Of a stretch of DNA of 64,000 nucleotides, positions 1-64,000 are shown one piece after another. Made by a program: the position numbers and the translations under genes. Each line of letters starts with the position of its first letter. Positions within the stretch are counted from its first letter, which is position 1. The notes beneath the pieces were generated by a model. It made no database searches. It was not told where the DNA came from and saw nothing but the letters and a program-made list of their open reading frames with translations. Source of the DNA: Methylotenera sp. (GTDB lineage: Bacteria; Pseudomonadota; Gammaproteobacteria; Burkholderiales; Methylophilaceae); NCBI RefSeq assembly GCF_029946165.1, contig NZ_JAQSDZ010000021.1, forward strand, positions 66,782 to 130,781. Reading direction: 5' to 3'.

Positions 1-3000
1 ACCTCGACCGCGAACCAAGTCATCAACGTAGCGGCCGTTAACGACGCGCCAATCGATGGCAACGAAACGAACATCGTCACACAAAATGCCACCCTCACTG
101 TCCCAGTAGGCCCTAACAGCTTACTCGCCAACACCACCGACGTGGACGGCAGCACACCAACAGTGACCAGCTTCTTAGTGGCAGGCAACGCCACTCCATT
201 TGCGGTGACAGCAGGCACCCCAGGGGTTGCCAACATTGCAGGGGTAGGCGTACTCACCATTAACAGTGACGGCAGCTACAGCTTTGCCCCAGTAGCCAAT
301 TACGCAGGCGCGATACCCGTAGTGACTTACACCGTCAGCGACAACGCTGCAGTGAACCCACTCACAGACAGCTCAACCCTGACCCTCACTATCGGCGCAA
401 ACAACCCACCAGTAGACGGCGATGAAACCAACTCCATCACAGAAGACCTCACCTTAACAGTAGCCAACGGCGCTGTAGGAGACCTACTCAACAACGCAAC
501 CGACCCAGACAACAATCCACTAAGCATCACCAGCTTCCTAGTGGCAGGCAACGCCACTCCATTTGCCGTGACAGCAGGCACCCCAGGTGTCGCCAACATT
601 GCAGGGGTAGGCGTACTCACCATTAACAGTGACGGCAGCTACAGCTTTGCCCCAGTCGCCAATTACGCAGGCGCAATCCCCGTGATCACTTACACGGTTG
701 CCGATGGCGTGGGCGGAAGCAACACCTCAACCTTGACCTTAACGATTACGGCCGTTAACGACGCGCCAATTAATACCGTACCAGTTGCGCAAACTAATAA
801 TGAGGATACCAGCAAAGCTATTACTGGCCTCTCTATTAGCGACGTTGATGCAGGCAGCAGCAGTATGACTGTAACATTGGCAATGACCTATGGCACCCTG
901 ACCGTGACTGGTGGCACCGCAGCCATTGCTGGCTCCGGTACGAGCAGCGTAACGCTGACTGGTACCGTGGCACAGATCAATACCACTCTGGCATCGAATG
1001 TGATTTATGTACCTACCCTTAACTTCAATGGTGCGGCCACACTTACCATGACCTCCAGCGACAACGGCAACACTGGTAGCGGCGGCACCCTAACCGATGT
1101 CGACACCGTGACCATTAATGTTAGTCCAGTCAATGATGTACCAGTGAATGCAATGCCTGCGAGTTACACTACCAATGAAGATACTACGCTTAAATTGAGT
1201 GGTTTATCTGTAACGGATGTCGATGCAGGCACAGGAAGTATCACTGTTACATTGTCAGTGCCATCAAGTAATGGGACTATCGCAGCCACAGGTACGGGAG
1301 TAGTAACAGTTTCAGGTTCTGGTACGACCAGCATTACGCTTACCGGTACTTTGGCTAATATCAACGCATATTTGGCAAGTGCAACTAATCAACCGACCTA
1401 CACGCCAGCAAAAGATGTTAGCGGTACAGTGCAGCTAACTATGGTGACTAGCGACCAGGGTAACACTGGCACAGGCAATGTATTGACTGACACTGATACT
1501 GTGAACATCACTATCACTCCTATTGCTGATCCTATTTCTGATCCAAATAGTGTGTCGGTTGTAGTTGGCGCGGCTATTAGTAACACCATTGATTTGAGTT
1601 CGGGTGGATCTGGTGTTGATGGCGTGAATAGTTTTACCTTTGGTAATGGCGTGATTATGTCCAGTGGTAGTGGCGCAAACTTTAACTTGTCTAATGGTAA
1701 TGATCTGGGTGTTAAAGGTGGTCCGAGCGGTGGTAGCAATCGAATTGATGGGTCTGAATCCATTATCTTTAGTTTCCCATCAGGCATGCAATCTATGTCA
1801 TTGCAACTAAAGAATACAGCCAGTGACACGCTTAAGTTAACTGCTGGGTTGGAAGTCCCTGATTTAAACAGTTCTGGTACCATCACTGGGCAAGTGACAT
1901 GTCCTGCTGCACAAGGGACGCCTTCATCATCTAATATGCAGGTTAGTCTGGTGCTTCAATACACAGATGGTACGACGAGTTCTCCTTTCATAGCTACGGT
2001 TTCATCTGGAGGCGCTTGGAGCTTGTCATACAACACAGGAGGCAAAACTATTTCATCAGCAAATGTGACTGCATTAGTCGATGGTGACTTATTCAATAAT
2101 GGTGGTACTGATGCGACCACCTTTAATATCAGCACTGATATGAAGAGCTTTACGATTGCGCCAGATACTGCTAAAACATATTCATTGAATGACACCAATG
2201 ATGGCTTCCAGATTGCAGCTATTTCAGCGAACGCTGCTATAACAGGTAGTGGATACTCATATCCAGTAGATATTTATGCAATAAATCCAGACCCATCAGA
2301 AACCATTACTAGCCTTAAACTGAGCGATCTGCCAGCGGATACACAATCACTCACGGTGGTACTTGCTAATGGTACTTATGTGGAGATTCAACCAGTTGGA
2401 GGAGTGTACGATTTAAGTGCTTATACCAGTTTATTAAGCACCTCTACAACTACAAGTGTAGATAAAATCTACTTAACGACCAGTACAGCCTTAACCTCTG
2501 GTTTCTCTCCCACAATGACTTTGGAAACTGTAGATGGATCAACTACTTCAGTGACTATTATTGGTGGAAGCGCTAGCTCAACCCACACAGGAGGCAGTTA
2601 CAACGACTACATCAATGGCGGCGCTGGAAGTGACACTATAAATGGTGGTGCAGGCGAAGATATCTTGGTTGGTGGCACAGGTGCTGATACGATTACTGGG
2701 GGTGCAGGTAACGACACTATGACTGGCGGCAATGCCAGTGTGGACGATTCTCTCTCTGACGTATTTGTTTGGAACTTGGCAGATGCTGGCACCGTAGGTT
2801 CACCAGCTATCGATACCATCACCACGTTTTCAACGGTAGCAGCAGCGTCGGGGGGCGATGTGCTGGATTTACGTGACCTTATCACTGGCACAGCGACAAC
2901 CGCAGATGCGCTTGATAATTACCTGCATTTTGAGAAGTCAGGCAGCGATACCATTCTGCATATCACTAGCAGCGGTACCTACGGTGATAACAATACGGTT

Positions 3001-3135
3001 GGTGCAGATGCCGTCTTGAGTGCTAAAGATGTTCAACAGATTGTATTCACAAATGTTGATTTAATTGGCACTTCGACAACTGATCAACAGGTTATACAAA
3101 ATTTGTTAACGAACAATAAACTAATAGTAGATTAA
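1..3135 (+). CDS. Giant RTX/VCBS-type adhesin, type I secreted (3' part only)
   Basis: The frame is open from base 1, so the gene starts before the window; 1044 C-terminal residues are visible. The visible part has, in order, two near-identical cadherin/VCBS-like modules of about 121 residues, two related modules of about 118 residues (linkers VNDAPI and NDVPVN), a non-repetitive region, RTX nonapeptides of the GGAGxDTI type encoded at about 2590-2735, and a C-terminal domain resembling the VCA0849-type type I secretion target domain (VFVWNLADAG ... VLDLRDLI). RTX repeats bind calcium and the C-terminus is the uncleaved export signal. By family knowledge this is a cell-surface or biofilm adhesin of the LapA kind. 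No ABC or membrane-fusion gene is adjacent; a TolC-OmpA protein lies at 55341-57200. Base composition changes along the gene: the first 770 bases are very C-rich on the coding strand, the rest is ordinary. Confidence 0.93.
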   Translation, partial: TSTANQVINVAAVNDAPIDGNETNIVTQNATLTVPVGPNSLLANTTDVDGSTPTVTSFLVAGNATPFAVTAGTPGVANIAGVGVLTINSDGSYSFAPVANYAGAIPVVTYTVSDNAAVNPLTDSSTLTLTIGANNPPVDGDETNSITEDLTLTVANGAVGDLLNNATDPDNNPLSITSFLVAGNATPFAVTAGTPGVANIAGVGVLTINSDGSYSFAPVANYAGAIPVITYTVADGVGGSNTSTLTLTITAVNDAPINTVPVAQTNNEDTSKAITGLSISDVDAGSSSMTVTLAMTYGTLTVTGGTAAIAGSGTSSVTLTGTVAQINTTLASNVIYVPTLNFNGAATLTMTSSDNGNTGSGGTLTDVDTVTINVSPVNDVPVNAMPASYTTNEDTTLKLSGLSVTDVDAGTGSITVTLSVPSSNGTIAATGTGVVTVSGSGTTSITLTGTLANINAYLASATNQPTYTPAKDVSGTVQLTMVTSDQGNTGTGNVLTDTDTVNITITPIADPISDPNSVSVVVGAAISNTIDLSSGGSGVDGVNSFTFGNGVIMSSGSGANFNLSNGNDLGVKGGPSGGSNRIDGSESIIFSFPSGMQSMSLQLKNTASDTLKLTAGLEVPDLNSSGTITGQVTCPAAQGTPSSSNMQVSLVLQYTDGTTSSPFIATVSSGGAWSLSYNTGGKTISSANVTALVDGDLFNNGGTDATTFNISTDMKSFTIAPDTAKTYSLNDTNDGFQIAAISANAAITGSGYSYPVDIYAINPDPSETITSLKLSDLPADTQSLTVVLANGTYVEIQPVGGVYDLSAYTSLLSTSTTTSVDKIYLTTSTALTSGFSPTMTLETVDGSTTSVTIIGGSASSTHTGGSYNDYINGGAGSDTINGGAGEDILVGGTGADTITGGAGNDTMTGGNASVDDSLSDVFVWNLADAGTVGSPAIDTITTFSTVAAASGGDVLDLRDLITGTATTADALDNYLHFEKSGSDTILHITSSGTYGDNNTVGADAVLSAKDVQQIVFTNVDLIGTSTTDQQVIQNLLTNNKLIVD
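166..695 (+). repeat. Pair of near-identical direct repeats in adhesin modules
   Basis: Bases 166-332 recur at 529-695, exactly 363 bases (121 codons) apart, with only a handful of substitutions, mostly silent. A 22-base junction (starting cggccgttaacgac) is also repeated exactly at 32-53 and 749-770. These mark tandem module boundaries that extend upstream out of the window. Confidence 0.92.
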
Positions 3136-3149
3136 CTTTAAAAACCCAG

Positions 3150-3205
3150 AAGCTTTTTTTAATTTACATGAGGTTCAAACCTCATGTAAATTTATACAAA
3201 AGCTT
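3150..3205. terminator. Large palindromic terminator after the adhesin
   Basis: An inner perfect 13-base stem (3161-3173 with 3180-3192) is enclosed by an outer AAGCTTTT/AAAAGCTT pair (3150-3157 with 3198-3205), with T- and A-rich flanks. It starts 15 bases after the adhesin stop codon and could work in both directions. Confidence 0.75.
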
Positions 3206-3310
3206 ATGACTTAAGGTAACCTATAAAATTGCCGAAAATCCATTTTATGGAAGATAACGCTAACAATCTGTTAATCAGAAGTTGCTGCCACATTGAAATA
3301 CGTAAAAAAT

Positions 3311-3350
3311 AAATAAAAAGTTCTATTTAAATGAATAGAACTTTTTATTT
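3311..3350. terminator. Bidirectional terminator, 17-bp perfect stem
   Basis: AAATAAAAAGTTCTATT (3311-3327) pairs perfectly with 3334-3350 around a 6-base loop, giving A-tract and U-tract arms on either strand. It separates the adhesin region from the tRNA-Ser transcription unit. Confidence 0.75.
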
Positions 3351-3381
3351 ATGAAGGCGGCTTATATTCACTCGATTTGCA

Positions 3382-3411
3382 TTGGTAGGATTAGGCTCGC
3401 TGCGATATAAT
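3382..3411 (+). promoter_or_regulatory. Sigma-70 promoter for tRNA-Ser
   Basis: A perfect -10 TATAAT (3406-3411) follows a -35-like TTGGTA (3382-3387) with an 18-base spacer, 38 bases before the tRNA. The bases after the -10 are GC-containing (gcgtcgg), as is common for stable RNA promoters. Confidence 0.55.
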
Positions 3412-3448
3412 GCGTCGGTTTACTAAATGTAAATCAAGTTTCAAATTC

Positions 3449-3538
3449 GGATGAGTGGCTGAGCGGTTGAAGGCACCACCCTGGAAAGGTGGCACAGGGG
3501 CAACTCTGTCGCGGGTTCGAATCCCGCCTCCTCCGCCA
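3449..3538 (+). tRNA. tRNA-Ser (GGA)
   Basis: A 90-nucleotide class II tRNA. The anticodon stem CCACC/GGTGG holds loop CTGGAAA, giving anticodon GGA. A long variable arm is present, the T arm is GCGGG-TTCGAAT-CCCGC, and CCA is encoded. The acceptor arms GGATGAG and CTCCTCC pair except for one T-C mismatch at the fourth pair. Confidence 0.95.
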
Positions 3539-3964
3539 AAAGTTAGTTTTCTCACGTACCATAAAAAGTAATAGCTTTAGTAAATGCAAGAGTATTCAAG
3601 GCTTTGGATGAAATTTTTGTGTACAACTGGCAACTTCTTATCTAACGATAGAGTGGGGTAATTTGGGGGAAGGGAAGTACTAACCCCAATTTTAAGTCAG
3701 TGCAGTTCGGCATAGCCACACTTAAATGCTCCATGATAGCTTTTAGCCCACCGATAAAATGGACTTCTCATGGAATTGACGGTATGAAAAAATGTATGGA
3801 TTTTTAATTTCTGAGTTTTCATTACTTTAAAAAATAATCAGTTAGTTTTTCCGCAAGCAATGTCAGACTAATAATGCAATCAGCACCACTACTAACCAAA
3901 ATTAAGAAAGCACTGTAGTTCAGAGTTGTCTACATAATTAAGTTGTTTGCTGGCGTTAATCCAA
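3539..3964. other. Intergenic, no gene recognised
   Basis: About 425 bases after tRNA-Ser with stops in all frames, no Shine-Dalgarno-led ORF and no convincing hairpin. There is no obvious partial copy of the tRNA 3' end, so no sign of an integrated element here. Confidence 0.6.
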
Positions 3965-4147
3965 TTAGGGTACTTCATCAGAAGATCTTCTAGATTTAGG
4001 GCTTAAAATCACACGCGCAGCAATTTCCACTGGAACTTGATTGTCCTTCATTACTTTGATGCCTTCATGAAATCCTTGTGATAAGACAGCCGCAATACCA
4101 GTTTTTACTGCCGCCTCAAGTTTCCCGTTTACTCTTTCCTTTTTCAT
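3965..4147 (-). CDS. Small hypothetical protein, 60 aa
   Basis: I do not recognise this family. The ATG at 4147 has a good ribosome binding site (AAGGAC, 5 bases upstream on the minus strand), which is the main reason to accept it. The product is basic at both ends (start MKKERVNGK; SPKSRRSSDE near the C-terminus) with a central AAVKTGIAAVL helix-like segment. No signal peptide, cysteine or transmembrane segment is seen. It is divergent from the siderophore receptor gene and about 220 bases from that gene's Fur box. It could be a regulatory or nucleic-acid-binding small protein, but nothing proves that. Confidence 0.5.
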   Translation of the reverse strand: MKKERVNGKLEAAVKTGIAAVLSQGFHEGIKVMKDNQVPVEIAARVILSPKSRRSSDEVP

Positions 4148-4364
4148 TATTTGTCCTTATCTGGTTCATTGATAGCTTACGAAACATAAATGACAATATA
4201 GTGAAATGCTTATAGTATCTGTCTGACTCCGCACATAACCGTAAATAATTCCGCGTCCTAATGCAATGACAGAAATGAGGCGCTCATTACTGTATTTCAG
4301 TTTATGGTGATGAGGCTGCGTTAGATATTTCACAGCCTTAAATACAAAATTTAGAGATAATCTT

Positions 4365-4383
4365 AATGAAAACAATTCTCATT
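4365..4383 (+). promoter_or_regulatory. Fur box upstream of siderophore receptor
   Basis: AATGAAAACAATTCTCATT matches the 19-base Fur consensus AATGATAATNATTATCATT at 15 of 18 informative positions and has perfect AATGA/TCATT outer arms. It ends 48 bases before the receptor start codon, so iron repression is expected. Confidence 0.75.
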
Positions 4384-4431
4384 TGTGTTAATATTACAAA
4401 AAAATTATCAATCATCTTAATGGAGTTAGAA

Positions 4432-6705
4432 ATGCAATTTATTGCAGCCAGCGCGCAACAGTCTGTCCTTAAAAATACCAAACATAAAAATCAGTTTGAA
4501 CTATCAAAGTTAACGCTAGCGATTCGAAATATTTTACTCGGTACTAGCGTGATTTTAATGGCTAGCCCAACTTCAGTATTAGCAGAAACCAGCACTAGCA
4601 ACACCATTGAGTTACAAGAAGTCGCGGTTACTGCGCCAGCAATTAGCGATACGCAATCAGTTAACGGGTACAACGCAAAACGTAGCACAACTGCAACCAA
4701 AACAGATACTGAATTACGTGATGTGCCGCAATCTATTTCTGTCGTCACGCAAGACCAAATTAAAGATCAATCTGTTCAAAGTATTGCAGATGCCGTTCGT
4801 TACGTACCAGGTGTACAAGCGGCACAGGGTGAAGGTAATCGTGATGCACTGATTTTCCGTGGGAATCAAACAACAGGTGACTTCTTTTTAGATGGTGTAC
4901 GTGATGATGTGCAAACTTACCGCGATGTTTACAATACAGATCGCATCGAGGTATTAAAAGGTCCAAATGGCATGATATTTGGCCGTGGCGGTGCAGGCGG
5001 TGCAATTAACCGTGTGTCTAAAGAAGCAGGCTGGGATCCCATTAGCCAAATCATGGCAAGCTATGGCGCTTATGACCAAAAACGTATTTCAGCAGATTTT
5101 GGCCAAGCCATTAATGATGCAGTCGCATTCCGTATCAATGCGGTTTACGAAAACTCGGACTCTTACCGTGATGGTGTAGAACTTAAACGTTATGGCGTAA
5201 CACCAACGATTACAGTTAAACCCTCAGATAAAACTAAAATCACATTAGGCGTTGAATACTTTAAAGATGAACACACCAGTGACCGCGGTATACCATCCAT
5301 GAACGGTGCAGGTAACTCAAGCTTGAAAAACCGCCCTTATAAAATTGGCGATACTGACCAATTTTTTGGTAATGCAGCATTAAGCCCTAACGAAACCGAA
5401 ACAAAAGCATTTAACGCCATGATTGAACATGCATTTGATAGCGGTCTAACTGTACGTAACCGCTTGCGTTATGCAGATTACGATAAGTTTTATCAAAACA
5501 TTTTCGCTAGAAACTCGGTTACCAATGCTGGCACTGTTCAATTTGGTGCTTATCGCGATGAAACAGATCGTGAAAATCTCATTAACCAAACGGATTTGAT
5601 GTTTGACGTAAAAACAGGTTCTATTGAACATAAATTGTTATTTGGTATGGAATTAGCTAAGCAAGAAACAGACAATAAGCGCTTCCAGCCAACAACAGGC
5701 TCAACAAACATTCCTGGCTCTACAGGAACACAACCTGCAAGCAATCCATTCGTCCCTACTGCTTCTTTTGCAGTTTTGGCTACTAATAGAAAAAGTGACG
5801 TGGATGTCACTGCTTTTTACATGCAAGACCAAATTGTTTTAACGCCGAAATGGCAAGCAATTGTGGGTTTAAGACACGATAAATTTGAAACAGATTTCAC
5901 AGATAAAATAGCTAATCAAAAAATTGATGTCAGTGATAACTTTATATCTCCACGTGCAGGTTTGATTTTTAAACCTGTAGAAGCAGTTTCACTCTATGGC
6001 AATTACAGCATCTCTTATGTACCACGTGCAGGTGATCAACTCACATCTCTTACTATTACAAACAGCAGTTTTGATCCTGAAAAATTCATTAACTATGAAG
6101 TGGGTGCAAAGTGGGACGTTAACCCTAACTTAGCATTCACCGCTGCGGTTTATAAATTAGAACGTGAAAATGTTTTAATAGCTGACCCAAGCAATCCTGC
6201 AGCGAATTCAATTCTGATTGATGGTCAAGAAACAAAAGGTATTGAATTAGGAATGACAGGCAATATTACAGACAAGTGGAGTGTAATTGGTGGTATAGCA
6301 TTTCAAGACGGAAAAATAACCAAGGATATACTTGCCTTTAATACTAATGGTACAAGAAACCCTGGTAGCGACATACTAAAAGGGGCAGAACTAGCACAAA
6401 CTCCAACTCGCACATTTTCATTGTGGAATCGTTACGACTTCAATGAAATGTGGGGTGCGGCTATTGGTGTAGTAAGTCGTTCAGAAATGTATGCAGCAAC
6501 GCCTACCGCATCACAAAGCACAATACTGCCTGGCTACACACGCTTAGATGCAGCTGTGTTTGCGAAATTCAACAAAAACACACGCTTACAAGTCAACCTT
6601 GAAAACTTAACCAATAAAGAATATGCGCTTTATGCACATAACAACAATAACATCACACCAGGTTCACCAATTACAGGTCGCGCGACATTGATTTACGACT
6701 TTTAA
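4432..6705 (+). CDS. TonB-dependent siderophore receptor (catecholate/Fiu-like)
   Basis: Outer-membrane beta-barrel receptor that imports ferric siderophore using TonB-ExbBD energy. I start it at 4432 (757 aa) because GGAG lies 7 bases upstream; an earlier in-frame ATG at 4366 lies inside the Fur box. Residues 1-51 form a long signal peptide ending SVLA. The plug domain follows (about 85-200, with DVPQSISVVTQDQ, YVPGV, FRGNQ and LKGPNGMIFGRGGAGGAIN), then the 22-strand barrel ending in the typical terminal phenylalanine (LIYDF). Plug and barrel motifs fit the TonB-siderophore family, most like catecholate receptors such as Fiu; the actual ligand is inferred. It is a single-gene unit with a Fur box in front and a strong terminator behind. 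Confidence 0.92.
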   Translation: MQFIAASAQQSVLKNTKHKNQFELSKLTLAIRNILLGTSVILMASPTSVLAETSTSNTIELQEVAVTAPAISDTQSVNGYNAKRSTTATKTDTELRDVPQSISVVTQDQIKDQSVQSIADAVRYVPGVQAAQGEGNRDALIFRGNQTTGDFFLDGVRDDVQTYRDVYNTDRIEVLKGPNGMIFGRGGAGGAINRVSKEAGWDPISQIMASYGAYDQKRISADFGQAINDAVAFRINAVYENSDSYRDGVELKRYGVTPTITVKPSDKTKITLGVEYFKDEHTSDRGIPSMNGAGNSSLKNRPYKIGDTDQFFGNAALSPNETETKAFNAMIEHAFDSGLTVRNRLRYADYDKFYQNIFARNSVTNAGTVQFGAYRDETDRENLINQTDLMFDVKTGSIEHKLLFGMELAKQETDNKRFQPTTGSTNIPGSTGTQPASNPFVPTASFAVLATNRKSDVDVTAFYMQDQIVLTPKWQAIVGLRHDKFETDFTDKIANQKIDVSDNFISPRAGLIFKPVEAVSLYGNYSISYVPRAGDQLTSLTITNSSFDPEKFINYEVGAKWDVNPNLAFTAAVYKLERENVLIADPSNPAANSILIDGQETKGIELGMTGNITDKWSVIGGIAFQDGKITKDILAFNTNGTRNPGSDILKGAELAQTPTRTFSLWNRYDFNEMWGAAIGVVSRSEMYAATPTASQSTILPGYTRLDAAVFAKFNKNTRLQVNLENLTNKEYALYAHNNNNITPGSPITGRATLIYDF

Positions 6706-6728
6706 TTACAAGTTACATGGTTGATTAG

Positions 6729-6757
6729 GCCCATACATCGTGTATGGGCTTTTTTTT
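6729..6757 (+). terminator. Rho-independent terminator of siderophore receptor
   Basis: GCCCATACA (6729-6737) pairs with TGTATGGGC (6741-6749), followed directly by eight T residues. Confidence 0.9.
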
Positions 6758-7251
6758 GTTTTTTATAATTGATAAATCTAAACAAGCAAATGTTAACTTT
6801 AGTTTGGTGCTGAACCCGTGAAGCCCAACACCTAACAATAAAAACATTCGTTGGGTAAATCTTTTTGTCGGGTCATTTTTAATCCCTTTTTGAAAGATGC
6901 GGTTTCCTGCAAAATGACGATTAACACAAAACTCCTTACACCCCTGAGTTCATCTGCCGAATAAAAACTCATGAAGTAATTAGTAGCTTTAAGCTTCTAA
7001 TTTTAAGCTTTGGCTATATTTATGGTTCAGTCTCTTTGATTCTAAAGCTAAGAATTTTAGGAATATCTCATCTATATAGTACAAGCTTATGACTCATCTT
7101 TAGCTTAATTTATGGAGCCTCTGACAGGATTCTCTATCTGTTACCGCAAATATAAGATTTAATTATTCCGCTAGAAACTATGTCGCAGAATTACAGCACA
7201 AGATTGGAAAGGCTTTTCCAATAATGGAGTAGGGCTATTAAAAATATCTCG
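6758..7251. other. Intergenic region upstream of htpG
   Basis: About 490 AT-rich bases without a supported gene. A small palindrome TTGGAAA/TTTCCAA occurs at about 7204-7221, shortly before the heat-shock promoter. The stretch around 6810-6835 (aacccgtgaagcccaac) vaguely resembles a decayed REP half-site. Nothing else is visible. Confidence 0.5.
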
Positions 7252-7277
7252 CTTGAAAATTATAATGTTATCCCCAT
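7252..7277 (+). promoter_or_regulatory. Sigma-32 heat-shock promoter of htpG
   Basis: CTTGAAA (7252-7258) and CCCCAT (7272-7277) are separated by 13 bases, matching the RpoH consensus CTTGAAA-N(11-16)-CCCCAT in sequence and spacing. The predicted start would leave a leader of about 80 nucleotides. Confidence 0.88.
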
Positions 7278-7362
7278 TAATAGACTATTGTTTTTAAACC
7301 TCAATTTATAAACTAAATTCTTAAACCCACAAATTTCGATACACAAGCAAGGAGCTCAATTT

Positions 7363-9264
7363 ATGTCCGTAGAGACAACCCAAAAAGAAACTCATCCCAA
7401 AGAATCCATGGCTTTTCAGGCGGAAGTGAAACAATTGCTTCAATTGATGATTCACTCCTTATATAGCAACAAAGAGATTGTGTTGCGTGAATTGATTTCT
7501 AACGCGTCCGATGCCGCGGATAAATTGCGTTTTGAAGCCGTGAGTAATGGCGGACTTTATGATGGTGATAGCGATTTAAAGATTCGTATTGCTTTCGATA
7601 AAGACGCGCGCACCGTGACCATTAATGATAACGGCATTGGTATGAGCCGTGATGAGGTGATTGCGAACATTGGTACGATTGCAAAATCTGGCACTAAAGA
7701 ATTTTTTAATGCACTTTCTGGCGACCAAGCTAAAGATGCGAATTTGATTGGTCAATTTGGTGTGGGCTTTTATTCAGCTTTTATTATTGCAAATAAAGTG
7801 ACCTTAACAACACGTCGCGCTGGCGCCACAACAGCGGTACGTTGGGAATCAGCTGGGGAGGGCGACTTCACATTAGAAGATGCAGATAAAGCGACTCGTG
7901 GTACTGAAATTGTATTGCACTTACGTGAGGGCGAAGACGAGTTTCTAAGTGATTGGAAGCTAAAAACCATTATTCGCAAGTATTCAGACCACATTACTTT
8001 ACCAATCGTGATGAAAAAATCCGAATGGAAAGAGGGCGCTGAGATAGCAACCGATGAAGATGAAACGGTGAATAAAGCGTCAGCATTATGGGCGCGCAGC
8101 AAAAACGACATTACAGAAGAAGAGTATCAAGAGTTCTATAAACACGTTTCTCATGACTTTGAAAATCCACTGGCTTATACACATAGCCGCGTAGAAGGTA
8201 AACAAGAGTACATTTCACTGCTCTATATTCCAGGCAAAGCGCCGTTTGATTTGTACGACCGAGATCGTCGCCACGGCATTAAGTTATACGTAAAACGCGT
8301 CTTCATTATGGAAGATGCCGAAAAGTTAATGCCGCAGTATTTGCGTTTTGTCCGTGGTGTGATTGATACTTCTGATTTGCCATTAAACGTTTCACGTGAG
8401 ATTTTGCAGTCGAGCCGCGATGTGGATGCGATTAAAGCGGGTTCGACTAAGAAAATCTTGGGTGTGCTTGAAGATATGGCTGAGAATAAAACAGAAGATT
8501 ACACAAAATTCTACGCAGAGTTTGGCCGTGTATTGAAAGAAGGTCCAGGCGAAGATTATGCTAATAAAGACAAAATTGCTGGGTTATTAAGATTCGCTTC
8601 AACCAAGGCGGATACTGACGTGCAAGAAGTCTCTTTCAAAGACTATATCGCGCGTATGCAGCCTGAGCAAGATGTGATTTATTACATTACGGCAGAAAGT
8701 TTCGCTGCCGCGCAACACAGCCCACATTTAGAAATCTTCCGTAAAAAAGGCATTGAAGTATTACTGATGTCTGATCGTGTTGATGAGTGGCTACTCGGTA
8801 GTTTGACTGAGTTTGACGGTAAAAAACTGCAATCTATCGCCAAAGGTGATTTAGACTTAGGCAAACTAGAATCAGACACGGAAAAAGAGATTCAAAAACA
8901 AATTGAAGAAGAAGCCAAAACCTTAGTTGAGAAAATTAAAAATTCATTAGGCGATCAAGTGAAAGATGTACGTGTGACACACCGCTTAACTGATTCACCT
9001 GCTTGCTTGGTGAGCGATGCGAATGATTTATCGGGTAATTTGGCACGTATGTTAAAAGCCGCAGGACAAAATACGCCAGACGCTAAACCTATCTTAGAAA
9101 TCAACCCAGCGCATAAACTTGTGAAACGTCTTGAGGCAGAGAATGCTGATGCGGTTTTTAGTGACTTAGCGTTCGTGTTATTTGACCAAGCTTTGTTGGC
9201 AGAAGGCGGAACATTGAATGATCCAGCAAGCTTTGTGAAACGTATGAACAGTCTAATTAGCTAA
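7363..9264 (+). CDS. htpG: Chaperone HtpG (bacterial Hsp90)
   Basis: Cytosolic ATP-dependent Hsp90 chaperone acting with DnaK in late folding of client proteins. The 633-residue length is normal. The N-terminal GHKL ATPase shows [17 protein letters not shown] (catalytic Glu about 43), DNGIGM (89-94), GTIAKSGT and [11 protein letters not shown] (130-140). The middle domain contains [11 protein letters not shown] and the LNVSREILQ motif, followed by the C-terminal dimerisation domain; the eukaryotic MEEVD tail is absent, as usual. The start is supported by AAGGAG upstream of the ATG. It is a single-gene transcription unit with a sigma-32 promoter and a strong terminator. Confidence 0.99.
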
Positions 9265-9290
9265 TAACCGATAAGTAATTTATCTAATAA

Positions 9291-9323
9291 AAACCCGCCT
9301 AACGTAAGTTAGGCGGGTTTTTT
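9291..9323 (+). terminator. Rho-independent terminator of htpG
   Basis: A 13-bp stem AAACCCGCCTAAC (9291-9303) pairs with 9308-9320 around loop GTAA and runs into T residues. Confidence 0.92.
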
Positions 9324-9403
9324 ATTCTTTCTTACTTTTTTTATTTATTTGTATCAATACGTGAAGAATTAGATAAATTTTAACTTTAGTTGTTGACTAT
9401 GTA

Positions 9404-9422
9404 AATAAGAATCATTATCATT
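9404..9422 (+). promoter_or_regulatory. Fur-like box before small protein/S4 paralogue locus
   Basis: AATAAGAATCATTATCATT matches AATGATAATNATTATCATT at 16 of 18 informative positions. It lies 31 bases before the start codon of the next gene. Zur boxes belong to the same superfamily, so a zinc response cannot be excluded from sequence alone. Confidence 0.7.
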
Positions 9423-9453
9423 TGTATGTGATATTAAGCAACGGGAAATATAG

Positions 9454-9768
9454 ATGGCAAATTGTAATAAACAGCAAAATAACCTTCAGCAACGTTATGG
9501 TGCGGGCGTATATGACCCAGATTTGCCAAATGCAAATGCGGTGATGGCGGCAATCTGCTGTGTGAGTTCGCAATATATTGTTCATCCTTCTGCGGATTTG
9601 GCGATGTTGGTTGCAGATCTGGCACACAAACTGACTGCGCCACAATACGCAGAATCTACTTTGGTGACAGAGGTGGCAAAACGACTTGTGAATCAATGGG
9701 CGGAGATAGTTCGTGAGCAACAAGCTAGCCTTTTAGATGCCACACCTTTGAGCGAATCTTTTCATTAG
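9454..9768 (+). CDS. Hypothetical protein, probably iron-regulated, 104 aa
   Basis: I do not recognise the family. The protein looks soluble: polar start (MANCNKQQNNLQQRYG), a YDPDLPNANAVMAAICCVSSQY segment with adjacent cysteines, then amphipathic helices (DLAMLVADLAHKL, VAKRLVNQWAEIV). No signal peptide or membrane span is seen. It begins 31 bases after a Fur-like box and ends 58 bases before the S4 paralogue, with no terminator between them, so the two are probably cotranscribed. The SD is weak (ACGGGA about 10 bases upstream). An overlapping minus-strand ORF of similar length was judged a shadow. Being first in the operon suggests a job in metal starvation, but that is inference. Confidence 0.65.
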   Translation: MANCNKQQNNLQQRYGAGVYDPDLPNANAVMAAICCVSSQYIVHPSADLAMLVADLAHKLTAPQYAESTLVTEVAKRLVNQWAEIVREQQASLLDATPLSESFH

Positions 9769-9826
9769 TTTTATAGAAGATTAACGATTGCAAACAAAGT
9801 TTTAGCTAAAAATACAGAGAGATAAT

Positions 9827-10444
9827 ATGTCAAGATTAACAGGCCCAAGATTAAAAATTATGCGTTCATTAGGGGTTGATTTACCAGGCTTATCCCGTAA
9901 AACCATAGAAGCAAGACCTACACCGCCTGGTCAGCATGGCATGAAAGCAACACGTCGCCGTAAGTCTGACTATGGTGTGAAATTGCAAGAAAAACAAAAG
10001 TTGCGTTTCAACTATGGCTTAACTGAAAGACAAATGCGCCGCTTGATTATTGAGGCGCGTAAGGGTAGCGAACCGACTGGTGATAATTTTTTACAGTTAT
10101 TAGAGCGCCGCTTAGATAACGTTATTTTTAGAGCAGGATTTGCTCCATCAGTGATTTCGGCGCGTCAATTAGTTACACATGGTCATGTAATTTTGAATGG
10201 GCGGTCGGCGAATATTCCGTCAATGCGCGTGAAAATATCGGATGAAGTTACACTTAAAGTGACTAGTTTAAAGATACCTCTAGTGGCTGAAACTCTAGCC
10301 AAACCAGTATTAGATCGCCCCGATTGGTTGCAATGGGATGAAACCGCTAAGCGCATTAAAGTGGCTCACTTACCAGATGCAGACCAAGTACCTTTTCCGA
10401 TTGATGTTCAGCAAGTTGTTGAATATTACTCAAACCGAATTTAA
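9827..10444 (+). CDS. rpsD: 30S ribosomal protein S4 paralogue, cysteine-free
   Basis: S4 binds 16S rRNA early in 30S assembly. This 205-residue protein has the N-terminal domain (SRLTGPRLKIMR, PGQHG at 34-38, SDYGVKLQEKQKLRFNYGLTERQ) and the S4 RNA-binding domain (about 94-155, LERRLDNVIFRAGFAPSVISARQLV). It is remote from any ribosomal operon (no rpsM, rpsK, rpoA or rplQ nearby), whereas the main proteobacterial rpsD normally sits beside rpoA, so I infer a second copy. It contains no cysteine, so it cannot carry the N-terminal four-cysteine metal site found in C+ versions of S4. It sits downstream of a Fur-like box, suggesting induction when metal is scarce. If no rpsD exists elsewhere in the genome, this would be the sole S4. 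Confidence 0.88.
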   Translation: MSRLTGPRLKIMRSLGVDLPGLSRKTIEARPTPPGQHGMKATRRRKSDYGVKLQEKQKLRFNYGLTERQMRRLIIEARKGSEPTGDNFLQLLERRLDNVIFRAGFAPSVISARQLVTHGHVILNGRSANIPSMRVKISDEVTLKVTSLKIPLVAETLAKPVLDRPDWLQWDETAKRIKVAHLPDADQVPFPIDVQQVVEYYSNRI

Positions 10445-10503
10445 GCCTGACTAACACAGGCTTAGATATTAGGTTGATGCGAATCAATCTAGAAAGCTGT
10501 AAT

Positions 10504-10579
10504 TGCACGGCAACGTGCATCTCCTTGTATTAACTTATGACCGCATTGAATTTATTCATGTCAGCCGGTCACTTTTTTT
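10504..10579 (+). terminator. Hairpin pair and probable terminator after S4 paralogue
   Basis: A small hairpin TGCACG-GCAA-CGTGCA (10504-10519) has a GNRA-type tetraloop. It is followed by TGACCG (10538-10543) pairing with CGGTCA (10566-10571) and a run of seven T residues (10573-10579). The second stem has a long, partly structured loop, so efficiency is uncertain. Confidence 0.55.
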
Positions 10580-10628
10580 AAACAAGTAATTAAATCTACC
10601 TTCTAACAAATGATGACTGGATGTGGTA

Positions 10629-10868
10629 ATGAGAGAAGATGAAGTGTGCCGAAAAATAGTGTTAGCGGGTGGCGAAGGTTGCCAAATTGTATATTGTGAG
10701 GGATGCCAAGTTGTTGAAGTTCAGCTAGGCGCTATTAGCGTGCACTTAGAGTTAACCGCATTACATAATTTACAATCAATCTTAGGTCAAGCTGCGATAA
10801 AATTGTCGGTACTTAAGGCGATTAAAGTGTCACCAGAATTTCATTATGATCAATTCAATCTAGAGTAA
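10629..10868 (+). CDS. Small CxxC-containing hypothetical protein, 79 aa
   Basis: I cannot name the family with confidence. The product has four cysteines, three of them in GCQIVYCEGCQVV, which looks like a small metal or redox site, followed by a beta-hairpin-like stretch (VEVQLGAISVHLEL) and a helix (LTALHNLQSILGQA). I recall similar short proteins beside iron-uptake and ferritin genes in proteobacteria, but this is memory, not a search. The ATG at 10629 is chosen over GTG 10623 because GGA lies 7 bases upstream. It follows the S4 paralogue after a probable terminator and precedes glgP, so it is likely its own unit. Confidence 0.6.
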   Translation: MREDEVCRKIVLAGGEGCQIVYCEGCQVVEVQLGAISVHLELTALHNLQSILGQAAIKLSVLKAIKVSPEFHYDQFNLE

Positions 10869-10997
10869 AAGTTAGTTAGTAGTTTTAGATTCGTAAAATA
10901 TTAACTAAAAATTAGTTGGTAGCTTATTTAGCGGTCTTATCATGGCATATTCTTTGCTAGAATGATATTTACATAAACAACTAAATGAGTTCAGCTA

Positions 10998-13565
10998 ATG
11001 AAAACGCCAGATCAGCCTAAAGCTACAACTTCATCCATTGCGAAAGACACATTAACCCCAGCAGTAAAACCTAAAGGCATGAGTAAATCAGCCGCTACCA
11101 GTGCTAAACCTATGCCTAAAACAAAAGCAGCTAAGTTAACTTTAGTGCCTAAGCTCTCACCCATTGATCAAGCTTTACAAAACCATCTCATTTTTTCTAG
11201 CTTTAAAACCAATGATGCAGCCACACCTAGAGATTGGTATGATGCAGCTAGCTATACGATACGTGACCATGTGGTTGAGCGTTGGGTAAAAACCGCTGAT
11301 TCTTATTATAAAGAGGATCCAAAGCGCGTTTATTACTTGTCGCTAGAGTTCTTAATCGGGCGTATGTTAAGCAATGCTGCACTAAACTTGGGCATAGACA
11401 AAGACCTTAAAGATGGAATCGCTAGTTTAGGGCGCGATTTAGAAAATACTGTAGAAATGGAAACAGATGCTGCTTTAGGAAATGGGGGTTTGGGTCGTTT
11501 AGCCGCTTGTTTCTTAGACTCAATGGCAACTATGGCTATTCCAGCAACAGGTTACGGCATTCGTTATGAATATGGCATGTTCAAGCAAACTATTGAAAAT
11601 GGCCAGCAGGTAGAAAACCCAGATAACTGGTTACGCTACGGTAATATTTGGGAGTTTCAACGTCCAGAAGCTAGTTATGACGTTAAGTTTTATGGGCATG
11701 TGGTTTTTTCAGAGCATTCACAGCACTGGGTTGATAGTGAACACGTTGTCGCTATGGCATATGATATGCCAGTGCCAGGTTATGGAGGCGAAACCGTCAA
11801 TACTTTACGCTTATGGTCAGCTAAAGCAGCGCGTGAATTTGATCTACGCCATTTTAATGACGGCAATTTTGAGCAAGCCGTGCAAGAGCGCAACGATACT
11901 GAAAGCATCTCAAAAGTTTTATATCCAAACGATGTTTCGGTGTTGGGTAAAGAATTGCGTTTAAAGCAGCAATATTTCTTTGTTTCAGCTTCCATTCAAG
12001 ATATTTTGCGTCGCTTCTTAAGTACGCATGAAATGAAAAAACAAGCAGACTGGGCGATTCTGCCAGATAAAATTGCGATTCAACTTAACGATACACATCC
12101 TTCAATTGGTGTTGCAGAGATGATGTATCAATTGGTAGATGTCCATCGTTTAGAGTGGGATTTTGCATGGAAGTTAGTCGGAAAGATTTTTGCTTACACA
12201 AATCACACGCTCATGCCAGAAGCACTAGAAACCTGGACGGTAGACTTATTCTCACGTCTATTGCCGCGTCATTTAGACATTATTTACAAGATTAACTTTG
12301 AATTTTTACACATGGTCAACCATCATTTCCCTGGTGACCCAGAGCTGTTGAAACGCGTTTCCATTATTGATGAAAACAATGGCCGCCGCGTGCGTATGGC
12401 GCATTTAGCCGTGGTGGGTAGCCATACCGTAAATGGAGTGGCGGCATTACATAGCCAGTTACTTAGACAACACCTATTTGCAGATTTTGATCGCATTTAT
12501 CCAGGAAAAATGACCAATGTGACCAACGGAATTACGCCGCGTCGCTGGTTAAATCAAGCTAACCCTGGCTTAACGGCATTGCTAGAAAAAGTCATTGGAA
12601 CGGGCTTCCAAAAGGACTTATCATTAATTAAAAAAATCACGCCTTTAGCCAATGATGCCGAATTCAGAATGGCTTTTGCAGCGGTCAAGCAGGTAAATAA
12701 AGCTAGACTAGCCGCTAAAATTGAGCAAAAAACTGGCATTAAAGTTAACGTTAATAGCTTGTTTGATGTGCAAATTAAACGTATTCACGAATACAAACGT
12801 CAATTATTAAACGTGTTGCATGTGGTGACTTTGTATAACCGCATTCGTAATGGCGAAAAAGGCATTACGCCTCGTACCGTGATTTTTGGTGGTAAAGCCG
12901 CGCCAGGTTACTGGATGGCAAAACAAATTATTCGTTTAATTAATGATGTCGCAGCCATTATTAACGAAGATTTGGCGGTTGGTGACCAACTCAAAGTGGT
13001 CTACTACCCGAATTATGAAGTTTCAGCAGCTGAAATTTTATTCCCAGGTAGTGATTTGTCTGAACAAATTTCAACTGCAGGTACCGAGGCAAGCGGTACA
13101 GGTAACATGAAAATGGCACTCAATGGCGCTTTAACTATTGGTACTTTAGATGGTGCGAATGTTGAAATTATGGAAGAGGTTGGCGATGAGCATATCTTTA
13201 TTTTCGGCTTAACCACTCCGCAAGTAGCGGAAGTAAAAGCCAACGGCTACAACCCATATGACTACTACCATAGCAATCCTGAACTCAAACAAGTGTTAGA
13301 TATGATTGCAAGCGGCTTCTTCTCTGTGGAAGAACCAAGCCGTTATCAACCGATTATTGATAATTTGCTTAAAAATGGCGATCAGTACTTGCTGCTTGCA
13401 GACTACGCAAGTTATATAGAAACGCAAGACAGAGTTGGCAAGCTGTATCAACATCAAGATGAATGGACGCGTTTAGCCATATTGAATGTGGCAAATATGG
13501 CTAAATTTTCAAGTGACCGTGCGATTGACGATTATGCGAAAAATATTTGGCATGTAAAGACCTAG
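10998..13565 (+). CDS. glgP: Glycogen/alpha-glucan phosphorylase
   Basis: Cytosolic glycosyltransferase family 35 enzyme that releases glucose-1-phosphate from glycogen or maltodextrin using phosphate and pyridoxal phosphate. At 855 residues it has the full catalytic core from about residue 55, including EMETDAALGNGGLGRLAACFLDS, QLNDTHPSI, VTNGITPRRW, FDVQIKRIHEYKRQ and the PLP-lysine motif GTGNMKMALNGA (Lys about 704). The first 50 residues are an unusual lysine/alanine/proline-rich extension (several KPK and KAAK patches) without signal-peptide features. No other glycogen genes are adjacent. A strong terminator follows, so it is a single-gene unit. Confidence 0.98.
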   Translation: MKTPDQPKATTSSIAKDTLTPAVKPKGMSKSAATSAKPMPKTKAAKLTLVPKLSPIDQALQNHLIFSSFKTNDAATPRDWYDAASYTIRDHVVERWVKTADSYYKEDPKRVYYLSLEFLIGRMLSNAALNLGIDKDLKDGIASLGRDLENTVEMETDAALGNGGLGRLAACFLDSMATMAIPATGYGIRYEYGMFKQTIENGQQVENPDNWLRYGNIWEFQRPEASYDVKFYGHVVFSEHSQHWVDSEHVVAMAYDMPVPGYGGETVNTLRLWSAKAAREFDLRHFNDGNFEQAVQERNDTESISKVLYPNDVSVLGKELRLKQQYFFVSASIQDILRRFLSTHEMKKQADWAILPDKIAIQLNDTHPSIGVAEMMYQLVDVHRLEWDFAWKLVGKIFAYTNHTLMPEALETWTVDLFSRLLPRHLDIIYKINFEFLHMVNHHFPGDPELLKRVSIIDENNGRRVRMAHLAVVGSHTVNGVAALHSQLLRQHLFADFDRIYPGKMTNVTNGITPRRWLNQANPGLTALLEKVIGTGFQKDLSLIKKITPLANDAEFRMAFAAVKQVNKARLAAKIEQKTGIKVNVNSLFDVQIKRIHEYKRQLLNVLHVVTLYNRIRNGEKGITPRTVIFGGKAAPGYWMAKQIIRLINDVAAIINEDLAVGDQLKVVYYPNYEVSAAEILFPGSDLSEQISTAGTEASGTGNMKMALNGALTIGTLDGANVEIMEEVGDEHIFIFGLTTPQVAEVKANGYNPYDYYHSNPELKQVLDMIASGFFSVEEPSRYQPIIDNLLKNGDQYLLLADYASYIETQDRVGKLYQHQDEWTRLAILNVANMAKFSSDRAIDDYAKNIWHVKT

Positions 13566-13591
13566 ATTCAATATTTAGAAGTCTTAATAAG

Positions 13592-13640
13592 TACTGCCCT
13601 GCAAGCCAAGTATGATTAGGCTTGCAGGGCAGTATTTTTT
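13592..13640 (+). terminator. Rho-independent terminator of glgP
   Basis: TACTGCCCTGCAAGCC (13592-13607) pairs perfectly over 16 bp with 13619-13634 and is followed by six T residues. Confidence 0.93.
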
Positions 13641-13746
13641 GTGGTTAACAAATTAGAATAAGCAATCGTAAATTATCATTAGTGCTTAAGCGCATGCGAG
13701 CATTTAGCGTTATGCTTACGCATTGCGACATTCATTGGAGAAGGAA

Positions 13747-14430
13747 ATGCGTAAACTTTTAGCCACATTAGGTTTTGTTTTATTCACAAGTCACGCTAAT
13801 GCCTTAGGTGTTAGCGACTTAAGCAATAAAGAGGCCAGTAATGGTTTAAAAGAAGCCTTAAGCCAAGGCGTTAATAAAGCTGTAAGCATGCTCGGTACTA
13901 CCGATGGATTTATGGGCAATAGCGAAGTGAAAATCCCACTACCACGCTCGCTACAAAAAGCGCAAAAGATCATGAAAATGATGGGCATGGGCAAACAATC
14001 TGACGAGCTAGTGCTCAAAATGAACCGTGCTGCAGAAGCCGCCGTGCCAGAAGCTAAAACCTTATTAGTAGATTCAATCAAAAAAATGACGGTAGCCGAC
14101 GCAAAAGCCATTTTGACGGGCCCTCAAGATGCCGCAACACAATACTTTAAAAAAACCACCTCAGCACAAATGGCCGCAAAGTTTTTACCTGTTGTAGAGA
14201 AAGCGACAGCTAACGTGCAGTTGGCTGATTCATATAATAAATACGCAAAGCAAGGCGCTAAATATGGCTTAGTGAAAAAAGAGGACGTTAACATTAACCA
14301 ATATGTTACTCAAAAAGCATTGGATGGCGTGTACTTGATGATTGCTAAAGAAGAAGCTGCTATTCGCCAAGATCCTGTTGGTCAGGCAAGTAGTTTGTTG
14401 AAGAAAGTGTTTGGGTCAATTGATAATTAA
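13747..14430 (+). CDS. DUF4197 family exported protein
   Basis: A 227-residue protein of the DUF4197 family, recognised by the patterns LSNKEASNGLKEALSQGVNKAVSMLG, DGFMGNSEVKIPLP, AAEAAVPEAKTLL, AILTGPQDAATQYF and the closing DGVYLMIAKEE...DP. The function is unknown. The start at 13747 is preferred over 13723 because GGAGAAGG lies just upstream; it then begins with a clean signal peptide (MRKLLATLGFVLFTSHANA), so the protein is probably periplasmic. It is flanked by the glgP terminator and a hairpin before purL, so it is probably transcribed alone. Confidence 0.88.
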   Translation: MRKLLATLGFVLFTSHANALGVSDLSNKEASNGLKEALSQGVNKAVSMLGTTDGFMGNSEVKIPLPRSLQKAQKIMKMMGMGKQSDELVLKMNRAAEAAVPEAKTLLVDSIKKMTVADAKAILTGPQDAATQYFKKTTSAQMAAKFLPVVEKATANVQLADSYNKYAKQGAKYGLVKKEDVNINQYVTQKALDGVYLMIAKEEAAIRQDPVGQASSLLKKVFGSIDN

Positions 14431-14469
14431 ATACTAATTATTAGCAATAAAGTTTCGTTAAACTTGGTT

Positions 14470-14503
14470 GGCGGCAATAAGCATTTAAGGCTTAATCGCC
14501 GCC
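14470..14503. terminator. Imperfect hairpin between DUF4197 gene and purL
   Basis: GGCGGCAATAAGC pairs imperfectly with GCTTAATCGCCGCC around a 7-base loop. No T run follows, so it could be a weak terminator or an mRNA-end stabiliser. Confidence 0.4.
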
Positions 14504-14554
14504 AATCTGATAGAATTCAGCTTTCGCAATTTGTATTTATTTAGCTGAATTTTA

Positions 14555-17500
14555 ATGACTCAATCTAAAGCCCACACACCAATGGTTTGCCTACGTGGCA
14601 GCGCCGCCTTATCTCAATTTCGTATCGAGAAAATCCAATCCCAACTTAACCAGAATGCTTCAAACATCAAGCATTTTTATGCTGAGTTTCGACATTTTAT
14701 TTGGGCGGATGTTGCATTAAATGAAGTGCAGCAAAATACTTTAAAAGAGATTTTGACCTACGGACCAAGGTTGCAGGCCGAAGACCCACAAGGGGAGTTG
14801 CTCTTAGTGATTCCGCGCATTGGCACGATTTCGCCTTGGGCTTCACGCGCGACAGATATTGTTAAACACTGTGGTTTAGAGGCTGTGCAACGCGTTGAAC
14901 GTGGTATTGCTTATTATGTGCAAACCAAAAATGGCGAAAAACTCACGCAAGAAGAGCGTCAACAGCTTTTGCCATTGATTCATGACCGCATGACTGAAAT
15001 GGTATTTGCCAGCTTGGACGATGCCGCTAAGCTTTATCACGCAGATGCGCCAAAACCATTAAGCACCGTAGATATTCTGCAAGGCGGCAAACAAGCGCTT
15101 GTGCAAGCGAACTCTGAGCTTGGCTTGGCGCTATCGCCTGATGAGGTTGATTACTTGCTAGAAAACTTTTTGCGTATGGGTCGCAATCCAACCGATGTTG
15201 AGTTAATGATGTTTGCGCAAGCTAACTCTGAACATTGCCGCCACAAGATTTTTAATGCGGATTGGGTAATTGATGGCGCGCAGCAGGAAATATCATTATT
15301 CGGCATGATACGTAATACGCATAAGCTAAACCCAGGCAGCACAGTGGTGGCTTATTCTGATAACTCTTCTATTGTTGAGGGGCAGCAATCAGGCGAAAAA
15401 ACTAAGCGTTTTTATCCGCGTGAAAATGGTGCGTATAGTTTTATTGAAGAAGAAATGCATTACCTAATGAAGGTGGAAACGCATAACCACCCAACGGCTA
15501 TTTCACCGTTTGCGGGTGCGGCAACGGGTGCTGGGGGCGAGATTCGTGATGAAGGCGCAACTGGTAGCGGCTCTAAACCAAAAGCAGGATTAACGGGTTT
15601 TTCAGTTTCTAACTTAAATATTCCAAATTTCGAGCAACCTTGGGAAGCCAATAATTACGGTCGCCCTGGCCGCATAGCTTCACCATTCCAGATTATGATT
15701 GATGGCCCACTTGGTGGCGCGGCGTATAACAATGAATTTGGTCGCCCAAATATTGCAGGTTATTTCCGTACTTTTGAGTTGGAATCACTAGATGCTAATG
15801 GTCAATCGGAAATGCGCGGCTACCATAAGCCCATTATGTTGGCGGGTGGTTTAGGCAATATTTCTGCAAAACATTCTAAAAAGAATCCAATTCCAGCAGG
15901 TGCGGCTTTAGTGCAATTAGGCGGCCCAGCAATGTTGATTGGGCTTGGCGGTAGCGCTGCGTCAAGTATGGATACTGGTAGCAACGTTGAAAATCTAGAT
16001 TTTGATTCAGTACAGCGCGGCAACCCAGAGCTTGAGCGTAGAGCGCAAGAAGTTATTGACCGTTGCTGGCAACTAGGCGACAAAAACCCAATTTTAAGTA
16101 TTCACGATGTAGGCGCGGGTGGTATTTCAAACGCTTTTCCCGAGCTAGTGAACGATGCTGGCGTAGGCGCGACTTTTCAATTGCGCGATGTGAATAACGA
16201 AGAGCCTGGCATGTCACCACGTGAGTTGTGGAGTAACGAGGCGCAAGAGCGCTATGTGATGGCGATTGCGCAAGAGGATTTACCACGTTTTAAAGCTATT
16301 TGTGAGCGCGAACGTTGCCCATTCGCTGTGGTAGGTATTGCTACTGAAGAGCGTCATTTAACCGTGGCTGATAGTCATTTTGACAATAATCCAGTGGATA
16401 TGGATATGTCAGTTTTGCTGGGCAAACCGCCAAAAATGACACGTGATGTGAAAAGCATCGCTAAGCAATTACAAGCTTTCGATACCAGTAAAATTGATTT
16501 AAAAGATGCCACAGCCCGCGTATTAAGATTACCAGGCGTGGCTGATAAAACTTTCTTGATTACCATTGGTGACCGCTCAGTGACTGGTTTAGTAGCGCGT
16601 GAGCAAATGGTCGGCCCATGGCAAGTGCCAGTGGCGGACGTTGCTGTGACTTTGGCTGGTTATGAAACTTACGTGGGCGAAGCGTTTGCGATTGGTGAAA
16701 AAGCACCTTTGGCCTTAATTAATGCGCCAGCCTCAGGTCGTATGGCAATTGGTGAGTCAATTACCAATATCGCAGCCTGCTTAATTGATGATTTAAGCGT
16801 ACTTAAACTATCAGCCAACTGGATGGCGCCAGCAGGTCATGCGGGTGAAGATGCGGCTTTGTTTGAAACGGTTAAAGCTGTCGGTATGGAGCTTTGCCCG
16901 CAATTAGGCATCAGTATTCCAGTGGGTAAAGACTCCATGTCTATGAAAACCGTGTGGAATGATGACGGTGTCAATAAAGCAGTCACCTCGCCGATTTCAT
17001 TGGTTGTGACTGCTTTTGCAACCACTCCAGATGCACGTAAAACTTTAACTCCGCAATTACAAACAGGGGCACCATCTAAACTAATCTTGATTGATTTAGG
17101 CGCAGGCAAAAACCGCATGGGTGGTTCAAGCTTGGCGCAGGTTTACGGTGTGGTGGGTGATGTGGCGCCAGATGTCGATGATGCCGCGCAGTTAAAACAT
17201 TTCTTTAACACCATTCAACAGTTGAATAAAGCTGGCAAAATTTCAGCCTACCATGACCGTTCAGATGGCGGCTTATTTACCACTTTAGTTGAAATGGCAT
17301 TTGCCGGTCATTGCGGTTTGAATGTTGATATTTCAAGCTTGCAGGGCGATGTGACTAGTGCCTTGTATAACGAAGAATTAGGCGCTGTGATTCAAGTGGC
17401 TTCTTCTGACGCAGAAGCAATTGTTCAGCAGTTTAATGGTTTAGCGCATGTTGTCGGTGAAGTTATTGCGGGCAATCAAATTGAAATTAAACAACACGAT

Positions 17501-18487
17501 AAAGTGGTGTTTAGTGATACACGCGTTAACTTGCATCGTATGTGGTCTGAAACGACTTATCAAATGCAAAAGTTGCGTGATAACCCAGCTTGCGCACAGC
17601 AAGAATATGACCGTCTGTTAGACGAAACAAATCGTGGATTATTTGCAGAACTTACTTATACGCCAAGTGAAAATATCGCTGCGCCATATATTTCTACTGG
17701 CGCACGTCCAAAAATGGCAATTCTGCGTGAGCAGGGCGTGAATGGTCATGTGGAAATGGCTGCATCATTCGACCGTGCTGGCTTTGCAAGCTATGACGTG
17801 CATATGAGCGACATTATTGCGGGTAGAGTTTCGCTAAAAGATTTTGCCGGCGTTGTGGCTTGCGGTGGTTTCTCGTATGGTGATGTATTAGGTGCAGGTG
17901 AAGGTTGGGCAAAATCAATTTTATTTAACTCACGTGCACGCGATGAATTTTCAGCATTCTTTAACCGTACCGATAGCTTTGCATTAGGCGTTTGTAACGG
18001 TTGCCAAATGATGAGTAATTTACAAAGCATTATTCCAGGTGCTGCGCATTGGCCACATTTTGTGAAAAATAAATCTGAACAATTTGAAGCTAGATTAGCT
18101 ATGGTTGAGGTTTTAGAGTCGCCATCGCTATTCTTTAATGGCATGGCTGGCAGCAAAATGCCAATTGCCGTGGCGCATGGCGAAGGTTTTACTGAGTTTA
18201 AAGAACCTTCTGAAAACTCAGCGGTCAATGAAGTGTTAGCGAAAAAACTGGTGACGATGCGCTTTATCGATCATGCATCAGCACCAACAACAAGCTATCC
18301 GTATAATCCAAACGGTTCTCCACAAGGGATTACTGGATTAACCAGCACAGATGGACGTTTTAGTATTATGATGCCACATCCTGAGCGGGTAATTCGAAAT
18401 GTGCAAAACACATGGCAACGTTGCGATGATAGTGAAGATAGTGCTTGGATTCGGATGTTCCGCAATGCAAGAAAGTTTGTTGGATAA
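14555..18487 (+). CDS. purL: Phosphoribosylformylglycinamidine synthase
   Basis: Fourth step of de novo purine synthesis: FGAR plus glutamine and ATP gives FGAM. The 1310-residue large type of proteobacteria fuses all parts: PurS-like N-terminal domain (to about 160), linker, two tandem AIR-synthase-like halves (motifs [71 protein letters not shown]) and a C-terminal class I glutamine amidotransferase with GVCNGCQMM (catalytic Cys about 1147) and a PHPERV triad region. The annotated ATG has a poor SD; an in-frame ATG at 14582 ([10 protein letters not shown]) matches the usual family start and may be the real one. It is a stand-alone gene. Confidence 0.98.
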
Positions 18488-18529
18488 TTTATAAAAACAC
18501 ATTAACTAGAAGTTTGGAGATTAATTAGC

Positions 18530-19015
18530 ATGAATATGTTTAAAGCAATATTAGCACTAATAGCCTTAAGTTTTTCACTCAATAGTTTTGCGCTTACTGA
18601 TGAAGAATACCTAGATCTTACCGACGCAATCAGTACAGGAAAAACCAAAGTCGTTAAAAAATATATGGAAGCAGACCCAAAACTTGTGAATCAAAAGTTC
18701 TTTGCTTGGGAACCTTTACAAATGGCAGCTTCACATGGTCATCTGGATATTGTGAAATATTTAATTGCTAAAGGCGCTGAGAAAGACTACGTGCATCCTG
18801 CAAGCGAAAATACAGCTTTTCATATGGCAGCATTCAGCGGCAATGTAGAACTGATTAAATTCTTGGCTGCAAGTGGTGTGAATGTAAATTCAAAATTAAA
18901 AGGCGATGTTTCTTTAGTGCGCTATTTCCGCGATCAAGGCCAACCTGATATGGTAAAGTTGATGGAATCTTTAGGCGTTAAAGATGATGGTTGCCAAGAC
19001 GAAAAATGCTTCTAA
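18530..19015 (+). CDS. Exported ankyrin-repeat protein, 161 aa
   Basis: The first 22 residues are a signal peptide (MNMFKAILALIALSFSLNSFA). About three ankyrin repeats follow (EPLQMAASHGHLDIVKYLIAKGA, TAFHMAAFSGNVELIKFLAASGV and a weaker third), so it is a periplasmic protein-binding scaffold. It ends in a cysteine-containing tail (DDGCQDEKCF). GGAG lies 10 bases before the start codon. It is 42 bases after purL with no terminator between them and 90 bases before the cytochrome gene. The partner is unknown; the neighbouring sulfide dehydrogenase subunits are possible ones. A second exported ankyrin protein is at 26615-27568. Confidence 0.85.
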   Translation: MNMFKAILALIALSFSLNSFALTDEEYLDLTDAISTGKTKVVKKYMEADPKLVNQKFFAWEPLQMAASHGHLDIVKYLIAKGAEKDYVHPASENTAFHMAAFSGNVELIKFLAASGVNVNSKLKGDVSLVRYFRDQGQPDMVKLMESLGVKDDGCQDEKCF

Positions 19016-19104
19016 ATTAATGCGTTAACTTGGTTATTGTTTCATATATAGTCACGCACACAAAAAAACAATTAGAATGGTGTTTTGAATTTTCGCAAAA
19101 CACC

Positions 19105-19512
19105 ATGAAGCCGATACAAATTACTGGTTTTTTAGCTTTAATACTCATAACCTCAGTTTGCATACCGCATATTGGTAATGCAGCTGAGGTTTCTGTTTTT
19201 TCAGACACACAAAATGTTCATATACGCCAATTAGCGGCTTCATGTGCCGCATGTCATGGGTCGCAAGGTAACTCTGTAGCGACCAATGTTGACGATGGTG
19301 CAAACGCAGTCTTAGCGGGCGTGGCGCCAGCTGAATTTACCGAAAAAATGCTCGGTTTTAAAGACGGTAGCCGTAAAGCAACAGTGATGCATCATCACGC
19401 TAAAGGCTTAACGGTGGATGAAATCAATCAGCTTGCAGTGCATTTCTCACAACAAAAACGCGTTGTTAGCAAAGCATTAAAATCACAAACATTAAAGGCT
19501 GACCATGAATAA
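19105..19512 (+). CDS. fccA: Cytochrome c subunit of sulfide dehydrogenase
   Basis: A 135-residue periplasmic monohaem cytochrome c, the electron acceptor of the flavoprotein encoded next. The haem site is CAACHG, the later VMHHHAKGLT segment offers histidines and a methionine, and the KMLGFKDGSR pattern is typical of FccA-like cytochromes. I start it at 19105, where MKPIQITGFLALILITSV forms a proper signal peptide; the longer frame from 19030 would put 25 hydrophilic residues in front. Its stop overlaps the fccB start by 8 bases, indicating translational coupling. The single haem fits the smaller FccA class rather than the dihaem Allochromatium form. Confidence 0.85.
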   Translation: MKPIQITGFLALILITSVCIPHIGNAAEVSVFSDTQNVHIRQLAASCAACHGSQGNSVATNVDDGANAVLAGVAPAEFTEKMLGFKDGSRKATVMHHHAKGLTVDEINQLAVHFSQQKRVVSKALKSQTLKADHE

Positions 19513-20785
19513 GGCTGATCAGTTTAATCGACGCGATTTTATTAAGTTTGCAGGGGCGGCTAGTACCTTAGTCATGAGCAAAAGTGGCTTTGCGCGGGCG
19601 ACTAAGCCGCCAATTGGTCGCGTTGTCGTCATTGGCGGAGGGTATGCGGGTGCTACAGTCGCTAAGTATTTAAGGCTTTGGAGTTTGGGTTCTGTTGAAG
19701 TGCTTGTAATTGAAACGAACTCGCAATTCGTATCTTGCCCATTAAGTAATTTGGTCTTGGGTGGTAGTAAAAGTATTAATGACTTAACATTTGGTTACGA
19801 GGCGCTTAAAGCAAATCATGGCATAAAGTGGGTGCAAGATACTGTCATGGCGATTGATGCGTCAGCGAAAAAAGTAACAATGTTGCGCGGCGAAATTAGC
19901 TACGATAGGTTAATCGTAGCGCCAGGTGTGGATTTTAGTTATGACACCTTACCAATGCTGGCGAGCGCTGAGGCGCAACAGCAGATTCCTCATGCATGGA
20001 AAGCGGGTTGGCAAACTGTTAATTTGCGCAAACAATTAGAAGCTATGCCTAATGGTGGCGTGTTTGTGATGAACGTACCAAAGGCGCCATATCGTTGCCC
20101 GCCAGGACCTTACGAGCGCGCTTGCCAAGTGGCAAGTTACTTCAAAGCGCACAAACCAAAAAGCAAAGTCATTGTGCTAGATGCCAATGCAGAAATCATC
20201 TCTAAGAAGGGTTTATTTACTAAAGTTTTTAACGAGACTTATGCAGGTATCGTGGACTATCGCCCTGATAACGAGATGACAGGAGTGGATGTGGCAACAA
20301 AAACGGTGCATACAGATTTTGACAATATTAAAGCGAATGTGCTCAATGTGATTCCACCGCAACGCGCGGGCAAGATTGCTCAAATCGCCAATTTGACTGA
20401 AAAAGATTACCCATGGTGCGATGTTAATTTCTTAACTTATGAATCTAAAATAGAGCCCAACATACACGTGTTAGGCGATAGCGTGGCTGCTGGATTGCCC
20501 AAATCTGCACATATGGCGACAAATCAAGCCAAAGTATGCGCTAATGCCATTGTGCAATTGTTCGCTGGGCAAGCGCCTGACCCTGCGCCTGTATTCGCCA
20601 ATACTTGTTATAGCTATGTCACTAATAAATCCGCGATGCATGTAGCCAATGTATACCGTTATGACGAAGGCAAAAAAATGATGATCTCTGCCGAAGGTGG
20701 TGGCGTTTCACTGAGCCCGAGTGAAAAAGAGGGCGTAAATGCAGTGGCTTGGGCGCAAAATATTTGGGCAGATACTTTGACTTAA
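19505..20785 (+). CDS. fccB: Flavocytochrome c sulfide dehydrogenase, flavoprotein subunit
   Basis: A 426-residue periplasmic FAD enzyme that oxidises sulfide to sulfur or polysulfide and passes electrons to the cytochrome subunit. It has a Tat-type leader (RRDFIKFAGAA), the Rossmann FAD motif VVVIGGGYAGATVAKYL, and cysteines where the family has its flavin-linked and redox-active ones (FVSCPLSN about 77, YRCPPGPYERAC about 200-207, NTCYSY about 364). The C-terminal domain matches the FCSD flavoprotein-binding domain. The start codon lies inside the end of fccA. Methylotrophs are not classic sulfide oxidisers, so the role may be sulfide detoxification; that is inference. Confidence 0.9.
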   Translation: MNKADQFNRRDFIKFAGAASTLVMSKSGFARATKPPIGRVVVIGGGYAGATVAKYLRLWSLGSVEVLVIETNSQFVSCPLSNLVLGGSKSINDLTFGYEALKANHGIKWVQDTVMAIDASAKKVTMLRGEISYDRLIVAPGVDFSYDTLPMLASAEAQQQIPHAWKAGWQTVNLRKQLEAMPNGGVFVMNVPKAPYRCPPGPYERACQVASYFKAHKPKSKVIVLDANAEIISKKGLFTKVFNETYAGIVDYRPDNEMTGVDVATKTVHTDFDNIKANVLNVIPPQRAGKIAQIANLTEKDYPWCDVNFLTYESKIEPNIHVLGDSVAAGLPKSAHMATNQAKVCANAIVQLFAGQAPDPAPVFANTCYSYVTNKSAMHVANVYRYDEGKKMMISAEGGGVSLSPSEKEGVNAVAWAQNIWADTLT

Positions 20786-20951
20786 TAACTAATTATTAAT
20801 GCCAAGTAATATTCGTCAATGGTTTTTTTGTTTTCACTTTAAATATTAAAAAGTAGATTTTAACTCTTGATTATTGTGAATTTAAGAACCATGTCATAAG
20901 AGTTAATGCAGTATACGGAAATCACCTATGAATGACATCAGGAGTCCATCA

Positions 20952-21518
20952 ATGTTAAGTTTTACTAAAAAATTGGTCAGTGCATTGTTACTTGCGCATC
21001 TATCAACATCAGTTTTTGCCGCTGAATCGAATACAAAAACATTGTTGTATATCAGCCCGAATGATTACAACTACAGCGTACACCTATTGGCACCTTATTA
21101 TGAGTATTGGTTTGAGCAAGGCCCATTGGTTGAACCTATTGCATTAAAAGCCTTGCAAGAAAAGTATGGTGAAATGGCATTATGTCAGGCTAATGAAACT
21201 GCCGAGACTATTATCCGACTTAAGCCAAGTGTGTTTTATAACCCACAGATGCATGTTTATCATAGCAAGCTAGTGGCTACCGTTTTTTCAGGCAAGGGTG
21301 ATTTAATAGGCACTTATGTAGGCGAGGCACAACAGCTTGGCTATACCAGTTTTGATAATGGTACCAAGTATCATCTCAATAAAGTTTATGGTTTAGCTAT
21401 GCAGGACTTAATGGCTAAGTTAACCTTTAACCCTTCTTCAGATAGCGTTAAATCAGAGGCTAAGTTGCCATGTGGTTTGATTGGTGCGCAAAACGATACT
21501 AAAATCAATTTTTATTAA
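20952..21518 (+). CDS. Exported hypothetical protein, 188 aa
   Basis: I do not recognise the family. From the ATG at 20952 (AGGAG about 7 bases upstream; the ATG at 20928 lacks one) the protein begins with a signal peptide (MLSFTKKLVSALLLAHLSTSVFA). The mature part is rich in tyrosine (LLYISPNDYNYSVHLLAPYYEYWFE) and has two widely spaced cysteines (ALCQANE and LPCGLIG) that could form a disulfide. Recurring DLIGTYVGEAQQLG and KVYGLAMQDL segments suggest a mixed alpha/beta fold. It lies 166 bases after fccB and 55 bases before a lipoprotein gene on the same strand, so a functional link to periplasmic redox chemistry is possible but unproven. Confidence 0.7.
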   Translation: MLSFTKKLVSALLLAHLSTSVFAAESNTKTLLYISPNDYNYSVHLLAPYYEYWFEQGPLVEPIALKALQEKYGEMALCQANETAETIIRLKPSVFYNPQMHVYHSKLVATVFSGKGDLIGTYVGEAQQLGYTSFDNGTKYHLNKVYGLAMQDLMAKLTFNPSSDSVKSEAKLPCGLIGAQNDTKINFY

Positions 21519-21573
21519 TTATGCTGTTTCAGCGCTGCCACCTTTCAATTTTAAAATCAATAGGAAATAAATC

Positions 21574-22458
21574 ATGCAAAAAAAATTAATACTAAGTGCG
21601 TTAATGTTGACTTTTTTAGCCACGGGTTGTGCGACAGAAGTGAAAAGTAATCTGGGCTTGATGCAGAAAATTACTGGGCTTAAAACACCTGAATCAGTGG
21701 TTCAGGCCAAAAATGGCAAAATTTACGTTTCTGAAATCAATGAGTTTGGTAAAGATGGTGACGGTCAGATTACTGTGATTGAAAATGGAACAAAACGTGT
21801 AATTGCAACAGGGTTGGATGATCCAAAAGGTTTAGCGATTATTGGTAAAACTTTGTATGTGGCCGATAAAACTAAAATCATGAAAATTGATCTAGATGGC
21901 GTTGATGTGAATGCTCCAGTGCAAACATTTGTAGCCGCTAGTGCATTTCCAGTTACACCTTTATTCTTAAACGACTTGGAAGCTGATCCTCAAGGCAATT
22001 TGTATGTGAGCGATAGTGGCGACTTGTTTGGATCAGGCAAAGGTGGCGCAATTTATAAAATCAGCCCAAAAGGTGAGGTTAAGTTACTGATTAACGATAC
22101 GCAAGACGCACGCGTAAAAGCGCCAAATGGTTTGCTTGCTGATGATACTGGTAACGCTTTAATCTACGTTGATTTTGCGTCAGGCATACTTTACAGCTTG
22201 AATACAAAAGCAAAAGCCCTTAATGATATTGCAGAAGGTTTTGGCGGTGGCGATGGCTTATTGCATCGCTCTAACGGCACCATGTATGTGAGTGATTGGA
22301 AGAACGGCAAAGTATTTAGCGTGAATACCAAAGGCGAAGTCGCTTTAGTAAAAGGCGGCTACCAATCCGCTGCGGATATTGCGCTTACAAAAGATGAAAA
22401 ATACCTCATGGTGCCAGACATGAAAGCGGGCGAGTTAGATTTCATCCCTTTGCAATAA
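21574..22458 (+). CDS. SMP-30/gluconolactonase-like beta-propeller lipoprotein
   Basis: A 294-residue protein with a lipoprotein signal peptide and lipobox (LATGC, Cys about 19). The body has repeated propeller blades: KNGKIYVSEI, LYVADKTKIMKID, GNLYVSDSGDLFGSGKGGAIYKI, GTMYVSDWKNGKVFSV and KYLMVPDM. This matches the SMP-30/NHL six-bladed propeller group, whose members are lactonases, hydrolases or binding proteins. Metal ligands of true gluconolactonases cannot be assigned with confidence. It probably follows the preceding exported protein in one transcript and is 22 bases from the next gene. Confidence 0.82.
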   Translation: MQKKLILSALMLTFLATGCATEVKSNLGLMQKITGLKTPESVVQAKNGKIYVSEINEFGKDGDGQITVIENGTKRVIATGLDDPKGLAIIGKTLYVADKTKIMKIDLDGVDVNAPVQTFVAASAFPVTPLFLNDLEADPQGNLYVSDSGDLFGSGKGGAIYKISPKGEVKLLINDTQDARVKAPNGLLADDTGNALIYVDFASGILYSLNTKAKALNDIAEGFGGGDGLLHRSNGTMYVSDWKNGKVFSVNTKGEVALVKGGYQSAADIALTKDEKYLMVPDMKAGELDFIPLQ

Positions 22459-22480
22459 TTGTGACTGAAATATTGTTTAA

Positions 22481-23296
22481 ATGACTTTACGTGCTACGCA
22501 GATAGAACTTCGCCAAGCGGCTTTTAATTGCTTGGCGGAAACAAACGCCGTGATAAAAGCCAATGCAGTGCGTCAGCTTGCCAGCAATTGGTTAGCTGGC
22601 GATATTTTGCTAGATGTTAATCAATCGCTGGCGGCACATTTGCCAGTCCCAGGCAGACCTGATAAACCACAACTCATCGCGCCGCGATTACTCAAACACC
22701 GTGCTATGAATACGCTTGAAGGTCGTGTGGCTTTAGTTCATGCATTAGCGCATATTGAATTTAATGCCATTAATTTGGCACTAGACGTGATTTGGCGCTT
22801 TGCAGAAATGCCTGCTCAATTTTATGCGGATTGGCTTAAAGTAGCGGATGAAGAGGCTTATCATTTTAGTCTGCTGAACGCACATTTACATACTTTGGAC
22901 TTTCATTACGGCTATTTTGATGCGCACAATAGCTTGTGGGAAATGGCAGAAAGAACTAAAGACAGTGTGTTAGCGCGTATTGCCTTAGTGCCACGTACCA
23001 TGGAAGCGCGTGGCTTAGACGCCTCGCCACAGCTAAGAGCTAAATTAGCGCAAGTAGGCGATATAGCCGCTACCGAAATATTAGATATTATTTTGCGCGA
23101 TGAAATTGGCCATGTTGCTATTGGCAATTATTGGTTTAATTGGCTTTGTGGGCAAAGAGATTTAGAACCAGTCTCTACTTATCGGCAACTGGCGGAACAA
23201 TACAGTGCGCCAAAACTGCGCCCACCATTTAATATGGAGGCAAGACGACAAGCAGGATTTACGGAAGTTGAGCTTAAGTACCTAGGTGGGCTTTAA
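22481..23296 (+). CDS. DUF455 ferritin-like domain protein
   Basis: A 271-residue cytosolic protein of the DUF455 (COG2833) family, which has a ferritin-like four-helix bundle. Diiron-type ligands are visible as HALAHIEFNAINLAL, ADEEAYHFSLL, PRTMEARGLD and RDEIGHVAIG, giving a Glu/His set resembling ferritin-like oxygenases such as MiaE. The biochemical role is undetermined. It starts 22 bases after the lipoprotein gene, so is likely cotranscribed, and converges with serB 26 bases downstream. Confidence 0.88.
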   Translation: MTLRATQIELRQAAFNCLAETNAVIKANAVRQLASNWLAGDILLDVNQSLAAHLPVPGRPDKPQLIAPRLLKHRAMNTLEGRVALVHALAHIEFNAINLALDVIWRFAEMPAQFYADWLKVADEEAYHFSLLNAHLHTLDFHYGYFDAHNSLWEMAERTKDSVLARIALVPRTMEARGLDASPQLRAKLAQVGDIAATEILDIILRDEIGHVAIGNYWFNWLCGQRDLEPVSTYRQLAEQYSAPKLRPPFNMEARRQAGFTEVELKYLGGL

Positions 23297-23322
23297 GGCC
23301 GCACTTTGAGCGAGTGCTAACT

Positions 23323-24189
23323 TTAGGTAGTAAGTAGGTTAATTACACCATCTAAGCCTACATGATTCAACGCGTAAGTGGCTTGTGCCTGTACGATAGG
23401 TTTAGCATGGTAAGCAATGCCGATGCCTGCTGCAGACATCATTTTAAGGTCATTGGCGCCATCGCCAATGGCAATGGTTTGCGCCGAGACTAACCCTAAT
23501 TTATCACGTAGTTTAATTAACTCATCTGCTTTGGTTTGCGCGTCAACAATATTGCCTAATACTTTGCCTGTTAATTTGCCGTCAATAATTTCTAAGGTAT
23601 TAGAAACGGCATAATCCAAGTTCAACATTTCTTTTACGCGCTCAGCAAAGAAGGTGAAGCCGCCAGAAACCAGTAAAGTGGTAATGTTATTGGCTTTACA
23701 TGTGGCGACCCATTCAACAGCGCCAGGGTTAAGTTTAAGGCGTTCATTCAATACGCGCATTAAGTCAGACTCTTGCAAGCCCTTAAGCAAAGCTACGCGT
23801 TCGCGCAGACTTTGTGCAAAATCTAATTCACCTAGCATGGCTCGTTCGGTAATTGCTGCGATTTGTGGTTTGATGCCGACCATATCGGCAATTTCGTCGA
23901 TGCACTCGATACTAATGAGTGTGGAGTCCATATCCATGACACATAAACCATAGTTTTTTAGAAGCTGCTTATCTTCAACATATGCGCAGTCAATGTTTTG
24001 TTGTGCACAAAATTGTTGTACCGCTTCAATTGGGATGTTCTGGTTAGAAAGATAATAAGCATGTTCAGCAATTTGAGTAAATTGAACACTGGTAGCGCAC
24101 AGTTGGTGTATATGTGCCAAATGTGAAAAAGTGATAGCAGATCCAATAGTAGGAGCTGGATTTTTTGCAGCTTGAATAACGAGGCGCAT
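23323..24189 (-). CDS. serB: Phosphoserine phosphatase
   Basis: Last step of serine synthesis: O-phosphoserine to serine. The 288-residue protein has an N-terminal regulatory-like region of about 75 residues and a C-terminal HAD domain with the nucleophile motif VMDMDSTLI (about 83-91), ECIDEIAD substrate loop, LLVSGGFTFF (motif II), a KADEL lysine and IGDGANDLKMM (motif IV). All catalytic motifs are intact. It converges with the DUF455 gene and diverges from sucC across a MITE-like element. In methylotrophs without the serine cycle it serves biosynthesis. Confidence 0.96.
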   Translation of the reverse strand: MRLVIQAAKNPAPTIGSAITFSHLAHIHQLCATSVQFTQIAEHAYYLSNQNIPIEAVQQFCAQQNIDCAYVEDKQLLKNYGLCVMDMDSTLISIECIDEIADMVGIKPQIAAITERAMLGELDFAQSLRERVALLKGLQESDLMRVLNERLKLNPGAVEWVATCKANNITTLLVSGGFTFFAERVKEMLNLDYAVSNTLEIIDGKLTGKVLGNIVDAQTKADELIKLRDKLGLVSAQTIAIGDGANDLKMMSAAGIGIAYHAKPIVQAQATYALNHVGLDGVINLLTT

Positions 24190-24273
24190 AGCTTTTAATT
24201 TTTATTAAAAAAGTAATTATACACTTGGCACCTATTGTAAATGACTAAAACACAGAGAATATCAAGCCAACTA

Positions 24274-24440
24274 TAGCCCGAATGTTTCATAAACTAACGC
24301 CTGTTCTCGTTAGTCTTTTGTTCCGTATGAAAACTTTATTCAGTCGGGCGTATGAATAACTACGCCACTCTTTCACAAAGTTCCCCTACAAAACAAAATC
24401 CAGCGCGATAATTAAGCGAGTTTATAAAACATTCGGGCTA
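24274..24440. mobile_element. MITE-like element with 20-bp terminal inverted repeats and TA duplication
   Basis: GCCCGAATGTTTCATAAACT (24276-24295) is mirrored at 24419-24438 with one mismatch, and both ends are flanked by TA. The 163-base body has stops in all frames. An inner hairpin ACTAACG/CGTTAGT lies at 24293-24314. Size, inverted repeats and TA target fit a miniature element mobilised by an IS630/Tc1-type transposase; no such transposase is in the window. It ends 57 bases before sucC and may carry promoter or terminator activity. Confidence 0.6.
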
Positions 24441-24497
24441 GCACATTTGGTTGTTTTGCGCGAAAATGTGCGTTACCTTTAATAAGAACATTATTTT

Positions 24498-25691
24498 ATG
24501 AATTTGCACGAATATCAGGCTAAAACTTTACTGCAAAAATACGGCATTCCAGTGCCACGTGGTCAAGTGGTGACCGTGGCTAAAGACACTGCTGCTGCCA
24601 CTACAGAAATCACCAGTGATGCATGGGTTGTGAAGGCGCAAATCCATGCGGGTGGGCGCGGTAAAGCGGGTGGCGTTAAGTTGGTAAAATCCACCTCAGA
24701 AGCGCAAGCGGTTGTGAGTGAGCTTCTAGGCAAAACTTTGGTGACCTATCAAAATGCGCCAGATGGTCAACTGGTTAACCAAGTGTTGATTGAAGAAACC
24801 TTGCCAATCGCGCGTGAGCTTTACTTGTCTATGTTAGTGGATAGAACACTTGAGCATGTGGTGATTATTGCCTCTAGCGCTGGCGGTATGGATATTGAAG
24901 AAATTGCTCAAACTAGCCCTGAGAAAATCTTGGAAGAAGTATGTGATCCATTAAATGGCGTGGTGGATTTTCAGGCACGTAATTTAGCATTTAAGCTGGA
25001 TTTAGTGGGTGACCAAATTAGCGCTTTCACTAAAATATTAAAAGGCTTATACCGTCTATTTAAAGAAAACGATTTGGCTTTACTCGAAATCAATCCATTA
25101 GTAGTGACTGCAGAAGGCAAATTATTTGCCTTAGATTGCAAAATGAGTATTGATGATAACGCACTGTATCGTCAAAAAGCTTTGGCGGAGCAGCGTGATT
25201 GGTCACAAGAAGATAGTAAAGAAGCGGTCGCGCATCATGCTGGCTTAAATTACATCGCGTTAAACGGTAATATTGGTTGTATGGTGAATGGTGCAGGATT
25301 GGCCATGGCGACGATGGATTTAATCAAACTTCACGGTGGCACACCTGCTAACTTCTTAGATGTGGGCGGTGGCGCAACGGCTGAAACTGTGACTAAGGCA
25401 TTCAAAATCATCTTGGCAGATAATAATGTAAAAGCCATTTTAGTGAATATTTTTGGTGGCATCATGCGCTGTGACATTATCGCAGAAGGCATTATCACTG
25501 CGGTTAAAGATGTAGGTATGCAAATTCCCGTCATCGTGCGTTTAGAAGGTACCAATGTGGATTTAGGTAAACAAATGTTGCAAACAAGTGGATTGAATAT
25601 TATTTCAGCAAATGGTTTGACTGATGCAGCCCTACAAGCTGTGAATGCAGTGCGAAGCGATGCATCAAAAAATGGCGCGGTGGCGGCATGA
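24498..25691 (+). CDS. sucC: Succinyl-CoA synthetase beta subunit
   Basis: ADP-forming succinate-CoA ligase beta chain of the TCA cycle, working as a heterotetramer with SucD. The 397-residue protein begins with [20 protein letters not shown], followed by the ATP-grasp domain ([41 protein letters not shown]) and the C-terminal CoA-ligase domain ([46 protein letters not shown]). The stop overlaps the sucD start by 4 bases (ATGA), typical of coupled subunits. Related malate-CoA ligases (MtkAB) are similar in length, but motifs here fit SucC. Confidence 0.96.
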
Positions 25692-26569
25692 GTATCTTAG
25701 TCAATAAAAATACTAAAGTGTTGTGCCAAGGCTTTACAGGCAAACAGGGCACATTTCACTCAGAACAAGCGCTGGCATATGGTACAAAAATGGTCGGCGG
25801 CGTTACACCAGGTAAAGGTGGAATGTCTCATCTTGGCTTACCAGTGTTCAATACCATGCGTGATGCAGTGCGAACAACAGGTGCAACAGCGAGTGTGATT
25901 TATGTGCCGCCTGCTTTTGCGGCTGATTCAATTTTAGAAGCTTGTGATGCCGGCATCGATTTAATTATTTGCATCACAGAAGGCATTCCCGTGTTGGATA
26001 TGCTCAATGTGAAAGCCGCTTTAAAGGCTAATGGCACCAAGTTAATCGGCCCCAATTGCCCAGGTGTGATTACGCCAGATGAGTGCAAAATTGGCATTAT
26101 GCCTGGCAGTATTCATATGCGCGGCAAAGTGGGGATTGTTTCTCGCTCTGGTACACTCACTTATGAAGCGGTTCATCAAACGACTGCGCTCAATTTAGGT
26201 CAAAGTACCTGTGTGGGCATTGGTGGTGATCCAATTAAAGGACTTAATTTCATTGAATGCTTACAAATGTTTGAAGCTGATAGCGAAACTGAAGCCATCA
26301 TTATGGTTGGCGAAATCGGTGGTTCAGACGAAGAGGCAGCAGCAGAATATATTAAAAGCCATGTCACTAAGCCGGTTGCTGCCTATATCGCAGGGCAAAC
26401 AGCACCTGCAGGTAAGCGCATGGGGCACGCTGGAGCGATTATCTCTGGTGGTAGTGGTAAAGCAGTTGACAAGATTCGCGCGCTTGAATTGGCTGGCGCA
26501 GTAGTGGCTAGCTCACCAGCTGGTTTAGGTGAGGCTGTATTAGCTGCCATTAACAGCAAAAATGCTTAA
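25688..26569 (+). CDS. sucD: Succinyl-CoA synthetase alpha subunit
   Basis: Alpha chain that binds CoA and carries the phosphohistidine intermediate. The 293-residue protein shows the CoA-binding fold ([27 protein letters not shown]), the [11 protein letters not shown] motif and the phosphorylated histidine in [12 protein letters not shown] (His about 247). It is translationally coupled to sucC. No 2-oxoglutarate dehydrogenase gene is adjacent. Methylophilaceae generally run an incomplete TCA cycle, so the pair may mainly supply succinyl-CoA for biosynthesis; that part is inference. Confidence 0.97.
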
Positions 26570-26614
26570 TTTCTAGCTTAATTAATCTATAGGGAACCAA
26601 TCTTTAAATATTCT

Positions 26615-27568
26615 ATGCACATTCTACTTAAATATTTCTCTACCGCTTTATTCCTCATTTCTACATTGTCGTTACCTGTTCATGCCGCAGAAGAGGTTTC
26701 CTATCTTCTGACTGCTGCTTCTAAGGGCGATGTCGCTACGGTGAATGCAATGTTATCGAGCGGTGCGAGCGCAAATGCAAAAGATGAAGACGGCGTAACG
26801 GCGTTAATGTACGCAGTACGTAAAGATAAAGCGGATGTTGTCGCTGCGCTCATCAGCAAGGGTGCCGATGTAAACGCTAAAGATAAAGATGGCTGGACAC
26901 CACTGATGTATGCCGCTAAAAAAAATCATTTCATTGCGGCCGAAGTACTCTTAAAGAATGGCGCCGATGCTAAAGTACGTGACGCATCAGGTTGGAGTGC
27001 CTTTGGTATTGCTGCAGTGTCAGGCTTTTCTGAGACGGTCAACACTTTGCTGAAGTATGGTGTAGATGTAAATTCCAAGAGTGATGATGGTAAAACTGTA
27101 TTAATGCATGCGGCTAAAAGTGGTGATATTCCAACCATTACTGTGTTGCTAGAAAATAAGGCCGATATTCAGGCAAAAGATAGATCTGGGCTAACTGCGC
27201 TGATGATTGCTGCGCGCCAAGGTCACGCGCAAGCTATTGAATTATTGACTAAGGATGGTGCAAAAGTTAATCAAAAAGATCTTGCCAAATGGACTGCGCT
27301 CACTTGGGCTGTCAAGAAGTCGCAATTAGACGCAGCAAAAGCGCTTTTGTCAGCAGGCGCTAATGTGAATAATTTAGATGCAGAAGGCACACCGTTGCTG
27401 CATATTGCCGTGACAAACAATAAGCCAGATATGGTGAAATTACTTTTAGAAAACAATGCAAAAGTTAAAGCTAAAGACCAGTATGGTTTAACCGCTTTGG
27501 TTTACGCACTTAAAGGTCAGAACGCGGAAATTGTTGCTTTAATTAAAGAGGCTGGTGGTAGTTATTAA
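26615..27568 (+). CDS. Exported ankyrin-repeat protein, 317 aa
   Basis: The signal peptide is residues 1-24 (MHILLKYFSTALFLISTLSL... ending HA-AEE). The rest is about nine ankyrin repeats of about 33 residues with the consensus DGxTALMYAxxxxxxxxVxxLLxxGAxVNAKD. There is no catalytic domain, so it is a periplasmic binding scaffold of unknown partner. It lies 45 bases after sucD with no terminator between, so it may be read through from sucCD. It is longer and more regular than the ankyrin protein at 18530. Confidence 0.9.
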   Translation: MHILLKYFSTALFLISTLSLPVHAAEEVSYLLTAASKGDVATVNAMLSSGASANAKDEDGVTALMYAVRKDKADVVAALISKGADVNAKDKDGWTPLMYAAKKNHFIAAEVLLKNGADAKVRDASGWSAFGIAAVSGFSETVNTLLKYGVDVNSKSDDGKTVLMHAAKSGDIPTITVLLENKADIQAKDRSGLTALMIAARQGHAQAIELLTKDGAKVNQKDLAKWTALTWAVKKSQLDAAKALLSAGANVNNLDAEGTPLLHIAVTNNKPDMVKLLLENNAKVKAKDQYGLTALVYALKGQNAEIVALIKEAGGSY

Positions 27569-27648
27569 TGTTACTCAATTGCTTAGCCTTAAATTAGTTG
27601 CTTTATTTTTTACTTTGATTTATTTCTAAAAAGAATAACACTTACATC

Positions 27649-29262
27649 ATGAAAATCGCCATTGCACAAATGAATTGCTTAGTGGGTGATATTGCGGGGA
27701 ATGTAGCCAAAATTCTTGCAAATGCAGCCCAAGCAAAACAACAAGGCGCTACGTTGATGGTGACCCCTGAACTTTCATTGTGCGGTTACCCACCTGAGGA
27801 TTTACTGCTCCGTGAAGATTTTCTACAAGCTTGCGATGCAGCTTTAGAAAAGTTAAGTACTGCATTAAGTGATATAACTGTGATTGTTGGACATCCGCAC
27901 CAAGTGGGTGATGAATGCTTTAATGCTGCATCAGTATTGCAAGGTGGGAAAATCCTTGCTACCTATCATAAGCATGCCTTACCTAATTACAGTGTATTTG
28001 ACGAAAAGCGCTATTTCACAGCGGGCGGAGAGCCTTTAATTTTTGAGCATGAAGGCGTGCAGATTGGCGTATTGATTTGTGCTGATGTGTGGGAGCAGAA
28101 TCCAGCAATTTTAGCAAAAGCCGCAGGGGCTGAAGTTTTGATTGCCTTGAACGCTTCACCCTTTCATATGGAAAAACAATCAACCCGTTTAGAGGTTTTA
28201 CGTGAACGCGTTGAAGAAACTCACTTGCCGATGATTTATACCAATATGGTCGGTGGGCAAGATGAATTGGTATTTGATGGTGCGTCATTTGTATTAAATT
28301 CAGAAGGAGATTTAACCCAGCAGTTACCCGCTTTTGATGCCGTATTGGAAATAGTCGAATTTAATGGATTACAGCCAATTGCTGCAACCGTTTCGCCGCA
28401 GTTATCAATAGAAGCCTCTGTATATACCGCCTTAAAACTAGGTTTACAAGATTATGTAGTTAAGAATGGTTTTCCAGGCGTCGTGTTAGGTTTATCTGGA
28501 GGCGTTGATTCTGCGCTCACAATGGCCATTGCAGTTGATGCATTAGGTGCTGAAAATGTACAAGCGGTGATGATGCCATCAGAATTTACCGCGGATATCA
28601 GTGTCAGTGACGCGGCTGAAATGGCTAATCTACTAGGTGTGAAGTATAGCCAAATGCCTATTTCTAAGCTTTACGAGAGTTTTACAGTAGCGCTAGCAGA
28701 TGAATTTAAAGGATTGCCTTTTGATACCACAGAAGAAAACTTGCAGGCACGCATTCGCGGCATGCTATTGATGGCAATATCGAATAAGTTTGGTAGTATT
28801 GTTGTGACGACAGGTAATAAAAGTGAAACAGCCGTAGGCTACTGCACGCTTTACGGTGATATGGCTGGCGGCTTTGCACTATTAAAAGATGTACCAAAGA
28901 CTTTGGTCTACAGGCTTTGCGATTATCGCAATAGCTTATCTAAAGCCATACCCCAACGCATTATCACTCGTCCCCCGTCTGCTGAATTACGTGCGAATCA
29001 ATTAGACCAAGACAGCTTACCGCCTTATGAAGTGCTAGATGTTATTATTGAAGCTTATGTAGAAGATAACTTAAGTCCCAAGGATATCATCGCAATGGGA
29101 TATTCTGCAGCTGATGTGAACCGCGTGATTACACTCATTGATAGAAATGAATACAAACGCCGACAATCTCCCGTGGGAGTTCGCATTACGCATCGTGGTT
29201 TTGGAAAAGATAGGCGTCATCCGATAACAGTGAAGTTAGATTTTGATATACACTTAAACTAA
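27649..29262 (+). CDS. nadE: NAD+ synthase, glutamine-hydrolysing
   Basis: Final step of NAD synthesis: nicotinate adenine dinucleotide plus glutamine and ATP gives NAD. At 537 residues it is the two-domain form. The N-terminal nitrilase-type glutaminase has TPELSLCGYPPEDLL (Glu about 41), a YHKHALPNY lysine and VLICADVWE (Cys about 144). The C-terminal synthetase has the ATP P-loop LGLSGGVDSAL (about 281), RMLLMAISNKFG-like helix region, TGNKSETAVGYCTLYGDMAGG and the RPPSAELR tail motif. It precedes glnB by 64 bases, an arrangement common in proteobacteria. Confidence 0.98.
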   Translation: MKIAIAQMNCLVGDIAGNVAKILANAAQAKQQGATLMVTPELSLCGYPPEDLLLREDFLQACDAALEKLSTALSDITVIVGHPHQVGDECFNAASVLQGGKILATYHKHALPNYSVFDEKRYFTAGGEPLIFEHEGVQIGVLICADVWEQNPAILAKAAGAEVLIALNASPFHMEKQSTRLEVLRERVEETHLPMIYTNMVGGQDELVFDGASFVLNSEGDLTQQLPAFDAVLEIVEFNGLQPIAATVSPQLSIEASVYTALKLGLQDYVVKNGFPGVVLGLSGGVDSALTMAIAVDALGAENVQAVMMPSEFTADISVSDAAEMANLLGVKYSQMPISKLYESFTVALADEFKGLPFDTTEENLQARIRGMLLMAISNKFGSIVVTTGNKSETAVGYCTLYGDMAGGFALLKDVPKTLVYRLCDYRNSLSKAIPQRIITRPPSAELRANQLDQDSLPPYEVLDVIIEAYVEDNLSPKDIIAMGYSAADVNRVITLIDRNEYKRRQSPVGVRITHRGFGKDRRHPITVKLDFDIHLN

Positions 29263-29287
29263 TTAAAAAAATAAATTTAATGATTAA

Positions 29288-29665
<378 letters not shown>

Positions 29666-29671
29666 AATTTT

Positions 29672-29700
29672 GATAGGAGCGAACAACCCTCGCTCCTATC
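29672..29700 (+). terminator. Hairpin after glnB
   Basis: GATAGGAGCGA (29672-29682) pairs perfectly with TCGCTCCTATC (29690-29700) around a 7-base loop, 7 bases after the glnB stop. The tail (tataagtttc) is only moderately T-rich. Confidence 0.65.
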
Positions 29701-29717
29701 TATAAGTTTCATCACTC

Positions 29718-30059
29718 ATGCCTACTATTCTAAAAACAATTCTCTTACTCACCATTTCGAACGTATTCATGTCATTTGCATGGTACGCACACCTTAAAAA
29801 TCTAAGTCAGAAACCTTGGATTATCGCCGCAATTATAAGTTGGGGCATTGCGATTATGGAGTATATGTTCCAAGTCCCTGCAAACCGTTTAGGGTTTACA
29901 GTGATGTCTCTTGGGCAATTGAAAATATTGCAAGAAGTAATCACATTGTCAGTATTTGTTCCGTTTGCTGTGCTTTACATGCATCAGCCACTTAAACTAG
30001 ATTTTTTGTGGGCGGGTGTTTGTCTGATGGGAGCAGTTTACTTTATGTTCCGAACATAA
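29718..30059 (+). CDS. DUF486 inner-membrane protein
   Basis: A 113-residue protein of the DUF486 family, related to small DMT-type transporters. Four membrane segments are visible (about 6-26, 34-52, 72-90 and 94-111), with the characteristic FMSFAWYAHLK, WIIAAIISWGIAIMEYMFQVPANRLG and QLKILQEVITL motifs. No substrate is known. It is 18 bases beyond the glnB hairpin and converges with the GGDEF/EAL gene. Confidence 0.88.
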   Translation: MPTILKTILLLTISNVFMSFAWYAHLKNLSQKPWIIAAIISWGIAIMEYMFQVPANRLGFTVMSLGQLKILQEVITLSVFVPFAVLYMHQPLKLDFLWAGVCLMGAVYFMFRT

Positions 30060-30123
30060 GGGCTCATTTGATTAGAGTCCTATCAACGTGTTGCGACTTT
30101 ATATTACATATTAAACTTATTTT

Positions 30124-32520
30124 CTAATCAATATTTAATTGAGTTTCTTTAAATATCGAACTATTGTCCCAAAGACTTATCCACTTAACAAAGTCACTGG
30201 CAGGCATGGGTTTAGACATATAGTAACCTTGCCCAGAATCGCAACCCATGCTTCTTAGTAGTTTCCATACTATTAGGTTTTCAATGCCTTCTGCCACGAC
30301 TTTAAGTCCTAAGTTATGCCCTAAATCAATCGTTGATTGAACAATTTTCTTATCGCTTTCATCTTGTTCCATTTTTAAAATAAACGATTTATCAATTTTC
30401 AATTCATTCACGGGTAAACGCTTTAAATATGCCAACGATGAATAACCTGTTCCAAAGTCATCAATCGACAATTTGATATTCATGCCAGAGAGTTTGTCCA
30501 GTGTCGCCAAGGCTCGCACTGGGTCATCCATAATGCTACTTTCAGTAATTTCTAGCGTTAAAGAACTGTGATCAATGTGATATGTTTTGAATATGGCATC
30601 AATTTTTTCTGGTAAGTCTTGGTCGATTAAATCTCTTGTAGAGATATTAACGGCAATTGGGTAATGCAAATTCAGGGCATTCCACATTTGACTATATTTT
30701 GCCGCTTCGTTAAGCATCCACTGGCTAATAAGTTGTATGTATCCAGTTTGTTCGGCAAAAGGGATGAATTGATCTGGAAAAATAAAACCTTTTTCGGGAT
30801 GTTTCCACCTGACCAATGCTTCTAAAGACGTTAGTTTGCTAGTGGCGATATCAATCTTAGGTTGAACATACATAATGAGTTGATTATCAGTAATCGCGTT
30901 TTTCAGCTCAGACGCCATCGATAAATTAGTGCTGCTATTTAAATCATAACTTTTATCAAAAACAGTGGTTCCAACTTTATTTGCTTTAGCTGCATACATC
31001 GCTATTTCTGCTCTTGTAAGAAGCTGAGCTTCATTATTAGCATGGGTAGGGAAGGTTGCGATGCCAATACTCGCACTGACATCTACGGATTGCATGTTAA
31101 TTATGATTGGATTTTCAAAACTTCTAGAGATTTCATCAGCTAAACTCAAGCCAATTTCAGAAGTGGTATCTGGAAGAATCATTGCATACTGAATACCTGC
31201 AATGCGAGCAACAAAATCTTGCTCTCTAGCCGTCATTTTTATTTTTTCTGCAATTACACGCAGTATCTCGTCACCAGAATCATGACCTAAAATATTGTTA
31301 ATTTGCTTGAATCGATTTAAGTTTAGAACAAATATAGTCAATTGCTGCTTAGTGAGTTTAGCCTCCTCTAGTGCTTTATTCAGTGTCAGCATGAATGAGG
31401 TTCTATTGGGTAAGTGGGTTAGTTCATCATAGTAAGCGAGCCTTGAGATACTTTTTTCTCTACTTGAGATCGCTTCGCTCATACTGCTAAAACTGCGACT
31501 AAGCTCACCTAGTTCGTCGGCTCTATCTGACGTGATGTTGATTGCGTAGTTACCTTTTTCCAAACTCTTGGCAACTTGAACTAGATCCGTAATTGGCTTG
31601 GTAATATATTTAGATACATAATAAATACTGATTGCAAAAACGAAGGCACCAAAGATTGTCAAAATTAACAATGTCAGCTGTAGATTTTTATAAGGCGCAG
31701 TTGCTTCGTCAATTGAACGTTGCAAAACAGCGTAAAGCACCTGATTAGGGCTCTTCAATATGGACACATATCGAGAGCCAAAAGAAACCCCATCAATATG
31801 GATTTCTCGATTCATTGAATTTGTATCAAGGACGTTCGAAGGCTGAGTCATGATGTTGTTGAATGAGGAGCTATTTAAAGTCGAGGCGATGAGTGACCAA
31901 TTTGCATTATTTGATTTACTCACAAACGTGACTTCAAGATTGCTTAACTTATGTAGCTTCTTAGCTAAAGTATTATCTATCTTAAACCCCATGATTACCC
32001 AGCCTATGGTTAAGGGGGCTTTAACTGGCACGGCAACTAGCTGATAAGGTTCGTTGTTGAAAATGGCAAAACTTTTAAAATCACCTGACTCTTGAGCAGT
32101 TTCTACCAGCACAGTTACTGCAGATTTAACAACCTCATAAATTTTTTCGCCCTCAACTATTTGATGATCATCAGCCGTTGGGTAAAAGTTGGATGAAGTG
32201 TAAAACACTGAAATGTTAGCGCCAAGTCGCTTCTGTTGGTTATTAAGCGCGGATAAAATTGTTTCTTCATCATTCGAAGCAATGGCTTGCCTGAATCCAT
32301 AATCTATGGCGAGAATTCGCGCGCCTTGAGTTAAGCTCTCTGAGTTCTGATTTAACAGGCTCAAGAATATCTTTTCACCAAGCGCCAGTTGTTCGCTCAC
32401 TGATGCACGCGCGTTCTTTTCAATACTAAATCTAATGGCGATAGATCCAATAATCTGGATGCTAAGAATGAGTACAAGAAAAATGAAAGTGATTCTTGTA
32501 TTTAGACTTTTAAATTTCAT
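30124..32520 (-). CDS. Membrane c-di-GMP protein: sensor-HAMP-degenerate GGDEF-EAL
   Basis: A 798-residue inner-membrane signalling protein. Order: transmembrane helix about 9-30; periplasmic sensor about 31-280, Cache-like in length; second transmembrane helix about 281-303; HAMP about 304-356; GGDEF about 360-520; EAL about 540-790. The GGDEF signature is replaced by AGIQY (about 442-446), so cyclase activity is not expected, though an REQD I-site-like motif precedes it. The EAL domain keeps LEALVRW (about 568), an ITESSIMDD-type region, DDFGTGYSSLAYLK and AEGIE, so it should hydrolyse c-di-GMP. It is the last gene of a three-gene operon (35-base gap) after a cupredoxin and a truncated haemoglobin, which could supply its periplasmic input. 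Confidence 0.94.
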   Translation of the reverse strand: MKFKSLNTRITFIFLVLILSIQIIGSIAIRFSIEKNARASVSEQLALGEKIFLSLLNQNSESLTQGARILAIDYGFRQAIASNDEETILSALNNQQKRLGANISVFYTSSNFYPTADDHQIVEGEKIYEVVKSAVTVLVETAQESGDFKSFAIFNNEPYQLVAVPVKAPLTIGWVIMGFKIDNTLAKKLHKLSNLEVTFVSKSNNANWSLIASTLNSSSFNNIMTQPSNVLDTNSMNREIHIDGVSFGSRYVSILKSPNQVLYAVLQRSIDEATAPYKNLQLTLLILTIFGAFVFAISIYYVSKYITKPITDLVQVAKSLEKGNYAINITSDRADELGELSRSFSSMSEAISSREKSISRLAYYDELTHLPNRTSFMLTLNKALEEAKLTKQQLTIFVLNLNRFKQINNILGHDSGDEILRVIAEKIKMTAREQDFVARIAGIQYAMILPDTTSEIGLSLADEISRSFENPIIINMQSVDVSASIGIATFPTHANNEAQLLTRAEIAMYAAKANKVGTTVFDKSYDLNSSTNLSMASELKNAITDNQLIMYVQPKIDIATSKLTSLEALVRWKHPEKGFIFPDQFIPFAEQTGYIQLISQWMLNEAAKYSQMWNALNLHYPIAVNISTRDLIDQDLPEKIDAIFKTYHIDHSSLTLEITESSIMDDPVRALATLDKLSGMNIKLSIDDFGTGYSSLAYLKRLPVNELKIDKSFILKMEQDESDKKIVQSTIDLGHNLGLKVVAEGIENLIVWKLLRSMGCDSGQGYYMSKPMPASDFVKWISLWDNSSIFKETQLNID

Positions 32521-32555
32521 TGAGATCTATGTGTGTATTAATGAAAGATTAATAG

Positions 32556-33179
32556 TTAAATGGAAACTTTAATGTCAATTGCCATTTTGATCGCCTCAGT
32601 ATCTTTGCTTGAAATTGCCTTATCAACTGTCACGTTCTCTTTTTTTAATGCGTAATGCCAAACTTTTAATAGATACTCTCCGTTTGGAATGTCACTAAAT
32701 TTGACTTTACCGCTAGTATCAGTTTTGGCAAAATATGGGGTGTCTACAATGTAAACAAAGGCCAGCATTTGGTCGTGGATATTGCAACCAAGTACGACAG
32801 TCCCAGCTTTATCAAACAATACGGGAGTGCTTGGAACACCAGAATAAAGCTTTAATTCAAATGATTTTGCGGGAGAGAATGAATAAACCTGATGTCTTAC
32901 AGAGTCTTTATTAGGAAAAATAATGCTGCTGCCAGTTTGTATGACAGTGATTAGCGGGATAAAGGTTTTATTTTTTTGAACAACTGCAACTTGTTTTTTT
33001 AAAATTGGTGTAGTTTTATCTTTTGCTTCTAAATAAACCACAGCATTTTCTATGCTGACACCTGCAAGATCATTCACTTGCACTTCAAATTCTGCAGCGT
33101 TCACATTTAAATTCAACATGCCTAATATTATGAAAAAATTAAGAAGGATCTGGGGAGTTGCATACTTGAAGGAAGTCAT
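32556..33179 (-). CDS. Cupredoxin-like periplasmic protein (methylamine-utilization type)
   Basis: A 207-residue protein with a signal peptide (cleavage near NVNA-AEF, about 28). The N-terminal half is a blue-copper-like domain: a His at about 96 (VRHQVYSFSP) and the cluster GCNIHDQM (Cys 132, His 135, Met 138) form a plausible type 1 copper site. A C-terminal beta domain (DTSGKVKFSDIPNGEYLLKVWHYAL) resembles carboxypeptidase-regulatory-like folds. Such proteins are often annotated methylamine utilization protein, but no mau genes are nearby, so that label is not evidence of function. It lies 11 bases after the haemoglobin gene and 35 before the EAL gene. Confidence 0.85.
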   Translation of the reverse strand: MTSFKYATPQILLNFFIILGMLNLNVNAAEFEVQVNDLAGVSIENAVVYLEAKDKTTPILKKQVAVVQKNKTFIPLITVIQTGSSIIFPNKDSVRHQVYSFSPAKSFELKLYSGVPSTPVLFDKAGTVVLGCNIHDQMLAFVYIVDTPYFAKTDTSGKVKFSDIPNGEYLLKVWHYALKKENVTVDKAISSKDTEAIKMAIDIKVSI

Positions 33180-33190
33180 AAAATTTTAGC

Positions 33191-33685
33191 CTAAATTAAT
33201 TCTTTTGCCGTGACAATATCGCGCTTCATGGGCGCCAAGATTTTAAGAAGCTCATTTTTTTCTCGGGTTTTCGTGTGTTTGCTTAGAGACTCTCTAAACA
33301 CTGCAACAAATATTTCGAATTCAGCTGTTGAAATTTTTGCATCCTTGTGTGAATTAATCATTGTTTCGCCATCATATTCACAGCCCCCTCCAGTTAACAT
33401 GCAAATCTGACTCACGACACTCTCTTTAAGTTTCGGCAGTTTCAAGTCTTTAAATGATCTCGCGGTTTTAGGATTGCTTGAGACTTCATCGATCGTCTCT
33501 GATACCACAATTTTAATGACGGTTAGGCCGCCCATTCTGTTAAACAGATTATCCTCAGTATTAACCTTTGCTTCTGAGTTATAGATTTTTTCTGCATTCG
33601 ATATTGTTGTCAATTGAGAGCATCCCAAAAGGCTGTTTAATATGCATACAACCATCACAACCGTTTTAAATGTTTTCAGTTTCAT
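33191..33685 (-). CDS. Truncated haemoglobin (group 1) lipoprotein
   Basis: A 164-residue protein beginning, from the ATG at 33685, with a lipoprotein signal peptide and lipobox LLGC (Cys 22); the ATG at 33709 would add 8 residues. The mature part matches group 1 truncated haemoglobins: LFNRMGGLTVIKIVV, a QICMLTGGGCEYDG turn, MINSHKDAKIS with the likely proximal haem histidine, and FEIFVAVFRESL. Two cysteines flank the glycine turn. A lipid-anchored periplasmic globin is unusual. It is the first gene of the operon with the cupredoxin and EAL protein and is divergent from the DUF3034 gene. Confidence 0.82.
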   Translation of the reverse strand: MKLKTFKTVVMVVCILNSLLGCSQLTTISNAEKIYNSEAKVNTEDNLFNRMGGLTVIKIVVSETIDEVSSNPKTARSFKDLKLPKLKESVVSQICMLTGGGCEYDGETMINSHKDAKISTAEFEIFVAVFRESLSKHTKTREKNELLKILAPMKRDIVTAKELI

Positions 33686-33882
33686 TATTAACCACAAAAT
33701 ATTCAGCAATAATTGATTATAGTTTTTAAAGCTTTAATTTAAGTGGTGAATAAGGCTAAGAATCATTTGTTAATCTGTCATTCAATCTATCACGAGCACT
33801 TGTAGTATTTGATGATGAAGAATGCTATAAGACCAATTTCTTATACTTCAGATACATTTAAAATCTAGATAGTTCTCAGCAC

Positions 33883-34737
33883 ATGAATAAAATCATTATT
33901 GTATGCATTATTAGTTTTTTATATGCAGCTCCAAGCTTCGCTGGTGATCGCTTACTTGCCACAGGCGGGGTGACTCAAATTGAAGGTTCTGCGGGCGGCG
34001 GCTTGACGCCATGGGCGCTGATTAGCGGTTATGGCACAGATTCACAAATTGGCGCATCAGCCTTTTATACTGAGCTAAGAACTAATGGCGGTTTTGACTT
34101 AAGTAGTGGTGGTGTGAGTATTGGTTTATACAATCGAGTGGAAGTCTCGTTAAGCCAACAGAAGTTTGGTTTAAGCAATACTGTCCCTCGTGAATCTATC
34201 AGGCTTGATACACTAGGCGTAAAAGTTAGAGTTTTAGGGGATGCAGTTTATGATCAAGATAACTGGGTGCCGCAAATTGCTGCAGGTATACACATTAAGC
34301 ACAATGAAGATTTTTCATTTGTGCCTAAGCTACTTGGCGCAAAAAAATCATCTAGCGTTGATGTATATGTGACAGCAACAAAACTTTATTTAGCAGCAAT
34401 TAAAGGCCGGAACGTACTATTGAATGCGACGCTGCTTGCAACTGAAGCCAATCAGTTTGGTATATTAGGTTTTGGTGGAGATAAGCACGACGGTTATCGT
34501 TTAGAACCCGCTGTTTCTGTAGCGTTAATGTTGACGGATAATGTTTTACTAGGGACGGAATACAGAGCTAAGCCAAACAATTTAAACATTTATAAAGAAG
34601 AAGATGCCAAGGATTTATTTGTCACTTGGTTTCCTGTGAGAAATTTTTCAGTCACCGCTGCTTATGTGGATTTAGGTAATATTGCTGATAAAAACAATCA
34701 ACGCGCATGGTATTTATCTGGGCAAATATCCTATTAA
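33883..34737 (+). CDS. DUF3034 family outer-membrane-like protein
   Basis: A 284-residue protein of DUF3034. The signal peptide is MNKIIIVCIISFLYAAPSFA (1-20). The mature chain starts DRLLATGGVTQIEGSAGGGLTPWA and alternates short beta-strand and turn segments (VSIGLYNRVEVSLSQQKFG, VSVALMLTDNVLLGTEYRAKP, FSVTAAYVDLGNI, AWYLSGQISY), ending in an aromatic residue like an outer-membrane beta-barrel. The function is unknown. It is divergently transcribed from the haemoglobin/cupredoxin/EAL operon across 197 bases; I recall these families recurring together in betaproteobacteria, which supports a shared role. Confidence 0.85.
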   Translation: MNKIIIVCIISFLYAAPSFAGDRLLATGGVTQIEGSAGGGLTPWALISGYGTDSQIGASAFYTELRTNGGFDLSSGGVSIGLYNRVEVSLSQQKFGLSNTVPRESIRLDTLGVKVRVLGDAVYDQDNWVPQIAAGIHIKHNEDFSFVPKLLGAKKSSSVDVYVTATKLYLAAIKGRNVLLNATLLATEANQFGILGFGGDKHDGYRLEPAVSVALMLTDNVLLGTEYRAKPNNLNIYKEEDAKDLFVTWFPVRNFSVTAAYVDLGNIADKNNQRAWYLSGQISY

Positions 34738-34769
34738 GCATCGTAGGATGAGCGCTTTACCTTGTTAAA

Positions 34770-36560
34770 TTAGAAACCTAGCCAACGCGCCCCTTGGTAA
34801 AACACAAAACTTACCACCCAAGCTAGCCCTAGTGACCAAGTAATTGACAGCCACATAAATGCGCTACTTTTAGCTTCACTTCTGAGTGTGGCAATAGTAG
34901 ATAAGCAAGGGGTATATATCAGCGTGAACAACATAAAACTCATCGCCTGAACCCAATCAATTTGCGTTGCCATGTGCACCATTAGTGTGTCACCCTGCAT
35001 CCCGTATATCACGGCTAGCGCGCCAACAACAATCTCTTTAGCTACAAAGCCAAATATTAAAGCAATCGCTAGCTGATTGTTAATACCAAGTGGATCAAGT
35101 ATCGGCGCAAATAAAGCGCCAATTTGGCCAGCATAAGTGCCAGCGCTCGCTGGAGCAACATTGCTCGGGAAGTTAGTTAACGCCCAAACTAGCACAACAC
35201 CAATTACAATAAACTTACTTGCGCGTCCCAAAAAGTGTTTTACCTCATGCCAGCCCCTTAATATGATTTGGCGTAATGTCGGAAAGCGATAAGGCGGTAA
35301 TTCAAGAATAAAAGGTTCGGTGTTTTTATACTGACCTTGAAACAAGATTGCAGTTAGAAACATTGTTAAAAAGCTCATCACGTAAAGGGTGAATAAGACC
35401 ATTGGCGCGTGTTTAGCCGTAAACAGGGCGGTGATCATGAAAATAAATACTTGTAACCGAGCTGAACATAATGACAATGGAATAACTAACATAGTCAGCA
35501 AACGCATCGGACGAGAGCGCATGATGCGAGTACCCATCAGCGCTGGTACATTACAACCAAAGCCCATGAGCATCATGACAAAGCCGCGACCATCTAAGCC
35601 CATTTTAGCCATGAGTGAATCCATGAGGAAAGCGGCACGTGATAGATAGCCGCTATCTTCGACCATAGACATGACTAAAAAGAATAAAACGATGATGGGG
35701 ACAAAGGCTGCAACGGTGGCTACGCCGTTATAAATACCGTCTAACATCAAGCCGCTAAACCATGCGGGGCTGGACGTGAATATGGGCTCCAATAAGCCTG
35801 ACCTTAATAAGCTCAAAGCCCATGCAAGTCCATCTTGTAGCGGCTTGCCCACAGTGAATATAAACTGAAATAACACAAACATCGCAGCAAAGAATATTGG
35901 TAAGCCAAACCATTTATGCAGCAAAATCTTATCGATTTTATCGGTAGTATTATTAGTAAAGGTCGTTGGAATTTGAACATGGTGTTGAATCAAACCTTCC
36001 ATTTCATGTTCGATTTGGTGGTCCTCTTGTAGAAGCTGGCTTATCACTTGGGGGTCGGTAGCTGTTTGATTCAGATTGATAATTTGCGTGGCAGCCTGCA
36101 AAGCTTTTGGTAAACCGTCACCATATTTTGCGCTTATGGATAACACGGGTATATGTAAATCCTTGGCTAGACTTTCAGTATCAATCGTAATCCCAGATTG
36201 CTTGGCTTCATCTGCCATGTTCAAGGCTAGCACAGAAGGAATATTAAGTTTTTTAATCTGTAATACTAATGAAAGTTGACGATCTATCTGTGAGCTATTT
36301 AATAAAACAATGACTAGGTCTACAGCATTGTTTGATAGAAAACGTCTGACTACTTGTTCGTCTTCTGAAAAGCCATGTAAATCATATATGCCTGGCAAGT
36401 CGATTAGTTCGGCAATATGACCACCAATCAAAATCTTTGCACTCATTAAATCAACCGTAATTCCCGGCCAATTGCCAACTCTTGCAGAGGCGCCGCTAAT
36501 ACGATTGAACAGGGTTGATTTCCCTGTGTTGGGCATGCCTAATAGTGCAATTCGTTTCAT
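34770..36560 (-). CDS. feoB: Ferrous iron transporter FeoB
   Basis: Inner-membrane GTP-dependent Fe(II) importer. The 596 residues make it a short FeoB (E. coli is 773). The cytosolic G domain has G1 GMPNTGKST (8-16), G3 DLPG, G4 NMAD and G5 SAK. The membrane part starts at about 220 with paired Gate motifs, including SRAAFLMDSLMAKMGLDGRGF and the cysteine in GFGCNVPALMGTR. The C-terminus ends soon after the last helix, and no FeoC-like domain is present. It follows feoA by 60 bases and shares its Fur-controlled promoter. Confidence 0.97.
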   Translation of the reverse strand: MKRIALLGMPNTGKSTLFNRISGASARVGNWPGITVDLMSAKILIGGHIAELIDLPGIYDLHGFSEDEQVVRRFLSNNAVDLVIVLLNSSQIDRQLSLVLQIKKLNIPSVLALNMADEAKQSGITIDTESLAKDLHIPVLSISAKYGDGLPKALQAATQIINLNQTATDPQVISQLLQEDHQIEHEMEGLIQHHVQIPTTFTNNTTDKIDKILLHKWFGLPIFFAAMFVLFQFIFTVGKPLQDGLAWALSLLRSGLLEPIFTSSPAWFSGLMLDGIYNGVATVAAFVPIIVLFFLVMSMVEDSGYLSRAAFLMDSLMAKMGLDGRGFVMMLMGFGCNVPALMGTRIMRSRPMRLLTMLVIPLSLCSARLQVFIFMITALFTAKHAPMVLFTLYVMSFLTMFLTAILFQGQYKNTEPFILELPPYRFPTLRQIILRGWHEVKHFLGRASKFIVIGVVLVWALTNFPSNVAPASAGTYAGQIGALFAPILDPLGINNQLAIALIFGFVAKEIVVGALAVIYGMQGDTLMVHMATQIDWVQAMSFMLFTLIYTPCLSTIATLRSEAKSSAFMWLSITWSLGLAWVVSFVFYQGARWLGF

Positions 36561-36620
36561 GAGTGTTTATTGGTGGTGTAGGAGATGAATGGATTTTTAT
36601 TATAAGGGTAACAATATAGA

Positions 36621-36851
36621 TTAATTTTCGGTATTGATTCGTATGCGAGTAGCCTCGGAGTCGCGCAAAATAACATCGGTGGTACCAAGCCTAACATGAA
36701 GCGGACCATTGAAATTGGCGCGGCGGATAATACTGAGCGGTTTGCCAACACGAAAACCTAGTGCAGAAAGACGGTGAAATAAATACTCATCTGCTTCTAT
36801 GGCAGTAATGGTAGCATTTTGACCTATTTTTAATTGAGAGAGTAGTTGCAT
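36621..36851 (-). CDS. feoA: Ferrous iron transport protein FeoA
   Basis: A 76-residue SH3-like cytosolic partner of FeoB. The sequence has the family pattern LKIGQNATITAIEAD... LSALGFRVGKPLSIIRRANFNGPLHVRLG... VILRDSEATRI. It is the first gene of feoAB, and its start codon lies 24 bases from the Fur box. A frame-shifted ORF over the same bases is a shadow. Confidence 0.95.
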   Translation of the reverse strand: MQLLSQLKIGQNATITAIEADEYLFHRLSALGFRVGKPLSIIRRANFNGPLHVRLGTTDVILRDSEATRIRINTEN

Positions 36852-36874
36852 TAGTGGTAATGAAGAAAATCACA

Positions 36875-36893
36875 AATGATAATAATTCTTATT
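36875..36893 (-). promoter_or_regulatory. Fur box of feoAB
   Basis: AATGATAATAATTCTTATT matches AATGATAATNATTATCATT at 16 of 18 informative positions, followed by further TATC. It lies 24 bases upstream of feoA. This is the best-supported Fur target here because feoAB is a classic Fur operon. Confidence 0.82.
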
Positions 36894-36999
36894 ATCGCAT
36901 AATTCTATAATGGTGTGCATTTCTAAAAGTAATAATCTGCAGTAGGTTGAAAAATAGTAGTGTTGCTAAAGTTAGGCGTCATAAATTAAAAAATGTGCA

Positions 37000-37030
37000 T
37001 TAAAAAAGGCTCATTAAGAGCCTTTTTTAA
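37000..37030. terminator. Bidirectional terminator between ppiC and the feoA upstream region
   Basis: TTAAAAAAGGCTC (37000-37012) pairs perfectly with GAGCCTTTTTTAA (37018-37030) around a 5-base loop. On the minus strand it lies about 40 bases after the ppiC stop. Confidence 0.88.
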
Positions 37031-37069
37031 TGCTGCTAATTCGCAGCAAATTCAATGAATAGCAATGAA

Positions 37070-37858
37070 TTATTTTGAAATATCTATTTTGGCTTTAGTG
37101 CGCAAATCAGACATCATTTTCTCTAGATTTCGTTGTTGAAGATTTTTTTGCAAACCCTCTTTTACTTTGTCATATGCTAATGGTTGTGCGCTGCGCGTAT
37201 CAACCAATTTAATCACATGCCAGCCAAATTGAGTTTGTGCTGGTGTAACAGATACTGCACCTTTTTGTAGGCCAGCAACAGCATCGCTGAATGGTTTAAC
37301 CATGGTTGCTGGTGAGAACCAACCTAGGTCGCCGCCTTTATCTTTAGAACCAGGATCCATTGATTTTTCTTTTGCCAGTTTAGCAAAATCAGTACCTTTA
37401 CCTAATTGCGCAATAATATCCTTAGCTTCAGCCTCAGTTTTTACTAAAATGTGGCGTGCGCTATATTCTTTATCGCCGTATGCTTTTTTGTATTGTTCGT
37501 AAGCGGCTTTAGTATCAGCATCTGAAATTGGGTTTTTCTTCACAAAATCTTGCAAGTAAGCTGAAGTAAGCAGTTCACGACGTGAAAGTTCTTCACGTGC
37601 GATGTAGTCAGGTTGCTTATCTAGACCTATTTTTTGCGCTTCTTGGTATACGAGTTCTGAGTCTATTAATTTATTCGTAATAGCTTGCTTTACTTGATCA
37701 TCAACTTTTTGACCGCGTGAAGCAGCATCTTTAGCAATGTAATCATAAACAGTTTGTTTGATTTGTTTACCATTCACGGTAGCTACCGCATCCGCAGCAA
37801 ATGCTGCTGGAGCTAATGAAAGAATAGCAACTGCGATTAAGGTTTGGGTAAATTTCAT
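37070..37858 (-). CDS. Periplasmic parvulin-type peptidyl-prolyl isomerase (PpiC/SurA-like)
   Basis: A 262-residue isomerase assisting folding of exported proteins. I start at 37858 (GAGGA 8 bases upstream) rather than 37873. Residues 1-21 are a signal peptide (LSLAPAAFA). An N-terminal SurA-like helical region (GKQIKQTVYDYIAKDAASRG) precedes a rotamase domain with SARHILVKTEAEAKDII, KEKSMDPGSKDKGGDLGWF and TQFGWHVIKLVDTR. It is the last gene of the yciB-yciI-bolA-ppiC group, 28 bases after bolA. Confidence 0.93.
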   Translation of the reverse strand: MKFTQTLIAVAILSLAPAAFAADAVATVNGKQIKQTVYDYIAKDAASRGQKVDDQVKQAITNKLIDSELVYQEAQKIGLDKQPDYIAREELSRRELLTSAYLQDFVKKNPISDADTKAAYEQYKKAYGDKEYSARHILVKTEAEAKDIIAQLGKGTDFAKLAKEKSMDPGSKDKGGDLGWFSPATMVKPFSDAVAGLQKGAVSVTPAQTQFGWHVIKLVDTRSAQPLAYDKVKEGLQKNLQQRNLEKMMSDLRTKAKIDISK

Positions 37859-37886
37859 GCGAAAATTCCTCATGGTTAGAAATGGG

Positions 37887-38147
37887 TTAAAGTTCTTCTG
37901 GCGCCATAGCTTTTATGCTTAGGGCGTGAATTTTACTAGGAATAAGTTCGGCAAGTGCCTGATAAATAATGCGATGACGCATTATCTGTGATTTTTCAGA
38001 AAAATGCGAGCTTGTTATTTTGAGTTTAAAATGGCTGCCACCGCCATTGCCCGCATGTCCAACATGCAATGCGCTTTCATCTTCAATTTGCAAGTGGCTG
38101 GGGTTTAGTGATTGTAAGCGGCTGGTTATTTCTTCAACTAAGGTCAT
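37887..38147 (-). CDS. bolA: BolA family protein
   Basis: An 86-residue BolA/IbaG-type protein, partner of monothiol glutaredoxins in iron-sulfur handling. It shows the class II KH-like fold, with SLNPSHLQIEDES, HAGNGGGSHFKLKITSSHF and MRHRIIYQALAELIPSKIHALSIKA. The conserved His in IHALSIKA and the GGGSHF loop fit BolA. Gene order with ppiC and yciI is typical of betaproteobacteria. Confidence 0.93.
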   Translation of the reverse strand: MTLVEEITSRLQSLNPSHLQIEDESALHVGHAGNGGGSHFKLKITSSHFSEKSQIMRHRIIYQALAELIPSKIHALSIKAMAPEEL

Positions 38148-38204
38148 AATTTTTGGGCTATTTACTGTGCGGCAAGATGTTGATGGTAAGTGATTTTGAC
38201 TGAG

Positions 38205-38507
38205 TTAACTCGGCAAAGTTTTTCTAAATGGTTTGACTATAACGTTCTGATATACATTTGAGATGACAAACGGGTCATTATTTGCCCACTCGGTCGCTTC
38301 TTGAAGATTAGCGAACTCTGCCACAATCAAGCTGCCTGTAAAACCTGCAGGTCCTGGGTCTTTACTATCTATAGCAGGAAAAGGCCCCGCAAGTAGCAGT
38401 TTGCCTGCTTCTTGCAATATTTGTAAACGTTTTAAATGCTCGGGTCTGGCGATTAAGCGTTTATCTAAGCTATTAGGCGTGTCTTCTGCCATGATCGCGT
38501 ACCACAT
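38205..38507 (-). CDS. yciI: YciI family protein
   Basis: A 100-residue ferredoxin-like dimeric protein of the YciI family. Motifs: MWYAIMAEDTPNSLDKRLIARPEHLKRL with the conserved R-x-x-H, LLLAGPFPA and GSLIVAEFANLQEATEWANNDPF. Family members are related to dechlorinases, but the physiological substrate is unknown. Its start overlaps the yciB stop by one base, so the two are translationally coupled. Confidence 0.93.
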   Translation of the reverse strand: MWYAIMAEDTPNSLDKRLIARPEHLKRLQILQEAGKLLLAGPFPAIDSKDPGPAGFTGSLIVAEFANLQEATEWANNDPFVISNVYQNVIVKPFRKTLPS

Positions 38508-39103
38508 TATTTTGTCTCGTCTTTATTGTGAGCTGACTTATCTTTCTCTGCCAATTTGCCCTGTTCTTCTAGTGGGGCAATAAGATATTTTTTTAAGGCT
38601 ACGGTTTGTGCGATAAAGAATGCAAACATGATGCCTGTCACACCAAACAGTTTGAAATTAACCCATGTATTTTCAGTATAGTTAAAGGCTACATACAAGT
38701 TTAAAAATCCTAGTAATACTAAAAAGGCCACCCATACTAAGTTGAGTTTATTCCATATAGGTGCAGGAGCATCAATCAAATTGCTCATCATTTGTTGAAT
38801 TAAGTTCTTTTTAAAAAATAAATTAGAAATGAGCAAGGCGACTGCAATGATCCAATACAAAGCGGTAGGTTTCATCATGATGTACGCTTTGTCATGTAAC
38901 AACAAGGTAATGCCGCCTAGTATGCCGATAACGGCGCCGCTTACGATGAGCATTTTTTCAATTTTTCCATAGCGAATTTTGCTATAAATAATTTGCGCAA
39001 TTGTCGCAGCAATGGCCACGGCTGTTGCCGTAAAAATGCCGAAAAACTTGAATGCGATAAAAAACAAAATAACGGGAAACATGTCGAATAAAAACTTATT
39101 CAT
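38507..39103 (-). CDS. yciB: Septation protein A / inner-membrane protein YciB
   Basis: A 198-residue inner-membrane protein of the IspZ/YciB family, linked to cell envelope and septation. About five membrane helices are seen, and the family start MNKFLFDMFPVILFFIAFKF is clear. Other conserved patterns are YSKIRYGKIEKMLIVSG, MMKPTALYWI, WNKLNLVWVAFLVLLGFLNLYVAF and TWVNFKLFG. It leads the minus-strand yciB-yciI-bolA-ppiC group. Confidence 0.95.
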   Translation of the reverse strand: MNKFLFDMFPVILFFIAFKFFGIFTATAVAIAATIAQIIYSKIRYGKIEKMLIVSGAVIGILGGITLLLHDKAYIMMKPTALYWIIAVALLISNLFFKKNLIQQMMSNLIDAPAPIWNKLNLVWVAFLVLLGFLNLYVAFNYTENTWVNFKLFGVTGIMFAFFIAQTVALKKYLIAPLEEQGKLAEKDKSAHNKDETK

Positions 39104-39289
39104 GGCCTAGGCTAGTCACTTTCTAAGAGGTACTTAATGTATGGTGTGATTGTGTTAAAAAAATCAATGATTAACAACGCTTTAGCGTAAGTCGTTATTT
39201 TGCTATGATTGATGTTGTGCCACAAGGTTTAATTTGCAAGTATTTTTATTCATTACCATTTTTTAAGCCTAAATTTAAGTATAGCGTTT

Positions 39290-40168
39290 ATGTCTCTCAC
39301 TTTTGATCTACATTCCCACACCACAATCTCAGATGGCATGTTAAGCCCAACTGAGTTGGTTGCGTACGCGGCAAAGCAGGGTGTTGATGTGTTGGCTTTA
39401 ACTGACCATGACGACACAGGTGGTTTGGCGATAGCGGCAGAAGAGGCAAAGCGGTGGGGTTTGCAATTTATTAATGGTGTAGAAATTTCTGTGACTTGGA
39501 AAAAACGTACGATTCATATTGTTGGCTTAAAAATCAATCCTGAATACCCAGAGTTAAAAGCAGGCTTAGCGGCGCTTCGTGCAGGACGAAATTGGCGCGC
39601 GGAAGGAATGGCAGCCAGTTTGGACAAGGCTGGTATCAAAGGTAGCTTAAACGGTGCTTATCAATACGTAAACGATGGCATTATAGGTCGTATTCACTTT
39701 GCAAGATTTTTAGTCGAAAGTGGAGTTTCAAAAGATACTAAGGCTGTGTTTAAAAAATATTTGGTTAAAGGTAAGCCTGGATATTTTGAACATCAATGGG
39801 CGAATTTAGAAGAAGCCATTCGTTGGATTGTGGATAGCGGCGGTGTTGCGGTATTAGCGCATCCGGGTCGATATGATTTAGGTCGCACCAATATGTTGTT
39901 ATTATTAGAAGAGTTTCGCGCTTTAGGCGGCACGGCGATTGAAGTGGTGACAGGCAGCCACACAGGTGCACATTATGTTGAGTTTGCGAAATATGCGCAG
40001 ATGTTTAGCTTGAAATCTTCAGTAGGGACAGATTATCACGGTAAGGGCGTCAGCTTTATGGAAATGGGGCGTTTGCCAGCACTACCAAATAACTGCGTGC
40101 CTATTTGGCAAGATTGGCCAGAAGCCTTGTTAACAAGTACAAATGTTACTAAAAACAATACCGCATAA
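39290..40168 (+). CDS. PHP-domain phosphoesterase (Rnm/YciV, 3',5'-nucleoside bisphosphate phosphatase type)
   Basis: A 292-residue metal-dependent phosphoesterase. PHP metal motifs are intact: FDLHSHTTISDG (Asp6, His8, His10), LTDHDDTGG (about 37-45), GVEISV, LAHPGRYD and the late GTDYHG. In E. coli the homologue (yciV/rnm) removes phosphate from 3',5'-bisphosphates and trims 5' RNA ends, and sits beside yciO, as here. It starts the plus-strand group PHP-yciO-M50-trpS-scpA-scpB-rluB and is divergent from yciB. Confidence 0.92.
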   Translation: MSLTFDLHSHTTISDGMLSPTELVAYAAKQGVDVLALTDHDDTGGLAIAAEEAKRWGLQFINGVEISVTWKKRTIHIVGLKINPEYPELKAGLAALRAGRNWRAEGMAASLDKAGIKGSLNGAYQYVNDGIIGRIHFARFLVESGVSKDTKAVFKKYLVKGKPGYFEHQWANLEEAIRWIVDSGGVAVLAHPGRYDLGRTNMLLLLEEFRALGGTAIEVVTGSHTGAHYVEFAKYAQMFSLKSSVGTDYHGKGVSFMEMGRLPALPNNCVPIWQDWPEALLTSTNVTKNNTA

Positions 40169-40208
40169 ATAGCGGCATCGTTCATTTGAAAGAAATATTT
40201 ACAACATC

Positions 40209-40832
40209 ATGTCTCAATTTTTCAATATTAACTTAGACAATCCGCAGCATCGCCTGATTGTGCATACGGCAGAAATTCTGCGTGAGGGAGGCGTAATTGC
40301 TTACCCAACAGATTCTGGCTACGCTTTGGGCTGTATGCTGGGTCATGGAGATGCACAAACACGTATACGGCAGATTCGTGGCGTGGATGATAAGCATCTT
40401 TTTACCTTACTTTGTCGTAATTTAAGTGAGCTCGGCAATTATGCAGTGGTCAGCAATAGCCAATTCCGGTTGCTAAAAGCTAATACGCCTGGGGCATACA
40501 CTTTCATTTTAAATGCTACGCGTGAGGTGCCACGCAAGCTGCAACATCCTAAACGTAACACCGTAGGTTTACGTGTGCCAGACCATGCCGTTGTACAGGC
40601 GATATTAGAAGAGATTGACGCGCCTTTGCTTAGTATGACCTTGTCTATTCCAGGCGAGGATTTAGCACTCAATGAAGCATGGGAAATTCGCGAAAAACTA
40701 GAACACGTTGTCGATTTGGTTATTGATGTAGGCCATTGCGTGGCAGGCGCGACCTCTGTAATTAACTTAACTGGCGATGCGCCTGAGTTAATACGTGAAG
40801 GATTGGGCGATTTAGCCCCCTTTGGACTTTAA
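40209..40832 (+). CDS. YciO/Sua5/YrdC family threonylcarbamoyl-AMP synthase-like protein
   Basis: A 207-residue protein of the YrdC/YciO fold. Motifs: GGVIAYPTDSGYALGC, the KHLFTLLCRNLSELG stretch, ANTPGAYTFILNATREVPR, KRNTVGLRVPDH and a C-terminal DLVIDVGHCVAGATSVINL. TsaC/Sua5 members make threonylcarbamoyl-AMP for tRNA t6A; YciO-type paralogues have a less certain role, and the position next to the PHP gene favours YciO. It is 40 bases after the PHP gene. Confidence 0.9.
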   Translation: MSQFFNINLDNPQHRLIVHTAEILREGGVIAYPTDSGYALGCMLGHGDAQTRIRQIRGVDDKHLFTLLCRNLSELGNYAVVSNSQFRLLKANTPGAYTFILNATREVPRKLQHPKRNTVGLRVPDHAVVQAILEEIDAPLLSMTLSIPGEDLALNEAWEIREKLEHVVDLVIDVGHCVAGATSVINLTGDAPELIREGLGDLAPFGL

Positions 40833-40902
40833 TATAAGCTGCTTTCAACTGAGACCAGTTGGCATGTAACTGAAAAAACGTAAAATTTAAAAAGAGTTAA
40901 TA

Positions 40903-41541
40903 ATGGAATTATCACTGATACAAAAAATAATTATTTATGCACCGCCTATAATATTTGCAATTACGGTGCATGAAGCCGCGCATGGCTATGTGGCTAAGCA
41001 TTTTGGCGATATGACGGCCTTCAATGCCGGGCGCATCACCTTAAATCCTTTAAAGCATATTGACTTGTTTGGCACGATTTTATTGCCAGCATTGACGATA
41101 TTTATTGGCGGTATTCTCTTTGGCTGGGCAAAGCCCGTGCCCGTTGATTTTGCCCGTTTGCGTAACCCTAAAAAAGATATGTTATGGGTCGCGGCAGCTG
41201 GTCCAGCATCTAATTTTTTAATGGCAATATTATGGCTATTTGTGATTAAGTTTGCGATGGGTTCCCCAGAAACGATTTCGCTTCCACTAATTGAAATGGC
41301 TAAAGCGGGTATTCAAATTAATATTGTTTTAATGGTTTTAAATCTATTGCCCTTACCACCATTGGATGGCGGACGCATTGCTGTAAGCTTGCTACCGATG
41401 CCCTACGCGATGAAGTTTGCAAAAATTGAGCGTTTTGGATTCTTAATTTTAATCGCTCTGCTGTTTACAGGCATACTTAATAAAATTTTAGACCCCTTCA
41501 TCAATGCGGCCTACGCGCTAATAATTAGCTTATTTGGTTAA
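40903..41541 (+). CDS. Site-2 protease family (M50) zinc metalloprotease
   Basis: A 212-residue inner-membrane peptidase. The metal site is HEAAHG (His23, Glu24, His27), and the third ligand lies in NLLPLPPLDGGRI. Other family marks are GDMTAFNAGRITLNPLKHID and FGWAKPVPVDFARLRNPKKDM. Five to six hydrophobic segments are visible; PDZ and CBS domains are absent, so it is the minimal type. The substrate is unknown. It is 70 bases after yciO and 59 before trpS. Confidence 0.92.
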   Translation: MELSLIQKIIIYAPPIIFAITVHEAAHGYVAKHFGDMTAFNAGRITLNPLKHIDLFGTILLPALTIFIGGILFGWAKPVPVDFARLRNPKKDMLWVAAAGPASNFLMAILWLFVIKFAMGSPETISLPLIEMAKAGIQINIVLMVLNLLPLPPLDGGRIAVSLLPMPYAMKFAKIERFGFLILIALLFTGILNKILDPFINAAYALIISLFG

Positions 41542-41600
41542 GCTTGTTTGTATAATAGCGGTTATAACTAACTCAAGAATTAAAATTAAGGTTTTCGCAC

Positions 41601-42803
41601 ATGGCAATCGAACGCGTTTTATCAGGCATGCGCCCTACAGGAAATTTGCACTTAGGGCATTACAACGGCGTACTTAAAAATTGGATTAAACTCCAACACG
41701 AGCATGAATGCTTGTTTTTTGTGGCAGATTGGCATGCGCTTACGACGCATTATGATACGCCAGAAGTGATTGAAGAAAGTGTGTGGGAAATGGTGATTGA
41801 CTGGTTGGCTGCGGGTGTAGACCCTGCCAATGCCACGATTTTTATCCAATCACGCGTGCCAGAACATGCCGAATTACATACTTTACTCAGCATGATTACA
41901 CCATTAAGTTGGTTGGAGCGCGTACCGACTTACAAAGATCAACAAGAAAAGCTTTCAAGCAAAGATTTATCAACTTATGGCTTTTTAGGCTACCCACTTT
42001 TACAAAGTGCGGATATTTTAATTTACAAAGCGACCCAAGTGCCTGTGGGTGAAGATCAGATTCCTCACATTGAATTCACGCGTGAAATTGCCCGTCGCTT
42101 TAATCACATCTACGGTAAAGAAAAAGGTTTTGAAGAGAAAGCAGAAGCAGCAATCAAAAAACTAGGCAGCAAACGCAGTGCTTTATATGAAGAAATGCGT
42201 AATGCCTATCAACAAAGTGGCGATGAAGAGGCTTTAGATGCGGCTCGCTCGTTGATTGAAGAGCAACAAGGTATGAGCATGGGCGATAAAGAGCGCCTAC
42301 TTGGCTACTTAGAAGGCGGCGGCAAAATGATTCTGCTTGAACCTGAATACAAGCTCACGCCAGCTTCAAAAATGCCAGGTTTAGACGGTCAAAAAATGTC
42401 TAAATCTTACAACAACACGATTTCATTACGTGAGCCAGCAGATCAAATTGCGAAAAAAATCAAAACCATGCCGACAGACCCAGCGCGCGTTCGCCGCACA
42501 GACCCGGGCGACCCAGCAAAATGTCCCGTTTGGCAACTGCATGAAATCTATTCAAACACCGCAACGCAAGAATGGGCGCAAGCTGGTTGTAAAAGCGCTT
42601 CAATAGGTTGTATCGAGTGTAAAGGCCCAGTCATTGAAGGCGTGTTAGCTGAATTGAAACCGATTCAAGAACGCGCTGCTCAATATGCCGAAGATCCTAC
42701 TTTAGTTAAAAATATCGTCGCAGAAGGCTGCGAGAAAGCCCGTAAATTAGCGCGTGAAACTATGCGCGATGTGCGCGATGCAATGGGCTTAAATTACAGT
42801 TAG
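41601..42803 (+). CDS. trpS: Tryptophanyl-tRNA synthetase
   Basis: Class I aminoacyl-tRNA synthetase charging tRNA-Trp. The 400-residue protein has the HIGH-type motif GNLHLGHYNG (about 14-23), KMSKS in GQKMSKSYNN (about 263), and the GEDQIPHIE recognition segment. It is longer than E. coli TrpS (334) because of an insertion at about 175-250 containing acidic helices, which occurs in many betaproteobacterial TrpS. It lies in a conserved cluster with scpA, 11 bases downstream. Confidence 0.97.
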   Translation: MAIERVLSGMRPTGNLHLGHYNGVLKNWIKLQHEHECLFFVADWHALTTHYDTPEVIEESVWEMVIDWLAAGVDPANATIFIQSRVPEHAELHTLLSMITPLSWLERVPTYKDQQEKLSSKDLSTYGFLGYPLLQSADILIYKATQVPVGEDQIPHIEFTREIARRFNHIYGKEKGFEEKAEAAIKKLGSKRSALYEEMRNAYQQSGDEEALDAARSLIEEQQGMSMGDKERLLGYLEGGGKMILLEPEYKLTPASKMPGLDGQKMSKSYNNTISLREPADQIAKKIKTMPTDPARVRRTDPGDPAKCPVWQLHEIYSNTATQEWAQAGCKSASIGCIECKGPVIEGVLAELKPIQERAAQYAEDPTLVKNIVAEGCEKARKLARETMRDVRDAMGLNYS

Positions 42804-42814
42804 TTGATTGCTAA

Positions 42815-43597
42815 ATGATTGAAACGCCTTTAAGCGCAAAAATTAAAGGGGAGGCTTTTACACAGCTTCCACAAGACCTTTATATTCCCCCCGATGCGCT
42901 TGAGGTTTATCTAGATGCATTTGAAGGTCCTCTCGATTTACTCCTCTATTTAATCCGTAAGCACAATTTAGATATTTTAGATATTCCGATGGCGGATTTA
43001 ACACGTCAATACATAGTCTATGTAGAAAAAATGACGGCAATCAAGCTTGAGTTGGCGGGAGATTACTTGCTGATGTCAGCCATGTTGATTGAAATTAAAT
43101 CACGTATGTTGTTGCCGAAGCCTGCTGAGATTGAATCAGAAGATGACCCTAGAGCTGAGTTGGTTCGCCGTTTAATGGAGTATGAAGCCATTAAACTAGC
43201 CGCGCAGCGTCTAGATGGAATGCCAAAAGTCGGCGAGGAGATTGCCGTTGCCAGCGCCTATTATCAGCACATCAGCGATGTGAAGCCACCTGAAGTGAGC
43301 TTGGATGACTTAACCGAAGCTTGGCGCAATGTCTTGAAGCGTGCCAGCCACTTTAAGCATCACAAAGTAGGCAAGGCCGAGCTTTCTGTTCGAGAGCATA
43401 TGAGCATCATTTTACGTCGATTAAAAGTGGATAATTTTTTAGAGTTTTCGCAATTATTTGATGTGGCCAAAGATGGCATTCCAAAGTTGGTGGTTTGTTT
43501 TTTAGCGATATTGGAACTAGCCCGTGAAGGCTTGCTACGTATGACACAACAAGCGCCTTTTTCGCCGATTTATGTGCAATTAAATTCTCGTGAATAA
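42815..43597 (+). CDS. scpA: Segregation and condensation protein A
   Basis: Kleisin subunit of the Smc-ScpAB condensin. The 260-residue protein has the N-terminal Smc-binding motif FEGPLDLLLYLIRKHNLDILDIPMADL (split by family across about 33-60) and YLLMSAMLIEIKSRMLLPKP, an acidic linker, and a C-terminal winged helix (SVREHMSIILRRLK...VVCFLAILELAREG). It starts 11 bases after trpS and 24 bases before scpB. No smc gene is in the window. Confidence 0.95.
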   Translation: MIETPLSAKIKGEAFTQLPQDLYIPPDALEVYLDAFEGPLDLLLYLIRKHNLDILDIPMADLTRQYIVYVEKMTAIKLELAGDYLLMSAMLIEIKSRMLLPKPAEIESEDDPRAELVRRLMEYEAIKLAAQRLDGMPKVGEEIAVASAYYQHISDVKPPEVSLDDLTEAWRNVLKRASHFKHHKVGKAELSVREHMSIILRRLKVDNFLEFSQLFDVAKDGIPKLVVCFLAILELAREGLLRMTQQAPFSPIYVQLNSRE

Positions 43598-43621
43598 TTT
43601 AATTTTATAAACGAAATTATC

Positions 43622-44173
43622 ATGAACGAACCAGAAAACATAACGCAAAAAAAGCAGGTGCTAGAAGTTGCCTTGCTCACTTCACCGCAGCCGTTAAGCC
43701 TAGATGATATGCAAAAGCTATTTGCAGACCGCATGGAGCGCACCACGTTACGTATGTTACTTGATGAACTCAAGCAAGACTGGGAGCCACGCACCATGGA
43801 GTTGGTGCAGGTCGCAACGGGTTATCGCTTTCAAGCACGGGCTGAGTACGCCACTTTTTTAGCGCGGCTTAATCCTGAAAAGCAATCTAAATACTCACGC
43901 GCGGTGATGGAAACATTGGCGATTATTGCTTACAGACAGCCTGTAACCCGCGGCGACATTGAAGAAATTCGTGGTGTAGCTGTTAACCCCAATGTTATGC
44001 GCCAATTACAAGAGCGCGATTGGGTCGATATAGTAGGGCAACGGGAAGTACCTGGTCGGCCTTCGTTGTACGCAACAACTAAACACTTTTTAGATGACCT
44101 TAATTTAAAGTCGCTTGCTGAATTGCCGGCCATGGAAGACTTTGTAAAAACTGATAATCAGTTGGATTTATAA
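43622..44173 (+). CDS. scpB: Segregation and condensation protein B
   Basis: Kite subunit of the Smc-ScpAB complex, with two winged-helix domains. The 183-residue length is typical. Motifs: LEVALLTSPQPLSLDDMQ, LVQVATGYRFQARAEYA, LSR-like KYSRAVMETLAIIAYRQPVTRGDIEEIRGV and GRPSLYATTKHFLDDLNLKSL. It follows scpA on the same transcript. Confidence 0.96.
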   Translation: MNEPENITQKKQVLEVALLTSPQPLSLDDMQKLFADRMERTTLRMLLDELKQDWEPRTMELVQVATGYRFQARAEYATFLARLNPEKQSKYSRAVMETLAIIAYRQPVTRGDIEEIRGVAVNPNVMRQLQERDWVDIVGQREVPGRPSLYATTKHFLDDLNLKSLAELPAMEDFVKTDNQLDL

Positions 44174-44269
44174 TTAATTTTTAAATCCGTTTTATCTGCT
44201 TGCATTTAGTCTGAGGTGTTTTTCACTAACTGCGGTAAAATGCGCTTTTGCAATCAATAGTTTATCCTT

Positions 44270-45382
44270 ATGGCACGTCCTTTTAAAACGCAACGCGACC
44301 CGCAAGCGACTCCTCGTCGCGCAAAAACTAATTTCACTAAATTAGCCACAGACGCTAACGCGCCACCAGAACCTACGCAACGTTTGCATAAGTTATTGGC
44401 GCTGGCTGGTTTAGGTTCACGCCGTGATATGGAAGCGCTGATTGCTAGCGGTCGAGTCACCGTGAATGGTGCGCCAGCCACGCAAGGCCAAGGTGTAACG
44501 CAACATGATACGGTGCGCTTAGATAGTCGCCCGGTCAAATTGCCATTTATAGCGGAATTACCGCAAGTGTTGATTTACCATAAACCAGAAGGTGAAATCG
44601 TCAGTCAAGATGACCCTGAAGGTCGTGCAAGCGTGTTTGATAAACTGCCAAAAGTTAAAAACGGTAAATGGATTGCCATTGGTCGTTTGGATATGAATAC
44701 CAGCGGCTTGTTGATTTTTACGACTTCAGGCGAGTTGGCAAACCGTTTTATGCATCCGCGCTATGAAGTGGAACGTGAATATGCCGTGCGTATTTTTGGC
44801 GAGTTAACCGAAGGCCAAATGACGCAACTCAAAGAAGGCATAGAGCTAGAAGATGGCCCAGCAAACTTTGATAGCATTACTGCGCAAGGCGGCGAGGGCG
44901 CGAACCATTGGTATCAAGTAATTCTGCGCGAAGGCCGTAATCGCGAAGTGCGCCGTTTGTTTGAAGCATTCCAATTGCCAGTGAGCCGCTTAATGCGCGT
45001 GCGTTTTGGCCCAGTGAATCTGCCACCACGCGTTAAACGCGGAAGTATGCTGAAACTTGAACAAAAAGAAGTGGTTGGCTTGCTTGAATGGGCAGATTTG
45101 CCAGTGCCAAGTGCACCATTAAGACAATTAACGCAACGTGAAAAACTAAAAGCAACTACCGTATTCACGCCAAAAGTGCGTAAACAACGCATTAGCGCGC
45201 TTGATAGACCGCCAAGAGTTGGCGCAGACGGTGAAACTAGACCTTATCGTGCAAAACCTGATGCGGTTGCGGCAAAAAAACCTGCGCCTAAAAGACCTGC
45301 TAATCGACGTGTGAGACAGACTAGCGACTTAGCTGCTCCAGCCATGCAGAAGAAAGGTGACAGAAACCGCGGTCGAGGTTAG
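44270..45382 (+). CDS. rluB: 23S rRNA pseudouridine synthase RluB
   Basis: Modifies U2605 of 23S rRNA (E. coli numbering). The 370-residue protein has a basic N-terminus, an S4 domain (about 42-90, RLHKLLALAGLGSRRDMEALIASGRVTVNG), and the RsuA-type catalytic core with GRLDMNTSGLLIFT (Asp about 142), YAVRIFGEL and REGRNREVRRLFEAF. The last 90 residues are a lysine/arginine/proline-rich tail (KPAPKRPANRRVRQ), usual in betaproteobacteria. It closes the scpAB cluster, as in many proteobacteria. Confidence 0.95.
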   Translation: MARPFKTQRDPQATPRRAKTNFTKLATDANAPPEPTQRLHKLLALAGLGSRRDMEALIASGRVTVNGAPATQGQGVTQHDTVRLDSRPVKLPFIAELPQVLIYHKPEGEIVSQDDPEGRASVFDKLPKVKNGKWIAIGRLDMNTSGLLIFTTSGELANRFMHPRYEVEREYAVRIFGELTEGQMTQLKEGIELEDGPANFDSITAQGGEGANHWYQVILREGRNREVRRLFEAFQLPVSRLMRVRFGPVNLPPRVKRGSMLKLEQKEVVGLLEWADLPVPSAPLRQLTQREKLKATTVFTPKVRKQRISALDRPPRVGADGETRPYRAKPDAVAAKKPAPKRPANRRVRQTSDLAAPAMQKKGDRNRGRG

Positions 45383-45497
45383 GCAATATAACGCCCCCCA
45401 TAGATTACATTTTTTTATTTAGTACTGTTTGTTAGTATGCTTGCTGGGTTACGCTTGGTTAATCCAGCGCGAGTTAATAATGAATGAAAGATGCAAC

Positions 45498-46493
45498 ATG
45501 AAGCTGATGCCAAACGGGTCTAAATGCATTCATCAATGGAGTCTATTGATGAATGCTTCATTGATTTTTATGTTAGTCAGCATCGGTACTTTGAACTTAA
45601 GTGGCTGCAATCAATCGTCACCGCCCCGCACCTCCACTGAAAATGAAGTAATCAATAAATCGCCACTCGACGCCCAATCTGCCCAATTACCCAACGCGCC
45701 CAAAGAAGGGGAAACCGTGATGTGGAGAGGCAACCAATTACTAGTCATTAAGGCTGTTTTAGGGCAACGTAGGCTACACACAGAACCGAACTTAGGCTAT
45801 CCAATCGAACAAGAAGGATTTATCGGTCAGTTTCCAATTGACTATGTACCAAAGCGCTTTCCAAAGTTATCTGAGAAAGACGCCGTTGCATTTGACGCCG
45901 CTGAAGAAAAACGATTGAAAAAATATGATTATTCTGGGCAAAAAGACATTGAGTTTAACTTAATGCTGAATGGCAGCACAGTAATACCTACGTATGATAG
46001 CCCTATTGCAAGTATGAAAATGGATCATCCAGATCAGATAAAAGTGTTCATATCTCGTCACCATTTAAATATTGCAGATTCAAATTACAAGCGTTCAGAG
46101 TTAGCTCGTTCTTATAAGCGCGATTTGCAAATGGAACGTAATTATGACCTTGATCTAATGAAGGGTCTAGATATGAATAAAAAAGTATCAAAAGCGGGGG
46201 TAGATTGTTACGAGTATATAGAAAGACCATATCAAGAAGGCCCGATGAGGCAGTGTTTTGTGCATTCAGATACGCCCTTAGCACCAGATTATCATTTTTA
46301 TGTCCCTCCAGAGGGCTTAAGAAATGACATTCAAGTCAATCGTTATGCGGCAGGCTATCGTCTATATTGGTATGCCGATCAAAAACAAATCTACCGTGCT
46401 AAAGAAATTGATGCGGCCATTTGGCGGCTGCTTGATGCATGGAATGTCTCGCCAATTAATGCATTAACTTTGCAAGATAGCCCTAAGAACTAA
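45498..46493 (+). CDS. Hypothetical lipoprotein, about 331 aa
   Basis: I do not recognise the family. A lipobox LSGC precedes a proline- and serine-rich linker (NQSSPPRTSTEN), then a globular region rich in charged residues and tyrosine, with two cysteines (VDCYEYI, MRQCFVH) that may form a disulfide. Start choice is uncertain. ATG 45549 has the best SD (GGAG, 7-base spacing) but gives a leader lacking positive charge; ATG 45498 (GAAAG, 7 bases) includes lysines expected in a lipoprotein leader; the frame opens earlier from TTG 45429. It stands alone after rluB and before REP-like repeats. Confidence 0.7.
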   Translation: MKLMPNGSKCIHQWSLLMNASLIFMLVSIGTLNLSGCNQSSPPRTSTENEVINKSPLDAQSAQLPNAPKEGETVMWRGNQLLVIKAVLGQRRLHTEPNLGYPIEQEGFIGQFPIDYVPKRFPKLSEKDAVAFDAAEEKRLKKYDYSGQKDIEFNLMLNGSTVIPTYDSPIASMKMDHPDQIKVFISRHHLNIADSNYKRSELARSYKRDLQMERNYDLDLMKGLDMNKKVSKAGVDCYEYIERPYQEGPMRQCFVHSDTPLAPDYHFYVPPEGLRNDIQVNRYAAGYRLYWYADQKQIYRAKEIDAAIWRLLDAWNVSPINALTLQDSPKN

Positions 46494-46522
46494 GCACCAC
46501 TACCAAAAGCTAACTAGCAAAC

Positions 46523-46643
46523 GTAGGATGGGTTGAGCAACGCGATACCCATCACTTAATTTAACTAATCTTTAAATTAAATTAGCGCTTGCCTAATTTC
46601 ACCATTGCTTTGTGGTATCGGCTTCGCCTCCACCCACGCTACA
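46523..46643. repeat. REP-like (BIME-type) pair of inverted repeat units
   Basis: Unit one, gtaggatgggttgagcaacg then cgatacccatc, forms a GATGGGT/ACCCATC hairpin (46527-46553). A degenerate inverted copy lies at about 46610-46643 (gtatcggcttcgcctccacc then cacgctacac). The two head-to-head units resemble intergenic REP/BIME elements of other proteobacteria. Only this complete pair is seen in the window. Confidence 0.6.
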
Positions 46644-46671
46644 CCAATGCATAAAAACTTAAAGATTCGTC

Positions 46672-46748
46672 ATTCCGTCGTACCAGTGCTTGGCATCCCC
46701 GTGGAATATATTCGCTAAAGCGCATTATTCACACGTGAAGGACGGAAT
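46672..46748. repeat. Inverted repeat ATTCCGTC/GACGGAAT
   Basis: ATTCCGTC (46672-46679) and GACGGAAT (46741-46748) flank about 60 bases of non-coding sequence. With the REP pair it fills the 416-base gap between the lipoprotein and methyltransferase genes; no gene is seen there. Confidence 0.45.
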
Positions 46749-46909
46749 CCAGTCGTGGTGAAATATTAAAGTATTCAGTCACTGCCACTTACATTGGAAC
46801 CTGACTGAATACCAGCCTCTGCTAGTCTGACGAAGATTTGATAGGCAAACTTAAAAAATGCGTCTAATTGATTCGTGTAAAAATTTCTTAGCTAATCCAA
46901 ATCTTAAAT

Positions 46910-48088
46910 TTAAGCTTTAGCTAAGCGCCACAACGAAGTCACTTCTGCTTTACGAGCCGAGTGTAATGGGTCGCTAGCATCGAGTGTTTTGCCATGTCTT
47001 GCTTTGGTATCAGTTCTTTCTATGACTTTCAATCCTGCATCAGCAATCCAGCCTAGTAATTCCTCGCCCGTTCTTAGTCCTAAAAGTTCAGCAAAATTTG
47101 AAAGAATCAGCCAGCCTTCACCATTTTCATTTAAATGTGCGTTTAAGCCATTTAAAAAGCCTTTGAGCATTTTACTTTTTTCATCGTAAATCGCAGACTC
47201 TAAAGCAGAACTAGGATGCGCAGGCAACCATGGTGGATTGCAGACAATTAAATCCGCTTTACCATGTTCTGCACTTGGGAATAAATTGGCTTCAACCAGT
47301 TTCACATTATTTTTTAAGCCTAGCAGATTGACGTTTTTTAATGCACAATCTAACGCACGATGTGAGTTGTCTGTGGCAATGATATTGGTAATGCCGCGGT
47401 TAGCCAAAATAGCTGCTAATACGCCTGTACCTGTCCCAATATCAAAAGCTAAGTTACATGGAATCGGTAGAGGTGAAACATCCACTAAATCTAAATATTC
47501 GCCGCGAATCGGTGAAAATACGCCATAACTAGGGAATATTTTATTGTTAATCACGGGAATATCTACGCCGTTTTTGCTCCATTCATAAGCCCCGACTAAA
47601 CCTAAAATCTCACGTAAAGAGACTACGATTGAATGCGTACTTTTGCCATAGGCATGTTCACAAGCGGCTTTTACATCTGGCGCGCGACGTAAGCTGATGT
47701 TGTAACCTACATTTAATTCAATCACCAACATGCCTAAAATACGCGCTTTTTGCGACTGCGCTTGGCGATGCAAATGAAAAGCTTCAAGCATGGTTTCTGC
47801 GGGTTTTTTTGGTTTTTTACCTGGGCGATCTATGCGGCGTGAAAGCGCTTGCAGCAACATTTTAGCGTTTTGAAAGTCTCCACGCCAAAGTAAGGCTGTG
47901 CCCTCGCAGCAAAGTTTGTAAGCATCGTCGGCTTTAGTAGTGTCATCGGCAATTTGAACGCGTTTAGGCACTGGCGCGGCATTTTCTGAGTGCCAAGTGC
48001 CTGTTTTAGTTTTGTTAGCTTCTTGCCAGCTAATGGTGTTGTTAACCACGGTATTGTTAACTACGGGCTGAGTTGTTTGTGTGTTCAA
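46910..48088 (-). CDS. Class I SAM-dependent methyltransferase (PrmC/RsmC-like)
   Basis: A 392-residue protein. The C-terminal Rossmann domain has the SAM motif LAFDIGTGTGVLAAILANRG (about 216-235) and the amino-methyltransferase motif NPPWLPA, which targets planar nitrogens in glutamine or in adenine/guanine bases. The N-terminal 190 residues are less conserved, starting with a low-complexity QPVVNNTVVNNT stretch. It lies 8 bases after prmB and is surely cotranscribed. The substrate is unproven: rRNA guanine or protein glutamine are both possible. Confidence 0.82.
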   Translation of the reverse strand: MNTQTTQPVVNNTVVNNTISWQEANKTKTGTWHSENAAPVPKRVQIADDTTKADDAYKLCCEGTALLWRGDFQNAKMLLQALSRRIDRPGKKPKKPAETMLEAFHLHRQAQSQKARILGMLVIELNVGYNISLRRAPDVKAACEHAYGKSTHSIVVSLREILGLVGAYEWSKNGVDIPVINNKIFPSYGVFSPIRGEYLDLVDVSPLPIPCNLAFDIGTGTGVLAAILANRGITNIIATDNSHRALDCALKNVNLLGLKNNVKLVEANLFPSAEHGKADLIVCNPPWLPAHPSSALESAIYDEKSKMLKGFLNGLNAHLNENGEGWLILSNFAELLGLRTGEELLGWIADAGLKVIERTDTKARHGKTLDASDPLHSARKAEVTSLWRLAKA

Positions 48089-48096
48089 AATAATGC

Positions 48097-49002
48097 CTAT
48101 ATAAGCTGTGACTTAGTGAGTAAAAATACAAATTCGTTACCTGACGAAACTTCTAGCCAGTTAAATATAATGTTTGGGTAAGCGGCTTCTAGCGCCTCGC
48201 GGTTGTGGCCAATCTCGACAATCAATATGCCATCATCATTCAGGTAGTTCGCAGCTTCACGCAAAATAGTGTGTGTGTGGTCTAAACCTGCATCACCACT
48301 ACCTAGCGCTAGTTGTGGCTCGTTCTGATATTCCTGTGGTAATGCGGCCATGGATGGCGCATCGACATATGGCGGGTTGCTGATGATTAAATCGTACTTC
48401 TTGTCTTTAAGTGCCGTGAACATATCTGACTTAATCGCAGTGACTTGCTCTTGCAAACTGTAGTTGGCAATATTGATATTGGCTACATCAATGGCATCTT
48501 GCGAAATATCAATCACATCAACTGCTGCATTTGGGAACACGCTGGCGAGCAATATACCTAAGCAACCACTGCCCGTACAAAGGTCAGCCGCACTCTCGAC
48601 CATTTCAGGAAACTCAATCCATGAGTTTAAACCGTCAGCCAATAGTTCAGCAATGAATGAACGTGGAATCAGCACACGTTCATCTACATAAAATTTCAAA
48701 CCTTGCAGCCATGCTTCTTTCAAGAGGTAAGCAGTAGGCGTGTGCTTGGTGATGCGCTGCTCAATAAAGTTAGCCAGCTTAATTCGCTCCTCAGTAGTAA
48801 TGCGCGCATCTAAAAAGTTATTAAGCGTATCCATCGGTAAGTGCAGCGCGCTCATGATGAGCCAAACAGCTTCGTCGTACGCGTTATCAGTGCCGTGTCC
48901 GTAAAAAACGTCTGAAGCCTCGAATTGACTAACGGCGTAGCGTATCCAGTCACGAATGGTGAATAGCTCGTTTGCTGCTTGATTTTGTGTGTTATTTGCC
49001 AT
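48097..49002 (-). CDS. prmB: Ribosomal protein L3 N5-glutamine methyltransferase
   Basis: Methylates a glutamine of ribosomal protein L3. The 301-residue protein has PrmB/PrmC architecture: an N-terminal helical domain (TIRDWIRYAVSQF, YGHGTDNAYDEAVWL), then YFDERVLIPRS-like KFYVDERVLIPRSFIAELL, SAM motif LCTGSGCLGILLASVFP and NPPYVDAPSM (about 209-218). DERVLIPRS with NPPYVDA is typical of PrmB rather than PrmC. It is 8 bases after dapE. Confidence 0.93.
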   Translation of the reverse strand: MANNTQNQAANELFTIRDWIRYAVSQFEASDVFYGHGTDNAYDEAVWLIMSALHLPMDTLNNFLDARITTEERIKLANFIEQRITKHTPTAYLLKEAWLQGLKFYVDERVLIPRSFIAELLADGLNSWIEFPEMVESAADLCTGSGCLGILLASVFPNAAVDVIDISQDAIDVANINIANYSLQEQVTAIKSDMFTALKDKKYDLIISNPPYVDAPSMAALPQEYQNEPQLALGSGDAGLDHTHTILREAANYLNDDGILIVEIGHNREALEAAYPNIIFNWLEVSSGNEFVFLLTKSQLI

Positions 49003-49010
49003 GACGTTCT

Positions 49011-50509
<1,499 letters not shown>

Positions 50510-50647
50510 AGATATAGTGTTTAAAATAAACGTTTTATATTAAAAACGCATTTTACAGCAATACGCTATAGAAATGACCTAAAGTGCTGATAAGTTAGCA
50601 CAATCTAGACGCCTATGACTGAATTGCATTTGCTCTAGACGTTAAAA

Positions 50648-50684
50648 AGGCTGCAGAAGCGTAATGAACGCTTGCTTGCAGCCT
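50648..50684 (-). terminator. Probable minus-strand terminator
   Basis: AGGCTGCA (50648-50655) pairs with TGCAGCCT (50677-50684), with an inner GAAGCG/CGCTT extension. On the minus strand the stem is followed by TTTTTAAC. It lies between dapD and the arsC-like gene, so it would separate dapD from dapE. Confidence 0.6.
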
Positions 50685-50770
50685 ATTCAAACAATAGTGT
50701 TATTAAACGCAGATAATCCATTAGAACATTTAATTTTGTAGAATTTTCCACTCAAACTGTTGCGGATGGC

Positions 50771-50843
50771 TGTAGGAGGGGCTTGTAGCCCCGAACAAAA
50801 TATCACATCGAATCGCCATTCGGGGCTGCAAGCCCCTCCTACA
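50771..50843. repeat. REP-like palindrome, 25-bp arms
   Basis: TGTAGGAGGGGCTTGTAGCC plus CCGAA (50771-50795) is mirrored at 50819-50843 with one mismatch around a 23-base spacer. The GGGGCTTG/CAAGCCCC core is typical of intergenic REP elements. It stands in the 461-base gap between dapD and the arsC-like gene, where no gene is seen. A further hairpin (ACCGTC/GACGGc) lies at about 50920-50940, just after dapD. Confidence 0.75.
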
Positions 50844-50970
50844 TTGGATTTACGTTAATTTTATTATTTCTAATGGACAATCGGTGTTTAAGGGCTGGTA
50901 TTTAATATTAAGAAAGCTAACCGTCGAAAAGTGACGGCTACATGTCAACTAGGCATTAAATCCAGCTTAA

Positions 50971-51798
50971 TTAAATACCACGTAAAAGTTCGTTAATGCC
51001 GACTTTTCCTAGTGTTTTTTCATCTACTTTTTTAACGATCACTGCGCAGTAAAGACTATAGCTACCATCTTTAGATGGTAAGTTGCCCGAAACCACAACT
51101 GAACCTTTAGGAATGCGACCATAGGTGACAGTGCCAGTTTCACGATCGTAAATTTTGGTTGATTGACCAATATAAACGCCCATTGAAATCACACAGTTGT
51201 CTTCTACGATTACGCCTTCAACCACTTCAGAACGTGCACCAATAAAGCAGTTGTCACCAATGATGGTTGGGCCAGCTTGAATTGGCTCTAATACGCCACC
51301 AATACCAACGCCGCCGCTTAAATGCACGTTTTTACCGATCTGTGCGCATGAGCCTACTGTAGCCCATGTATCAACCATTGTGCCTTCGCCAACGTAAGCG
51401 CCGATATTAACGTATGAAGGTAATAACACTGCGTTTTTACCAATGAATGAACCGCGACGCACCATTGCATTTGGCACTACGCGGAAGCCACCAGCTTTAA
51501 AATCTTCTTCAGTATAATCAGCAAATTTTGGCGGTACTTTATCGTAGTATTTAGTGCAGCCGCCATCTAACAAAGTATTATCTTCTAGGCGGAATGAAAG
51601 CAATACCGCTTTTTTAAGCCACTGGTGAGTTTCCCAGTCTTGGCTATCACCAATACGAGAAGCAACGCGTAGTGTTCCTGCGTCTAAATCTGCGATTAAA
51701 GAAGCGACAGTTGCTTTAATTTCAGCAGTTGCGTTGCTAGGGTTAATGTTAGCGCGGTCTTCAAAGGCCGTTTCGATAATACTTTGACGTGAATCCAT
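50971..51798 (-). CDS. dapD: Tetrahydrodipicolinate N-succinyltransferase
   Basis: Commits tetrahydrodipicolinate to the succinylase branch of lysine/DAP synthesis. The 275-residue trimeric enzyme has the left-handed beta-helix hexapeptide region (about 105-225, [39 protein letters not shown]) and the N-terminal [25 protein letters not shown] segment. The C-terminus ends [13 protein letters not shown]. Same strand as dapE but separated by 461 bases with terminator and REP hairpins, so probably a separate transcript. Confidence 0.98.
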
Positions 51799-51868
51799 AA
51801 TGCTCTCAGAGTTAGTTGGTTTAATAAAAACGTTATTTTAACCTAAACTGAGTATTCACCAAAAACTA

Positions 51869-51905
51869 AAGCTCATGTCAGATATTGAATATCTGACATG
51901 AGCTT
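51869..51905. terminator. Long perfect palindrome between M48 protease gene and dapD
   Basis: AAGCTCATGTCAGATATT (51869-51886) pairs perfectly with 51888-51905, an 18-bp arm. On the minus strand it follows the M48 stop by 38 bases and is followed by a T-rich tail (ctttagttttt). Confidence 0.78.
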
Positions 51906-51942
51906 CAAATAATTTCTGCGAGATGATTTCTGCTGGCGCTAA

Positions 51943-52767
51943 TTATTTTTTCTTAGCGGCTACATATAGCGGCTTTACTTTTGGCACTAATGCTTGTAAT
52001 TGGGCAATACGAGTGCCATCCGCTGGGTGGGTACTTAAGAACTCTGGCGGTTTATTGCCGCCTAGTTTACTCATTTTCTGCCAAAGAGTAATCGCTGCTT
52101 CTGGATTAAACCCAGCGCGTGCTGATAGCTCTAAACCAATTCTATCTGCCTCTGTTTCTTGCAGGCGACTATTAGGTAAAGCAAAGAATAATTGTGAACC
52201 AACCCCAGCAGCTTGCATCGAGGCATTGCCAACTGCCGCACTTGTACCATTGGTTATGATTGCACCTAGTGCTTGTAAACCAAATTGTTGTACAAAGGCT
52301 TGTGACATGCGTTCACGACCATGCTCGCGTAAGGCATGTGCAATTTCATGGCCAATCACTGCACCTAACTCGTCATCAGTTGCTTTTAGTTGATCGATTA
52401 AACCAGTGAGTACCATGATTTTTCCGCCTGGCATGCAATAAGCATTCACCTGGTCGCTTTTATCCACATTCACTTCCCATTTCCATTGCACAGCATCTGG
52501 CCTAAATATGCCGACTTGTGCAATGAGTCTATTGGAAATAGCACGCACACGTTCGAATTGCGCTTTGTCAGTATTAAGTGTGTTTTTCTTTTGTGACTCT
52601 TGCAAGGTTTGTGTGTAAGCTTGGCTAGACATAGCGACAACTTGCGATTCGGGCATTAACAAGAGTTGTGTACGATTTACACCTGAAACGCTATCTTGAG
52701 TAGTAGTAGCACAGCCGCTGATTTGTAAAGAAATTGCGGCAAGTAAAATTAGGGTCAGCTTTTTCAT
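51943..52767 (-). CDS. M48 family metalloprotease lipoprotein
   Basis: A 274-residue periplasmic zinc peptidase resembling LoiP/YcaL. Lipobox SGC follows the leader MKKLTLILLAAISLQI (Cys 19). The catalytic motif is GHEIAHALREHGRE (about 142-155), and the third zinc ligand is in LQETEADRIGLELSARAGF. The late FLSTHPADGTRI motif is typical. No TPR repeats follow, unlike BepA. It probably acts in outer-membrane protein quality control. AAGGA precedes the ATG. It lies 112 bases downstream of kup on the same strand. Confidence 0.92.
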   Translation of the reverse strand: MKKLTLILLAAISLQISGCATTTQDSVSGVNRTQLLLMPESQVVAMSSQAYTQTLQESQKKNTLNTDKAQFERVRAISNRLIAQVGIFRPDAVQWKWEVNVDKSDQVNAYCMPGGKIMVLTGLIDQLKATDDELGAVIGHEIAHALREHGRERMSQAFVQQFGLQALGAIITNGTSAAVGNASMQAAGVGSQLFFALPNSRLQETEADRIGLELSARAGFNPEAAITLWQKMSKLGGNKPPEFLSTHPADGTRIAQLQALVPKVKPLYVAAKKK

Positions 52768-52879
52768 ATTTGTTCCTTTATCTGAAAAGTTTTAGTACTT
52801 AAATGGGTATATTTACCAATATCTAAGCTGCTAACGCGTGAGTCTATTATAAAGTTGAATGAGAAGTCGTCAATAATTG

Positions 52880-54763
52880 TTAAATCTTTAATTGAGAGCC
52901 CAACTCAATCACACGGTTTGGCGGTAGTTTGAATTGATTGGTGATTGTTTCTGCGCTTCTAAATAAACCGATGAATATTTTCTTGCGCCAGAAAGACATA
53001 CCAGACTTGCCGCTGGCAATCAGAATTTCTTTACCGATAAAGAATGAAGTGTCCATTTCATCTAAAACTAAGCCTTTTTCAGTACAAAGTTGTAAATCGC
53101 GAGGTAAATCTGGCTCATCTTTAAAACCATATTTCACGGTCACTCTATAAAACTCGTGCGGCAGAACTTCTAACTTCACGCGCTCTTCTTCCACGGTATG
53201 TGGGTAGTCTAAAAATTTAACGGTGAGTATCACCATTTTTTCGTGCAATACTTTGTTGTGTTTTAGGTTGTGCAGCATTGCATGTGGCACACCCTCTGGG
53301 TTTGGTGTTAGAAACAGTGCTGTACCTGGAACACGTGTTGGAGGATGTGCGCCAATTGCTTCAATAAATGGGTCTAATGCCATGGCCTCATTTTTAAGTT
53401 TTGTATAGACTACTCCACGGCCAGTTTTCCAAGTGAGCATCAACGTGAAAATTACAATGCCAATAGCTAACGGCACCCAACCACCATCAGGGATTTTTAA
53501 GACGTTTGCGCTGAAAAAAGCAATATCAATTGTGAGAAACATAGCTACTAACAAACCTGTGCGCAACTTGCTCCATCCCCAAAGATTATGGAAAATAATA
53601 CCTGCCAACAGAGTGGTGATGACCATGTCGCCAGTTACCGCTATTCCATAAGCGGCGGCTAAATTGCCGGACGATTTAAAGGTTAAGACCAATCCCATTA
53701 CTGCTGCCATTAACCCCCAATTGACGCGTGGCATATAAATCTGACCTTCTTGGCTTTCAGAGGTGTGTTCCACGTGCATGCGCGGTAAGTAGCCTAATTG
53801 CAAGGCTTGGCGCGATACTGAAAATGCACCAGTAATTACAGCTTGTGAGGCAATGACTGCAGCAAGGGTAGCTAAAATAATGAGTGGGAAAAGCATCCAT
53901 TCTGGAGCAAGTAAATAGAATGGATTTTTAATAGCCTCTGGATGTTGCAGGATGAGTGCCCCTTGACCAAAGTAATTTAAAATTAGTGCAGGTAAAACAA
54001 AACCAAACCAAGCTAGACGAATGGGGAAGCGTCCGAAATGTCCCATGTCTGCATATAAAGCTTCTGCACCCGTCACCGCTAGCACCACAGCGCCAAGTGC
54101 AACAAATGCAATCCACGGGCTTACCATGAAAAACTGAATAGCATAAATTGGATTTAATGCATGCAGAATACTGGGGTTCTGCATGATACTTTGTATACCA
54201 AGAACCCCGAGCGTGCCAAACCACATCAGCATGATTGGGCCAAAAAAGGCGCCGACTAAGGCAGTGCCTTTACTTTGTGCCCAGAATAAAATAAAAAGTA
54301 CCACCAATGTAATCGGTAGGATGAGTGGATGCAGAATCGGCGCTGCAAGTTCAAGTCCTTCCACAGCAGATAGAACTGAAATGGCTGGTGTAATCATGCC
54401 GTCCGCATAAAACATACAGGCACCTAAAATACCTAGCAACATGATGGTGCGTTGCTTCTTAATATTGCTGCCCGCGTTATGACTAGCTAAGGCAAGCAAA
54501 GCCATAATTCCTCCTTCCCCACGGTTATCTGCTCGCATAATAAATGCAACATATTTAACCGATACCACCATGATAAGCGCCCAAACAATCAGCGATAATA
54601 TGCCGAACATATTAGCTTCGGTGAGAGGCACGGGGTGAGCGCCAGCTGAGAAAACTTCTTTGATTGTGTATAAAGGACTTGTGCCAATATCACCAAATAC
54701 GACCCCAAGTGCGGCTAAGGTAAGTGCGGAGAGCTTTGTTTTACTGCCAGTAGGAGTGGACAT
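52880..54763 (-). CDS. kup: Low-affinity potassium transporter Kup
   Basis: Inner-membrane K+/H+ symporter. The 627-residue length is normal. About 12 membrane helices occupy residues 10-430, beginning with the signature GVVFGDIGTSPLYTIKEVF, then ADNRGEGGIMALLALAS, YADGMITPAISVLSAVEGLE and VTGAEALYADMGHFGR. A C-terminal cytosolic domain ends RVIELGSQLKI. It is probably transcribed alone. Confidence 0.97.
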   Translation of the reverse strand: MSTPTGSKTKLSALTLAALGVVFGDIGTSPLYTIKEVFSAGAHPVPLTEANMFGILSLIVWALIMVVSVKYVAFIMRADNRGEGGIMALLALASHNAGSNIKKQRTIMLLGILGACMFYADGMITPAISVLSAVEGLELAAPILHPLILPITLVVLFILFWAQSKGTALVGAFFGPIMLMWFGTLGVLGIQSIMQNPSILHALNPIYAIQFFMVSPWIAFVALGAVVLAVTGAEALYADMGHFGRFPIRLAWFGFVLPALILNYFGQGALILQHPEAIKNPFYLLAPEWMLFPLIILATLAAVIASQAVITGAFSVSRQALQLGYLPRMHVEHTSESQEGQIYMPRVNWGLMAAVMGLVLTFKSSGNLAAAYGIAVTGDMVITTLLAGIIFHNLWGWSKLRTGLLVAMFLTIDIAFFSANVLKIPDGGWVPLAIGIVIFTLMLTWKTGRGVVYTKLKNEAMALDPFIEAIGAHPPTRVPGTALFLTPNPEGVPHAMLHNLKHNKVLHEKMVILTVKFLDYPHTVEEERVKLEVLPHEFYRVTVKYGFKDEPDLPRDLQLCTEKGLVLDEMDTSFFIGKEILIASGKSGMSFWRKKIFIGLFRSAETITNQFKLPPNRVIELGSQLKI

Positions 54764-55208
54764 TAAAATGAAGGGTTATTAGAGAGGAGTCCTATTATCA
54801 ACCAACTTAAATACTTAACCAATCGTTTTTTAATTAAAAGCCGATTAAAAGATTTAAAGGTCACTTATGATTAATAGTAAGTGTGTCCTTCAATTGTCTA
54901 ATTCTTAAACAGGTTTGTTTTGAATAATGACAGTTTCCCTGATTTACTAATTGCTGACTTTAAATTGAAGTAAGCATTTTTTGTAAATACACTCTGAAGT
55001 TTGTCGTATACAGTAAATATCGCTTTAATGGCGGTTGAAATTGTAAATTTTTATTAATAATAATAAAAATACATAATAAAAACAAACGCTTGTTTATTTA
55101 TTAAGGGCGGGTAGGCTTGATGTCTTCAAGCTTTAAAGGTCACGCCTAATTGGCTGCGTTTACATTTTCTTGAAATTTTAACTTCTAATTTTTAAGTGGA
55201 TTTTAGCT
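54764..55208. other. Intergenic region between kup and TolC-OmpA gene
   Basis: About 445 very AT-rich bases with no supported ORF. A heptanucleotide-rich phrase (tttaaaggtcac) occurs twice, at about 54855 and 55133. The density of A/T tracts could mark nucleoid-protein binding or bending upstream of the sigma-54-like promoter. Confidence 0.45.
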
Positions 55209-55224
55209 TGGTATGGTTGTTGCT
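55209..55224 (+). promoter_or_regulatory. Sigma-54 promoter candidate
   Basis: TGGTATGGTTGTTGCT matches the RpoN consensus TGGCACG-N4-TTGCW with the invariant GG and GC 10 bases apart. Only two of the conserved positions differ. It would start transcription about 105 bases before the TolC-OmpA start codon. Confidence 0.55.
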
Positions 55225-55340
55225 TATATTCATGCTTGTCAGATTAACTAGATGGTGTAGATGATTGATAGATTGAAATTTGTTGCGGTCTTGCATTTTC
55301 AATTTTATGAACAATTAATGAAAGATTATGGGAATAAATT

Positions 55341-57200
55341 TTGAATAACAAATTCAACTATAAACTAATTACTTTAGCTTTAATTTCTTGCTTAGGTGGC
55401 CTTACAAGTAACACTGCGTTTGCTGTAGGATCGTTGGTAACATTAAAAGAGATGGTTGAGAAAACCATTACTGCAAATCCTGATGTGCAATCACGTTATC
55501 ACCGTTTTTTAGAATCAGGCTTCGAGCAAGATGTAGCGCACGGTAATTTCTTGCCAAGAGCAGATATTGTTTCTACTTACAGAAAACAAGAAGACCTTAA
55601 CAATTCTGGTGATGGCACCAATATTCCCCGCTTTAACAATGAGCTTGTTTTGCGACAAATGATTTTTGACGGCTTTGCTACAAGCAATGAGGTTAAGCGG
55701 TTGGGTCATGCCAACCGTGTACGTTATTATGAACTGCAAAGTGCAATGCAAAATACTACGCTGGAATTTATGCGCTCATATATTGATGCTAATCGTTATC
55801 GCGAGTTAAGCGAGTATGCAAAAGAAAACTATGTGATACACAAGCAATTGTTTGACCGCATTCATGAGCGTGTGAACGCAGGCGTCGCGCGTAAAGTCGA
55901 TTTAGAGCAAGCCTCGGGGCGTTTAGCTTTAGCTGAAGCTAATTTGCTCACTGAAACAACAAATTTGCATGATGTGACTGCACGTATGCAACGTCTGTAT
56001 GGCGAGCTTCCACCAGAAACCTTAGAGGCTCCTACCTTTTTTAATGCAGGGGTAGAGCCAACTTCAATGGAAGCCTTAAAAGTTGCATACAATCAAAATC
56101 CAGATTTACTTTCAACAATTGAAGACATTCAAGCCAGTAAAGATGAGATTAAAACAAGACAATCACGTTATTACCCTAAGTTAGACTTGCAAGCACGCAA
56201 GAACCTAGGTGTTAGTAATGATGGCAGGTTTAGTGCTGGCGCCGCTGATTTGCTTGAATTAACCATGAATTTTAATTTATTTAATGGCTTTTCAGATCAA
56301 AACGCGATTAAACAAACGGCAGAAAAGCTTAACAACTCTAAAGATTTACGTGATAAAGCCTGTGTTGATACTCGTCAACTGGTAGTGATTGCTTATAACG
56401 ACGTTCAACAGTTAAAAGAGCAAGAAAAGTATCGTACAGAACATAAAAACTCTATTGAGAATGCGCGTGAAGCTTATCGTAAGCAATTCGAGATTGGTCA
56501 ACGCACTTTATTAGATTTGTTAGATACTGAGAATGAATACTTTCAAGCTAGGCGTGCGCTGGCAAATACGCAGTACGATATTCAAACAGCTTTTGCAAGA
56601 ACTTATGCGGGTCAAGGCGAGTTGTTGAATAAAATCGGCGCCGCGCGTGGTGGCTTGCCTGAGTACAAACGTGAAAGTTACATGGATGATGAAAATGTTT
56701 GTCAGGCTGCGTCCCCAGTTCAAAAGACTATAGACAAAGCAGCACTATTGGCTGATGCAAAGCCACTTAGTTCGACCATATTTGTGGCTATGCCCGTAGC
56801 CTTAGAACCAGCAAAGGTCGAAGCGAAACCAATAGCAAATAAAGCAATGGCAAATAAAATCGTGCCTGATGTGCAGTTTGAGCCTAATAGCGCTAAAATT
56901 AAAGAGGTTTCCTATCCTGCGTTAGATAACGCGATTAATACCTTGAAAGAGTGGGGTGATTCAAACGTTGAAGTCGGTGGTCATACCGATCAAAGCGGCA
57001 CCTCAAATGCCGATTATAACCAGCGCTTATCTGAGAAGCGTGCTAAAGCAGTGATGGACTATATCGTTAAAAAAGGTATAGATGCTAAACGTTTATCTGC
57101 TAAAGGTTATGGTTATAGCATGCCAATCGCTGAGAATGATCCAAGAAAAGGTAATTTGGTTAATCGTCGCATAGAGCTAGTGCGTGAGCAGAAAAAATAA
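55341..57200 (+). CDS. TolC-family outer-membrane channel fused to OmpA-like domain
   Basis: A 619-residue outer-membrane component of a type I secretion system. The start is TTG (GGGA 7 bases upstream); the nearby ATG at 55328 is out of frame and hits a stop. Signal peptide about 1-28 (NTAFA). The TolC/OEP domain spans about 34-430, starting LVTLKEMVEKTITANPDVQS, with repeated RVNAGVARKVDLEQASGRLA and FEIGQRTLLDLLDTENEYF. After a linker, an OmpA peptidoglycan-binding domain (about 505-617) has VPDVQFEPNSAKIKE, GGHTDQSGTSNADYNQRLSE and LVNRRIELV. Such fusions are typical of LapE/AggA-like exporters of large adhesins, so the adhesin at the left edge is a plausible substrate. It is preceded by a sigma-54-like promoter. 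Confidence 0.93.
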   Translation: MNNKFNYKLITLALISCLGGLTSNTAFAVGSLVTLKEMVEKTITANPDVQSRYHRFLESGFEQDVAHGNFLPRADIVSTYRKQEDLNNSGDGTNIPRFNNELVLRQMIFDGFATSNEVKRLGHANRVRYYELQSAMQNTTLEFMRSYIDANRYRELSEYAKENYVIHKQLFDRIHERVNAGVARKVDLEQASGRLALAEANLLTETTNLHDVTARMQRLYGELPPETLEAPTFFNAGVEPTSMEALKVAYNQNPDLLSTIEDIQASKDEIKTRQSRYYPKLDLQARKNLGVSNDGRFSAGAADLLELTMNFNLFNGFSDQNAIKQTAEKLNNSKDLRDKACVDTRQLVVIAYNDVQQLKEQEKYRTEHKNSIENAREAYRKQFEIGQRTLLDLLDTENEYFQARRALANTQYDIQTAFARTYAGQGELLNKIGAARGGLPEYKRESYMDDENVCQAASPVQKTIDKAALLADAKPLSSTIFVAMPVALEPAKVEAKPIANKAMANKIVPDVQFEPNSAKIKEVSYPALDNAINTLKEWGDSNVEVGGHTDQSGTSNADYNQRLSEKRAKAVMDYIVKKGIDAKRLSAKGYGYSMPIAENDPRKGNLVNRRIELVREQKK

Positions 57201-57250
57201 GTTACATATTGAAGTTCTAGTAGCAATTTAGTTCATGTAGTTAAAAGTAA

Positions 57251-57280
57251 AAATGGGAGCCTAGGCTTCCATTTTTTTTT
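57251..57280 (+). terminator. Rho-independent terminator of TolC-OmpA gene
   Basis: AAATGGGAGCC pairs with GGCTTCCATTT (one G-T pair), followed by a long T run ending at 57280. Confidence 0.85.
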
Positions 57281-57382
57281 GTTAAATTTTGACTTGATCC
57301 ATGTTGAAAGTGAAAATATATAAATATTTTTTACTTTACTGTAAAAAAACTCATTTATAGCTTATAAAAATTTGAATTACAG

Positions 57383-57391
57383 TGTTAGAAT
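57383..57391 (+). promoter_or_regulatory. Extended -10 promoter for tRNA-Leu
   Basis: TGTTAGAAT is a TGN-extended -10 element, 32 bases before the tRNA, with a GC-containing discriminator. No clear -35 is present. Confidence 0.4.
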
Positions 57392-57423
57392 ACGCTCCGC
57401 AATTTGATGTAGACCTTCCATCT

Positions 57424-57509
57424 GCCCGGGTGGTGAAATTGGTAGACACAAGAGACTTAAAATCTCTCGCCTTATGGGTGTGCCGGTTCGACTCCGGCTC
57501 CGGGCACCA
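57424..57509 (+). tRNA. tRNA-Leu (UAA)
   Basis: An 86-nucleotide class II tRNA. Acceptor GCCCGGG/TCCGGGC (one G-T pair), anticodon stem AGAGA/TCTCT with loop CTTAAAA giving anticodon TAA, long variable arm, T arm GCCGG-TTCGACT-CCGGC, and encoded CCA. Confidence 0.96.
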
Positions 57510-57513
57510 ATTC

Positions 57514-57546
57514 AAAACCCCTGATTTATCAGGGGTTTTTTGTTTT
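57514..57546 (+). terminator. Rho-independent terminator of tRNA-Leu
   Basis: AAAACCCCTGA (57514-57524) pairs with TCAGGGGTTTT (57529-57539) around loop TTTA, followed by T-rich sequence. Confidence 0.92.
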
Positions 57547-57596
57547 TTGCGTCAGCTCAGTATCATTTGAAATAATGCGAAATCACTCAAAATAAT

Positions 57597-57623
57597 GTGC
57601 CAACTGTGCCAAAAATGTGCCAA
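57597..57623. repeat. Three short direct repeats GTGCCAA after tRNA-Leu
   Basis: GTGCCAA occurs at 57597, 57606 and 57617, spaced 9 and 11 bases. It lies about 90 bases after tRNA-Leu in a non-coding gap. It may be the remains of an integrase-type arm or attachment site, or a regulator site; no integrase gene is present. Confidence 0.4.
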
Positions 57624-57699
57624 ACATTTTTTCGCTACTATAAATTAATTTTTTACCAAGAGAAACCGATCGATTTCAAATAATTCGTAATTCAAGGGT

Positions 57700-58614
57700 T
57701 TATTTGAAAGAAGCCCATAACCTCTCTAGGAGCTCTGGGCTTTTCATTTTATCTATCCACCAAGTTAATCCCGCTCCCAGTTCCTCTGTGCGCCATGCAA
57801 GGTAAATTGGCTCATGTTTTCGAGGCTCTTCTACTTCTTTTATAATTAATAATCCCGCTGAAATCGCTTGACGTGCAAGGGGTTCAGGCAAGAAGCCAAA
57901 GCCCATACCAGCTAATTGATACTCATATTTTGTACGCATGTTAGATACTGCTAATGAATTTTGTCCAAAAAGTAGGCCTACTGTTCGGGGCTGCATTTTC
58001 CTGACGGAATCACTGACGGTAATAGCAAGATGTTGGCTCAGGTCGGTTTTGCTAAGAGGGTTGGTAATATTAGCCAAAGGGTGGGTTGGTGAAACAACAA
58101 ACACAAACTCCATATAACCAATGAGGTACGAGTGATATCCGCCTCCAGAAGGGCCTTCACCAGCTGCTCCTACAAGTAAGTCGACCCGCCTATCGAGTAG
58201 GGCTTCCCAAGTACCTGATAGTGTTTCTTGCGAGAATTTCAATCTTGTCAGGTCGGCAACTTTGCAAAACTCTCTGACATCATTAATCAATGAGGTTGGA
58301 GAGAACACTGAGTCCATTCCTATCGTGAGTTCAGTTTCCCAACCTGATGCTACTCTTCTGACGCGGTGTTCTAAATCACTTGCGGCTTTTAGTAAGTGGC
58401 GACCCTCTTTGAGTAACTCACTCCCTGCTTTGGTAATGGCGACTTTGGGTCCTAAGCGTTCAAATACCTTCACACCTAAATCTTGCTCTAACTTACTTAC
58501 CGTGTAAGAAATGGTTGAAGGTACTTTGAATAGTTCACCTCCCGCAGCTGCAAAAGATCCTAAGCGATCAATGGCATCCAATATCAGTAATGCATCTAAG
58601 CTAATTTTAAACAT
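57700..58614 (-). CDS. LysR-family transcriptional regulator
   Basis: A 304-residue regulator. The N-terminal winged helix-turn-helix (about 1-65) shows ALLILDAIDRLGSFAAAGGELFKVPSTISYTVSKLEQDLGV; the LysR substrate-binding domain (about 90-300) begins ELTIGMDSVF. It is divergent from the pirin gene across 154 bases, so it likely controls that gene and itself. The effector is unknown. In this arrangement the LysR protein is related to regulators of pirin/YhhW-like quercetinase genes. Confidence 0.93.
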   Translation of the reverse strand: MFKISLDALLILDAIDRLGSFAAAGGELFKVPSTISYTVSKLEQDLGVKVFERLGPKVAITKAGSELLKEGRHLLKAASDLEHRVRRVASGWETELTIGMDSVFSPTSLINDVREFCKVADLTRLKFSQETLSGTWEALLDRRVDLLVGAAGEGPSGGGYHSYLIGYMEFVFVVSPTHPLANITNPLSKTDLSQHLAITVSDSVRKMQPRTVGLLFGQNSLAVSNMRTKYEYQLAGMGFGFLPEPLARQAISAGLLIIKEVEEPRKHEPIYLAWRTEELGAGLTWWIDKMKSPELLERLWASFK

Positions 58615-58768
58615 TCGATTTTTTCGATGATAGGTTGATACTATTTCCGTTTTTAATCATTCATCTTCCAGCTCATAATACACACATGCTTAATAAATAA
58701 GACTAATTATAAATTAATTATATTCTAATTTATTCATGATTTTGGAAGTACTTAAAAAGGAGATCACC

Positions 58769-59470
58769 ATGTTAGAGATTCATAAAAATAGTAGTCGCGG
58801 TGCAGCAGACCATGGTTGGTTGCAATCCAACCATTCATTTTCATTCGGTCAATACTACAATCCAGAAGCAATGGGATTCGGACCATTGCTCGTGATTAAT
58901 GAAGATCGAGTTCAGGCTGGTAAAGGTTTTGGAACCCACGGACATGAAGATATGGAGATTATCACCTATGTTTTAAGTGGTTCATTAGAGCATAAAGATA
59001 GCATGGGTACAGGCTCTGTTATTAGTTATGGTGATGTGCAGAGGATGAGCGCGGGTACTGGTGTGCGTCATAGTGAGCTTAATCACTCAAGCTCTGATCG
59101 TGTCCATTTTTTACAAATCTGGATTGAGCCAAATGTTAAAAGCATTGCGCCAAGCTATGAAGAAAAACATTTTGGTTTGGAATCTAAAGTTGGTCGCTTA
59201 CGTTTAATTGGTTCGCCTGATGGTATAGATGGCTCCGTGTTAATCCATCAAGATGCTTATCTGTATGCATCAATACTGAATACCCCAGAGCATGTTCAGC
59301 ATCCGTTGCGAGCAGGCCGTACCGCTTATGTACATGTGATTCATGGGCAAGTAGACGTTAATGGCATTACTTTAAAAACTGGAGATGCCTTGAAAATTAA
59401 AGATATTGCATTAATTGACTTTACTAATGCTAATGAGGTCGAATTTCTTTTATTCGACTTACCTTATTAA
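58769..59470 (+). CDS. Pirin family protein, YhhW-like
   Basis: A 233-residue bicupin close in length and pattern to E. coli YhhW, which has quercetin 2,3-dioxygenase activity in vitro. Metal ligands are intact in the N-terminal cupin: His57 and His59 (GTHGHEDMEIITYVL), His101 and Glu103 (GVRHSELNHS). Other marks: HGWLQSNHSFSFGQYYNPEAMGFGPL and LIHQDAYLYAS. The ATG at 58769 is chosen because AAGGAG lies 8 bases upstream; the ATG at 58736 has none. It is divergent from the LysR gene. The physiological substrate is unknown. Confidence 0.93.
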   Translation: MLEIHKNSSRGAADHGWLQSNHSFSFGQYYNPEAMGFGPLLVINEDRVQAGKGFGTHGHEDMEIITYVLSGSLEHKDSMGTGSVISYGDVQRMSAGTGVRHSELNHSSSDRVHFLQIWIEPNVKSIAPSYEEKHFGLESKVGRLRLIGSPDGIDGSVLIHQDAYLYASILNTPEHVQHPLRAGRTAYVHVIHGQVDVNGITLKTGDALKIKDIALIDFTNANEVEFLLFDLPY

Positions 59471-59476
59471 CAACTT

Positions 59477-59510
59477 TTAAATGCTTTGATGTGCACATCA
59501 AAGCATTTAA
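59477..59510. terminator. 34-bp perfect palindrome, bidirectional terminator
   Basis: TTAAATGCTTTGATGTG (59477-59493) pairs perfectly with 59494-59510. It lies between the convergent pirin and cyclase genes and covers the stop codon of the latter. T tracts are short. Confidence 0.7.
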
Positions 59511-60502
59511 TTTAACATCGATTCCTCAAAGAACTTGGCTTGATTTTTACCACTATTCTTAGCTTGATACATGGCCATGTCAGCATTAATCATCAATAAC
59601 TTCTCATCTTTGCCATGCTGTGGATAGATGGCGATACCAATGCTACAAGTCACATGTAAGTGGGTTTTAGCAACTTTAATTGGTTGAGCAACTGCTTCTA
59701 CAATTTTACTTGCGACTAATTTCACATCCTCTATATCGTCAACAATCGGCAGTAAAACCACAAATTCATCACCACCCATACGCGCGACGGTATCAGATTC
59801 ACGCACACACGAGACCAATTGCCTTGAGATTTTTTTAAGTACGATGTCACCAGTTTCATGACCGTATAAGTCATTAATTTCTTTGAATAAATCTAAGTCA
59901 ATAAACATGACAGCAAGCATCTTTTTTTCGCGCTTGGTATAAGATAACGCGAGCTTAAGTCGATCGTTAAATAAGGTGCGATTAGGTATATTCGCTAAAG
60001 CATCAAAATGCGCTAGATTTTCTAAACGAGTTTCCAGCAATTTACGTGCGGTAATATCGGTGTGTGTACCCACCATGCGCATTGGTTTACCATTCTTATC
60101 GCGCTTTACTATCATGCCGCGCGACATCACCCACATAATGCTTTTATCCTTGCAGATCATTCTATGCTCGTGGATATACTTTTCCGCTTTACCTGATAAA
60201 TAATCCTTAATTGCCTGATCTAGCGAAGCGGCATCATCAGGATGCACCCGGGTATTCCATTCGTTGATACTGTCATTAATCTCCTCACTACTAAAGCCTA
60301 ACATTTCTTTATAGCGATCAGAAAAGTGCGCTTTATCGTTATCTATATCCCAGTCCCAAACCCCGTCACCTGCACCCTCTAACGCAAATTTCCACAGTTC
60401 TTCGCTATTTTTTAATTTAATATAGAAAATTCCCACTGCGATTAAAAGCAGCAGCATAAAGAATAAAGCGATATTTAATGGGAATGTTTGACTGAAATTC
60501 AT
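59507..60502 (-). CDS. Membrane PAS-GGDEF diguanylate cyclase
   Basis: A 331-residue protein that should make c-di-GMP from GTP. One N-terminal membrane helix (about 9-28), a PAS/PAC domain (about 36-155; LEGAGDGVWDWDIDNDKAHFSDRYKEMLGF, MRMVGTHTDITARK) and a GGDEF domain (about 165-325) with intact RMGGDEFVVLL (about 239). An RESD I-site lies five residues before GGDEF, so product inhibition is expected. It converges with the pirin gene. Its activity would oppose the EAL protein at 30124-32520. Confidence 0.95.
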   Translation of the reverse strand: MNFSQTFPLNIALFFMLLLLIAVGIFYIKLKNSEELWKFALEGAGDGVWDWDIDNDKAHFSDRYKEMLGFSSEEINDSINEWNTRVHPDDAASLDQAIKDYLSGKAEKYIHEHRMICKDKSIMWVMSRGMIVKRDKNGKPMRMVGTHTDITARKLLETRLENLAHFDALANIPNRTLFNDRLKLALSYTKREKKMLAVMFIDLDLFKEINDLYGHETGDIVLKKISRQLVSCVRESDTVARMGGDEFVVLLPIVDDIEDVKLVASKIVEAVAQPIKVAKTHLHVTCSIGIAIYPQHGKDEKLLMINADMAMYQAKNSGKNQAKFFEESMLN

Positions 60503-60568
60503 GATCGTTTAAGTTGGTTTACATTTTAACTTCTCTAAGCTTCATCCGAATATTGACCAATGAACTAG

Positions 60569-61111
60569 TTAAATCTTTTGCTGCAATAACTTTAAATCAT
60601 CAATTATTTGCTGCGAATGATTAGAAGTATCTACACTTGTATATACCCTAGCAATTTTTCCATTTGGGTCAATTAAGAAAGTATGACGTTTTGCAATTTT
60701 TATAAAGTAAAAATTTGTTAATGAATGATAACTTTCTGCAACTGCCCCATTAGTATCTATTAATAAAGGAAATGGTAAGTGATATTTTTTGGCAAAATCT
60801 GCATGCGAAGCACTATTGTCAACGCTAACACCCACTACCTTTGCGCTTAATTGTTCAAATTGCGACATATCGTCTCTAAAATGACAAGCCTCTTTTGTGC
60901 AACCTGGCGTGTCATCTTTAGGGTAAAAATACAGCACAAGATATTTACCCGCATAATCAGTTAGGTAATGAGTTTGCCCTTTAGCATCATTAAGTGTGAA
61001 GCTTGGCGCTTCATCGCCCACCTGTAAAACCCGACCAGCCATCGCATAGTGGCGGTATCCAAAAAATGCTAGTACCAGAACAATTGTGTAAAACATTAAC
61101 TTGAGTGTCAT
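60569..61111 (-). CDS. Peroxiredoxin (Bcp/PrxQ type), membrane-anchored or exported
   Basis: A 180-residue thiol peroxidase. The peroxidatic Cys71 and resolving Cys76 are in YPKDDTPGCTKEACHFRD, with the PrxQ five-residue spacing. GDEAPSFTLND precedes them and KRHTFLIDPNGKIARVY follows. Unlike cytosolic Bcp (about 156 aa) it has an N-terminal hydrophobic segment (about 3-19), so the catalytic domain is likely periplasmic, tethered or secreted. It is transcribed toward the cyclase gene, 67 bases away. Confidence 0.92.
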   Translation of the reverse strand: MTLKLMFYTIVLVLAFFGYRHYAMAGRVLQVGDEAPSFTLNDAKGQTHYLTDYAGKYLVLYFYPKDDTPGCTKEACHFRDDMSQFEQLSAKVVGVSVDNSASHADFAKKYHLPFPLLIDTNGAVAESYHSLTNFYFIKIAKRHTFLIDPNGKIARVYTSVDTSNHSQQIIDDLKLLQQKI

Positions 61112-61237
61112 ATGGCCAGATTCATTAACTTAGTGAGCTATCACTAAGTAATAACAATAAAAGTAATTAACAATAAGTTATGTTAACACTAATACTAGAT
61201 GGATTGAAATGTGAGAAAATAGCCGAAATCTTGATAT

Positions 61238-61313
61238 GCCCCCGTAGCTCAGTGGATAGAGCATCCCCCTCCTAAGGGGAGGGTCACACGTTCGATTCGT
61301 GTCGGGGGCACCA
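61238..61313 (+). tRNA. tRNA-Arg (CCU)
   Basis: A 76-nucleotide tRNA. Acceptor GCCCCCG/CGGGGGC is perfect; anticodon stem TCCCC/GGGGA carries loop CTCCTAA, giving anticodon CCT. The T loop is TTCGATT and CCA is encoded. tRNA-Arg(CCU) genes are frequent integration sites. Confidence 0.96.
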
Positions 61314-61436
61314 TATTAAATACAATTTCCCATTAATAAACATAAAGATAAGTAATTAATTTCTATCGATTCTTATACTTGTTTATATCTAGCCTTCTCG
61401 GTGTGTTAATTTTGTGTTGAATTTTTTCAAAGTCTT

Positions 61437-61640
61437 GATACGACTGCTGTTGTATTGACTAATCAGCTTGATATCAGCAAGCCGCGTTATCCACCGCCAC
61501 GCGGTATTAAGTATGCTGTGCCAAACCAATTGAAGAGGTTTCGTTAGGGGATATGGCTTAGTTACTGCTGAAGTGGCTAGCGACAGCTCAATGCCGATAT
61601 TTTTGCTATTGAGGAAGTGCTGAATAGGTTGTTAGCTGCA
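61437..61640 (+). pseudogene. Decayed coding remnant, possibly C-terminus of electron-transfer flavoprotein beta subunit
   Basis: In one frame the bases read TNQLDISKPRYPPPRGIKYA and end at a stop; after a one-base shift near 61521 the reading KPIEEVSLGDMA continues, and a further frame gives LVTAEVASDS then AIEEVLNRLLAA before a stop. The PRYP...GI-K...KPIEEVS pattern resembles the C-terminal part of EtfB. No start codon or RBS fits. I judge it a frameshifted fossil; the identity is tentative. Confidence 0.35.
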
Positions 61641-61670
61641 TAAATTACAATTTTTTAAAAAAGTAAATGA

Positions 61671-61711
61671 GTATTAAGAAGCAGTACACCATGTGAACTG
61701 CTTCTTAATAC
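61671..61711. terminator. Strong hairpin in the gene-poor region
   Basis: GTATTAAGAAGCAGT (61671-61685) pairs perfectly over 15 bp with 61697-61711 around an 11-base loop. No T run follows. It may be a terminator remnant or the edge of a lost element. Confidence 0.5.
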
Positions 61712-62272
61712 TTCTACTCATCACGATTGCAGTTTTGCGATGATCCAAAATCATAAACGTAATATTTCAGGCTAATTTTTAATTTATCAGTTTTTCTGCA
61801 GCTAATTAGCGCTACTTCTTTGGTAGTACACCTTCAAGAGAATTTTCTTCGTTTTTTTATTCCGATACTGTGATAGTCATATTTTATAAGTGACATTTTA
61901 TAGGCTTGGAAAAATGAGAAATAATTCTATTAATTGCTTTCAGCAAAAACATCCTCCATACCTAGCAAAATCTGCGTCTCTAGTCTTTATCGTTAGCCCA
62001 CATAAACATTTTAATGGCTAAAGATTTTATATGGAACGTGATTATTGGATCAGAAGTAATCCGGTCTGCACCTCGTTGGTGTGGCAGGAGAATGCAACCT
62101 CGCATTTAGTATTAGCACAGGGTAGGAGTGGGATGGTTGTATTGAAGATATTTCAACAAATGCATCCCAAAAAATATTCATTGCAATAATTAAAGCTGAA
62201 TTTAATGAATAAATTGTAGGGTGTGTTGAGCTGAGATTTTTTTATAAATTTTTTATTAATCTAGGTATTCCA
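61712..62272. other. Non-coding stretch, no gene recognised
   Basis: About 560 AT-rich bases with stops in all frames. A more GC-rich island at about 62045-62115 (ggatcagaagtaatccggtc ... gcacctcgttggtgtggcag) contains short complementary segments and could be a structured RNA or decayed gene, but I could match it to no known class. Confidence 0.4.
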
Positions 62273-62390
62273 ATGAAAATTACTTTAAAACCAGTTTTTC
62301 TGACTAGCATTCTTATTTGTACCCTTAATTTTTCCCCCTAATAATTATGCAACTGACGAAGCTATCGCAGAAATTTCCGTTGGCTTGTAA
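62273..62390 (+). pseudogene. Frameshifted small secreted protein
   Basis: An ATG opens a clear signal-peptide-like reading (MKITLKPVFLTSILICTLNF) that stops after 22 codons at a run of five C residues. One base shift there continues as NNYATDEAIAEISVGL before a stop at 62388. The composite looks like a signal peptide with an A-x-A-like cleavage region, broken by an indel. A sequencing error in the C run would restore a 38-codon peptide. It lies about 105 bases before the porin gene. Confidence 0.45.
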
Positions 62391-62495
62391 GAGTTAATTA
62401 GTCGACCAAAGTTAATACGAATTGTTTTGTACTATGGCTTTTTTTAAAACAATCAGTATTTATACGCAATGTATTTTTTCAATATAGGATATCAA

Positions 62496-63470
62496 ATGAG
62501 CACTTTCAGTCGGAATAAAAAAAGCAGCGCTTTAACCGCCATGTTTGCAGTACCACTTTTACTAACGAGTGCGTTAACGTTCGCTGATGAATCAACACCT
62601 TCAGAAACAGCAGCGCCTGCAGAATTGGCATCACCTTGGACACTTTCATCAAATATAGGTCTAGTTTCGAATTACTACGCGCGCGGTATTTCACAATCAT
62701 GGAATAAGCCTGCCATTCAAGGTGGTTTTGATATAAGCCATGCTAGTGGTTTTTATGCGGGTTTTTTTGGGTCTAGCATTTCAGAGCGTACTTATGTAGG
62801 TGCGAGCACTGAATTTGATCTTTATGGTGGATATAACGGTACGATTGAAGCAGTAGAGGGTTTGGGTTGGACTGTCGGTGCAGTTGGACTTTTTTATCCA
62901 GGCGGTGGTTGGGATAAATATCAAGGATTAACTGATACTGTTGGTAAAAAAGGAGCGGGGGTTAAAGTTAAAGAAGATTTTACTACTTACGAAGGTAATG
63001 TTGGCCTGTCTTATAAATGGTTAAGTGCGAAAGCCTCTGTAACTTTGGGAGAATGGTTTGGGTTTAATAAAAACACAGGCTGGACTGAAAGCACTAGCGG
63101 CTCTACATACGTTGAATTGAATGCCCTTGTACCTTTACCATTTTGGGGTGTAAATTTAATTGGTCATGTTGGCCGCACTGATATCAAAGGTGAATTAAGT
63201 AAAGACCCATTGTTTGCAAATGCTAATGGGGCAAATATAGTGGAAACTAAAGCGGATTTAACAGACTATAAAATTGGCTTAACTAAAGCCTTTGAGATAG
63301 CAGGTTCAACTGGCTGGAATGGTGGTTTATATTATGTAGGTGGCACTAATGGTGGTAAAAATGGCTATTGGGGCACTAGAGGTTACGGCGGTTCTAGTTT
63401 TACAACTACGGCCGGATCAAAAGACTTAACGGATGACACTTTAATACTCACGCTAGTTCGTTCGTTCTAA
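62496..63470 (+). CDS. TIGR02001 family (TorF-like) putative porin
   Basis: A 324-residue outer-membrane beta-barrel protein. I start at 62496 because AGGA lies 6 bases upstream; the frame opens 27 bases earlier. The signal peptide is about 1-31 (MSTFSRNKKSSALTAMFAV, cleaved near TFA-DES). The mature start WTLSSNIGLVSNYYARGISQSWNKPAIQGGFDISHASGF is the TIGR02001 signature, and the chain ends in phenylalanine (LTLVRSF). No substrate is known for the family. A strong hairpin follows. Neighbouring sequence on both sides is decayed. Confidence 0.88.
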   Translation: MSTFSRNKKSSALTAMFAVPLLLTSALTFADESTPSETAAPAELASPWTLSSNIGLVSNYYARGISQSWNKPAIQGGFDISHASGFYAGFFGSSISERTYVGASTEFDLYGGYNGTIEAVEGLGWTVGAVGLFYPGGGWDKYQGLTDTVGKKGAGVKVKEDFTTYEGNVGLSYKWLSAKASVTLGEWFGFNKNTGWTESTSGSTYVELNALVPLPFWGVNLIGHVGRTDIKGELSKDPLFANANGANIVETKADLTDYKIGLTKAFEIAGSTGWNGGLYYVGGTNGGKNGYWGTRGYGGSSFTTTAGSKDLTDDTLILTLVRSF

Positions 63471-63482
63471 AATAGTAATATG

Positions 63483-63522
63483 GCAATCAAACCGGGTGCC
63501 TTGCCGCACCCAGTTTGATTGC
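63483..63522 (+). terminator. Long hairpin after the porin gene
   Basis: GCAATCAAAC-c-GGGTGC (63483-63499) pairs with GCACCC-a-GTTTGATTGC (63506-63522), a 17-base arm with one mismatch, 12 bases after the stop. The tail is only moderately T-rich. Confidence 0.75.
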
Positions 63523-64000
63523 TCTTATCTACTATTACATGTCCAATTTTAATATCTTCAGATACGTGAATCTAATTTAATCAATTGTATTTTCTTTCGG
63601 ATTTATAAAGAGAGGTAACGTTAAAAAGCTGATCAGTAATTTCAGTAATAAATCCCTCTAGCGCTAATAATTCACCTGTACTGGAAAATATAGAAAAGCG
63701 GGAGAAGTGAGCAGAGAGCATCCGTAAAAAATCTGAATTTCAAGCAGAAATTTCAGATTTAATTAGACCGGCACATGAGTATGGATTATTACATCCAGAA
63801 GCTGGAATCAAACCAGAATTTCAACTACCGAATCACCTTTATCCGCTGTTTCCACGGCAAAACAATAAACCATTTAGCTCATCACCTTGAATACATCGCA
63901 ACTGCATTAATGTTGCATATAAATAAGTTTTTTATCTAGTCATTGGGTGTGTTGGCGCACTGACAATTATGATTTAAAGCTTAATAATAAATGATTGATG
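63523..64000. other. Gene-poor right edge with one open fragment lacking a start
   Basis: Bases 63711-63890 (+) are open for 59 codons between two stops and read like real protein (IRKKSEFQAEISDLI, HEYGLLHPEAGIKPEFQLPN, HLYPLFPRQNNKP), but contain no ATG, GTG or TTG start with an SD. I treat it as a possible gene remnant. A hairpin lies at about 63729-63760 (AAATCTGAATTTC paired with GAAATTTCAGATTT). Nothing else is recognised up to the window end. Confidence 0.4.

Follow-up and report, generated by a model that had tools for sequence, protein, structure and literature searches.

A conserved set of four neighbouring genes, present in Methylotenera sp. and grouped in many other bacteria, looks like a hitherto undescribed device by which haem and copper chemistry at the cell surface would be signalled inwards. 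The set lies in a 64,000-nucleotide stretch of contig NZ_JAQSDZ010000021.1 (positions 66,782 to 130,781), hereafter referred to as the window. Judged from gene content, it is made up of two joined halves, i.e., a DUF3034 barrel with a truncated globin, and a cupredoxin with a Cache receptor. No description of a haem–copper module was found in the open-access full-text literature (PMC; subscription papers mostly lie outside it), where neither DUF3034 with truncated hemoglobin, nor truncated hemoglobin with an EAL domain and a cupredoxin, were found together; DUF3034 is named in two papers there. The features of the locus are as follows.

30124..32520, minus strand: inner-membrane receptor of 798 aa, dCache_3-HAMP-GGDEF(degenerate)-EAL by Pfam, a predicted c-di-GMP phosphodiesterase.
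32556..33179, minus strand: exported two-domain cupredoxin of 207 aa, recognized by profile, model pLDDT of 92, structural matches and invariant ligands.
33191..33685, minus strand: group-1 truncated haemoglobin (TrHbN-2-like) by Pfam Bac_globin and PDB matches, a predicted lipoprotein; 164 aa from the ATG at 33685, or 172 aa from a TTG (33191-33709).
33686..33882, no strand: intergenic region separating the divergent transcription units.
33883..34737, plus strand: DUF3034 (PF11231) protein of 284 aa, a predicted outer-membrane 12-stranded beta-barrel and partner of the globin.

The coordinates of the open reading frames confirmed the arrangement described in the first-pass annotation, i.e., three minus-strand genes spaced by 35 bases (receptor–cupredoxin) and 11 bases (cupredoxin–globin), with DUF3034 transcribed in the opposite direction. 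Promoter-like matches in the intergenic region were as frequent as expected by chance (21 vs 20.8), and a terminator scan gave two matches vs 5.2 expected. FNR-like boxes with up to two mismatches numbered 77 in the whole window vs 58.2 expected, a count reached by 2 of 100 shuffles; an FNR/DNR-type box was nevertheless rejected as a regulator of the set, the intergenic region holding a single match, with two mismatches, at 33809. FeoB, encoded by the gene after DUF3034 in the window, was likewise rejected as a fifth part, as a reading frame of the same length (596 aa) occupies that place in the close relatives L036, L037, L047 and L058, and is absent there in the other loci listed. A defence system was discounted because the four proteins had no PADLOC match.

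Conserved linkage of the four families, on which the earlier reading had been staked beforehand, was found by computation. Our named sample consisted of the best 80 of 364 confirmed relatives and therefore leans towards close relatives, while the class and phylum samples were evenly drawn. Within 4 kb of DUF3034, a globin was present in 78, a cupredoxin in 53 and an EAL domain in at least 40 of these best 80 loci, the last figure being a lower bound because L109, L114 and L121 have a cupredoxin–EAL pair further upstream. Five named loci (L047, L049, L050, L051 and L071) had also contributed rows to the search profiles; without them the counts were 73, 48 and 35 of 75. The phylum sample comprised 22 loci from 21 genomes (the window's own genome, G207, G372 and G464 were not included again, and L253 is probably from the same genome as the named locus L091); here DUF3034 had a globin within 4 kb at all 22 loci, and a cupredoxin and an EAL domain nearby at 16 each. 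In the class sample, a globin lay within 1.5 kb of DUF3034 at 13 of 19 places. Amongst the remaining six (L131, L139-L142 and L143), L139-L142 are divergent DUF3034 members (225-283 bits) and L143 is cut by a contig end. Wider stretches around four globin-less class places (L185-L188) also contained no globin, the nearest, in G219, being approximately 10 kb away. Conversely, 10 of the best 22 globin places in the class sample were not beside DUF3034. Apart from the set itself, the most frequent neighbour cluster occurred in 13/80 loci (within 5 kb; best 80 of 364 relatives), and the adjacency of globin and DUF3034 thus exceeds chance. None of the 14 control genomes of the search contained DUF3034. 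Four gene orders were seen, i.e., globin-cupredoxin-EAL divergent from DUF3034, DUF3034-globin-cupredoxin-EAL, cupredoxin-EAL-DUF3034-globin and globin-cupredoxin-EAL-DUF3034, indicating that the grouping has been kept through rearrangement. Similar gene sets are present in Caballeronia and Novosphingobium according to public annotation.

The DUF3034 protein matched its Pfam family at 1.3e-104 (349.7 bits, cut-off 25), and its structural model is an outer-membrane barrel of 12 strands that most resembles FapF, KdgM and NanC; our alignment A5 comprised 69 of 79 DUF3034 stretches together with the window. The first-pass annotation had regarded this protein as outer-membrane-like and divergent from the other genes. 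Both points stand, the former through the barrel model; that it is merely divergent does not, for DUF3034 is the closest partner of the globin. In two Pseudoduganella species (L115 and L119) the two are fused in a single reading frame behind one signal peptide, an arrangement found in 2/80 named loci (best 80 of 364 relatives) and in 0/22 of the phylum sample. Neither fused protein contains CxxCH, and neither locus has a cupredoxin within 4 kb. Fusion of globin and EAL or sensor in one frame was found in none of the 80 named loci, another 47 loci or the 22 phylum loci.

The globin scored above the Bac_globin cut-off (1.8e-6, 28.6 bits, cut-off 21) and matched a PDB entry named 'Group 1 truncated hemoglobin' (9yg7) at 8.2e-10; a profile of 17 sequences matched 8tls at 7.5e-24. 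Globin positions were mapped through PMC11904497 and by alignment to PDB relatives, and conservation was counted over 81 domains at E < 1e-10 plus the window (residue numbers follow alignment A2; one is to be added for the ATG start). The proximal His (F8, H112) is present in 81/82 sequences, F77 (CD1 Phe) in 79/82, and two Cys (94 and 101) in 82/82 and 80/82. Together with an LLGC lipobox, seen by eye, the aligned proximal His upholds the description of a lipid-anchored globin. Such an anchor is less unusual than had been supposed: by a crude rule, 25 of 81 DUF3034-linked globins were called lipoproteins and 56 Sec-exported, and lipoprotein-like or exported globins were also found without DUF3034. 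The haem pocket is apolar, with Ile/Leu/Met/Val at column 64 (B10) in 77/82 sequences and Tyr in three, Leu/Ile/Val/Phe at column 85 (E7) in 82/82, and Leu/Val/Ile/Phe at column 89 (E11) in 82/82, which argues against tight O2 binding.

The 207-aa cupredoxin reached no Pfam cut-off; a profile of 53 sequences matched NirK at 1.5e-7 and amicyanin at 1.4e-3, and the predicted structure (pLDDT of 92), with its structural matches, has a cupredoxin fold. Its type-1 copper domain (residues ~60-149) is apparently inserted in a transthyretin/carboxypeptidase-regulatory-like domain (~29-60 and ~150-204). The copper ligands H96, C132, H135 and M138 were invariant in 53/53 sequences (alignment A6, which contains 52 of 53 cupredoxin stretches, without L123, in addition to the window), in agreement with the initial view of a blue-copper-like protein with an intact His-Cys-His-Met set. 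In public records, the cupredoxin of a similar locus is annotated as 'methylamine utilization protein'; none of the seven window proteins scanned with Pfam at 29-37 kb belonged to a mau family.

The receptor matched EAL (1.2e-71), GGDEF (4.8e-37), dCache_3 (4e-15) and HAMP (2.1e-10). Residues E567, R571, N625, E657, D687, D688, K708, E744 and Q764, which we take to be the EAL catalytic set, were invariant in 54/54 sensors (53 whose frames exceed 700 residues, and that of the window), and the EAL site therefore looks active. In the window the GGDEF motif reads AGIQY, departing from the GG(D/E)EF of diguanylate cyclases; an exact GGDEF occurred in 29/54 sensors. A membrane receptor with degenerate GGDEF and intact EAL, as first described, was thereby verified.

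The cupredoxin–Cache receptor pair also occurs without DUF3034 and without a globin, as DUF3034 and globin occur without a cupredoxin within 4 kb (25/78 named loci, best 80 of 364; 6/22 phylum loci). Because each pair is found without the other, we regard them as half-modules, and the globin half must also act alone. Amongst eight sensors chosen because the EAL profile covered their front part only, the output was a guanylate-cyclase domain in L174, L175 and L177, a histidine kinase in L176, and a Ser/Thr kinase in L179, L180, L181 and L185. Given these exchanges, c-di-GMP is one output of several. In Lysobacterales, output-less Cache proteins adjoin the cupredoxin; L087 has profile support (6.5e-7), L099 a sub-cut-off CHASE4 match only, and L103 and L112 were assigned by eye. 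Possible barrels replacing DUF3034 stand beside the cupredoxin in L174, L176, L178, L182, L185 and L191; by eye, they show a signal peptide and C-terminal aromatic residues, and one matches Porin_5. As controls were not told apart by a crude strand score, and PDB sequence searches with two of these candidates yielded nothing useful, such substitutes are put forward as a suggestion. L175, a cupredoxin locus without DUF3034, also encodes a CxxCH protein.

We tentatively read the set as a conserved, two-half module of the cell envelope that senses haem and copper chemistry, acting here by c-di-GMP breakdown, and place this reading just short of an even chance. In the outer half, the DUF3034 barrel would sit in the outer membrane with the truncated globin, predicted to bind haem, attached on its periplasmic side; the globin would take the form of a lipoprotein here, and of a soluble exported protein or a fusion elsewhere. 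In the inner half, the exported type-1 copper protein would be the periplasmic partner of the inner-membrane dCache-HAMP receptor. A change at the haem of the loaded globin, by ligand binding or redox, would alter the redox or binding state of the copper-loaded protein, and the latter may in turn act on the Cache domain, the EAL domain then changing its rate of c-di-GMP breakdown; the signal would thus run inwards through contacts amongst globin, cupredoxin and Cache domain. The original proposal, that periplasmic haem and copper proteins report to a c-di-GMP receptor, survives in its conserved unit, its exported and membrane-bound appearance, its metal ligands and its EAL site, and is modified in that there are two half-modules and several outputs.

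O2, NO and copper are putative signals. The B10, E7 and E11 positions are apolar, and a co-occurrence test for genes of NO metabolism was negative. Amongst 52 genomes of the window's genus, neither nirK (5/12 DUF3034-bearing vs 10/40 other genomes, p 0.29) nor NnrS (9/12 vs 31/40, p 1.0) was enriched, and a link to NO through co-occurrence was rejected at this level. We infer that the signal is most likely of a redox or NO type, and less likely O2 as such.

A competing explanation, which we judge unlikely but deserving of weight, is that DUF3034 and globin form an enzyme or stress unit that handles, at the outer membrane, periplasmic NO, peroxide or O2, the cupredoxin, Cache and EAL parts being co-regulated and receiving no signal from the haem. 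The 25 of 78 loci (best 80 of 364) without a cupredoxin fit this account, as do ECF sigma factors, found within 4 kb in 13 of the same 80 loci, ten of these without cupredoxin and 12 with an RskA- or ChrR-like anti-sigma factor. A second DUF3034–globin copy in the genome is flanked by an ECF sigma-ChrR pair on one side and a CMAS/DUF1295/desaturase cluster on the other, a setting resembling the RpoE-ChrR photo-oxidative stress regulons. For cable bacteria, a role in O2 reduction has been suggested for a periplasmic truncated haemoglobin (PMC12093952). What such a unit leaves unexplained is the presence of cupredoxin and receptor beside the pair (cupredoxin in 53 of the best 80 of 364, and in 16/22) in several gene orders. 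More doubtful is a signalling redox relay, in which a haem globin attached to an outer-membrane barrel by docking or fusion (a globin-porin) would swap electrons or gas ligands with the outside and, through the blue copper protein, convey its state to a Cache receptor with evolutionarily exchangeable outputs; if true, it would represent a two-membrane signalling system of a new class and give DUF3034 a first function.

We consider it improbable that copper in the periplasm is sensed by the cupredoxin and signalled onwards by the EAL receptor, with globin and barrel belonging to a copper or iron response. The invariant His-Cys-His-Met set (53/53) and the existence of the cupredoxin–receptor pair without globin and DUF3034 would suit a copper sensor, but the usual task of type-1 copper sites is electron transfer and not copper sensing, and no copper-resistance gene was recognized amongst the listed neighbour clusters, which lack one-by-one annotation. 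Least credible is an outer-membrane redox wire from globin haem and barrel to cupredoxin, with signalling secondary, for which the haem-domain–barrel fusion plus blue copper protein of a Cyc2/rusticyanin layout and the CxxCH protein of L175 speak, whereas globin haem is buried and non-covalent, the modelled barrel, with 12 strands and FapF, KdgM and NanC as its closest likenesses, is small, and the fused loci L115 and L119 lack a cupredoxin inside the 4-kb range.

The two-half sensing module would place DUF3034, a barrel family without assigned function, in a functional context for the first time, and its loci bring to light a globin–barrel fusion occurring in nature. The cupredoxin and Cache receptor may moreover represent a general sensing pair, in which the receptor would read a metalloprotein and not a small ligand. 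How extracytoplasmic redox or gas chemistry is sensed by bacteria and converted into c-di-GMP changes thereby becomes a testable question, and a quickly checkable one, since globin and cupredoxin are small and exported.

Several known systems share parts of this design. In globin-coupled sensors the globin is cytoplasmic. Those named DgcO, BpeGReg and DosD tie a haem globin to c-di-GMP turnover within the same polypeptide (PMC8846402). The present set would likewise link a haem globin to c-di-GMP turnover, but through separate genes for an exported truncated globin and a dCache receptor. In YfiBNR / TpbB, a periplasmic redox-sensitive protein acts on an inner-membrane c-di-GMP enzyme, and YfiBNR has an outer-membrane part. 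HmsC-HmsD also combines a periplasmic redox-sensitive protein with an inner-membrane c-di-GMP enzyme (PMC8846402). Our set resembles these in having a periplasmic protein that would act on such an enzyme, and YfiBNR in its outer-membrane part, and differs in its EAL output, its copper protein as periplasmic partner, and the barrel and globin outside. Pfam found no YfiR, OmpA-like YfiB or HmsC-HmsD-type domains in the four proteins, which, with the degenerate GGDEF, places the set outside YfiBNR. Shewanella benthica HbN (8ugz, truncated haemoglobin N-2) is amongst the best PDB relatives of the globin (5.7e-9; profile 1.6e-22) and shares its apolar B10, E7 and E11 (PMC11904497), whereas the globin described here is exported, has two conserved Cys and is tied to an outer-membrane barrel. 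The cupredoxin has the type-1 copper fold and ligands of amicyanin, plastocyanin and the NirK cupredoxin domain. Amicyanin has a short CxxHxxM loop, which is also found here, but unlike in these proteins the domain is apparently inserted in a transthyretin-like domain and is paired with Cache receptors. In iron oxidizers, the Cyc2 cytochrome-porin, a haem domain fused to a barrel, works alongside the periplasmic blue copper protein rusticyanin. The likeness lies in the fused haem domain and barrel with a periplasmic blue copper protein; the fused domain here is a globin in place of the CxxCH haem c domain, the barrel is smaller and the partner is a signalling protein. Finally, the sCache_heme (DUF3365/Tll0287) NO sensors carry covalent haem inside the Cache domain (PMC12889525); they too link extracytoplasmic haem to Cache signalling, whereas the haem of the present set would reside in a separate globin.

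Conservation of the globin, cupredoxin, EAL receptor and DUF3034 families around one another was examined in 80 named loci retrieved by a DUF3034 alignment search; because these are the best 80 of 364, near relatives are over-represented. Within 4 kb of DUF3034, these best 80 of 364 carried globin at 78 loci, cupredoxin at 53, EAL at 40 and all three together at 39. Excluding five loci that double as profile rows gave 73/75 for globin, 48/75 for cupredoxin and 35/75 for EAL, and globin was present in all 62 named loci with 4 kb of sequence on both DUF3034 flanks. The next commonest neighbour cluster within 5 kb, i.e., ECF sigma factors, was found at 13/80 named loci. The globin half occurred without a cupredoxin within 4 kb at 25 of 78 loci, including L115 and L119 (Pseudoduganella), which encode globin and DUF3034 as one protein.

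An evenly drawn class sample (369 genomes) contained DUF3034 in 18 genomes, at 19 places including two of the window's genome, with globin within approximately 1.5 kb at 13. Amongst the six globin-less places, four are divergent members (225-283 bits) and one is truncated by a contig end. The sixth, in genome G219, has a cupredoxin and a kinase-type sensor, but the nearest globin is some 10 kb off. For four of these six places longer stretches of sequence were inspected, and they contained no globin. DUF3034 was present in 25 genomes of an evenly drawn phylum sample (299 genomes), which is independent of profile building. At 22 of its loci, from 21 of these genomes (one locus probably representing the genome of L091 in the named sample), globin was found in 22/22, cupredoxin and the EAL model each in 16/22, and the Cache sensor in 15/22. 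The conserved linkage on which the first-pass annotation had made its haem and copper sensing module depend was borne out, and the comparison of gene order it had proposed yielded four arrangements, in all of which the grouping is retained:

DUF3034 divergent from globin-cupredoxin-EAL: the window and many Burkholderiales
DUF3034-globin-cupredoxin-EAL: Caballeronia
cupredoxin-EAL-DUF3034-globin: phylum sample
globin-cupredoxin-EAL-DUF3034: locus L073

Public annotation names such gene sets neutrally in Caballeronia, where successive plasmid genes read 'DUF3034 family protein', 'group 1 truncated hemoglobin', 'methylamine utilization protein' and 'EAL domain-containing protein', and in the alphaproteobacterium Novosphingobium, where a DUF3034–globin pair is divergent from a cupredoxin–EAL pair. 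Since the grouping is kept despite reshuffled gene orders, joint function is indicated, and the four families very probably form a conserved functional unit.

Several neighbourhoods were recorded separately. The window's genome has a second DUF3034–globin pair at L027 (G000:C16:12001-31000; DUF3034 9506-10471, globin 8950-9582), flanked on one side by an alpha/beta hydrolase gene and an ECF sigma/ChrR-cupin pair, and on the other by a run of genes for CMAS, DUF2878, DUF1295, DUF6134, lipocalin and fatty-acid desaturase. We take these surroundings to resemble a cluster for photo-oxidative stress and the modification of fatty acids. At L226 (3081-4997), a further globin–barrel neighbourhood without DUF3034, an exported-looking truncated globin adjoins a TodX/FadL-type outer-membrane barrel (Toluene_X). 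Locus L228 (G219:C6) encodes a 602-aa protein (6357-8165) with an internal globin domain matching the profile, and the adjacent gene codes for another, exported-looking globin. In the window, feoB (ferrous iron transporter, 34770-36560) lies immediately past DUF3034 on the opposite strand, and an equal-length ORF occupies this position in the closest relatives (L036, L037, L047, L058).

The four copper ligands of the cupredoxin were invariant (53/53). Its profile matched in 78/369 class-sample genomes, weak matches counted, and among the matches listed a sensor or EAL protein resembling the window's adjoined it at 22 of 30 loci. Eight of these 22, chosen because their match to the EAL profile was confined to the front of the protein, were domain-scanned; the outputs were guanylate-cyclase domains (L174, L175, L177), a histidine kinase (L176) and Ser/Thr kinases (L179, L180, L181, L185). 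In Lysobacterales, L087 has an output-less receptor-like protein beside the cupredoxin (6.5e-7), with other, weaker cases, and on a Comamonas plasmid cupredoxin and EAL occur unaccompanied by DUF3034 or globin. The cupredoxin therefore appears to be cognate to a Cache receptor with exchangeable output. All 54 sensors retained the nine EAL catalytic positions, while the GGDEF motif was exact in 29/54 and lost in the window's sensor, in agreement with the degenerate GGDEF and intact EAL described there at first pass. To judge from these residues, the activity retained in the c-di-GMP form of the receptor is breakdown, not synthesis.

HAMP membrane proteins adjoin the cupredoxin-Cache-cyclase genes at L175 (5471-6772) and L177 (5155-6453). 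For the L177 protein the match recorded is to HAMP; the L175 protein also has a CxxCH motif (CISCHVG) of the kind found in the haem-Cache (DUF3365) family, and on this motif haem may recur alongside cupredoxin. Other exported-looking proteins with outer-membrane-like C-terminal ends occur near the cupredoxin at L174, L176, L178, L182 and L191, where DUF3034 is absent, and at L185 in addition to DUF3034 (identity 33% for L176 vs L191, 24% for L174 vs L182). A cupredoxin homologue of this family on pSymA of the model organism Sinorhizobium meliloti (L275, 4782-5501) is divergent from SCO, hemA and groL genes, with soxYZ nearby.

In the mechanism we propose, for which we infer cofactor loading, contacts and signal, the haem half would be located beneath the outer-membrane channel and the copper half seated on the receptor. 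Haem state would govern copper state, or both would report the same chemistry, and the receptor would convert this state into phosphodiesterase activity. Gene linkage, fusion, export signals, ligand conservation, catalytic conservation and output exchange are its computed steps; as a whole, we consider it possible, falling a little short of probable. Counting against sensing are the 25 loci at which the globin half stands apart from a cupredoxin, and the existence of globins of the same profile without DUF3034: of the 22 best globin places in the class sample (E ≤ 1.6e-29), 12 had one of its DUF3034 places within 4 kb and 10 had none. An enzyme role for the globin is a serious rival, because a periplasmic truncated haemoglobin of a cable bacterium has been proposed to reduce O2 (PMC12093952). 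Within the window's genus, neither nirK (5/12 genomes with DUF3034 vs 10/40 without, p 0.29) nor NnrS (9/12 vs 31/40, p 1.0) was tied to DUF3034. A globin–porin redox relay would be a bolder reading.

Amongst known systems, globin-coupled enzymes, haem-PAS enzymes and periplasmic disulfide switches are covered in a review of c-di-GMP sensing, in whose main text a search for copper gave no hit (PMC8846402). Haem-bearing Cache domains, as described in PMC12889525, are a neighbouring idea, but their anatomy differs from that of the window's module. In the open-access full-text library searched, no paper was found on DUF3034 together with truncated hemoglobin, or on truncated hemoglobin, EAL domain and cupredoxin together. 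We therefore rate the sensing module as a new form among the envelope-partnered c-di-GMP enzymes, themselves a known kind.
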